Part shown: positions 1 to 35,716 of the stretch, in pieces
How positions within the stretch are numbered: position 1 is the first letter of the stretch
Layout of the letters: every line of letters starts with the position of its first letter
Source: Candidatus Zixiibacteriota bacterium
GTDB lineage: Bacteria; Electryoneota; B3-LCP
Reading direction: 5' to 3'
DNA: 35,716 bases
Assembly (NCBI GenBank): GCA_003599535.1
Contig: QZKQ01000053.1
Coordinates: 1 to 35,716 of the forward strand
Program-made: the position numbers and the translations under genes
The notes under the pieces: model-generated
What the model saw: the letters and a program-made list of their open reading frames with translations, nothing else
Told to the model about the DNA's origin: nothing
Database searches by the model: none

Positions 1-2
1 CC

Positions 3-665
3 GACTACGGCAACGTGCGGGGCTTCGAGGTCACCCTGATGAAGCCGCGCACCCGCTACCTGTCGGGGAACCTGACCTACACCTACTCCTTCGCCCGCGG
101 CAAGAATTCGTCCCCTACGGCGGACTACATCACCATCTGGGAAAACAACAACGTGCCCACCACCGAAGTGTTCCTGGATTGGGACCAGCGCCACACCGTG
201 GCCGCCAGCGTTGACTTCCGCACCCTGGACGAACAGCGCTTCTTCGGCCTGCCCTACACGGAGAACCTGGGCTTAAACGTCATCGCCGGTTACGGCAGCG
301 GGATGCCCTGGAGTCCTCCGGCCCAGGACAAGGACAAGTGGAAGTGGACCAACACCGAGCGCATGCCCTTCACCTTCTCCTGGGATCTCGTGGTGGACAA
401 GGGGTTCCGCTGGAACAACATGCTGACCAAGGTGTTCCTGGAAGCCCGCAACCTGGGGCTGCCGCAGTTCTACCGCATTGACGACTTCCCCTTCTTAAAG
501 ATCGAGAACCGGCGCAACGTCGTGGACATCGCCGACGAAGAATGGTATGCGCTGCAGGTTGACAACCAGGGCAATCGCATCTACGATGCGGACGGCCGCT
601 ACGACGACCCCACGGTTTACAGTCCGCCGCCGGTCGTGCGCCTGGGTGTGGGCATTCAGTTCTAA
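3..665 (+). CDS. TonB-dependent receptor, C-terminal fragment (5' end outside window)
   Basis: The frame is open from the first bases of the window and ends at TAA 663-665, so only about the last 220 residues are present. Alternating aromatic/polar strands (for example LSGNLTYTYSFARG and the closing VVRLGVGIQF) and a terminal phenylalanine fit the last strands of an outer-membrane beta-barrel, where C-terminal Phe is the usual BAM recognition residue. The segment GFEVTLMKPRTRYLSGNL resembles TonB-dependent receptor barrels, which take up large substrates across the outer membrane. Position 46 nt upstream of a secreted protein gene and a PorV/PorQ-like gene is typical of FCB envelope clusters. 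The plug and TonB box are outside the window, so the receptor call is inferred from barrel style only; another large barrel is possible. Confidence 0.6.
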   Translation, partial: DYGNVRGFEVTLMKPRTRYLSGNLTYTYSFARGKNSSPTADYITIWENNNVPTTEVFLDWDQRHTVAASVDFRTLDEQRFFGLPYTENLGLNVIAGYGSGMPWSPPAQDKDKWKWTNTERMPFTFSWDLVVDKGFRWNNMLTKVFLEARNLGLPQFYRIDDFPFLKIENRRNVVDIADEEWYALQVDNQGNRIYDADGRYDDPTVYSPPPVVRLGVGIQF

Positions 666-711
666 CATTTCCCGATACTGTCGTCGCTCCGCGACCTAAC
701 AGGGGATAACC

Positions 712-2949
712 ATGAATCATACACTGACTCGCTGGACCTTCGTAATTCTGGCAGCACTGGCCCTCGCGCTTCCGGCTGCGGCCAAGCCGAAGCCGGAAGC
801 GGGCAAGGAGGCCGACCCGGGGCGCCAGACCCAGGGCAATCCGTCCGCGGACCAGCAGATGCTGATGACCGTGAGCAACGTGTGGTCGGCCGTGTCCAAC
901 TTCGCCAACTACGGCGACGCCAACAGCGTGCTGCCCTCCGGCCAGTGGCCCGCCGGGTCCGGCAACAACTACGTGTGGGAAGGCCGCTTCTGGGTGGGCG
1001 CCCTGGTCCAGGGGAAGAAGCGGGTGTCCCACGCGGACTACGGGGATTACGAGTTTCACCCGGCCGATGACGACCCCTTCTACCTGGGGCCCGGCAAATC
1101 CATCCAGGATTCCCGCGTCATCTATGACGACCTGGCCGCCACCACCACCCATACCCCCCTGGGCATCCGGGTGTTGCAGCGTACGCTCTCCTGGTCCATG
1201 CCGGAATATGACGATTTCCACGCTTTCGAATATGAAATCATCAACACCGGCTTGATCGGCACCCTGTCCAACTTCTACGCCACCTGGGTGTTCGACAACG
1301 ACGTCGCCACCCTGGACGTGGTCGAAGCCAACATTGACGACAACGTGGACTACGACGGCTGGGACGGAGACGACACCCAGACCGACGAGGTGGACTGGGT
1401 GGACCCCATGGATCTGGACGGCGACGGCTTGGACGGCTACGATGAGTGGGGTCTGCCCTACGGCTGGACCAATGCCGACAACCCCAATGCCGATCCCAAT
1501 CAGATCGAGCCGGACGGGGTCTTCGACGAGTACCAGATTTTCCTGAATCCGGATGGCCCGGTCATCCTGGGGCAGGCGGGGGACAAGGCCGGCCAGCCTT
1601 TGACCGACGCGGACGGCAACGAGCTGCACGGCTGGCTGATCAGCCGCAACATGTCCATCATTTACGACGGCGACAACAACGCGGTGCAGGGCAACGATAC
1701 CGGCGAGCGCAGTCTGCCCATCCCCTGCGATGGGTGGACCGGCGGCCGCCTGCTTTACACCCCGCGCGCGCCCTACTTCACCACCCCCGAGGACACTCTG
1801 CCTCGGCCCTTCGCCCACCAGTGGTGGAACTGGAACAGCGACCCGGGCAACGATGACGAGAAGTTCGAGTACATGTCCGCCACACACCCCGCGGGGATGG
1901 GTTACAATTTCATCCCCAACGCCCGGGAAATCGGAGCCCCCACGTTCGACTACCGCTGGCTGACGTCCAGCGGGCCCTTCACCCTGCCCGCCGGCGACAC
2001 CCTGCGCGTGGTGTATGCCCACTGCATCGGCCAGGGGCTGAAGGGGTTGCGCGCTGCCGCCGACCAGGCCATGATCGCTTACTATTCCGGCAGCCAGACC
2101 AGCAGCCCGGCCCAGCCTTCTGCTTTCAACGAAGACCTGCACTGGGTCCTGCCGGTGCCGCCGCCCATCCCCAACCTGAACTACACCGGTATGAGCGGCG
2201 GAGTGCGGCTGGCCTGGGACAATCATGCGGAATACGAGATTGACCCCCTGCTGGGCTATTCCGACTTCGAAGGGTACAAGGTCTACCGCGCCCCCTACGC
2301 CCCCACCAACTGGCAGATGATCGCCGCCTTCGACAACCTGCCCGACAGCGCCGTCTACGTGATCAACACCGAAGGCGACACGCTGAATCCGGGCGCCCCG
2401 GAGGATCTGCCCGACGTCACCCACGCCTTCACCGACACGGGCGGCGTGTTCCTGGGTGAGGTATACGAGCAGCCGGTCAACAGCGTGCCCTACTACTACG
2501 TGGTGGTGGCCTACGACAGCTACAAACCGGCCAATCCCGAAGAGGGCCTGCCGGAATTCATGCCCCAGGAATCGGCCAAGTCCAATTACCTGAAGGATCC
2601 GTCCAGCGGCGCGCCCATGCCGGTGTATCCCATCGGTTTCGCCGAAGACGTCAGCACCAGCGGGGTAGAGAACGTCAAGGTGGTGCCCAATCCCTACCGC
2701 GGCACGAATCCGCTGGAATCGCGCTACGAGAACACCGTTACCTTCATCAACCTGCCTCCGGCCTGCAAGATCACCATCCTGACCCTGGCCGGCGACATCG
2801 TGGATACCATTGACCACACCGACGGCACCAACGCGGAACGGTGGGACCTGCTGTCCAAGAACACCCAGTCGGTGGTTTCCGGGTTGTACATCTTCGTGGT
2901 GGAAACGGAGAGCGACAAAAAAATCGGCAAGTTTGTCATCGCCCGTTAA
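712..2949 (+). CDS. Large secreted protein with acidic calcium-binding-like segment and C-terminal sorting-like domain
   Basis: 745 residues. A signal peptide is clear: basic MNHTLTRW, a hydrophobic core and an ALPAAA cleavage region. The start is preceded by AGGGGAT. Around residues 205-245 there is an Asp-rich stretch including DLDGDGLDGYDE, which resembles calcium-binding loops of EF-hand or thrombospondin type 3 style. Residues about 490-560 look fibronectin-III-like (GYKVYRAPY followed by short strands). The end contains VVPNPYRG, then strands finishing SGLYIFVVETES and KFVIAR. This is the Ig-like fold of type IX secretion or FlgD-like C-terminal domains, with PNPY in place of PNPFN. It is probably exported to the surface. 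I do not recognise a catalytic domain. It sits in one transcriptional direction with the receptor fragment and the PorV/PorQ-like gene. Confidence 0.7.
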   Translation: MNHTLTRWTFVILAALALALPAAAKPKPEAGKEADPGRQTQGNPSADQQMLMTVSNVWSAVSNFANYGDANSVLPSGQWPAGSGNNYVWEGRFWVGALVQGKKRVSHADYGDYEFHPADDDPFYLGPGKSIQDSRVIYDDLAATTTHTPLGIRVLQRTLSWSMPEYDDFHAFEYEIINTGLIGTLSNFYATWVFDNDVATLDVVEANIDDNVDYDGWDGDDTQTDEVDWVDPMDLDGDGLDGYDEWGLPYGWTNADNPNADPNQIEPDGVFDEYQIFLNPDGPVILGQAGDKAGQPLTDADGNELHGWLISRNMSIIYDGDNNAVQGNDTGERSLPIPCDGWTGGRLLYTPRAPYFTTPEDTLPRPFAHQWWNWNSDPGNDDEKFEYMSATHPAGMGYNFIPNAREIGAPTFDYRWLTSSGPFTLPAGDTLRVVYAHCIGQGLKGLRAAADQAMIAYYSGSQTSSPAQPSAFNEDLHWVLPVPPPIPNLNYTGMSGGVRLAWDNHAEYEIDPLLGYSDFEGYKVYRAPYAPTNWQMIAAFDNLPDSAVYVINTEGDTLNPGAPEDLPDVTHAFTDTGGVFLGEVYEQPVNSVPYYYVVVAYDSYKPANPEEGLPEFMPQESAKSNYLKDPSSGAPMPVYPIGFAEDVSTSGVENVKVVPNPYRGTNPLESRYENTVTFINLPPACKITILTLAGDIVDTIDHTDGTNAERWDLLSKNTQSVVSGLYIFVVETESDKKIGKFVIAR

Positions 2950-3001
2950 GCGGCGGCTTTAGACGTCCAATCCGTCGGCTGACGGACGAGGAGGATATTC
3001 C

Positions 3002-3979
3002 ATGCTTCGCAAAAGCATACTGATAGTACTGCTGGCCGGGCTGCTGACACCAGCCCTGGGGCAGGAATTCGCCAAGGTCGGCACCATGGGCGCGCAGTTC
3101 CTGAAGATTGACCTGGACGCCCGGTCCACAGCCATGGGCAGCGCCAGCATGGCCATGGGCGGCGACGCCGGGGCCATCTTCCGCAACCCTGCGGCTCTGG
3201 TGAATGTGCCCGCTACCAGCTTCGTGGCGTCCTATGCCCCCTGGTTCGCCGACATCAACCTATACGGGGCCGCCCTGGCGCGCAACTTCTACCAGTACGG
3301 GGTGGTCGGTCTGCACTTCATCTACCTGAACTCCGGGGAGATCGAAGAGACCACCGTGGCCCAGCAGCAGGGCACGGGGAACACGTTCTCCGTCAGTGAC
3401 TTCGCCGTGGGGTTGTCCTACGCCCGCCGCCTGACCAACAAGTTCTCCATCGGCGGCAATTTGCGCTGGATTCACGAGGACCTGTACATCTCCGATGCCT
3501 CGGTCTTCGGCGTGGACGTGGGCCTGCTCTACGAAACCGGATTCCAGACCCTGCGCATGGGCATGAGCATCAGGAATTTCGGCGGCAAGTTCAACCTGCC
3601 GGGGACCTACCAGGATTTCGACAACGGACAGCCGTTGCCGCAGGAATCTACGTACCTGGGCTATGACCTGCCCATCGAATTCGCTTTCGGGTTGGCGGCC
3701 GAAGCTCTGCAGACCCCGGAACACCGGATCACGTTGGCCCTCGACGCCATCCACCCCTCGGACAACTACGAGCGGGTCCAGATCGGGGGCGAGTACGCCT
3801 TCACCGAGACGGCCTTCCTGCGCGCCGGGTACATCTTCCGGCACGACACCGCGGGCCTGAATGCCGGCGCCGGCGTCGCCGTGCCCATGTCGGGGTACAA
3901 CCTGGGCATTGATTACGCCTTCTCCAACTTCACCATTTTGGACAACGTGCACCGGTTCACGTTCCGGTTTAACTTCTGA
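3002..3979 (+). CDS. PorV/PorQ-like outer-membrane protein
   Basis: 325 residues with a signal peptide (MLRKSILIVLLAGLLTPALG) and a strong GAGGAGG Shine-Dalgarno before ATG 3002. The mature N-terminus GAQFLKIDLDARSTAMG followed by an IFRNPAAL-type segment is the hallmark of the PorV/PorQ family (UPF0164-like, FadL-type barrels). The protein ends in strands and a C-terminal Phe (FTFRFNF), as expected for an outer-membrane barrel. In type IX secretion, PorV shuttles cargo from the translocon to the attachment complex. Members of this wider family in candidate phyla are often next to their cargo, as here. Assignment to the family is firm; whether this copy is a true PorV is inference. Confidence 0.8.
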   Translation: MLRKSILIVLLAGLLTPALGQEFAKVGTMGAQFLKIDLDARSTAMGSASMAMGGDAGAIFRNPAALVNVPATSFVASYAPWFADINLYGAALARNFYQYGVVGLHFIYLNSGEIEETTVAQQQGTGNTFSVSDFAVGLSYARRLTNKFSIGGNLRWIHEDLYISDASVFGVDVGLLYETGFQTLRMGMSIRNFGGKFNLPGTYQDFDNGQPLPQESTYLGYDLPIEFAFGLAAEALQTPEHRITLALDAIHPSDNYERVQIGGEYAFTETAFLRAGYIFRHDTAGLNAGAGVAVPMSGYNLGIDYAFSNFTILDNVHRFTFRFNF

Positions 3980-4044
3980 TCTCAAAAGCGAATGCTCACG
4001 ACCCTTCCAGTCCGCGACTTTTGCTTTTGATCAGGGAGAGAATC

Positions 4045-7000
4045 ATGACCGTTACTTCCTCATCCACCTACCGGAATCCGATCATGCGTGGAGGATTCTC
4101 CGTATCTCTGGCTCTGCTGCTCACCGCGGCGGTTCTGACCGCCGGACTGCTTCCGGCGGCGGGGACGGTATCCGCCCAGCCGCCCGAAGCACCCGAGGTG
4201 GGCCAGACGCAGGTCTTCTGGGCCCTGGCCCAGGGCTTCTTCAGCGGATATTACCAGCTGTCCGCCACCCTGCAGGACACCTCCGAACACGCCTACCTGT
4301 ACACCGAGGACGCCTACATCAATGACTTGTCCGTGTCCCTTGCGGACGGCCAGATGATGTACGCCGCGGCCAATGGCGGCGTGTTCCACAGCACCGACGG
4401 CGGCAACCACTGGATGCCGGTGCCCGCCGGGTTGCCCGACGTGAACGGCGCGGTGCCCAATGATTCCGATAACTACAACTTCCGCGCCGTCATGCATGCG
4501 CTTTTCGCCCGCGCGGAATACGGCGAGCCGTCCTTCGACACGGTCTGGGTGGGCACGGATTTCGGGCCGTTCTGGTCCTACGATGAACCCGATACCTTCC
4601 GGGCGCGATCCGCCAACATGGCCACCGATCCGGAGACCGCCGGCAAGCCGCCCACCTACGACATTCTGGGCCATCCCAATGAATCCCGCACCCTGTGGGC
4701 GGCCACCGAAGACGGCCTGTATATGACCCGCAACGCCAACAACTGGCGGCGGCTGTCCGGGGGGCTGCCTCCCGGAGAGGGGGTTGCCTGGCAGAGCGGC
4801 CCCGCCTACGCCGTGACCTACGATGCCGCCAGCGGGCTGCTCTGGACCGCCACCAACCGGGGCGTTTTCTATGGCACCTACCGGGTGCTGGGAACGAACC
4901 CCACCGCCGACATCATCGCCGACTGGATGCCGCTGGGCGGCACGGTGGCCCTTGACAGCGTCTTGAGCGCCAACGCCGACACCCTGACGCTGCGCATCGA
5001 GGATTCCACCGCCTACGGGTTATCCCTGGCCGCCGGGCAGACCCTCACCCTCGTCGACACCGCCCGGGACCTCTACTGGTCCGCCCTGGTGGACGAAGCG
5101 GCGGGCGGCCTGTTCGTGCGCCTGACGGACGCCGGCTTGTTCTACTATCCCGACACTCTTCCGGCCGTGAACTACGCCCAACTGCCTCTGAATCAGTTGG
5201 TCGCCTACGGCTACAGCCAGGTGTCCGGGCAGGACCTGCACCTGGAAACCCTGGGCGACGTCACCACGGTCTGGCTGGCCACCCCCGCCGGGATCGTCTC
5301 CTACCGCCTGACCGGTGACTTCATTCCCCGTTACGAGCCGGACCAGGTGAGCCGGGAGATCAGCCACGATTCGCTGGCCGTATACAAGATCGACAAGAAA
5401 GGGAACGATTACTACCTGGCAACGGATCAGGGGCTGTACCGGGCCGCCGATCCCCACGGCCAGTGGACGCGCCTGACCGGTTTCCTGTACAACAATGACC
5501 GCACCGATTCGGTGGCGGTGGGCACGCGGACGGTGGCCTTCGGGCCGGGCAATAATGTTTTTGCCGGCGGCCACATGGGCGGCTTCGTGAAGTCCGCCGA
5601 CGGAACCACCTTCACGCCTTCCAACCTGGGCCTGATGCACCGCATGGGCACCGCCCAGCAGTTGGACATATTCTCCCAGGAATTCAACCAGTCCGCCCCG
5701 GCGGATCCGCAGAAGGGCATCTTCGAAATCGTGCAGGACTACTTCGGCGATCTGCCCCCGGCCAATTCCCCCGATGACATTGACCAGGACCCCCGCATCA
5801 CCGTGCTGTTCCTGGACATCGAGGACTTCCACCTGGTGGAGAACGCGCCCGACCCCTTCATCCTGACCGGCGATTACCAGGGCATCAATGAATACTCCAT
5901 GCTGTACTTCGACAACAGCAATCAGCGGGAGATGATTTATCTGGACACCGAACCGCTGTGGATCAATGAAGCCGGCCCCGCCGCCGCCGACCAGGTGTTC
6001 AACCTGATCAACTGGAACCAGGATTTCGACGAGGAGATCTGGCTGAAGCAGGGCCTGGCCCAACTCGCCCAGTTCTTCGCCGGGTACAGCCCGGTATCGG
6101 GAACCATCGGCCTGATCATCCCTAACTCGCTGACCAACTGGGGCGACAAGCTGCAGGATACTGAGAAGGAATACTCCTTCGTCATGGCCATATACCTGTA
6201 CGAACAGGTATTCTCCGACACCACCGTCGGCGGCGAAGTGATCCATCGAGTCCGGGAACTGGCCGAATCGCCCTACCAGGGCGTCGCGGGCCTGGGCCGC
6301 CTGATTCACGAGAAGCGCGTGGGGCCGACCAACGACACCACGGATTATACCGATGAATTCGGCGAGCTGTACAACGACTTCATCCTGGCCACGATCCTGG
6401 ATATTTCCAATCCCGAATTCCACGAGGGCCGCTACGGGTTCGATAACCTGACCGTCCAGGCCAGCGTGACCGGATTGAACTGGTACATCCCCATCACTGC
6501 CCCGCGTTTCCTGCCCCCTTACTCGCAGCAGCTTCCTTTCTGGTCGGGCCGCGCGGTGCAGTTCGAGGATACGCCGGGGTACTTCAATCCCCAGTACCCC
6601 ATCCAGGACCTGGCGATGAACGGTGATGACCGCAACGATATCCACTTCACCCTGCTGTTCGACAAGGGTCGCCGGTTCTACGCGGAAATGTCTCCGGATT
6701 CGCTGACCCTGATGCCCGTGCCCACCGACCCCGAGCAGAAGGCCCAGGTCAACCTGCCTCCGGATCTCTACCTGGGCGACAACACCACTCCGCCCAACGT
6801 CATGCGCCTGGTGACGGTGTGCACCTCTGATTCCGGCAGCGAATACTCCACCTACACTCTGGAAGACGATATCATTCCCCCTGAATTCGTGGAAATGACG
6901 ATAGCGCAGAATCCGGTGGACGGCCGCTACCTGGACGTCTACACCTTCGCCACGGATCGCCTCTTCCCCGACGGCGGGCTGTACTACCGCGTCGCCACCC

Positions 7001-7941
7001 CGCCCGGCGAACCGGTGCTGGAAGGCCCCAAGGTGGATCTGTTCATCGCTGACACTCTGCTCACGACCCTGGATCAGAACGTATTCTTCGCCAACGTGAG
7101 CGATTCCAGCTTCGTCTACCATGTGGCCTATCACCTGGGCAATCTGAACTACCCCGCCACCCTGGAATTCCTGGCATATGCGGAAGATGCCGCCGGTAAT
7201 GAAGTGGAGTCGCCGGCCCTCTCGGTCACGGTGGATCAGATCCAGGCCCCCGTCGGCGGACTGCTGACGGACGCCGCCTCCAGCGCCTCGCTGACGGTGC
7301 CGCCCGCGGCCCTGCAAGCCGACGCCCTCCTGATGCTGACGGTGGCGGAGTCCCCGCCGGGCGGAGGCCTGCAGCAAGGCTTCTCCCGGGCGCTGGACGT
7401 CGACGAGCCCGATCCCACTCATCGGCCCGTCGGACCGGTGGTGTCGGCAGGCAGCGCTTCGCTGGGCCTGAACAGTCCCATCGAGCTGCGCCTGCCCTAT
7501 GACCGCGCTCTGGCAGGGCCGGATCCGGTGGGCGTGTACCGCGCGGAGAACAACGGCTGGGTGTACGTCGGCGGCGTGGACGAGGCCGGCATCGGGCTGC
7601 TCAGCAGCTACAGTTGGAAGTTCGGCAAGTTCCAGGTCTTTGCCGGGCCGCTGGGTGACATGAAGCCGGAGACGCCCTACAGCTTCCGGCTGGAGCAGAA
7701 CTACCCCAACCCCTTCAACCCGGCCACCACCATCCGCTTCCAGCTCAGCCGCGCCCAGCAGGTCACCGTGGATGTGTACAACCTGCAGGGGCGGCGCGTG
7801 GCCAACCTGGTTGACGGTCAGCTTTCCGCCGGTCATCACGACCTGCAGTGGGCGCCCGACGGCCTGGCCAGCGGCATCTACTTCCTGCGCCTGAAGGCGG
7901 AGGAGGGCAACCTCTATCGCAGGTTGATGTTCCTGAAGTAA
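4045..7941 (+). CDS. Giant secreted propeller protein with degenerate metallopeptidase-like domain and T9SS sorting domain
   Basis: ATG 4045 is chosen over an upstream in-frame TTG (4021) because AGGGAGAG sits just before it. 1298 residues. The N-terminus is a signal peptide ending near GTVSAQ. Residues about 90-560 carry BNR/propeller-type repeats such as GGVFHSTDGGNHW and TLWAATEDGLYM. Residues about 565-780 resemble secreted M30/M6-like metallopeptidase domains, with a WNQDFDEEIWLKQGLAQLA segment. At the place where HExxH is expected the sequence reads DQVFN (649-653), and the downstream zinc-ligand Glu position is Gln (669), so catalysis seems lost. Ig-like domains follow. The C-terminus is a type A sorting domain with NYPNPFNPATTI and SGIYFLRL. 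It probably acts as a surface-anchored binding or structural protein. Family placement of the central domain is by motif layout only. Confidence 0.7.
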   Translation: MTVTSSSTYRNPIMRGGFSVSLALLLTAAVLTAGLLPAAGTVSAQPPEAPEVGQTQVFWALAQGFFSGYYQLSATLQDTSEHAYLYTEDAYINDLSVSLADGQMMYAAANGGVFHSTDGGNHWMPVPAGLPDVNGAVPNDSDNYNFRAVMHALFARAEYGEPSFDTVWVGTDFGPFWSYDEPDTFRARSANMATDPETAGKPPTYDILGHPNESRTLWAATEDGLYMTRNANNWRRLSGGLPPGEGVAWQSGPAYAVTYDAASGLLWTATNRGVFYGTYRVLGTNPTADIIADWMPLGGTVALDSVLSANADTLTLRIEDSTAYGLSLAAGQTLTLVDTARDLYWSALVDEAAGGLFVRLTDAGLFYYPDTLPAVNYAQLPLNQLVAYGYSQVSGQDLHLETLGDVTTVWLATPAGIVSYRLTGDFIPRYEPDQVSREISHDSLAVYKIDKKGNDYYLATDQGLYRAADPHGQWTRLTGFLYNNDRTDSVAVGTRTVAFGPGNNVFAGGHMGGFVKSADGTTFTPSNLGLMHRMGTAQQLDIFSQEFNQSAPADPQKGIFEIVQDYFGDLPPANSPDDIDQDPRITVLFLDIEDFHLVENAPDPFILTGDYQGINEYSMLYFDNSNQREMIYLDTEPLWINEAGPAAADQVFNLINWNQDFDEEIWLKQGLAQLAQFFAGYSPVSGTIGLIIPNSLTNWGDKLQDTEKEYSFVMAIYLYEQVFSDTTVGGEVIHRVRELAESPYQGVAGLGRLIHEKRVGPTNDTTDYTDEFGELYNDFILATILDISNPEFHEGRYGFDNLTVQASVTGLNWYIPITAPRFLPPYSQQLPFWSGRAVQFEDTPGYFNPQYPIQDLAMNGDDRNDIHFTLLFDKGRRFYAEMSPDSLTLMPVPTDPEQKAQVNLPPDLYLGDNTTPPNVMRLVTVCTSDSGSEYSTYTLEDDIIPPEFVEMTIAQNPVDGRYLDVYTFATDRLFPDGGLYYRVATPPGEPVLEGPKVDLFIADTLLTTLDQNVFFANVSDSSFVYHVAYHLGNLNYPATLEFLAYAEDAAGNEVESPALSVTVDQIQAPVGGLLTDAASSASLTVPPAALQADALLMLTVAESPPGGGLQQGFSRALDVDEPDPTHRPVGPVVSAGSASLGLNSPIELRLPYDRALAGPDPVGVYRAENNGWVYVGGVDEAGIGLLSSYSWKFGKFQVFAGPLGDMKPETPYSFRLEQNYPNPFNPATTIRFQLSRAQQVTVDVYNLQGRRVANLVDGQLSAGHHDLQWAPDGLASGIYFLRLKAEEGNLYRRLMFLK

Positions 7942-7975
7942 TCCAAATAGAGCCTTGAAATTCAGGAGTTCAGGG

Positions 7976-8914
7976 ATGAAAAATTTTCCCCAGATCATCC
8001 GATACGCCGGCCTCGCGCCACTACTCCTGGGGCTGTTCCTCCTGGGGTGCAGCGACCAGAGCGAGGATATTCCCACCAGTTTCGACTCCATCACCCTGCT
8101 GATGAACCAGGGGTGGGATGCCTACGCCGCCGGCGATTTTAACACCGCCGAGACCCATTTCCGGGAAGCCAACCAGCGCAATGCGCAGCACCTGCCCGCC
8201 TACAACGGTCTGGGCTGGACGGCGGTGCGGTTGACCAATTTCACCGACGCCGAGACGCAGTTCTCCTTCATCACCACGCTGGCCAACCCCGAGTCCGACC
8301 AGGATATCCGGGCTGACGCCTACGCCGGCCTGGCCCTCTCGGCGGCCATCGAGCGTTCGGTGACGGAGATCGGCGGGGAGGCGGGCGAGGAGGAACTGAA
8401 CGCGCTGGCCCGGCAGTCCATTGACAACGCCGACATCGCCCTGGGGATTGATCCCACCTACGATCCGGCCGACCATGACCCCGGGTTCGGCGCCGAAGGG
8501 CTGCACCTGCTGAACGCCCAGAACTACTTTTACCTGAAGGAGATCGAGAATTCCGAGGCGGCGCTGAGCGTGGTGGATCCCGAGTTCGTCCCCAACCTGC
8601 TGGCCACCTACGGCACCGAAGTGTTGGACGAAGCCACCGGCCTTGATTCCGAAACCGCGGAAGGAGACACCACCTGGTTCCTGCCGCTGGATAATCCCGG
8701 AGTTCACCACTTCACTTCCCTGGTGTCGGCTGACACCACCCTGGACGTTGAATACCTGGTGGATTACGAAGGCAGCCGCATTCTCGTGATCCCCGGTCCC
8801 GACCAGGGCCTGGCGGAAGGCCTGGGCTTCACCGTGGATTACGTGTACATCGAAGCGATGGCGGAATACCTGTACCACCTGAGCCAGCGCATCGAAGAGC
8901 TGATTGAATTTTAA
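7976..8914 (+). CDS. TPR-containing lipoprotein
   Basis: ATG 7976 is preferred because AGGAG lies 7 nt upstream; an in-frame TTG at 7955 lacks this. 312 residues. The start has a lipoprotein signal with lipobox LLGC followed by SDQS, so the mature protein should be an acylated envelope protein. Two tetratricopeptide-like helical pairs are visible: NQGWDAYAAGDFNTAETHF and AYNGLGWTAVRLTNFTDAE. The rest has a beta-rich C-terminal part without a domain I recognise. It lies 34 nt after the propeller protein gene and is probably co-transcribed. TPR lipoproteins commonly act as scaffolds in outer-membrane assembly or secretion; a specific partner is not shown by the sequence. Confidence 0.75.
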   Translation: MKNFPQIIRYAGLAPLLLGLFLLGCSDQSEDIPTSFDSITLLMNQGWDAYAAGDFNTAETHFREANQRNAQHLPAYNGLGWTAVRLTNFTDAETQFSFITTLANPESDQDIRADAYAGLALSAAIERSVTEIGGEAGEEELNALARQSIDNADIALGIDPTYDPADHDPGFGAEGLHLLNAQNYFYLKEIENSEAALSVVDPEFVPNLLATYGTEVLDEATGLDSETAEGDTTWFLPLDNPGVHHFTSLVSADTTLDVEYLVDYEGSRILVIPGPDQGLAEGLGFTVDYVYIEAMAEYLYHLSQRIEELIEF

Positions 8915-9038
8915 CCAAAAGCGAGGCGCCGGGAGGGGAGCGCTACTCTGCGGATCTGTTATTGACCTGCCCATTCCCGACCGGGGCTCTCGCAGCAGTC
9001 GTCACAGATACATGTAATCGTTTCATTCCGGAGGAGTT

Positions 9039-11048
9039 ATGCGCAAGTTATCCGTTTCCCTGGCGCTTGTGGCCCTGATGGTCCTGGTGCCGGCGGCTTA
9101 CGCCCAGGTGCTCTACGAGATTCAGTACGACGACGGCATCTCGGTGTACTATTCCGGCCGGCCACAGCCCAACGACACCGTCGGCGTCTGGTTCGAGCCG
9201 CCCACGGATGCCCGCATCGTATCAGCGCGGTTCCAGATCACCTCGAACTCGCCCAATACCAACGGCCAGATCTACATCTGGGACGTGGCGGACGGTTTCG
9301 ATCCCGCCAACTACTATGACAATGACGAGCCCGGCGGCGGTCCGGCGCCCAGTCCCCTGGGAGCGATTCTGGCGGGACCCATCAACTACACCTTCCTGGG
9401 TAACAACCAGTGGGAAGAAGTCGTCTTCGAAGATTTCGGTTACCCCCCGTCCGCCCTCGACGTAGGCACCGAACCCTTCTTCGTCGGCTATGTGCTGAGC
9501 CCCGGCAATCCCAATCCCTTCGACCCGTCCCTGCTGGGTGATGCCGCCGATGCCCGTCCCTATCACAGCCTCTGCTATCTGACCAACCCCGGGGGCATCT
9601 ATTCCGGCCAGGCCGGCTGGTATGCCTACGGCATTGACTGGCTGCTGCGTTCCACCGTGGATCTCTACGGCGACCCGCCGCCCACCGTAGCGAGTATAAT
9701 TACCGCCGATAATCCGGGCGATCCGCCCGACACCTACACCATGGGCCCCTATGACGTCGAAGCCACCGTCACCGACCAGGCGGTGGGCGGCGGCCCCGGC
9801 ATGGTGGATGAGGTGCGGTTGTTCTACACCATCTCCTGGTGGGGCAACTGGGGCAATCCCGTCGCCAATACCAGTGTGGTCATGAACAATGCCGGTGGCG
9901 ACGTCTACACCGCCCAGATTCCGGCCCTGGAACACGGCCAGCGGGTCCGGTTCTACGTGCAGGCGACCGACACCGCCAACCACGTCACCGCCTACCCCAA
10001 CACCGACGGCTACGAGTTCTCCTTCCGTATTCCCGGCCTCTTCTCCGATATCCTGCTGGTGAACGACGGGCAGGCTGACGAAGAAGCCGACTTCTACAAG
10101 CAGGCGCTGGACAACGCCATGTTCCTGTATGACTACTGGTACATCGGAGCCGGTAGTGCGGAAGGCCAGGGGTATCCCGGCAGCGATGTGCTGGATATCA
10201 ACACCTACACCTCGGTGATCTGGTTCACCGGCACGGCCAATCCCGGGAATCTGCCGGATAACGACGCTGATCTGACCACGGACCCCGTGGCCCAGTTCAT
10301 CGACGCCGGCGGTAACTTCTTCCTGTCCAGCTCGGATTACCTGGGCGGCGCCTTCAACCCCGACGATTGGGACGAATTCACCGCCATTCCCGGCACCTTC
10401 ATGTACGACTATCTGATGGTGGAATCCGGCTGGTCGGATTCCCACATTGATCCGGGCCTCGGCGAATCTCTGGATACGACGTACTACGGCGTGGCCGGCG
10501 ATCCCATCTCCGGCGAGTACACCAATCCGTTCACGACGAATCCCGACCCCAATTACAACGACTTCGTCTATCCGCGGACCGGCGCCACCACCATCTTCTA
10601 CACCCAGATTGACGATGAGCCGGCCGGGCTGCGCTTCGAAGGCGGCACCCCCGCTCACAAAGTCGTCTTCCTGCCCTGGATCCTGGAAGCCACCGTCGAT
10701 CCCTCCATCGGCCAGGGCATCCTGGTGAACGTGATCGAGTGGTTCGGCGTGGCCGGAGTGGAACCGGTGGCCGGCCCGACCCCGCAGACCTACAACCTGG
10801 CTCAGAACTATCCCAACCCGTTCAACCCCGTCACCACCATCGAGTTCTCCCTGCCGGTGGCGGAGCGGGTCCAGCTCACCGTCTTCAACCCCATGGGCCA
10901 GGAAGTGGCCCGCCTGGTGGACGGCAACATGGGCGCCGGCACCTACAGCTTCACCTGGGATGCCTCCAACCTGTCTTCCGGCATCTACCTCTACAAGCTG
11001 ACCGCCGGTGACTTCGAGCAGCTCCGCAAGATGATCCTGGTGAAGTGA
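9039..11048 (+). CDS. Secreted multidomain protein with T9SS type A sorting domain
   Basis: 669 residues, start supported by GGAGGAG 5 nt upstream. A signal peptide (LALVALMVLVPAAYAQ) is followed by a beta-rich N-terminal domain (about 24-210). Next comes an Ig/FN3-like domain (about 215-330) with the recurring pattern GGDVYTAQIP and RVRFYVQATDTANH. A Rossmann-like region (about 335-560, beginning SDILLVNDGQ) resembles the glutamine-amidotransferase-like domains often found in secreted FCB proteins. The C-terminus has NYPNPFNPVTTI, SSGIYLYKL and a final KMILVK, a canonical type IX secretion sorting domain. No catalytic triad could be assigned with confidence. It is the last gene of the envelope block before the pyrimidine operon. 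Confidence 0.7.
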   Translation: MRKLSVSLALVALMVLVPAAYAQVLYEIQYDDGISVYYSGRPQPNDTVGVWFEPPTDARIVSARFQITSNSPNTNGQIYIWDVADGFDPANYYDNDEPGGGPAPSPLGAILAGPINYTFLGNNQWEEVVFEDFGYPPSALDVGTEPFFVGYVLSPGNPNPFDPSLLGDAADARPYHSLCYLTNPGGIYSGQAGWYAYGIDWLLRSTVDLYGDPPPTVASIITADNPGDPPDTYTMGPYDVEATVTDQAVGGGPGMVDEVRLFYTISWWGNWGNPVANTSVVMNNAGGDVYTAQIPALEHGQRVRFYVQATDTANHVTAYPNTDGYEFSFRIPGLFSDILLVNDGQADEEADFYKQALDNAMFLYDYWYIGAGSAEGQGYPGSDVLDINTYTSVIWFTGTANPGNLPDNDADLTTDPVAQFIDAGGNFFLSSSDYLGGAFNPDDWDEFTAIPGTFMYDYLMVESGWSDSHIDPGLGESLDTTYYGVAGDPISGEYTNPFTTNPDPNYNDFVYPRTGATTIFYTQIDDEPAGLRFEGGTPAHKVVFLPWILEATVDPSIGQGILVNVIEWFGVAGVEPVAGPTPQTYNLAQNYPNPFNPVTTIEFSLPVAERVQLTVFNPMGQEVARLVDGNMGAGTYSFTWDASNLSSGIYLYKLTAGDFEQLRKMILVK

Positions 11049-11055
11049 CGCAGTC

Positions 11056-11123
11056 ATCCGTCTACCGACGGATAAGCTTCACCGCAGATAATACCCGGGC
11101 CGGGGCGGAACTTCCGCTCCGGC
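11056..11123 (+). terminator. Two hairpins after the secreted-protein gene; possible weak terminator
   Basis: Eight bases after the stop codon there is a 7-bp hairpin (ATCCGTC 11056-11062 with GACGGAT 11067-11073). A second, stronger hairpin has arms GCCGGGGCGG (11099-11108) and CCGCTCCGGC (11114-11123), one G-U pair. Neither is followed by a good T run, so termination is possible but not shown. Confidence 0.3.
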
Positions 11124-11150
11124 CTCCGGGTTGCATCAACAAAGTAAAAG

Positions 11151-12771
<1,621 letters not shown>

Positions 12772-12772
12772 C

Positions 12773-14017
12773 ATGGAAGCGATTAAACTGCCCCAGACTC
12801 TGTGGCTGAAGAATGCCCGTCTGCTCGATCCGGCGCTGGACCTGGACATCCGCGGCGACCTGCGGGTGGAGGACGGTCGGGTGGCCGCCGTGGGGAAAGC
12901 CTCCGGCGGCGGCGCCTCCTGGGACTTGCAGGGCGCGGTGGTCTGCCCCGGCTTTTTCGACCTGCACGTCCACCTGCGCGAGCCCGGCAATGAAGAGGCC
13001 GAAACCATCCGCTCCGGGCAGGAAGCAGCCGCGGCCGGCGGGTTTACCGCCGTCGCTGCCATGCCCAACACCACTCCGGCGCTGGATCACGCCGGGCTGG
13101 TCCGCTGGGTGGTGGATTACGCCTCAACATTCCCCGTGGCGGTGTACCCCGTGGGGGCCATCACCAAGGGGCGCCAGGGAGAAGAGTTGACTGAAATGGT
13201 GGAACTGCGCCAGGCCGGCGCCATCGCCTTCAGCGATGACGGCTCGCACGTCAAGTCCGCCGAGATCATGCGCCGCGCCCTGGAATACAGCCTGCTGACC
13301 GGCGCCCCCATCATCACCCACGCCGAGGAAGGCGGCCTGTCCCTGGGCGGGGCCATGCACGAAGGGGAATGGTCCACCCGCCTGGGATTGCCGGGCATCC
13401 CCCGCCTGTCCGAAGACATCGCCACCGTGCGCGACCTGATGCTGGCCCAGTACACCGGCGGCCGGCTGCACCTGGCCCACGTATCCACCGCCGGCGCCCT
13501 GGAAGCACTGCAATCCTTCCGCACCCGGGGCACGCGGGCCACCGGCGAAGCCACTCCCCACCACCTGCTGCTGACCGACGCCGCCGTGGCCGGATATGAC
13601 ACCTCCACCAAAATGAAGCCGCCGCTGCGAGAAGAGGCCGACCGCCTGGCGCTGTGGGAAGGGCTGAAGCAGGGGGTCGTCACCGCCGTGGCCACCGACC
13701 ACGCCCCCCACACCTGGGACGACAAGGAAGTCACCTACGACGAGGCCGCTTTCGGCGCCCTGGGGCTGGAAACCGCCCTGGGCCTGATCTGGGATCGCGG
13801 GGTGCGGGCCGGGCTGATTTCGCCGGCGGAGATGATCCGGCTCTTCTGCCACGGCCCCCGCGCCGTGGTGGACGCGCCCCAGCCGGCGCTCCAGGCGGAA
13901 ATCCCCGCCGAACTGACCATCTTCCACCCCGACGAGGAGTGGACCGTGGAAACCGAACGGTTCTACAGCAAAGCGAAGAACTCCCCCTTCGCCGGGTGGA
14001 ACCGGGCTTCTAAGGCC
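12773..14017 (+). other. pyrC: PyrC (dihydroorotase) part of the fused frame
   Basis: About 415 residues cyclising carbamoylaspartate to dihydroorotate, the third pyrimidine step. All expected metal-binding segments are visible: HVH at 65-67, the FSDDG Asp, THAEE, AHVST and ATDHAPH. The normal C-terminal strand (a GR..TIVGGR-type ending after FAGW) is absent, so the small beta-sandwich of the amidohydrolase fold is incomplete. In another frame a TAA occurs at 14011-14013, seven bases before the first SelB-frame ATG. Confidence 0.85.
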
Positions 14018-15958
14018 ATGACCGCCCCACGGCACATGATCGCCGCCACCGCCGGCCATATTGACCACGGCAAGACCGCCCTGGTCCGGGCTTTGACCGG
14101 CATGGAGACGGATCGCCTGGAAGAGGAGAAGCGGCGCGGCATCACCATCGAGCTGGGCTTCGCCTTCCTGGGCCGCAACGTCACCCTCATTGACGTCCCG
14201 GGCCACGAACGTTTCATCAAGACCATGGTGGCGGGCGTCAGCACGGTGGACCTGGGGCTGCTGGTGGTGGCCGCCGACGACGGCGTCATGCCCCAGACCC
14301 GCGAGCATCTGGACATCCTGCGCCTGCTGGGCGTCCCCCGGCTGTTCGCGGTGCTGACCAAGGTGGACGGCCTGGAGCCGGACTGGGTGGGGATGATCGA
14401 GGAGGAGGTCCGCGAGCTGCTTCCCGATGAGTACCGCGCCGCGACCCCCTTCTTCCGCTGCGATGCACTGTCCGGGGAGGGGGTGGAGGCGCTGAAAACC
14501 GCTCTCCTGGCGCTGGCGGACCGTCTCCCGCCGCGCCGGGACCGCGGCGTCTTCCGCCTGCCCGTGGATCGGGTGTTCAGCGTCAAGGGGTACGGCACTG
14601 TGGTCACCGGCACCATCCTGGGCGGGAGCGTCCGCGCCGGCGACCGCCTTCGCGTCATGCCCGGCGTCCGCGAGGTCCGGGTGCGGGGGATGCAGAGTCA
14701 CGGCGTGGACCGGGATAGCCTGGGCGCCGGTGACCGGGCGGCGCTGAACCTGGGCGGCTTGGAAGCCGGGGACCTGGGCCGCGGCGATTGGTTGTGCGAG
14801 CCGGAGGCCGTTCTGCCCAGCGAGCGGCTGGACGTGGCGCTGGACGTCCTGGAACACGCCCCGCCGGTGAAGCACCGCGACCGGGTGCACTTCCACCTGG
14901 GCACCGGGGAGATCCTGGGGCGCATCCTGCTGCTGCGGGACGAGGCGGCCTTGCCCGGCCGCCGCACGGTGGCCCAGGTACGCCTGGAAGGCCCGGTGGC
15001 GGCCGCCCGCGGGGATCGCTTCGTCATCCGCCGCTATTCCCCTCCGGAGACACTGGGGGGCGGGGAAGTGCTGGACCCCCTGCCGGAAGAGCGCCGCCGC
15101 GGCGACCTGCCGGAAACGTCCGAACTGGCCGCGCTGGCCTCCGCGGCGGACCTCGAAGCGCTGGCGTGGAAGGTGCGCCGGATGGGGACGGCGGGACTGC
15201 CGTGGGATCAGGCCCGGGCCTTCGCCGGACTGCCGGTGGCGGGACTGGATGGGGTGGTTGGGCAGTTGGAAGCGCGCGGAGAGATATTGCGCCTGGGGAG
15301 CGCCGCGGGGATGATCCTGTTCAGCCGTGAAGCTCTGGAACGGGCGCGGGAGGCGATTCGGACGCGCCTGGACGATTTCCACCACCGCTTCCCCGACCAG
15401 CTCGGGTTGACCCGGGCGCGCCTGCTGAGCGACCTGGCCGCGGTCTTCCCCCCGGCGTTGCTGGAACGAGCGCTGGACGACCGGGCGAGCGGCGAACCGG
15501 TCCTGGAGAAGGGAGTGCTGCGCCGCGCCGGACACCGGATCCACCTGGAGGCGGATACCGCGGCCCGGGCGGATCGCGTCGAAACCCTGCTGCGGGAGGC
15601 GGGCCTGGCGCCTCCGGGATTGGAAGCCCTGGCCCGGCAGGCGGGCCTGACGGAAGCCGACTTGGTGCGCTTGCTGGGCGTTATGCAGGCCCAGGATCGG
15701 GTGGTACGCCAGGAGGATTTCTACTGGGCTGCTGAAGCGGTAGACCGCGCCTGGGAAATCGTCCGCCGGGAGCTGGCCGCCGGGGCGGGACGGACCACCT
15801 CCGACCTGCGCGAAGCCCTGGGCTGTCCGCGGCGCCATGCTGTCGCGCTACTGGAACATTTCGATCGCCTGGGACGTACCCAGAGGCGGGAAGATTTTCG
15901 CTTCCCCGGCCCGGAGTTCGCTGCCTCCGCATCGCACATTGAAGCAAAAAATCCTTGA
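12773..15958 (+). CDS. pyrC-selB: Continuous frame: dihydroorotase PyrC joined to selenocysteine elongation factor SelB
   Basis: A single open frame of 1061 residues. Residues 1 to about 415 are a type I dihydroorotase: metal ligands in DLHVHLREPG (His65/His67), FSDDGSHVKS, THAEE, LAHVST and the ATDHAPH Asp. The part ends at SPFAGWN, where family members continue for roughly 15-20 more residues. There is no stop. From Met416 or Met422 the frame continues as SelB with the complete N-terminal GTPase start (ATAGHIDHGKTAL). AAGGAG precedes ATG 12773 and pyrB ends 1 nt upstream, so it is co-expressed with pyr genes. It may be translated as one fusion, or SelB may also start internally. A one-base sequencing or real frameshift cannot be excluded. 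Confidence 0.8.
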   Translation: MEAIKLPQTLWLKNARLLDPALDLDIRGDLRVEDGRVAAVGKASGGGASWDLQGAVVCPGFFDLHVHLREPGNEEAETIRSGQEAAAAGGFTAVAAMPNTTPALDHAGLVRWVVDYASTFPVAVYPVGAITKGRQGEELTEMVELRQAGAIAFSDDGSHVKSAEIMRRALEYSLLTGAPIITHAEEGGLSLGGAMHEGEWSTRLGLPGIPRLSEDIATVRDLMLAQYTGGRLHLAHVSTAGALEALQSFRTRGTRATGEATPHHLLLTDAAVAGYDTSTKMKPPLREEADRLALWEGLKQGVVTAVATDHAPHTWDDKEVTYDEAAFGALGLETALGLIWDRGVRAGLISPAEMIRLFCHGPRAVVDAPQPALQAEIPAELTIFHPDEEWTVETERFYSKAKNSPFAGWNRASKAMTAPRHMIAATAGHIDHGKTALVRALTGMETDRLEEEKRRGITIELGFAFLGRNVTLIDVPGHERFIKTMVAGVSTVDLGLLVVAADDGVMPQTREHLDILRLLGVPRLFAVLTKVDGLEPDWVGMIEEEVRELLPDEYRAATPFFRCDALSGEGVEALKTALLALADRLPPRRDRGVFRLPVDRVFSVKGYGTVVTGTILGGSVRAGDRLRVMPGVREVRVRGMQSHGVDRDSLGAGDRAALNLGGLEAGDLGRGDWLCEPEAVLPSERLDVALDVLEHAPPVKHRDRVHFHLGTGEILGRILLLRDEAALPGRRTVAQVRLEGPVAAARGDRFVIRRYSPPETLGGGEVLDPLPEERRRGDLPETSELAALASAADLEALAWKVRRMGTAGLPWDQARAFAGLPVAGLDGVVGQLEARGEILRLGSAAGMILFSREALERAREAIRTRLDDFHHRFPDQLGLTRARLLSDLAAVFPPALLERALDDRASGEPVLEKGVLRRAGHRIHLEADTAARADRVETLLREAGLAPPGLEALARQAGLTEADLVRLLGVMQAQDRVVRQEDFYWAAEAVDRAWEIVRRELAAGAGRTTSDLREALGCPRRHAVALLEHFDRLGRTQRREDFRFPGPEFAASASHIEAKNP
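14018..15958 (+). other. selB: SelB (selenocysteine-specific translation elongation factor) part, possible internal starts at 14018 and 14036
   Basis: From ATG 14036 this is 640 residues, a full SelB length. G-box motifs are GHIDHGKT (G1), RRGITIELGF (switch I), DVPGHERF (G3), LTKVDG (G4) and LSGEG (G5). Domains II and III follow (VDRVFSVKGYGTVVTG is a strong SelB/EF-Tu domain II mark). The C-terminal part from about 15100 is helical with LTRARLLSDL and TTSDLREALG segments, consistent with the winged helices that bind SECIS RNA. SelB carries Sec-tRNA to UGA codons. TAAGG before ATG 14018 is a weak ribosome site. No selA, selC or selD is in the window. Confidence 0.9.
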
Positions 15959-15983
15959 TTTTCGCCTTTCCCCGCATTATAAT
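15955..15983 (+). promoter_or_regulatory. Sigma70-type promoter of tRNA-Phe
   Basis: TTGATT (15955-15960), a 17-nt spacer and a perfect TATAAT (15978-15983). Transcription would start near 15990, about 10 nt before the mature tRNA. The -35 box overlaps the stop region of selB. Confidence 0.75.
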
Positions 15984-15999
15984 ATACTTTTGTGCCCGT

Positions 16000-16072
16000 G
16001 CCACTCTAGCTCAGTAGGTAGAGCACCGCCCTGAAAAGGCGGGTGTGCCCAGTTCGATTCTGGGGGGTGGCA
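16000..16072 (+). tRNA. tRNA-Phe (anticodon GAA)
   Basis: 73 nt cloverleaf. Acceptor GCCACTC (16000-16006) pairs with GGGTGGC (16065-16071) with one G-U; the discriminator is A 16072. D arm GCTC/GAGC, anticodon stem CCGCC/GGCGG with loop CTGAAAA giving GAA at 16033-16035, and T arm CCCAG/CTGGG with loop TTCGATT. CCA is not encoded (CCT follows), so tRNA nucleotidyltransferase must add it. It is a single-gene unit with its own promoter and terminator. Confidence 0.95.
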
Positions 16073-16082
16073 CCTCAAAACG

Positions 16083-16119
16083 ACGGCGTCCATGGTTCCA
16101 TGGACGCCGTTGGTGTTTT
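16083..16119 (+). terminator. Terminator hairpin after tRNA-Phe
   Basis: A perfect 13-bp stem, ACGGCGTCCATGG (16083-16095) with CCATGGACGCCGT (16098-16110), a two-base TT core, then TGGTGTTTTC. It starts 11 nt after the tRNA. The T tract is interrupted but the stem is very strong. Confidence 0.7.
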
Positions 16120-16225
16120 CAGAGGTTAGTGGGTGCGCCTTTCCCTTTTTTCCCCCTCTTACCTTGACTTTCCCCGTGGAATTTCGTATCTTTTTCCAGA
16201 CTGCCACAAATCAGGAGGAAGAGGC

Positions 16226-18523
16226 ATGATTCGCCGACTCGCGCTGCTCTGTGCCGCCGGGATACTGCTGGCGGGGCTGCCCGCCTGGGGTCTCGATCCC
16301 GCCTACCATACCAACGAAGAGATCTACCAGGAAATCACCGCCCTGCAACAGCTCTATCCCACCATGGTCCGGGTGGATACCATCGGGTATTCCCACCGGG
16401 ATCACCTCCCCATCTGGGCGGTCAAGCTCTCCCACAATGTCGCGGTGGATGAAGACCAGCCCACGGTGCTGTTCGTGGGGCAGGTCCACGCCGAGGAAAT
16501 CCTGGGGGTGGAGGTGGTCATGGCGCTGCTGGATACCATCATTGACCTGCGCCAGGCGACTCCCTTCAACATCTATCTGCAGCAGTTGGAGATGTGGTTC
16601 GTGCCCACCGCCAACCCGGAGGGCCACGCCGTGGTGATGGATTCCCTGGACTTTTCCTACCGCAAGAACAAGCACGACATCAACGGGAACGGCGTCTTCG
16701 ACTACTTCCCCGGCATGGGCGGGGACATTGACGGGGTGGACATCAACCGCAACTTCCCCCTGAACTGGGCCAAAGGGGACACCTTCATGCAGCCGGGCGG
16801 CACCGAGTCCTACGACTACTATCGCGGGCCTGCCCCCCTGTCCGAGACCGAAACCCAGGCATTGTGGGAATTTGGGGCGCGGGAACGGTTCGCCTTCTCC
16901 CTCGTCTGGCACAGCTCCCGGTCCGGGCATAACGCCGAAAAGATCTTCTATCCCTGGGATTGGGACGATTCCGGGAAACTGCCTCCCGACCACGCCGCCC
17001 TGGACGAGGCCGTGGAAAACCTGTCCGGGCTGATCCCCCGGCTGGTGTCGGGCTACTACAACCCCTTCCCCACCGACGCTCCGCGCGGCAATCAGCACGA
17101 CGCCACCTACGCCGAATACGGCGCCTTCGCCTACCTGATCGAGTGCGGTGACGCCAACCTGCAGCCGCCCTACCCCATCATGCGTCAGGTGATCCTGGCC
17201 AACTTGCAGGGCGCCTACTATATCCTGGCCCGCGCCACCGGCTATGAGACCGCCCCCATCCGGGCCCGGTTGACCGGCACGGTGAAGGACCCCGCCGGCC
17301 TCGCGCTGTCCGCCGTGGTGACCATTTCCGAACTTGACGGCCCCTACCTGAAGCCGCGGACCTGCGACCCCGATTACGGCCGCTACCGCCGCTACCTCAT
17401 GCCGGGAACGTACACCTTGAACGTCAGCCTGCGCGGCTACTACCCGCAAACCCAGACGGTCAACGCCGGCAACACCTGGCAGACCACGCGCAACTTCACC
17501 CTGCAGCCCAAACCGTCGCACCTGCTCCAGGGCGTGGTGCAGTCGCTGATTGGCGGGGACCCCCTGGCCGGCACGCTCTACATTCACGGCGAAGACGTGG
17601 CCGACACCGTGGTCTATGATGCAAGCGGGACTTTCAGCCACACCCTGCCGGAAGGCGACTACGCCCTGACCTTCGACAGCCCCGGTTACGTGGTCCGCTT
17701 CAGCCAAATTACGCTGAATGACGACCTGAACCTGATCTTCGAGCTGTCCCCCGCCACGACCCTGTTGGCGGAGACGTTCGAAGCCGGCCTGGCCTCCTGG
17801 ATCAGCGGTGGGAGCAACAACTACTGGGGCGTCGAAATATCCGATTCCCTGTGGAACGGCAGCCAAGTGGCCACCGAAAGCCCCTACTTCGATGATTCCC
17901 TGAACACCGACTGCTGGCTGGAATACGGCCAGCCCCTGGATTTGAGCAGTTCCCTGACCGCCGCCCTGCGCTTCCACCACTGGCAGTACCTGGAGCCGGG
18001 CTACGATCACGCCTTCGTGCAGGTCAGCTCCAACGGCGGGTCCAGCTGGGAAACCGTGGCCGGCCCCTTCGACGGGCAGGACCTGGGCTGGGGCGCCGCC
18101 TACGCCGACCTGACGCCCTACTGCGGGTTGGGCGACGTGCGCCTGCGCTTCTGCGTCTGGACCGACAACACTCTGCGCTGGCCGGGCTGGCGCCTGGACG
18201 ACGTCACCGTAACTGCGGCCGACACCGTCAGCGCCGTCCCGCCGCAGGACCTGCCGCAGGACTACGCCCTGGTGTCCCTGTACCCCAATCCCTTCAATTC
18301 CCGCCTCAGCGTGAAGGTGACGCTGCCCCAGGCCGGCCCCGCCGACCTGGCGGTGTGGGACGTCCAGGGCCGCCTGGTATCGCGCCTCCATGCCGGGACA
18401 CTGTCCGCCGGAGCCCACCGCTTCACGCTCGAGATGCCCGCCGGCCAAGCCTCGGGGATGTACTTCCTGCGGCTGGAACGCGCGGCCAAGACCACCATGC
18501 ACAAGATCGTATATTTAAAGTAG
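16226..18523 (+). CDS. Secreted M14-family zinc carboxypeptidase with T9SS sorting domain
   Basis: ATG 16226 follows AGGAGGAAGAG and opens a clear signal peptide (LLCAAGILLAGLPAWG). 765 residues. The peptidase domain (about 30-340) has the zinc motif HAEE (His88, Glu91), NPEGH, the DINRNFPLNW substrate-Arg motif (Arg175), the third zinc ligand in WHSSRSG (His229) and catalytic Glu306 in YLIECGD, so it should be active. A carboxypeptidase-regulatory-like beta domain follows (about 345-480), then another, then a jelly-roll/MAM-like domain (about 510-665: FEAGLASWISGG, WRLDDVTV). The end is a sorting domain (YPNPFNSRLSV, SGMYFLRL). It probably trims peptides at the cell surface or outside the cell. 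Confidence 0.85.
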   Translation: MIRRLALLCAAGILLAGLPAWGLDPAYHTNEEIYQEITALQQLYPTMVRVDTIGYSHRDHLPIWAVKLSHNVAVDEDQPTVLFVGQVHAEEILGVEVVMALLDTIIDLRQATPFNIYLQQLEMWFVPTANPEGHAVVMDSLDFSYRKNKHDINGNGVFDYFPGMGGDIDGVDINRNFPLNWAKGDTFMQPGGTESYDYYRGPAPLSETETQALWEFGARERFAFSLVWHSSRSGHNAEKIFYPWDWDDSGKLPPDHAALDEAVENLSGLIPRLVSGYYNPFPTDAPRGNQHDATYAEYGAFAYLIECGDANLQPPYPIMRQVILANLQGAYYILARATGYETAPIRARLTGTVKDPAGLALSAVVTISELDGPYLKPRTCDPDYGRYRRYLMPGTYTLNVSLRGYYPQTQTVNAGNTWQTTRNFTLQPKPSHLLQGVVQSLIGGDPLAGTLYIHGEDVADTVVYDASGTFSHTLPEGDYALTFDSPGYVVRFSQITLNDDLNLIFELSPATTLLAETFEAGLASWISGGSNNYWGVEISDSLWNGSQVATESPYFDDSLNTDCWLEYGQPLDLSSSLTAALRFHHWQYLEPGYDHAFVQVSSNGGSSWETVAGPFDGQDLGWGAAYADLTPYCGLGDVRLRFCVWTDNTLRWPGWRLDDVTVTAADTVSAVPPQDLPQDYALVSLYPNPFNSRLSVKVTLPQAGPADLAVWDVQGRLVSRLHAGTLSAGAHRFTLEMPAGQASGMYFLRLERAAKTTMHKIVYLK

Positions 18524-18546
18524 CGTGTTGTTATAGCACCGGCGTG

Positions 18547-18634
18547 GCGTCAGGTCCTAACCGCGAGAGACGGTCTGCTTCAGCAATGGTGGACGGATTG
18601 CATCTTCGGCACGGACAGCGGAGAGACCTGACGC
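18547..18634 (+). ncRNA. Candidate structured RNA or small palindromic element upstream of folB
   Basis: GCGTCAGGTC (18547-18556) is an exact reverse complement of GACCTGACGC (18625-18634), closing an 88-nt span that contains smaller hairpins (ACCG 18560-18563 with CGGT 18571-18574, loop CGAGAGA; a TGC/GCA stem near 18576-18585). This is a multibranched layout like a cis-regulatory RNA, and it ends 52 nt before folB. I could not match it to a known riboswitch. A dispersed non-coding palindromic element is the main alternative. Confidence 0.35.
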
Positions 18635-18686
18635 GCTTCCAATAGCATTAGTCATTGCCTGTATTCACCGTAACGAGGACCCTGTT

Positions 18687-19058
18687 ATGCAGCAGCGACC
18701 GGATTACGTGCGCCTGAAAGATCTGCGCTTCTGGGGGCGGCACGGCCATCTGCCCTTTGAAAAGGAATTGGGCAACCGCTTCGAAGTGGACGTGGACCTG
18801 CAAATGGACGCCTCCCAAGTTATTCAGACCGACCACCTGCACGACACGGTGGACCTGGCCCGGGTGTACGATTTGGTTCGCGCCCGGGTGGAAGGCGAAC
18901 CCTGCCAGCTCCTGGAAACCCTGGCCGGCCGCATCGCCGGCGACTTGGCGGGCCTGGATCACGTCGCCGCCGCCACCGTGCGGGTGCGCAAGATGTTTCC
19001 GCCGCTGGAAGGCAACACCCAGGGGGTGATGGAAGTTGAGGTCACCCGCGTCCCTTGA
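18687..19058 (+). CDS. folB: Dihydroneopterin aldolase
   Basis: 123 residues, normal for FolB. The N-terminal pattern VRLKDLRFWGRHGHLPFEKE, a conserved Glu after HG, LHDTVDLARVYDLVR, the LLETLAGRIA helix and the C-terminal VRVRKMFPPLEG with its catalytic-type Lys all match the family. It cleaves 7,8-dihydroneopterin to 6-hydroxymethyl-7,8-dihydropterin in folate synthesis. The gene overlaps folK by 23 nt, so the two consecutive pathway enzymes are probably translationally coupled. The structured element just upstream may influence expression, but this is unproven. Confidence 0.9.
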   Translation: MQQRPDYVRLKDLRFWGRHGHLPFEKELGNRFEVDVDLQMDASQVIQTDHLHDTVDLARVYDLVRARVEGEPCQLLETLAGRIAGDLAGLDHVAAATVRVRKMFPPLEGNTQGVMEVEVTRVP

Positions 19059-19578
19059 GGCCTGGATCGGCCTGGGGTCCAACCTGGGCGACCGGGAAGC
19101 CCACCTGCGCCGGGCGGTGGAACGCCTGGCCGGGCTGGGAATCCTGGGGCGGACGTCCAGCCTGTATGAGACGGACCCCTGGGGCGTGCCCGGCCAACCT
19201 CCCTACCTGAACGCCGTCGTCTCCCTGGCGCCGGCCGCCGCCGATCCCCGCGCCTTCCTGGCCCAACTGCAGCGGATCGAACGGGAAGCGGGACGCGTGC
19301 CGGGGCCGCGCTGGGGGCCGCGCTGGGGGCCGCGCCCTCTGGACCTGGACCTCCTGTTCTGGGGAGACCTGCGGCTGAAGTCGGCGGACCTGACCCTCCC
19401 GCATCCGGAAATCCCCGGGCGGCGCTTCGTGTTGGTCCCCCTGGCCGAAGTCGCGCCGGATCTAATCCATCCGGATTCGGGTTTAATCATATCGCGCCTG
19501 CTGGAACTTTGCCCGGACTCGGGTGCGGTGCGCCTCTGGGGGAGGCCCGACCGGCTCCGCCATCCTGATCCAACCTGA
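19036..19578 (+). CDS. folK: 6-hydroxymethyl-7,8-dihydropterin pyrophosphokinase (HPPK)
   Basis: TTG 19036 inside the end of folB is the only sensible start before the conserved WIGLGSNLGDREAHL; AGGGGG lies about 9 nt upstream. 180 residues. SSLYETDPWG, LNAVVSL and the signature ending RPLDLDLLFWG are present, followed by LPHPEIPGRRFVL. HPPK transfers pyrophosphate from ATP to the pterin made by FolB. The signature contains an in-frame doubling, RWGPRWGPRPLD, where most members have one RWGPR. The nucleoside kinase gene follows after 13 nt. Confidence 0.9.
   Translation: MRSPASLEAWIGLGSNLGDREAHLRRAVERLAGLGILGRTSSLYETDPWGVPGQPPYLNAVVSLAPAAADPRAFLAQLQRIEREAGRVPGPRWGPRWGPRPLDLDLLFWGDLRLKSADLTLPHPEIPGRRFVLVPLAEVAPDLIHPDSGLIISRLLELCPDSGAVRLWGRPDRLRHPDPT
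19309..19332 (+). repeat. Perfect 12-bp tandem duplication inside folK active-site signature
   Basis: CGCTGGGGGCCG occurs twice back to back (19309-19320 and 19321-19332), in frame, encoding RWGP twice just before the metal-binding DLDLL motif. Confidence 0.9.
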
Positions 19579-19591
19579 AACGCGGGGATTC

Positions 19592-20236
19592 GTGCCACTC
19601 AAGGATATCCACTACCTGGCCGTGGAAGGGGTCATCGGGGTGGGGAAGACCAGCCTCGTCCGGATCCTGGCCAACCGCCTGAATGGGCGCCTCCTGCTGG
19701 AGCAGCACGACGAAAACCCTTTCCTCGAGGATTTCTACCGGGATCCCGGGCGCTACGCCTTCCAGACGCAGCTCTTTTTCCTGCTGTCCCGACACCGGCA
19801 AATGCAGGAATTGAAGCAGCAGGACGTCTTCCACCAGCAAACCGTGGCGGACTACATCTTCGCCAAGGACAAGATCTTCGCCTACCTGAACCTGGTGGAT
19901 CGCGAGTTGCAGCTGTACGAACGGATCTATTCCGCCCTGGAACAGGACATGCCCAAGCCCGACCTGGTGGTTTACCTGCAATCTTCCGTGCCTCGGTTGA
20001 TGCAGAATATTCGCCACCGCGGGCGGCATTACGAGAGACTGATCACCGAAGAATACATCCGCTCCTTAAGCGAAGCCTACAACCATTTCTTCTTTCACTA
20101 CCGGGAATCGTCCCTCCTGGTGGTCAATTCCACCCGTCTCGATTTCGTGCATAAGACCGAAGACCTGGAGACGCTGGTGGCGCAGATAGACCGCCATCCC
20201 GGAGGCATGGCCTTCTTCAACCCCGAGGGGGATTGA
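19592..20236 (+). CDS. Deoxynucleoside kinase (dGK/dAK type)
   Basis: GTG 19592 gives 214 residues beginning MPLKDIHYLAVEG and is preceded by GGGGA; longer in-frame starts would overlap folK. The P-loop is EGVIGVGKTSL. ENPFLEDFYRDPGRYAFQTQ and VADYIFAKDKIFA are typical of bacterial deoxynucleoside kinases, and a lid-like RHRGRHYE segment is present. The enzyme phosphorylates purine or pyrimidine deoxynucleosides for salvage; the exact base preference cannot be read from the sequence. The folK-kinase pairing is common in FCB genomes. Confidence 0.85.
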   Translation: MPLKDIHYLAVEGVIGVGKTSLVRILANRLNGRLLLEQHDENPFLEDFYRDPGRYAFQTQLFFLLSRHRQMQELKQQDVFHQQTVADYIFAKDKIFAYLNLVDRELQLYERIYSALEQDMPKPDLVVYLQSSVPRLMQNIRHRGRHYERLITEEYIRSLSEAYNHFFFHYRESSLLVVNSTRLDFVHKTEDLETLVAQIDRHPGGMAFFNPEGD

Positions 20237-20248
20237 CCGCGACCGGAC

Positions 20249-20458
20249 ATGACGATTCTGATCAAGTTCCTGTTTTTGGCCGTGATGGCCTACCTGGTCT
20301 ACCGCCGGGTGGCCGCCTGGCTGAGTCAGCCGACCCGGCCGCCGGCCGCGCCTCCGCCCCCCGCGCCTCCGCCGCCCTTTGACCGCCGGGACGTGATCGA
20401 AGCCAAATTCACGGAAGTGAAGGATGAACCCGGGGATGGGGCCCCGCCCCGGGAGTAG
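20249..20458 (+). CDS. Small single-pass membrane protein with proline-rich linker
   Basis: 69 residues: one N-terminal membrane helix (ILIKFLFLAVMAYLVY), a proline-rich linker (PPAAPPPPAPPPP), then an acidic tail with VIEAKFTEVKDE. It fits between the kinase gene (12 nt) and ridA (59 nt) in the same direction. The ribosome site is weak. Short proteins of this layout with a V/I-E-A-K/E-F tail occur in many diderm genomes; function unknown. Confidence 0.6.
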   Translation: MTILIKFLFLAVMAYLVYRRVAAWLSQPTRPPAAPPPPAPPPPFDRRDVIEAKFTEVKDEPGDGAPPRE

Positions 20459-20517
20459 CATTGCGCCGGAAGACCATTCCGGCGTTTCAGCCCTCATTTT
20501 TGATATTCGGAGTCCCC

Positions 20518-20898
20518 ATGCGTCAGATCATTCGCACCGATCAGGCCCCCGCCGCCATTGGTCCCTACAACCAGGCCGTGGTGGGCAGCGGCACCCTGGT
20601 ATTCACCGCCGGGCAGATCCCCCTGGACCTCGACGGCAACCTGGTGGGCGGCGGCGTCGCCGAACAGACCCGTCAGGTGCTGGAAAACCTGAAGCAGGTC
20701 CTGGGCGCGGCCGGGTCCTCCCTGCGCCAGGTGGTCAAGACCACCGTGTTCCTCCAGAATATGGACGATTTCGCCGCCATGAACGCGGTCTACGCCGAAT
20801 ACTTCGACGAGATGCCGCCGGCGCGGTCCACCGTGCAGGTGGCCCGCCTGCCTAAGGCCGCCTTGGTGGAAATCGAAGCCATCGCTCTGGTGGGATGA
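20518..20898 (+). CDS. ridA: RidA family reactive intermediate deaminase
   Basis: ATG 20518 with GGAG upstream gives 126 residues, the normal RidA length. AIGPYNQAV, FTAGQIPLD, a conserved NLKQVL helix, VKTTVFLQNMDDFAAMN and the active-site Arg in PPARSTVQVARLP are intact. RidA hydrolyses reactive 2-aminoacrylate and related enamines, protecting PLP enzymes in the cytosol. It is in the same direction as the fol genes. Confidence 0.92.
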   Translation: MRQIIRTDQAPAAIGPYNQAVVGSGTLVFTAGQIPLDLDGNLVGGGVAEQTRQVLENLKQVLGAAGSSLRQVVKTTVFLQNMDDFAAMNAVYAEYFDEMPPARSTVQVARLPKAALVEIEAIALVG

Positions 20899-20953
20899 TC
20901 CTGTCACAGACTTCAACCCGGTCGCTCGCGGGCGCCTGCGGCGCTTCCCCGCC

Positions 20954-21712
20954 ATGAGAATCCTCCATTTTCCGTTGATCTGCTGCTGGATAATCTGCCT
21001 GACCGCGGTCCCGGCGTTATCCCAGGATGACGCCCCCGGAGATCGCGACAGTCTGCGCCCCGCCGTGTTCCTGGGTGGCTGGGGGCCGGCGCTGCAGTCT
21101 CTGGCGGTGCCGGGATGGGGGCAGGCGGCGCAGGGCCGGTGGTGGCGAGGGGGAGTCTACTTTGTGGGCGAGGCGGTGTTGGCGGTGCAGGCTTACCGCT
21201 TCTGGGAGCAGCAGTACGACCGGCCGGATTCCGACGCCCCGGGCCGGATCTATGACCAGAATCTGGCCTACGGCCTGGCGGTCTGGTACGGCTTGGGGGC
21301 GCTGTTCGCCGCCGGCGACGCCTACTACGAGGCCACCGGCAAGCGCGAAACCCGGCCCACCAGGGCGGCCGTGCGGTCGGTCCTGTTTCCGGGCTGGGGG
21401 CAACTGTCCAATGGCAAGTTCTGGAAAGGGGCGGTGATCTTCACCGGGCAGTCGGCGCTGGCCTTTTCCGCCTACCTGCAGCACCAGCGTTTCCGTTACA
21501 ACGCCGCTCACGGGGAAACTTCCGCGGCTGATTTCTACCAGAATGACCGCAACCGGTTGCTGTGGTGGCTGGCGGGTTCCATGGTGTACAGCGCCGCCGA
21601 CGCCTTTGTGGACGCTCACCTGCGCAAATGGGACGTTTCCGAGGTGGCCCTGGAACCGGTGTTCTCCCCGGAGTCCAGGTCTCTGGGCCTGGGGGTGAGG
21701 GTGAGCTGGTAA
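20954..21712 (+). CDS. DUF5683-like envelope protein with internal duplication
   Basis: 252 residues with a signal peptide (PLICCWIICLTAVPALSQ). Two homologous modules are visible about 93 residues apart: one with LAVPGWGQAAQGRWWRG (PGWGQ at 53-57) and one with LFPGWGQLSNGKFWKG (146-150). Each is followed by hydrophobic helices and an aromatic tail. The P-G-W-G-Q-x-x-x-G-x-x-W-K-G pattern is the mark of the DUF5683 family, which usually has one copy. Function unknown; probably an inner- or outer-membrane-associated protein. No clear Shine-Dalgarno precedes ATG 20954. Confidence 0.7.
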   Translation: MRILHFPLICCWIICLTAVPALSQDDAPGDRDSLRPAVFLGGWGPALQSLAVPGWGQAAQGRWWRGGVYFVGEAVLAVQAYRFWEQQYDRPDSDAPGRIYDQNLAYGLAVWYGLGALFAAGDAYYEATGKRETRPTRAAVRSVLFPGWGQLSNGKFWKGAVIFTGQSALAFSAYLQHQRFRYNAAHGETSAADFYQNDRNRLLWWLAGSMVYSAADAFVDAHLRKWDVSEVALEPVFSPESRSLGLGVRVSW

Positions 21713-21762
21713 CCAGAATAGAGTCAGGGTTTTCTCCCGGCAAACGCGTAAGACATTTAGAA

Positions 21763-21789
21763 TCTCTCGCACAGACGCAAAGGCGCAAA
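21763..21789. repeat. Dispersed CGCA/CGCAAAGGCGCAAA-type repeat abutting a start codon
   Basis: The segment TCTCTCGCACAGACGCAAAG followed by GCGCAAA resembles a short repeat seen between genes in many bacterial genomes. It ends one base before the ATG of the HD hydrolase and replaces any Shine-Dalgarno. Only one copy is in this window. Confidence 0.45.
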
Positions 21790-22338
21790 ATGCTATCCCG
21801 TTCCGACGCGCTGGCCCTGGTCCAGCAGCACGTGCCCAACCGCAACCTGGTCAAGCACATGATTGCCGTGGAAGCGGTGATGCGCCGGCTGGCCCGCCGC
21901 TTCGGCGAAGACGAAGAGGTCTGGAGCCTGGCCGGGTTGCTGCACGACCTGGACTACATGGAAACCGCCGAGGCCTTCGACCGCCACGGCTTCCGCACCG
22001 CAGAAATCCTGGCGGGGAAGGACGTTCCCGCCGAGGCCCTGCATGCCATCATGGCCCACCCCGGGCACCTGCCGCGCGAGAGCCGCATGGACCAGGCGCT
22101 TTACGCCGTGGATCCCCTGACCGGCCTGATCGTCGCCGGGGCTTTGATGCACCCCCAAAAGAAACTGGCTGCCCTGGATGTGGAGTACCTCCTGCGGCGG
22201 TTCAAAGAGAAGCGCTTCGCCGCCGGCGCCGACCGCGGCCAGATTCAATCCTGCGCCGAACTGGGCCTGCCGCTGGAGGAATTCCTGCGCCTGGGCCTGG
22301 AAGGGATGAACGAGGTATCCGGTGAATTGGGCTTCTAA
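21790..22338 (+). CDS. HD-domain metal-dependent phosphohydrolase
   Basis: ATG 21790 gives 182 residues; longer in-frame starts would cover the intergenic repeat and the previous gene. The HD metal site is visible: KHMIAVEAVMRRL, then the paired GLLHDLDYM, a downstream His in IMAHPGHLP, and a final Asp in AVDPLTGL. Members are cytosolic phosphohydrolases of small nucleotides or uncharacterised HDIG proteins; the substrate is not evident. The following gene overlaps by 17 nt, indicating co-translation. Confidence 0.85.
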   Translation: MLSRSDALALVQQHVPNRNLVKHMIAVEAVMRRLARRFGEDEEVWSLAGLLHDLDYMETAEAFDRHGFRTAEILAGKDVPAEALHAIMAHPGHLPRESRMDQALYAVDPLTGLIVAGALMHPQKKLAALDVEYLLRRFKEKRFAAGADRGQIQSCAELGLPLEEFLRLGLEGMNEVSGELGF

Positions 22339-22738
22339 GGCGCTCCTCCTGGTCCTTCTGGCGGGTTGGCCGGCCGGGGGGATGGCCCGCGCCGCGGACC
22401 TGCGGCCCCGGGCTCTCCCGCTCGTAGCGGCCCTGCCGGCGGCGCAAACGCCGAATGCGCGCCGGGCCCCGTTATCCGGCGACCGCTGGCTGGCGCGCGA
22501 CAAGGCCGATCACTTCCTGGTCTGCGCCATGATCAGTTCCGCCACTTTCCTGACCCTGAAGGCCACTCATAATGGCGACGACCTGGCCTGGGGCGCGTCT
22601 CTGGGCGCCGCCGCGGGGATCGGCGTGGCCAAGGAAATCCACGACCTGTTCCGCCCCGGCCACACCCCCAGCTTCAAGGACCTGGCGGCGGATCTGGCGG
22701 GGGCGCTTCTGGGCGCCGCCGTAGCCGGCGCACTGTAG
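22322..22738 (+). CDS. YfiM/DUF2279-like membrane protein
   Basis: GTG 22322 lies inside the end of the HD gene. 138 residues: a signal or anchor segment (ALLLVLLAGWPAGG), then the family pattern RDKADHFLVCAMISS, a helix, GVAKEIHDL, and SFKDLAADLAGALLG. The spaced D/H, K-E and D-x-x-A-D residues are those of YfiM-like periplasmic or lipoprotein-type proteins related to VanZ-like helical bundles. Function unknown. The PHP gene starts 10 nt later. Confidence 0.65.
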   Translation: MNWASKALLLVLLAGWPAGGMARAADLRPRALPLVAALPAAQTPNARRAPLSGDRWLARDKADHFLVCAMISSATFLTLKATHNGDDLAWGASLGAAAGIGVAKEIHDLFRPGHTPSFKDLAADLAGALLGAAVAGAL

Positions 22739-22748
22739 AGGATAGGCG

Positions 22749-23804
22749 ATGATCGAGCTGTACGAAAAAGTCGGCGCCATGCATATCCATACCGTGTTTT
22801 CCGACGGCACCGGCCATCACGGAGAGATCATCCGCGCCGGGGTGGAAGCCGGGCTGGAGTTCCTGCTGTTTTCCGACCATCGCACCCTGGAGCCGAAGCG
22901 CCGGGGCCGTGAGGGCTTCCAGGACGGCGTGCTGGTGGGCATCGGCTACGAAATCAACGACCACGACAATCACAACCACCTGCTGGCCTTCGAACTGGAC
23001 CGGGAGGTGGAATGGGGCCTGCCCGCGGTGGAATACACCCGCCGGGTGGTCGAAGCCGGGGGCTGGGCGGTGGTGGCCCACCCCGACGAGCGCCGCCACT
23101 TCCTGGCCGAATTTCCTCCCTATCCCTGGACCGCCTGGGCCAGCGAGGATTTCCAGGCCATGGAGATCTGGAACCAGCTCTCGGAGTGGATGGAACGGCT
23201 GAACCGCTGGAACAAGCTGTGGCGCTACCTGAACCCCCGCCGCACGTCGTTGTCTCCCACCCGCTGGACCCTGGAAGTGTGGGACCGGCTGAATCTGAAG
23301 CGGCGCGTGGTCGGTACCGGGGGAGTGGACGCGCACGCCCATTTCTACCCCCTGGTGGCCAATATCGGGGTGAAGATCTTCCCCTATAAGGTGCACTTCC
23401 GCTCCATCCTGACCCACGTGCTGCTGACCGAGCCGCCGGTAAAGGACGACGCTCCGGCCGCCTTGAAGCAGCTCTTTGCCGCCATGCGCGCCGGGCGGAT
23501 CTTTATCTCCAACCGGTTTGTGGGAGAAGCCCGGAGCTTCCGTTTCTGGGCCGAGGATATCCGCACCGGGGCGGTGCACCTGCCCGGCGACCGGGTGCCG
23601 GCCGGGTCCGAGCTGCAGTTCGTGATCAAGACGCCGCTGCCCGGCGATCAGGCCGTGCTGGTCAAGGACAGCCGGCTGGTGTGGAAACGGCGCGAATCGG
23701 CCATCCCCTACCACAGTGGTTCGCCCGGCGTGTACCGGGTGGAAGTCCGCCGCCGGGGACGGGCGTTCATCTACTCCAACCCCATCGTGATTGAGGGGGA
23801 GTAA
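22749..23804 (+). CDS. PHP-domain metal-dependent phosphoesterase-like protein
   Basis: 351 residues. PHP metal motifs appear in order: MHIHTVFSDGTGHH (HxH plus Asp), LLFSDHRTL, GIGYEIND (Glu), VVAHPDERRHF and GGVDAHAH near the end of the domain (about residue 200). The C-terminal 120 residues are beta-rich, possibly an Ig-like or sugar-binding add-on. PHP proteins hydrolyse phosphoesters using a trinuclear metal centre; the substrate here is unknown. AGAGGATAGG precedes ATG. It closes the HD-YfiM-PHP unit. Confidence 0.85.
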   Translation: MIELYEKVGAMHIHTVFSDGTGHHGEIIRAGVEAGLEFLLFSDHRTLEPKRRGREGFQDGVLVGIGYEINDHDNHNHLLAFELDREVEWGLPAVEYTRRVVEAGGWAVVAHPDERRHFLAEFPPYPWTAWASEDFQAMEIWNQLSEWMERLNRWNKLWRYLNPRRTSLSPTRWTLEVWDRLNLKRRVVGTGGVDAHAHFYPLVANIGVKIFPYKVHFRSILTHVLLTEPPVKDDAPAALKQLFAAMRAGRIFISNRFVGEARSFRFWAEDIRTGAVHLPGDRVPAGSELQFVIKTPLPGDQAVLVKDSRLVWKRRESAIPYHSGSPGVYRVEVRRRGRAFIYSNPIVIEGE

Positions 23805-24143
23805 GACGGTTGCCGCAGGGTTGGTCAGCGGCCTTGGGCGAGCAACCAGGAGAATTACTTCGGATGATGGGCTTGCTCGTGTGTGTGGGCAAATAAGATT
23901 CGCCCGCCGGGGAAGGGGAGATGAATTGGCTGAGAGCCGATGCCCGGGCAGTCGCTTTCAGCGACTTCAGAGGCCGGTGGAGAGCACTCGAATGTATCCG
24001 GGTGCGCGAGGAAGCAGTCAATGATCGGACTGGGTGAACCTTCGGACTCCATAGCAAAATCTTCCTCACATTTCTGTTGCTTTGCCGGCGTCAAAATAAT
24101 ATAATACCTGCTGTAAATTCATAGGAAAGCAGTCTCACGGGAA
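23805..24143. other. Intergenic region upstream of purF with a hairpin and no clear gene
   Basis: 339 bp. Bases about 23950-23970 contain AGTCGCT-TTC-AGCGACT, a perfect 7-bp hairpin. The purF promoter lies at its 3' end. A 79-codon minus-strand frame (23855-24094) exists but lacks a ribosome site and recognisable protein features. I did not match the region to a known RNA class. Confidence 0.5.
24077..24105 (+). promoter_or_regulatory. Sigma70-type promoter of purF
   Basis: TTGCTT (24077-24082), 17-nt spacer, perfect TATAAT (24100-24105). Transcription would begin near 24112, giving a short leader of about 30 nt before purF. Confidence 0.65.
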
Positions 24144-25592
24144 ATGAATGAGAGACCGGAAATAAAAGAGCATTGCGGTTGTTTCGGCATCTTCGGCCAT
24201 CCCCATGCCGCCGAGCTGGCCTACCTGGGCCTGTTCGCGTTGCAGCATCGGGGGCAGGAGGCAGCCGGCATCGTGACCTCCGACGGATCCAAAACCTCCC
24301 GCCATGTGGGCCTGGGCCTGGTAGCCGACGTGTTCGCCGATCCCAAGCACCTGCAGGGCCTGAAGGGGCACATCGCCATCGGGCACAACCGCTATTCCAC
24401 CACCGGGTCCAACCTGATCACCAACGCCCAGCCGCTGGCCATCAACTACCACGGCGGGCCGCTGGCCATTGCGCACAACGGCAACCTGACCAATTCCATG
24501 CCCCTGCGCCGCCGCCTGGAATCCGATGGCAGCATCTTTCAGAGCACCACTGACAGTGAAGTCATCCTCCACCTGATCGCACGGTCGCGACAGATTGGGC
24601 TGGTGAACCAGATCCGCGAGGCGTTGACCCAGGTGGAAGGCGCCTTCTCCCTGGTGTTCCTGGCCCGGGACCGCATCATCGCCGCCCGCGATCCGCACGG
24701 CTTCCGGCCCCTGTGTGTGGGGATGAAGGATAAGGCCCCGGTGGTGGCCAGCGAGTCCTGCGCCCTGGACCTGATCGAGGCCGAGTACGTGCGCGACGTG
24801 GAGCCGGGGGAAATCCTGGAAATTGACGAGAGCGGACTGCACAGCAGCTTCCTGCCGCCGGCCGCCCGCACCACCCAGTGCATCTTCGAATTCATCTACT
24901 TTTCCCGGCCCGACAGCCGCATCTTCGGGGAATACGTGGACAAGACCCGGCGCAAGATCGGCAAGGCGTTGGCCCGGGAGAAGCCGGTCCCTTCGGCCGA
25001 CCTGGTCATCTCTGTGCCCGACTCGTCCAACAGCGCCGCCCTGGGGTATTCTCAGGCGGCCGGGCTGCGCTTTGATTTCGGCCTGATCCGCAACCACTAC
25101 ATCGGGCGCACCTTCATTCATCCCACGCCCGCCATGCGTGACTTCAACGTGCGCATCAAGTTCAACACCGTGGGCGGGGTGCTGCGCGGCAAGCGAGTGG
25201 TGGTGGTGGACGACTCCATCGTGCGGGGAACCACGCTGAAGAAGCTGACCCGCATGATCCGTACCGCCGGGGCCGCCGAGGTGCACGTGCGCATCGCTTC
25301 TCCGCCGGTGCGCTACCCCTGCTTCTATGGGATGGACTTCGGCCGCCGCGAGGACTTGATCGCCGCCTTCCGCACGGTGGAAGAGATCCGCGATTTCCTG
25401 GACGTGGATTCGCTGGAATACCTGTCGGTGGAGAGCCTGCTGGAGGCCGCGCCCAAGGGGCGTTGCGGATTCTGCACCTGCTGCTTCACCGGCGATTTCC
25501 CCACCCGGGTCAGCGAAGCGTACGAGAAGTTCCTGTACGAGAGCGATTCCCGGATGCTGGAATTGGACTTCATGAAGAACACCACGGAATAG
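24144..25592 (+). CDS. purF: Amidophosphoribosyltransferase
   Basis: 482 residues. The first step of purine synthesis: PRPP plus glutamine to phosphoribosylamine. A 10-residue propeptide precedes Cys11 in HCGCFGIFG, the N-terminal nucleophile after processing. GLFALQHRGQEAAG and HNGNLTN are the glutaminase motifs. The PRPP loop is VVVVDDSIVRGTTLKKL. Cysteines in TQCIFEFIYF, RYPCFYGMD and CGFCTCCFTG match the [4Fe-4S] ligands of the Bacillus-type enzyme, so this is the oxygen-sensitive iron-sulfur class. It has its own promoter and is followed 62 nt later by the UbiA gene. Confidence 0.96.
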   Translation: MNERPEIKEHCGCFGIFGHPHAAELAYLGLFALQHRGQEAAGIVTSDGSKTSRHVGLGLVADVFADPKHLQGLKGHIAIGHNRYSTTGSNLITNAQPLAINYHGGPLAIAHNGNLTNSMPLRRRLESDGSIFQSTTDSEVILHLIARSRQIGLVNQIREALTQVEGAFSLVFLARDRIIAARDPHGFRPLCVGMKDKAPVVASESCALDLIEAEYVRDVEPGEILEIDESGLHSSFLPPAARTTQCIFEFIYFSRPDSRIFGEYVDKTRRKIGKALAREKPVPSADLVISVPDSSNSAALGYSQAAGLRFDFGLIRNHYIGRTFIHPTPAMRDFNVRIKFNTVGGVLRGKRVVVVDDSIVRGTTLKKLTRMIRTAGAAEVHVRIASPPVRYPCFYGMDFGRREDLIAAFRTVEEIRDFLDVDSLEYLSVESLLEAAPKGRCGFCTCCFTGDFPTRVSEAYEKFLYESDSRMLELDFMKNTTE

Positions 25593-25654
25593 ATCTTTCA
25601 GGCCCGGCCGCACCTTTTCCGCACCGGTGAATCCCGCGAATTGGAGGAAGACGA

Positions 25655-26578
25655 TTGCGCCCGCCCGCCGGATGGTTCGACGCCTTCTTCATCCTGAGGC
25701 CCACGCTGTTCTTCCCCGCCTGGACCGCGTTCCTGGCCGGATACCGGCTGGGGGACGGGTCCGCCGGTCGGGCCGCGCTGTACCTGCTGTGGCTGGCAGC
25801 CGCTTCCGGAGCTTCCTTTCTCCTGAACCAGTTGACGGATCGGCGGGAGGATTGCGCCAACGGCAAGCTGCTGCCGCTGTGGGACGGACTGGTGACCCGG
25901 GGGATGCTGCGCCTGGAGATGGCCTTCCTGCTGACAGGCACGATCCTGGGGGCCGCCTGGGCCGGAGGCGAAGCCGCCGGCTGGCTGGCCCTGTTCTTCA
26001 TCATTGCGGGATGGCTGTACAATTTTCCGCCCTTCCGGCTGAAGAGCCGCCCCCTTCTGGGCATCGCCGCCTGCGCCGCCGGCGGTTGGATCCTGGTGGT
26101 GATCGGGGCGCGCGCGGCGGGACTGCCCCTGGACCGAGCCGCTTTGGCCGGATTGCCCTACGCTCTGGCCGGCGCCGCCGCCTCGCTGTTGACCCACGTC
26201 CCGGACCTTGCCGGTGACCGCGCCACCGGGGCCCGCACGTTCCCCCTGGTCTATGGTCTGGCCGCCACCGGCGCCTGGGCCGCGGGGCTGACCGGAGCCG
26301 CGGCCGCCACCGCCCTGCTGCTACACGATTGGGCGCTGTTCGCCGCGGCGGCGGTATCGCTGCCCTTTTTTCTCCGGTTCAGTTTCCGGCAGGACGCGGC
26401 CGCGGCGCAGTCAGCCGTCAAGATCGCCGTGTTTTCCCTGGCGGTGGCGGTGGGCCTGGCCTGGCCGCCGCTGCTGGTCATGATCGCCCTGTACTACCCC
26501 TTCGCCCGCTGGTATCACCGGGCGAGGCTGGGGTTGGAATATCCGAGTTTCGGAAACACCCCGCCGACCCAGGACTGA
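25655..26578 (+). CDS. UbiA-family prenyltransferase
   Basis: TTG 25655 is preceded by GGAGGAAG, and no better ATG fits. 307 residues with about eight membrane helices. First Asp-rich motif: NQLTDRREDCANGK; second: DLAGDRATGARTFP; the loop YNFPPFRLKSRPLLG is also a UbiA mark. The enzyme should transfer a polyprenyl group to an acceptor at the membrane, such as a quinone head group or glycerol-phosphate lipid. Placement before ferredoxin and geranylgeranyl-reductase genes favours an isoprenoid lipid or quinone. The last codons and stop lie inside a palindrome. Confidence 0.85.
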   Translation: MRPPAGWFDAFFILRPTLFFPAWTAFLAGYRLGDGSAGRAALYLLWLAAASGASFLLNQLTDRREDCANGKLLPLWDGLVTRGMLRLEMAFLLTGTILGAAWAGGEAAGWLALFFIIAGWLYNFPPFRLKSRPLLGIAACAAGGWILVVIGARAAGLPLDRAALAGLPYALAGAAASLLTHVPDLAGDRATGARTFPLVYGLAATGAWAAGLTGAAAATALLLHDWALFAAAAVSLPFFLRFSFRQDAAAAQSAVKIAVFSLAVAVGLAWPPLLVMIALYYPFARWYHRARLGLEYPSFGNTPPTQD

Positions 26579-26638
26579 AGTCCTGGGGCAAACATCAGCG
26601 GGATAGCTCGATCATAGCCCGGGAATTCATTCTCGGGC
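26568..26638. repeat. Two REP-like palindromes between UbiA and ferredoxin genes
   Basis: CCCAGGACT (26568-26576) and AGTCCTGGG (26579-26587) form a perfect 9-bp hairpin around GA. GCCCGGGAAT (26617-26626) pairs with ATTCTCGGGC (26629-26638) with one G-U. GGACTGAAGTCC-cored palindromes are common dispersed elements in bacterial genomes. The TGA stop of the UbiA gene (26576-26578) is inside the first. Confidence 0.6.
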
Positions 26639-26655
26639 CTTGAGGATTGAATTCT

Positions 26656-26871
26656 ATGGTTTTCGGCAGCAAATCGGAATTACGAAAAATCACCTCCCTC
26701 CATTTCTACGCTGCCCTGTGTGACTTCTGCGGCTGCTGCGTGGCCGTTTGTCCGGTGGACTGCATCGAGTTGGAGGAGGCGAAGCTGACGGTGGACCTGA
26801 CCGTCTGCACGCTGTGCGGCAACTGCCCCCGGGCCTGCCCGGTGGGGGCCTTGACCGGGGAGGCGGCATGA
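26656..26871 (+). CDS. 2[4Fe-4S] ferredoxin
   Basis: ATG 26656 (GAGG 10 nt upstream) gives 71 residues. Two cluster motifs are complete: CDFCGCCVAVCP and CTLCGNCPRACP. An N-terminal extension of about 24 residues (SKSELRKITSLHF) precedes them. The TGA stop overlaps the next ATG (ATGA), so the ferredoxin and the flavoprotein are translationally coupled. It probably passes electrons to that reductase. Confidence 0.9.
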   Translation: MVFGSKSELRKITSLHFYAALCDFCGCCVAVCPVDCIELEEAKLTVDLTVCTLCGNCPRACPVGALTGEAA

Positions 26872-28043
26872 TCCGCGACGACTACGACGTGATCGTGGTG
26901 GGCGGAGGCCCCGCTGGAACCACCGCCGCCCGCTCCGCGGCCGAAAGCGGCGCTTCCGTGCTGCTGCTGGAAAAGGATCGCGACCTGGGTCTGCCGGTGC
27001 GCTGCGCTGAGGCCGTGGGCCGCAAGGGTCTGGACCGTTACGTGGAGCTGGATCCCCGCTGGGTGGCGCAGCCCATTGGCGGCGCCCGCTTGATCGCGCC
27101 CGACGGTTCCCGCGTGGAAGTGTACACCGACGAAATCGGCTACGTCCTGAACCGCCGCCTGTTCGATCAGGAGCTGGGCCGCCTGGCTGCTCGGGCCGGT
27201 GCGCAGATCGTCACCCGCGCCTACGTTTGCGGGCTGATCCTGGAGCACGGCTGGGTGGCCGGCGTGAAGGTGAAACTGCCCGACCGCGAACTGCGGATCG
27301 GCGCCCGGGTGATCATCGGCGCGGACGGCCTGGAATCCCGCGTGGGCCGCTGGGCGGGGATGCGCACCCAATTCGTCCCGAAGGACCTGGAAACCTGCTA
27401 CCAGATGCAGTTGGGCGGCATCGAAGTGGAACCCCGGTACGTGGACTGCTACTTCGGCGAGCAGGTGGCGCCCGGCGGGTACGCCTGGGTGTTTCCCAAG
27501 GGGCCCGACACCGCCAACGTCGGCGTGGGCGTGGCCGGGCACATGACCAACGGGACGACGCCCAAGGCATACCTGGAACGGTTTGTGGAGCGGTACTTCC
27601 CCCGGGCTTCCGTGCTGGCCTGCGTGGCCGGAGGCGTCCCCTGCGCCAAGCCCCTCAAGCAGATCCACGGCCCCGGCATTCTCTTGGCCGGAGACGCCGC
27701 GGCGCACGCCAACCCGCTGACCGGCGGAGGCATCACCAGCGGCATGGCCGCGGGACACCTGGCCGGCCGGACCGCTGCCGAATGCGTTCGCGCTGGAGAC
27801 TGGTCCCTGAAGGCGCTTTCCGCCTACTCCGCACGCTGGGAAGAGCGCTGGGGCGAAGAACAGCGACGCATGTACCGCCTGAAAGAGGCGGTCCACAAGC
27901 TGACGGATAAAACCCTGAATGATACCGCCGTCATTCTGAACAAGTTGCCGCCGCAAAAGCGCACGATGCAGGCGGTCTTCCGTACCACTTTAGCGCATAA
28001 TCCTAAACTGCTGATAGACGTCGCTCGCAGTTTTCTTTCCTGA
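26868..28043 (+). CDS. Geranylgeranyl reductase family flavoprotein
   Basis: 391 residues starting at the ATGA overlap. N-terminal FAD fold: DVIVVGGGPAGTTAARSAA with an acidic LLLEKD strand end; PVRCAEAVG is the conserved Cys-containing substrate-side motif of the family. The second FAD motif is ILLAGDAAAHANPLTGGGI. These enzymes saturate isoprenoid double bonds (archaeal lipids, menaquinone side chains, phytyl groups), using reduced ferredoxin or flavin. The coupled ferredoxin supplies a natural electron donor. The substrate is inferred from context, not from residues. Confidence 0.88.
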   Translation: MIRDDYDVIVVGGGPAGTTAARSAAESGASVLLLEKDRDLGLPVRCAEAVGRKGLDRYVELDPRWVAQPIGGARLIAPDGSRVEVYTDEIGYVLNRRLFDQELGRLAARAGAQIVTRAYVCGLILEHGWVAGVKVKLPDRELRIGARVIIGADGLESRVGRWAGMRTQFVPKDLETCYQMQLGGIEVEPRYVDCYFGEQVAPGGYAWVFPKGPDTANVGVGVAGHMTNGTTPKAYLERFVERYFPRASVLACVAGGVPCAKPLKQIHGPGILLAGDAAAHANPLTGGGITSGMAAGHLAGRTAAECVRAGDWSLKALSAYSARWEERWGEEQRRMYRLKEAVHKLTDKTLNDTAVILNKLPPQKRTMQAVFRTTLAHNPKLLIDVARSFLS

Positions 28044-28066
28044 AAGGAAACCGGAGAGACAGGTCC

Positions 28067-28693
28067 ATGCAGGGAAAATTCTTGACTGCCTCCAACTTCC
28101 TAAGCCTGTTGCGCGTTCTGCTGCTCGTTCCCATTTTCCTGGCGCTGGGGAAAAATACGGCGGCAGGGAATGCCTGGGCGCTGCTGTTCATGGGCCTGGC
28201 GGTGGTGACGGACTACATGGACGGTTACCTGGCCCGTAAAATGGGGCAGATCAGCGATCTGGGCAGAGTGCTGGACCCGGTGGCCGACAAGATCTGCATC
28301 GCCGCGGTGGCCCTGTTCCTGGCTTCGCCCTGGCGCCAGCTTCCCCTGCCACTCTGGTTCGTCCTTGTGGTTGTCATCCGCGACCTGGCCGTGGTGGGGT
28401 CCGGTTACCTGATCTACCGCCGCGCCGGATTCGTGGTCACCTCCAACTGGTGGGGCAAGTTCACTTCCGGATTCCTGGCCGCGTTGCTCATCACCTACGT
28501 GCTGCACTTCGACCGCTATCTGGGAAAGGCCGCAGCGACCCTCCAGGACCTCCTGCTGGGATTGTCGCTGCTCTTCCTGCTGATCTCCACGGTCTCCTAC
28601 GGGCTGCGCATGGCGGCCATCTACGCCGGCCGGCACCCCTCGGTTTCCTCTCCGTCGCACCCGGTCCGGAAACACGGATTCCCTAATTCCTGA
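28067..28693 (+). CDS. pgsA: CDP-alcohol phosphatidyltransferase (PgsA-like)
   Basis: 208 residues, four to six membrane helices. The family motif is complete: DYMDGYLAR, then GRVLDPVADK, giving DxxDG..AR.8.G...D...D. The start is preceded by GGAGAG. The usual product is phosphatidylglycerophosphate from CDP-diacylglycerol and glycerol-3-phosphate at the inner membrane. In this context another CDP-lipid acceptor pair is possible. It lies 23 nt after the GGR gene and 59 nt before cysS. Confidence 0.8.
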   Translation: MQGKFLTASNFLSLLRVLLLVPIFLALGKNTAAGNAWALLFMGLAVVTDYMDGYLARKMGQISDLGRVLDPVADKICIAAVALFLASPWRQLPLPLWFVLVVVIRDLAVVGSGYLIYRRAGFVVTSNWWGKFTSGFLAALLITYVLHFDRYLGKAAATLQDLLLGLSLLFLLISTVSYGLRMAAIYAGRHPSVSSPSHPVRKHGFPNS

Positions 28694-28752
28694 TCACGTT
28701 TACCCGTATTCATGCCATCGTTAACCGCCCTGCCGGGCTGAAGGACCCGCCC

Positions 28753-30192
28753 ATGCCAACCTTGCGTTTTTACAATACCCTGACCAACTGGAAGGAAGAT
28801 TTTCATCCGCTGATTCCCGGCGAAGTCCGCATGTACACCTGCGGACCCACGGTGCACGATTTCGCCCACATCGGTAACTTCCGGGCGTACCTGTTCGAGG
28901 ACCTGCTGCGCCGCACGCTGAAGTACCTGGGCTTCCGCGTCATCCAGGTGATGAACCTGACCGACGTGGATGACAAGACCATCCGCAAGAGCCAGGCGAA
29001 GAGTATGACCCTGCGCGATTACACGGCCATCTACAAGGAGGCCTTCTTTCAGGATCTGGACGCCCTGCGCATCGAGCGGGCGGAAGTCTATCCCGCGGCC
29101 ACCGATCACGTGCCTGAAATGGTGGAACTGATCCGCCGATTGGTCGAGAAGGGGCACACCTACGAGGCGGACGGGTCCATCTACTTCCGCATCAGCAGTT
29201 TTCCGGAATACGGCAAGTTGTCCAACATCCGGGCCGACGAGCTGCGCGCCGGAGTGCGCGTTGACGCCGACGAGTACGAGAAGGAAGACGTGCGCGACTT
29301 CGCCTTGTGGAAGGCCTGGACGCCGGAAGACGGCGAGGTCTACTGGGAGACGGCGCTGGGCAAGGGCCGTCCCGGCTGGCATATCGAATGCTCGGCCATG
29401 GCCGCCCGATATCTGGGCACCCACTTCGATATCCATACCGGCGGAGTGGACAACATCTTCCCCCACCACGAAAACGAAATCGCCCAGTCGGTCTGCGGCT
29501 TCGGGACGAAGTTCGCCAACTACTGGCTGCACAACGCCCACCTGGTGGTCAACGGCGAAAAGATGTCCAAGTCGCTGGGCAACTTCTACACCCTGCGCGA
29601 CGTGACCTCGGCCGGTTTCTCCCCCCGGGTAGTGCGCTACTTCCTGCTCTCAGCCCACTACCGCCAGCCACTGAACCTGGTGTACGACCCCCGCGCCGGC
29701 GTCACCGAAAGCTTGGACGCGGCCAGGAGCGCCCTGGGCCGCCTGGACGAGTTCCGCGTCAAGCTGACCGAACTGGGCCGCCGGTCGGCCGCCGGCGACC
29801 TGCAGAGCCGCGAAGTGTCCGACCTGCTGGATAAGGCGGAAGAGGCTTTGGTCGCCGCCCTGGCCAACGACCTGGACGTCTCCGGGGCGTTGGGGGCGGT
29901 CTTCACCCTGGTCAAGGAAGGCAACCGCCTGCTGGCTTCCGGAGAAATGACGCCCACCGATGCGGTGGCCGTCAACGACAAGCTGCAGCGCTGGGATCGT
30001 GTCCTGGGAGTGGTCGAACCCGAAGCCGAGACCGGAGTGGACGCCGAGCGCATCGAAGCCTTGATCCGGGAGCGCAACGAAGCCCGCCAGGCGAAGAACT
30101 TCGCCCGCGCCGACGAGATCCGCCAGCAACTGCTGCGCGAAGGCATCGTCCTGCAGGACAGCCCCACGGGGACGAGGTGGAAAAAAGAGTAG
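28753..30192 (+). CDS. cysS: Cysteinyl-tRNA synthetase
   Basis: 479 residues, normal length. Class I motifs HIGN (in FAHIGNFRAYL) and KMSKSLGNF are intact. Zinc ligands are in MYTCGPTVHD, IECSAMAA and PHHENEIAQ. The C-terminal anticodon-binding helices end with FARADEIRQQLL and a short TRWKKE tail. The enzyme charges tRNA-Cys in the cytosol. AAGGA precedes ATG 28753. A strong terminator follows 21 nt after the stop. Confidence 0.96.
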   Translation: MPTLRFYNTLTNWKEDFHPLIPGEVRMYTCGPTVHDFAHIGNFRAYLFEDLLRRTLKYLGFRVIQVMNLTDVDDKTIRKSQAKSMTLRDYTAIYKEAFFQDLDALRIERAEVYPAATDHVPEMVELIRRLVEKGHTYEADGSIYFRISSFPEYGKLSNIRADELRAGVRVDADEYEKEDVRDFALWKAWTPEDGEVYWETALGKGRPGWHIECSAMAARYLGTHFDIHTGGVDNIFPHHENEIAQSVCGFGTKFANYWLHNAHLVVNGEKMSKSLGNFYTLRDVTSAGFSPRVVRYFLLSAHYRQPLNLVYDPRAGVTESLDAARSALGRLDEFRVKLTELGRRSAAGDLQSREVSDLLDKAEEALVAALANDLDVSGALGAVFTLVKEGNRLLASGEMTPTDAVAVNDKLQRWDRVLGVVEPEAETGVDAERIEALIRERNEARQAKNFARADEIRQQLLREGIVLQDSPTGTRWKKE

Positions 30193-30213
30193 ATTGGTTC
30201 CTTTACAAAAATC

Positions 30214-30244
30214 AGGGGCGGCCCCATGGCCGCCCCTCTTTTTT
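30214..30244 (+). terminator. Rho-independent terminator after cysS
   Basis: AGGGGCGGCC (30214-30223) and GGCCGCCCCT (30228-30237) form a perfect 10-bp stem with loop CCAT, then CTTTTTT. The same 10-bp arms recur at 33000-33025 with a different loop. Confidence 0.92.
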
Positions 30245-30250
30245 GGTTCG

Positions 30251-30282
30251 AAAGTTACAAAGTTGGAAGGTTGCAAAGTTAC
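30251..30282. repeat. Four 8-bp tandem units overlapping a stop codon
   Basis: AAAGTTAC, AAAGTTGG, AAGGTTGC, AAAGTTAC in direct succession. The last unit contains TTA 30279-30281, the complement of the TAA stop of the minus-strand gene. Confidence 0.8.
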
Positions 30283-32420
30283 TTCAATAGGACGAGCTTC
30301 TGCGTCTGCGTCATGCCGTCCGCGCTCAAGCGGGCGAAGTAGATCCCCGAAGGCAGCGCTGAGGCGTCGAAGGTCACTTCATGCGATCCCGCGTCCCGCC
30401 ATCCGTCCACCAGCGCTGCGACTTCGCGGCCGGCAGTATCATAGACCCGGAGAGTGACGTGGCTGTATTCGGTAAGCTGGTAAGCCAGAGCCGTCTGCGG
30501 GTTAAACGGATTGGGCGAGGCCTTCAGGGTCAGACCCGAAGGGAGAAAAGCAGCCTGTGGCTGCTCGCCGGGGAAGGGTTCACCGGTGCAGGCCCAGTCG
30601 CCTACCAGGGCTTCCCCGTCGCCGGCCAGCTTGGTGTAGGTGAAGTAGCTGGAGTCCCACTTGGCCATGGGGCTGTAATCTCCCACGTAGCCCACGTAGG
30701 TGTAGGTCCCCGGTGCGGCGGTGGAGGAGACGTTCTGGAAGCGGCTACGCACGACGTTGGCTCCCGCGGGCATGCCCAGAATCACCGGCCCCAGCATGGG
30801 CCCCTGCCAGGCGCCCGAAGGCAGGCGCTGCATGATCCAGGCGTCCACGTTCTGATAGACCCCGGAGAGGTTCTGCAACTGGGCGTTATAGGTGAAGGTG
30901 CCGCCGCCGGGCGGGATCTGGATGGGAGCGCCCACCGGGGTCAGGGTAATCTGCACGTTGGGATACGATGGCGTAGTCCCGGCCCAGCCGAAGTAGCTGC
31001 TGGCGAGGCTGCTAGCCCCGGTGCTCCAGGCGCCGCCATGGTATGGATCAACCCCGTCGGCAATGCAGGCGGCGGTCAGACCGTCATATTCATGGGTGTC
31101 ATCCACAGTACCCCAATCCCAGGATGAAGTACTGCCTAAGTTGGCGTAGGTGTTGATGCTCGATTCCATCCAGTTGTTGCCGGTTCCACTCGAGTAGTAG
31201 TAGAACAGGCTGAAGCGTCCATCATTATTGGAAGCGCAGCTCCCGTATTCCTGGTTGCCCGCCCAGTTGAAGTAGTACATGGGACTCCAGGAAGTGCCGG
31301 CGTTGCTGGTGTAGGCGTACACGATATCCCAGTCCGTGGATACCTGGGCATCCCCGGAGACCAGGACGTAATTACCGTACATGCTGGTGATGCCCCAGCA
31401 GTAAATGTTGTGGGAAGCACTGGACATGACCGTGGAGTAGGTCCATGGGCCTACGCCATAAGCGGACGATTCCGTCACCCGGACGTCCCAGAGCCAGTCC
31501 GACCAGCAGATGTGGATGCAGTTGTCCCCCGGGCAATAGGTGATGGCATTGCCCTGCGGGACGTGATTCAACTGCCAGCCGAAGGCATAGTTATCGCTCC
31601 AGGTCAGGGTTGGGGAAGACGGACTGGTGCAACGCAGAAAACGGACACCGTAGTTTCCTTCCACGGTATCGCGTTCCTTGACGCAGGCGTACAGGTACAC
31701 GCTGGATCCGCTGAATTCCACTTCATCGGACGTGATGGAGCAGTGTGTGAAGGTGTTGATCGTACTGGAGTAAATCGTGGAAAAACCGGAGTTGCTGGGA
31801 TTCAGCAAGTCGAACCACATGGACTTGAAATAGTACGTTCCCTGGGTATAGACCACATACGCCCGGTTGTTGGATGAAACGACCTCAATATCGGGATACC
31901 CTAATGCCGCGCCGGTGTAAAATCCGAGAACGTAGCTCCAGGTATCCACGGCCGGATTGCCGGTGTTCTTGAAGATCTTGATCCAGTTGTATGTGGCGCC
32001 GCTCGAGGGCGGGACCACCATCACGGCGTAGTAGTGGTTGTTCTCCCCGCGGCTGACCTGTACGTTCCAGCTGCCGGAAAGGATGATGTGGGAGACGTCC
32101 ACCGGCGGATCGTTCTCCCCCGGAAGAACCACCACGGTTTCGGTGTCGGGCGGATATACCACCACATTGGGGTCCGGTTCTACCGGCGGCTTTGGCGAAA
32201 CGGCCAGGGGTTCCACCGGAGCCGGCGCCTGGGTTTCCGGCAGTACTCCGGCCTCTCGGGATATGGGGATGGTGGGGGTGTCCGGCACGTCCGAAACCAG
32301 GGTGGACGGATCGGGGGCGGCGGGCCGCTGGGCCACGGCCGGCAGGGCCGCCATCAGAACCATGATCGTTCCCATGATAGCGAGCACGGGGACAGTACGG
32401 AGGGCACCTCGATTTCTCAT
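30279..32420 (-). CDS. Secreted propeller-like protein with shared module and T9SS sorting domain
   Basis: 713 residues on the minus strand. GGAAGGAG lies 7 nt before ATG. A signal peptide (MGTIMVLMAALPAVAQ) leads to a Pro-rich linker, then a beta-propeller-like region (about 105-475) with repeated aromatic/Ser-rich strands such as TSNAGTSWSPMYYFNW, similar to sialidase/BNR repeats. A beta module of about 110 residues (GGGTFTYNAQLQN onward) and a sorting domain follow (SPNPFNPQTAL, SGIYFARL, QKLVLLK). The last two parts match the neighbouring minus-strand gene closely. Cargo for type IX-like export; ligand unknown. Its codons look less GC-rich than those of the plus-strand genes. Confidence 0.72.
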   Translation of the reverse strand: MRNRGALRTVPVLAIMGTIMVLMAALPAVAQRPAAPDPSTLVSDVPDTPTIPISREAGVLPETQAPAPVEPLAVSPKPPVEPDPNVVVYPPDTETVVVLPGENDPPVDVSHIILSGSWNVQVSRGENNHYYAVMVVPPSSGATYNWIKIFKNTGNPAVDTWSYVLGFYTGAALGYPDIEVVSSNNRAYVVYTQGTYYFKSMWFDLLNPSNSGFSTIYSSTINTFTHCSITSDEVEFSGSSVYLYACVKERDTVEGNYGVRFLRCTSPSSPTLTWSDNYAFGWQLNHVPQGNAITYCPGDNCIHICWSDWLWDVRVTESSAYGVGPWTYSTVMSSASHNIYCWGITSMYGNYVLVSGDAQVSTDWDIVYAYTSNAGTSWSPMYYFNWAGNQEYGSCASNNDGRFSLFYYYSSGTGNNWMESSINTYANLGSTSSWDWGTVDDTHEYDGLTAACIADGVDPYHGGAWSTGASSLASSYFGWAGTTPSYPNVQITLTPVGAPIQIPPGGGTFTYNAQLQNLSGVYQNVDAWIMQRLPSGAWQGPMLGPVILGMPAGANVVRSRFQNVSSTAAPGTYTYVGYVGDYSPMAKWDSSYFTYTKLAGDGEALVGDWACTGEPFPGEQPQAAFLPSGLTLKASPNPFNPQTALAYQLTEYSHVTLRVYDTAGREVAALVDGWRDAGSHEVTFDASALPSGIYFARLSADGMTQTQKLVLLK

Positions 32421-32970
32421 GGCACTACTCCTTCCATAATGAATGGGGTTTAGGGGGTATTGCTGGCAACCGGTTATTTCCGTATGTCAAGCGGTGCTAA
32501 GCAGAAGGTAAGTTCGGGAGTGGGCGATGCAGGCGCGAATGATCCCAGCATCTGGATGAAGGATACACCGTATATCAGCGGGAGCCGGAGACGACGAGGT
32601 GCAGAGAGGCAGCAGAGAAGAAAGTAAATCCCTAAAAAGGTAACTTGCGGAGAAGTATAAGTCAACAGATTTCTAGTATATTTTGTGATGATATTATCAT
32701 TTAATCTATCCACGTTTTTGGTAGAATCCCTAATAATATCCTTATATTTTCTATTTGCCAGACGCCGGCATTCCACCTTGGCCGGGAAGGCTGCCGGCCG
32801 GCTCCGTCGGGTGTCGTGATCCTTATTATCGGTGATTGGGACAACAACCCCGGCGGATGGCGCGACGGGGCGGGCATGGAGGCGAAAGTGAGATACAATA
32901 TCCCGCCGCCTGGTCCGCCTTTTTCTTCCGGGAGGGTAGGGTAAGCTTCCCTGCTTGCCGTTTCCCCCCC

Positions 32971-32990
32971 GGCAGGAACGCCTATCCTAC
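32971..32990. repeat. Dispersed repeat GGCAGGAAYGCCTATCC, copy 1
   Basis: GGCAGGAACGCCTATCCTAC here matches, in opposite orientation and with 2 differences over 20 bases, the copy at 35484-35503. Confidence 0.65.
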
Positions 32991-32999
32991 TGAGAGAGA

Positions 33000-33025
33000 A
33001 GGGGCGGCCACACCGGGCCGCCCCT
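33000..33025 (-). terminator. Terminator hairpin of the minus-strand beta-helix gene
   Basis: AGGGGCGGCC (33000-33009) and GGCCGCCCCT (33016-33025) form a perfect 10-bp stem, loop ACACCG. Read on the minus strand it is followed by TCTCTCTCA, a weak T tract. Its arms are identical to the cysS terminator. Confidence 0.6.
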
Positions 33026-33026
33026 A

Positions 33027-33057
33027 CTAACGACTAACGACCAACGACCAACGACTA
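33027..33057. repeat. 7-bp tandem repeat ending in a stop codon
   Basis: CTAACGA twice, CCAACGA twice, then CTA, the first bases of a fifth unit. That CTA (33055-33057) is the complement of the TAG stop of the minus-strand gene. Confidence 0.8.
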
Positions 33058-35235
33058 CTTCAGCAGGACGAGCTTCTGCACCTGGTTGAAATCACCCGCT
33101 TCCAGTCTCGCGAAGTAGATGCCCGAAGCCAGCCCGGAAGCGTCGAACGTCACCTGGTGCGATCCGGTGTCCCGCCACCCGTCCACCAGCGTCGTTACCT
33201 CACGGCCGGCCGTGTCGTAGATCTTCAGGCTGACCCGGCTGGAAGCGGTAAGCTGGTAGCTTAGAGCCGTCGTCGGATTGAAGGGGTTGGGATAGGCGCC
33301 GTGCAGGGCGTAGCTTTCCGGCACGGAAGCCTCCGGCTCGTCGTCGTCCAGCGGATCGCCCCAGTTGGGCCAGGTGATCGCCAGGACGCCCTCGTCTCTT
33401 AACCCTTCCTTCACCAGGAAGAACCGGTCCTCCGAGCGCAACTCCCCCACCTGGGCGAAGCCGCGGTACACGTACAGTCCCCCCGAAGCGGAGGCCGGCA
33501 CCTGCTGCGTGCGCACCCACTCCATAGTGGCACCGGAGGGAATGGTCACTTCCGTAGGATCGAACACCGGCGCGGTGAAGATACTGTCGGGCTGCACCAG
33601 GTCGCACCAGATGGTCGCGGTCTGCGGGAAGGGGGTAGGGTTGGTGGCCCGGATGGTGTAGTCGAAGGTGCCGCCCTCTTCCGGGAATGGCATGGGCAGG
33701 TTGTGCGGCGTCAGCAGCACGCGCACCGGCGTGGCCATGTTGAAGAAGAAGGCGCCCATGTCCGGATAGGTGCCGTCAGGTTCGTAGAACCCAACTCCGT
33801 GATTGATCAGGGGGGACCCCCACTGCAGGCGGAAATCGTCATGCTCGGGGTCCACGAACAGGGGATCGGCGGTGGTGGACCAGTAACCCGGCTCCACCCC
33901 CTGGTAATGTCCCAAGGCATTATTGAAGGTGTTGTTGGCGTGCACCACGGGAGTTCCGGGGCCCGTCATGCTGAGGCCGTAGCCGCCGCTGTTCACGACG
34001 TTGTTGTTCTCGAAGAAGACCAGATCCGGCGATGATCTCTGGATATCACCGGAGATCCCATCCCCCGCGGCGTCATATACCGTATTGTTGAGGATATAAG
34101 CCAAGCTGTTCAGGGTACCGCCGAGATCGAGCACCCGGATGCCGTCTCCCGGGCTGTGCAGCACGGCGTTGCCTTCGATGCGCCCTCCGAAATCTGAGAA
34201 CGGCACGCTGAGGGAGATGCCGCCGCCGCGCAGGATGTTATTCTGGATGACCGGCCCGCCGAATCCCATGCTGCTGAACCCGCCGCTGAGGGATCCGTAC
34301 ATGGTGTTGCCGGTGATCTCAAGGCTATACGCGCCGGAAAATTCCACGGAATCCAGCAGAACGCTTTCCGTGATCGAAATATACCGGTAATTGGTGGTGA
34401 TCTTCCCATGGATCACGGCGCGATTTAGGGTTATATGGTTGACATCTTCAATGACCGTGGCGTTGATTTCGCCGTGTACGGTGCTTTGCTGCAGCCAGAT
34501 CTCGCTGGGGTTGATGACGTCGCCGCCGATGTCGCAGCCGATGAAGTGAGCGTCGGAATTGTTGCTGGCGGAGGTCGAAATGTAATTCCCGGCGATGCGG
34601 CAGTCCCAGGCCCAGAGGACGCCGGGTACCGGGTGCGACAGGTCGCCCTCGATCACGCATCCCTGCAGGTACCCGTTGGCGGGATATTCGGAAAAATTCA
34701 GCGACCCGGTGAAGACGCAATCCAGGAACCAGATATCTGCGTCCCCAAATTCCAGATCCAGGGTGACCAGGCAGCGGGTCAGCAGGGGTACAAGCTCAGA
34801 GTGCAGCGGCATCGAAATGCGGCTGTCCGCGACCTCGGCGCCGCCGGACAGTTGATCGCCATATTCCAACGAGCAGAAGATCAGTTCGGACGTGGAGGCT
34901 TCACCCAGATAGAGCCCGTCCCAATCGCCGGGTTGAGGAGTGATCCGGTTGGACGTGAAGCGGATGGTGTCACCCTGTCCCGGCGCCACCGTGCCGTCGG
35001 CGGACAGGCGGCCTTCGGCGGTCAAGCCCGTGCCAAGCTCGAAGCGCACCTCCACCCCCGGCTGGATGACCAGGCTGTCGTTCATGGGGATGGTGACGTC
35101 GCCCTGGATGATGAACGGCGAACCTGCTTGCGTCCAGGTTCCGCTGACGTTGCCTCCGGGAATGATGGTCTGAGCGTAGACCGGGCCCGCTGCCAACATC
35201 ACGGCGAATATACCCTTCAGCCACCTCGCGAACAT
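33055..35235 (-). CDS. Secreted right-handed beta-helix protein with T9SS sorting domain
   Basis: Start ATG at 35235 (minus) follows GGGAGGAATC; an in-frame ATG 18 bases earlier is less well placed. 726 residues. A signal peptide (LKGIFAVMLAAGPVYAQ) is followed by a long parallel beta-helix region (about 25-490) with repeating short strands and N-rich turns, for example VIQNNILRGGGISL and AYILNNTVYDAAGDG, as in pectin-lyase-like folds and right-handed beta-helix repeats. An Ig-like module (GGTFDYTIRATNP onward) and a sorting domain (YPNPFNPTTAL, SGIYFARL, QKLVLLK) close the protein. Such proteins often bind or cleave polysaccharide; no catalytic residues could be assigned. Confidence 0.75.
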   Translation of the reverse strand: MFARWLKGIFAVMLAAGPVYAQTIIPGGNVSGTWTQAGSPFIIQGDVTIPMNDSLVIQPGVEVRFELGTGLTAEGRLSADGTVAPGQGDTIRFTSNRITPQPGDWDGLYLGEASTSELIFCSLEYGDQLSGGAEVADSRISMPLHSELVPLLTRCLVTLDLEFGDADIWFLDCVFTGSLNFSEYPANGYLQGCVIEGDLSHPVPGVLWAWDCRIAGNYISTSASNNSDAHFIGCDIGGDVINPSEIWLQQSTVHGEINATVIEDVNHITLNRAVIHGKITTNYRYISITESVLLDSVEFSGAYSLEITGNTMYGSLSGGFSSMGFGGPVIQNNILRGGGISLSVPFSDFGGRIEGNAVLHSPGDGIRVLDLGGTLNSLAYILNNTVYDAAGDGISGDIQRSSPDLVFFENNNVVNSGGYGLSMTGPGTPVVHANNTFNNALGHYQGVEPGYWSTTADPLFVDPEHDDFRLQWGSPLINHGVGFYEPDGTYPDMGAFFFNMATPVRVLLTPHNLPMPFPEEGGTFDYTIRATNPTPFPQTATIWCDLVQPDSIFTAPVFDPTEVTIPSGATMEWVRTQQVPASASGGLYVYRGFAQVGELRSEDRFFLVKEGLRDEGVLAITWPNWGDPLDDDEPEASVPESYALHGAYPNPFNPTTALSYQLTASSRVSLKIYDTAGREVTTLVDGWRDTGSHQVTFDASGLASGIYFARLEAGDFNQVQKLVLLK

Positions 35236-35368
35236 GATTCCTCCCAAAAACATGCTGATACTTTCTCATCTCATGCGTCGGACAGGCGCCGCGCGGTCAA
35301 CCGTCATGTCCTGTCACCAGGAGTTACGTGATTACAAGTACAAAAGCGCAATGGCGAGGCGGACAAAT

Positions 35369-35396
35369 TTTATGAAAGCTGCATGATAAGTGTAAA
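35369..35396 (-). promoter_or_regulatory. Possible promoter of the beta-helix gene
   Basis: On the minus strand: TTTACA (35396-35391), 16-nt spacer, CATAAA (35374-35369), about 130 nt before the start codon, in an AT-rich stretch. Matches to consensus are 5/6 and 4/6. Confidence 0.35.
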
Positions 35397-35483
35397 ATAT
35401 AACTGCACTTATATAAGGAAAAGGGGGCGCACACAGATCGCCTGCCAACGAGATGGAAATGGGGGATGCAGGTCTTTATAGTG

Positions 35484-35503
35484 GTGGGATAGGCATTCCT
35501 GCC
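35484..35503. repeat. Dispersed repeat GGCAGGAAYGCCTATCC, copy 2 (inverted)
   Basis: GGATAGGCATTCCTGCC (35487-35503) is the reverse complement of the repeat at 32971-32987 with one difference; the match extends three bases further. Confidence 0.65.
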
Positions 35504-35588
35504 TGTCGGAGGGCCACGCTTCGTCGTGGCCATTACTGTAGCGCCGGCCTCCCCGCCGGCCACTGGATGCTTGCTGCTTGCCCCCTGG

Positions 35589-35711
35589 TGTCATTGCGAG
35601 GGACGAAGTCCCGAAGCAATCCCCGCCCCTCGCCCAGCCCCCTCGCCAGTGTCATTGCCCCGAAGGGGCCACTGCGTGGCGAGGCCCCGTTGTTCAGGGG
35701 CCGAAGCAATC
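35589..35711. repeat. Two TGTCATTGC...GAAGCAATC repeats
   Basis: Copy 1 at 35589-35621 has a short centre (GAGGGACGAAGTCCC, itself a GGGAC/GTCCC hairpin). Copy 2 at 35650-35711 shares the ends TGTCATTGC and CGAAGCAATC but has a longer GC-rich centre with a CCCC/GGGG hairpin. Elements with these ends are known as dispersed intergenic repeats in many bacterial genomes. Confidence 0.8.
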
Positions 35712-35716
35712 TCAAG

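Follow-up and report, generated by a model that had tools for sequence, protein, structure and literature searches.

Two complete sel operons with two non-identical tRNA-Sec genes have been described in one genome, that of Photobacterium profundum 3TCK (Santesmasses et al. 2017, PMC5330540). Term searches of a 2026 review on the selenoproteins of prokaryotes (PMC13188914) yielded no dual systems. Type I dihydroorotase (PyrC) is represented in the PDB by the enzymes of Aquifex aeolicus (1XRF/3D6N) and Bacillus anthracis (3MPG), the selenocysteine elongation factor SelB by that of E. coli (5LZB-D), and the PyrR-attenuated pyr operon is known in its Bacillus type (RF00515), with a PyrR leader before pyrR, pyrB and pyrC. 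The window studied here, the whole 35,716-nucleotide stretch of DNA from a Candidatus Zixiibacteriota bacterium that was analysed, has the same genes behind a candidate leader of this type, but the last gene of its pyr operon encodes a selenocysteine elongation factor. The PyrC of the window has the whole catalytic barrel of the A. aeolicus and B. anthracis enzymes, including the HVHLREPG, SDDG and ATDHAPH motifs (best PDB matches E about 1e-93), but it ends at GWN, has lost the last two C-terminal strands and is attached to SelB. That SelB resembles the E. coli factor over its full length, with GTPase, domain 2, SelB beta-barrel and winged-helix domains, but is fused N-terminally to PyrC, is encoded in a pyr operon and is the second SelB of its genome. 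As in P. profundum, two non-identical tRNA-Sec are found in one genome; whereas the former is a single genome noted in passing, the SelA, SelB and tRNA-Sec lineages here are anciently separate and are kept in all six genera of the window's class, and two SECIS classes occur in the window's phylum.

All features of the locus lie on the forward strand. A match to the PyrR-binding leader and attenuator (RF00515) was found at positions 11148–11231 and contains a terminator hairpin and a U-rich run; it scores 43.7 bits (E 9e-4), short of the gathering score of 54. The same type of element precedes pyrR in three of the five relatives compared (G001, G002 and G004), in each case also below the gathering score. 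It is followed by pyrR (11214–11819, start codon uncertain), which has the same place in the gene order of the five relatives at 77–85% identity, and by pyrB, encoding aspartate carbamoyltransferase (11749–12771), which directly precedes pyrC in the five relatives at 74–81% identity. The listed frames of pyrR and pyrB share about 70 bases (11749–11819), and because their aligned parts overlap similarly in the relatives, the true start of pyrB is uncertain. All six genomes of the class keep the order pyrR-pyrB-pyrC-selB, with the contig of G002 ending inside selB. A tRNA-Phe gene (GAA) follows at 16000–16074, and in G001, G003, G004 and G005 this selB likewise has a tRNA gene behind it. Of the claim, made by a reading of the sequence alone, that selB is under PyrR control, the leader itself was matched and its score fell short of the gathering threshold; such control is supported, not proven. 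Elsewhere in the window, including 9039–11048 and 16133–18523, several large proteins of secreted type end in a sorting-like C-terminal YPNPFN tail, a type known from bacteria of the FCB group.

The open reading frame at 12773–15958 runs for 1061 codons without a stop, from PyrC into a complete SelB, as the sequence-only reading had described. Both parts match their NCBIfam models above the cut-offs, residues 11–414 as dihydroorotase (TIGR00857, E 3.5e-122) and residues 422–1039 as SelB (TIGR00475, E 2.9e-102). The PyrC-derived part comprises residues 1–410 (12773–14002). It retains all residues that are invariant across 19 homologues in the alignment, including H67, H69, R71, N101, D157-D158, H185, H238 and D311 (numbered as in the PyrC of G005), and the binuclear-metal amidohydrolase motifs of type I dihydroorotases (HxH, the Asp/Lys ligand, two His and DHAPH) are all present. 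Matching to dihydroorotase ends at GWN, about residue 410, and the beta-strands that close the small domain at the C-terminus of type I enzymes are absent; the normal tail is gone. No second dihydroorotase was seen in this genome among the matches listed, which run to near E 1e-35.

A linker of about 11 residues, RASKAMTAPRH, leads from PyrC into SelB, and the peptide FAGWNRASKAMTAPR spans the junction of the fused product. From about residue 418 SelB is complete, with GTPase, domain 2, SelB beta-barrel and winged-helix parts. Counted from the ATG at 14018 it has 646 amino acids (14018–15958); the motifs GHIDHGK, DVPGHE and TKVD are present, SelB-wing_2 and SelB-wing_3 score above gathering, and E. 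coli SelB could be aligned up to the last domain. There is no sign of decay, as no stops occur, all domains are present and its terminal branch in the SelB tree is 0.59, compared with 0.43–0.70 in orthologues. An apparent internal TAA in the corresponding SelB of G001 was merely the PyrC stop caught in an over-long match.

An AlphaFold model of the intact PyrC of G005, where the gene is separate, was obtained at a mean pLDDT of 86. In this model the part missing from the window corresponds to two strands, 412–422 and 425–428. The cut thus takes the last two predicted strands of PyrC and puts SelB in frame. Since the catalytic residues are located upstream of the lost tail, a loss of stability in the PyrC part is more likely, judged from the model, than a direct loss of catalysis.

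The junction was compared with five relatives of the same class, one per genus and each from a genus other than that of the window. In all five, pyrC and selB are adjacent yet separated by a stop codon, the finding in related genomes that had been named beforehand as speaking against a continuous gene. The C-terminus of PyrC in the relatives reads GW[EK]L.GRPWGILK…WAGR..P.F*, and selB starts immediately after it; the pyrC stop and the selB start overlap in G003 (TAATG), and in G005 the selB start appears to lie inside the 3′-end of pyrC. From the proline codon of P[FY].GW to the end of the stop the distance is 87 nt in G001, G003 and G005 and 90 nt in G002 and G004, which have one extra Lys codon, against 29 nt in the window. 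The window is therefore short of the relatives' PyrC tail by exactly 58 nt. Between the stop and the SelB P-loop the window keeps the usual distance, with 40 nt against 28–41 nt in the relatives.

The original end of pyrC is still legible out of frame. At 13993–14013 the window encodes RVEPGF followed by TAA, matching the relatives' WAGR[VI].P.F*, for example RIQPGF* in G001. The out-of-frame TAA at 14011–14013 and the ATG codons at 14018 and 14036 had already been pointed out from the sequence, as had the likeness to a broken ordinary gene border, which the stop kept between the two genes in the relatives confirms. The loss of a single base, offered at the same time as a possible cause, is ruled out by the difference of 58 nt from all five relatives. 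One deletion of this length, which is not a multiple of three, would account at once for the loss of the PyrC tail, for the TAA left out of frame and for the fusion. At 13991–14003 a single copy of GCCGGGTGGAACC fits both the A-G-W-N and the A-G-R-V-E-P codons. This suggests that a pair of short direct repeats recombined, and the copy would be the scar left by the deletion.

The history of the locus may be depicted as follows. The ancestor would have had an ordinary PyrR-regulated operon, pyrR-pyrB-pyrC-selB2, with the start of selB2 at or overlapping the pyrC stop. A deletion of 58 nt, most likely by recombination of two short GC-rich direct repeats, a pair inferred for the ancestral sequence, would then have removed the codons of the last beta-hairpin of PyrC and shifted the frame, so that the old stop is bypassed and translation proceeds through RASKA into SelB2. 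This would give one fused product, presumably functional, unless ribosomes also initiate at the ATG at 14018. We hold it probable that such a deletion, in the living cell, fused pyrC to the selB2 of a second selenocysteine system. The fusion is a single-species event, and its product was not designed as a two-domain protein. In 61 genomes no further PyrC-SelB fusion came to light, and a scan of GTDB contigs for such a protein, the search proposed from the sequence alone, gave none either, its 28 matches covering PyrC or SelB alone. One match spanning 10–674 in G016 was rejected as a second fusion, being pyrC, a TGA stop and then the gene of another GTPase, apparently lepA. The literature searched had no account of PyrC fused to SelB, nor of a second SelB.

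The fused frame may instead yield two products, SelB2 being made mainly alone from the ATG at 14018 or 14036 and PyrC arising as a truncated or extended by-product. The first of these codons stands where the separate selB of the relatives starts, and the alignment to E. coli SelB begins at the second. However, the ribosome-binding signals are poor, with a weak AAGG two bases before 14018 and none before 14036, and the stop-start coupling of the relatives' pyrC and selB is gone in the window. We regard this reading, which is compatible with the deletion model, as possible and somewhat doubtful.

An assembly artefact, in which pyrC and selB2 are normal separate genes and the draft lost 58 bases at a short repeat within GC-rich sequence, is unlikely, though it deserves consideration. 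The stranded PyrC tail has not decayed, so that either the event is very young or the assembly is in error; the RVEPGF-TAA remnant and the gene spacing are kept as perfectly as if no evolutionary time had elapsed. The source is moreover a draft of 140 contigs, and the junction was found in no relative. Against this, a repeat of 13 bases is below the usual assembly k-mers and is a poor cause of a mis-join. The SelA, SelB and PyrR-PyrB genes of this genome are otherwise free of stops and frameshifts, and the Sec UGA of selD is the one expected there; with no further unexpected stops in the genes examined, the assembly does not appear error-rich. A real deletion is on balance clearly favoured over an assembly error. 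Finally, that the joining was itself selected as a bifunctional PyrC-SelB enzyme is very improbable: the frame is continuous, the PyrC catalytic residues and all SelB domains are kept and the two genes are neighbours across the whole class, but no second fusion turned up in the genomes and contigs searched, the stop codons of the relatives refute a conserved form of it, and the junction removes part of the PyrC fold and leaves a frameshifted remnant behind, as an accident would and a designed linker would not.

The SelB joined to PyrC by the deletion is not the only one in its genome. All six genomes of the class contain two SelB, two SelA, two tRNA-Sec and one SelD. In the genome of the window (G000), the other SelB is located on contig C79 and is 41% identical to the SelB of the window, the SelA genes are found on C12 and C2 and the tRNA-Sec genes on C49 and C95; the single SelD has an in-frame UGA itself. 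With SelA, SelD and tRNA-Sec present alongside the SelB of the window, these components may be expected to work together. In both systems SelA can be aligned along its length with solved bacterial SelA, and SelB with E. coli SelB. Both tRNA-Sec of the class have the anticodon UCA, keep G73 and fold well, and a second Sec codon is ruled out by this shared anticodon. The two tRNA types are 69–74% identical to one another, whereas within the class identity is 97% for type I and 90% for type II.

Across the phylum (n = 39 genomes), two SelA and two SelB occurred together in the same eight genomes, namely the six of the class, including G002 in which the second SelB is cut by the contig end, and G010 and G015. 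The latter two, outside the class and incomplete, have one tRNA-Sec each. Only type I parts were found in family f2, and only type II parts in families f3, f4, f5 and f8. A system I clade, consisting of f1, f2 and the available members of f6 and f7, was supported in the trees of SelB (100/99), SelA (100/100) and tRNA-Sec (100/100). The pyrC-linked SelB falls outside this clade and is therefore the SelB2 of system II, which has its own SelA, SelB and tRNA-Sec, all three of lineages distinct from those of the first system. Since the SelA, tRNA-Sec and SelB genes of a given system do not lie together in the class, the pairing of the parts rests on their co-occurrence across the phylum, and within the dual genomes the pairing of tRNA, SelA, SelB and SECIS would follow the same lines. 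The second SelB, SelA and tRNA are unlikely to stem from contamination of the bin, as both sets are found in all six genomes, of different genera, with congruent trees. In G026, which has one SelA and one SelB, a second and weaker tRNA-Sec match (48.9 bits) was seen (C16 and C71).

Two classes of SECIS hairpin were displayed by the selD loci (L100–L105, L183, L199–L221 and L286–L288). In class II, a 7-bp hairpin with the loop GGA/GGU follows the selD UGA in 24 of 24 genes (f1, f3, f4, f5 and f8). The inner Ala/Leu codons GCG/CTG are kept in all 24, as are six of the seven pairs, the remaining one being kept in 23, and compensating changes occur, one of them inside the window's class (G004). 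Class I is a 6-bp hairpin with the loop AGUUR, found in 7 of 7 genes of the family with system I only, also with compensating changes. Across the phylum the selD hairpins sort by Sec system content, and in the window's class the only gene found with either hairpin was selD, with class II. In the dual genome G010, selD adjoins selB1 and a type I tRNA-Sec, and its loop is nearer to class I. The same genome has, besides the UGA-containing SelD, a second SelD without UGA (L198/L289, G010:C475).

As the class's own selD has a class II hairpin, system II would be expected to read it through the SelB2 of the window, which is thus probably needed for making SelD. SelB2 is predicted to bind Sec-tRNA-Sec and a SECIS element, the candidate being the class II hairpin downstream of the selD UGA. 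Pattern searches for class I and class II hairpins gave no system I clients in the class; matches to the class I loop pattern were due to chance only, such as a coding coincidence in a gene that reads as msrB, and the class II pattern gave selD and apparent chance matches in coding sequence. Formate dehydrogenase alpha was rejected as a Sec client, no UGA-containing match being present in the class.

In the proposed arrangement, SelB2 would have a dedicated SelA (G000:C2) and a dedicated tRNA-Sec (G000:C95, UCA) and would form with them a second complete selenocysteine system, inserting Sec at UGA codons that precede a class II hairpin, that of selD included. The first system, consisting of SelB1 (C79), SelA (C12) and tRNA-Sec (C49), would read a different hairpin class, and we infer that the two are orthogonal in the cell. 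That the whole class runs two separate Sec systems per cell, each with its own tRNA-Sec, SelA and SelB, both at UGA and told apart by two SECIS hairpins, with one tied to the pyrimidine operon and its SelB fused to PyrC in one species, we consider only a little better supported than its opposite.

The fusion illustrates neatly how operon neighbours may become a two-domain gene through a small deletion mediated by repeats. Taken alone it is of modest interest, and the lead to two coexisting Sec systems outweighs it, provided that their separateness holds. If true, the class would possess natural parallel recoding machineries that have the codon in common and differ in the RNA signal. The discrimination of SECIS elements by SelB and the choice of tRNA by SelA would then become testable, and the two systems may offer paired parts for genetic-code engineering.
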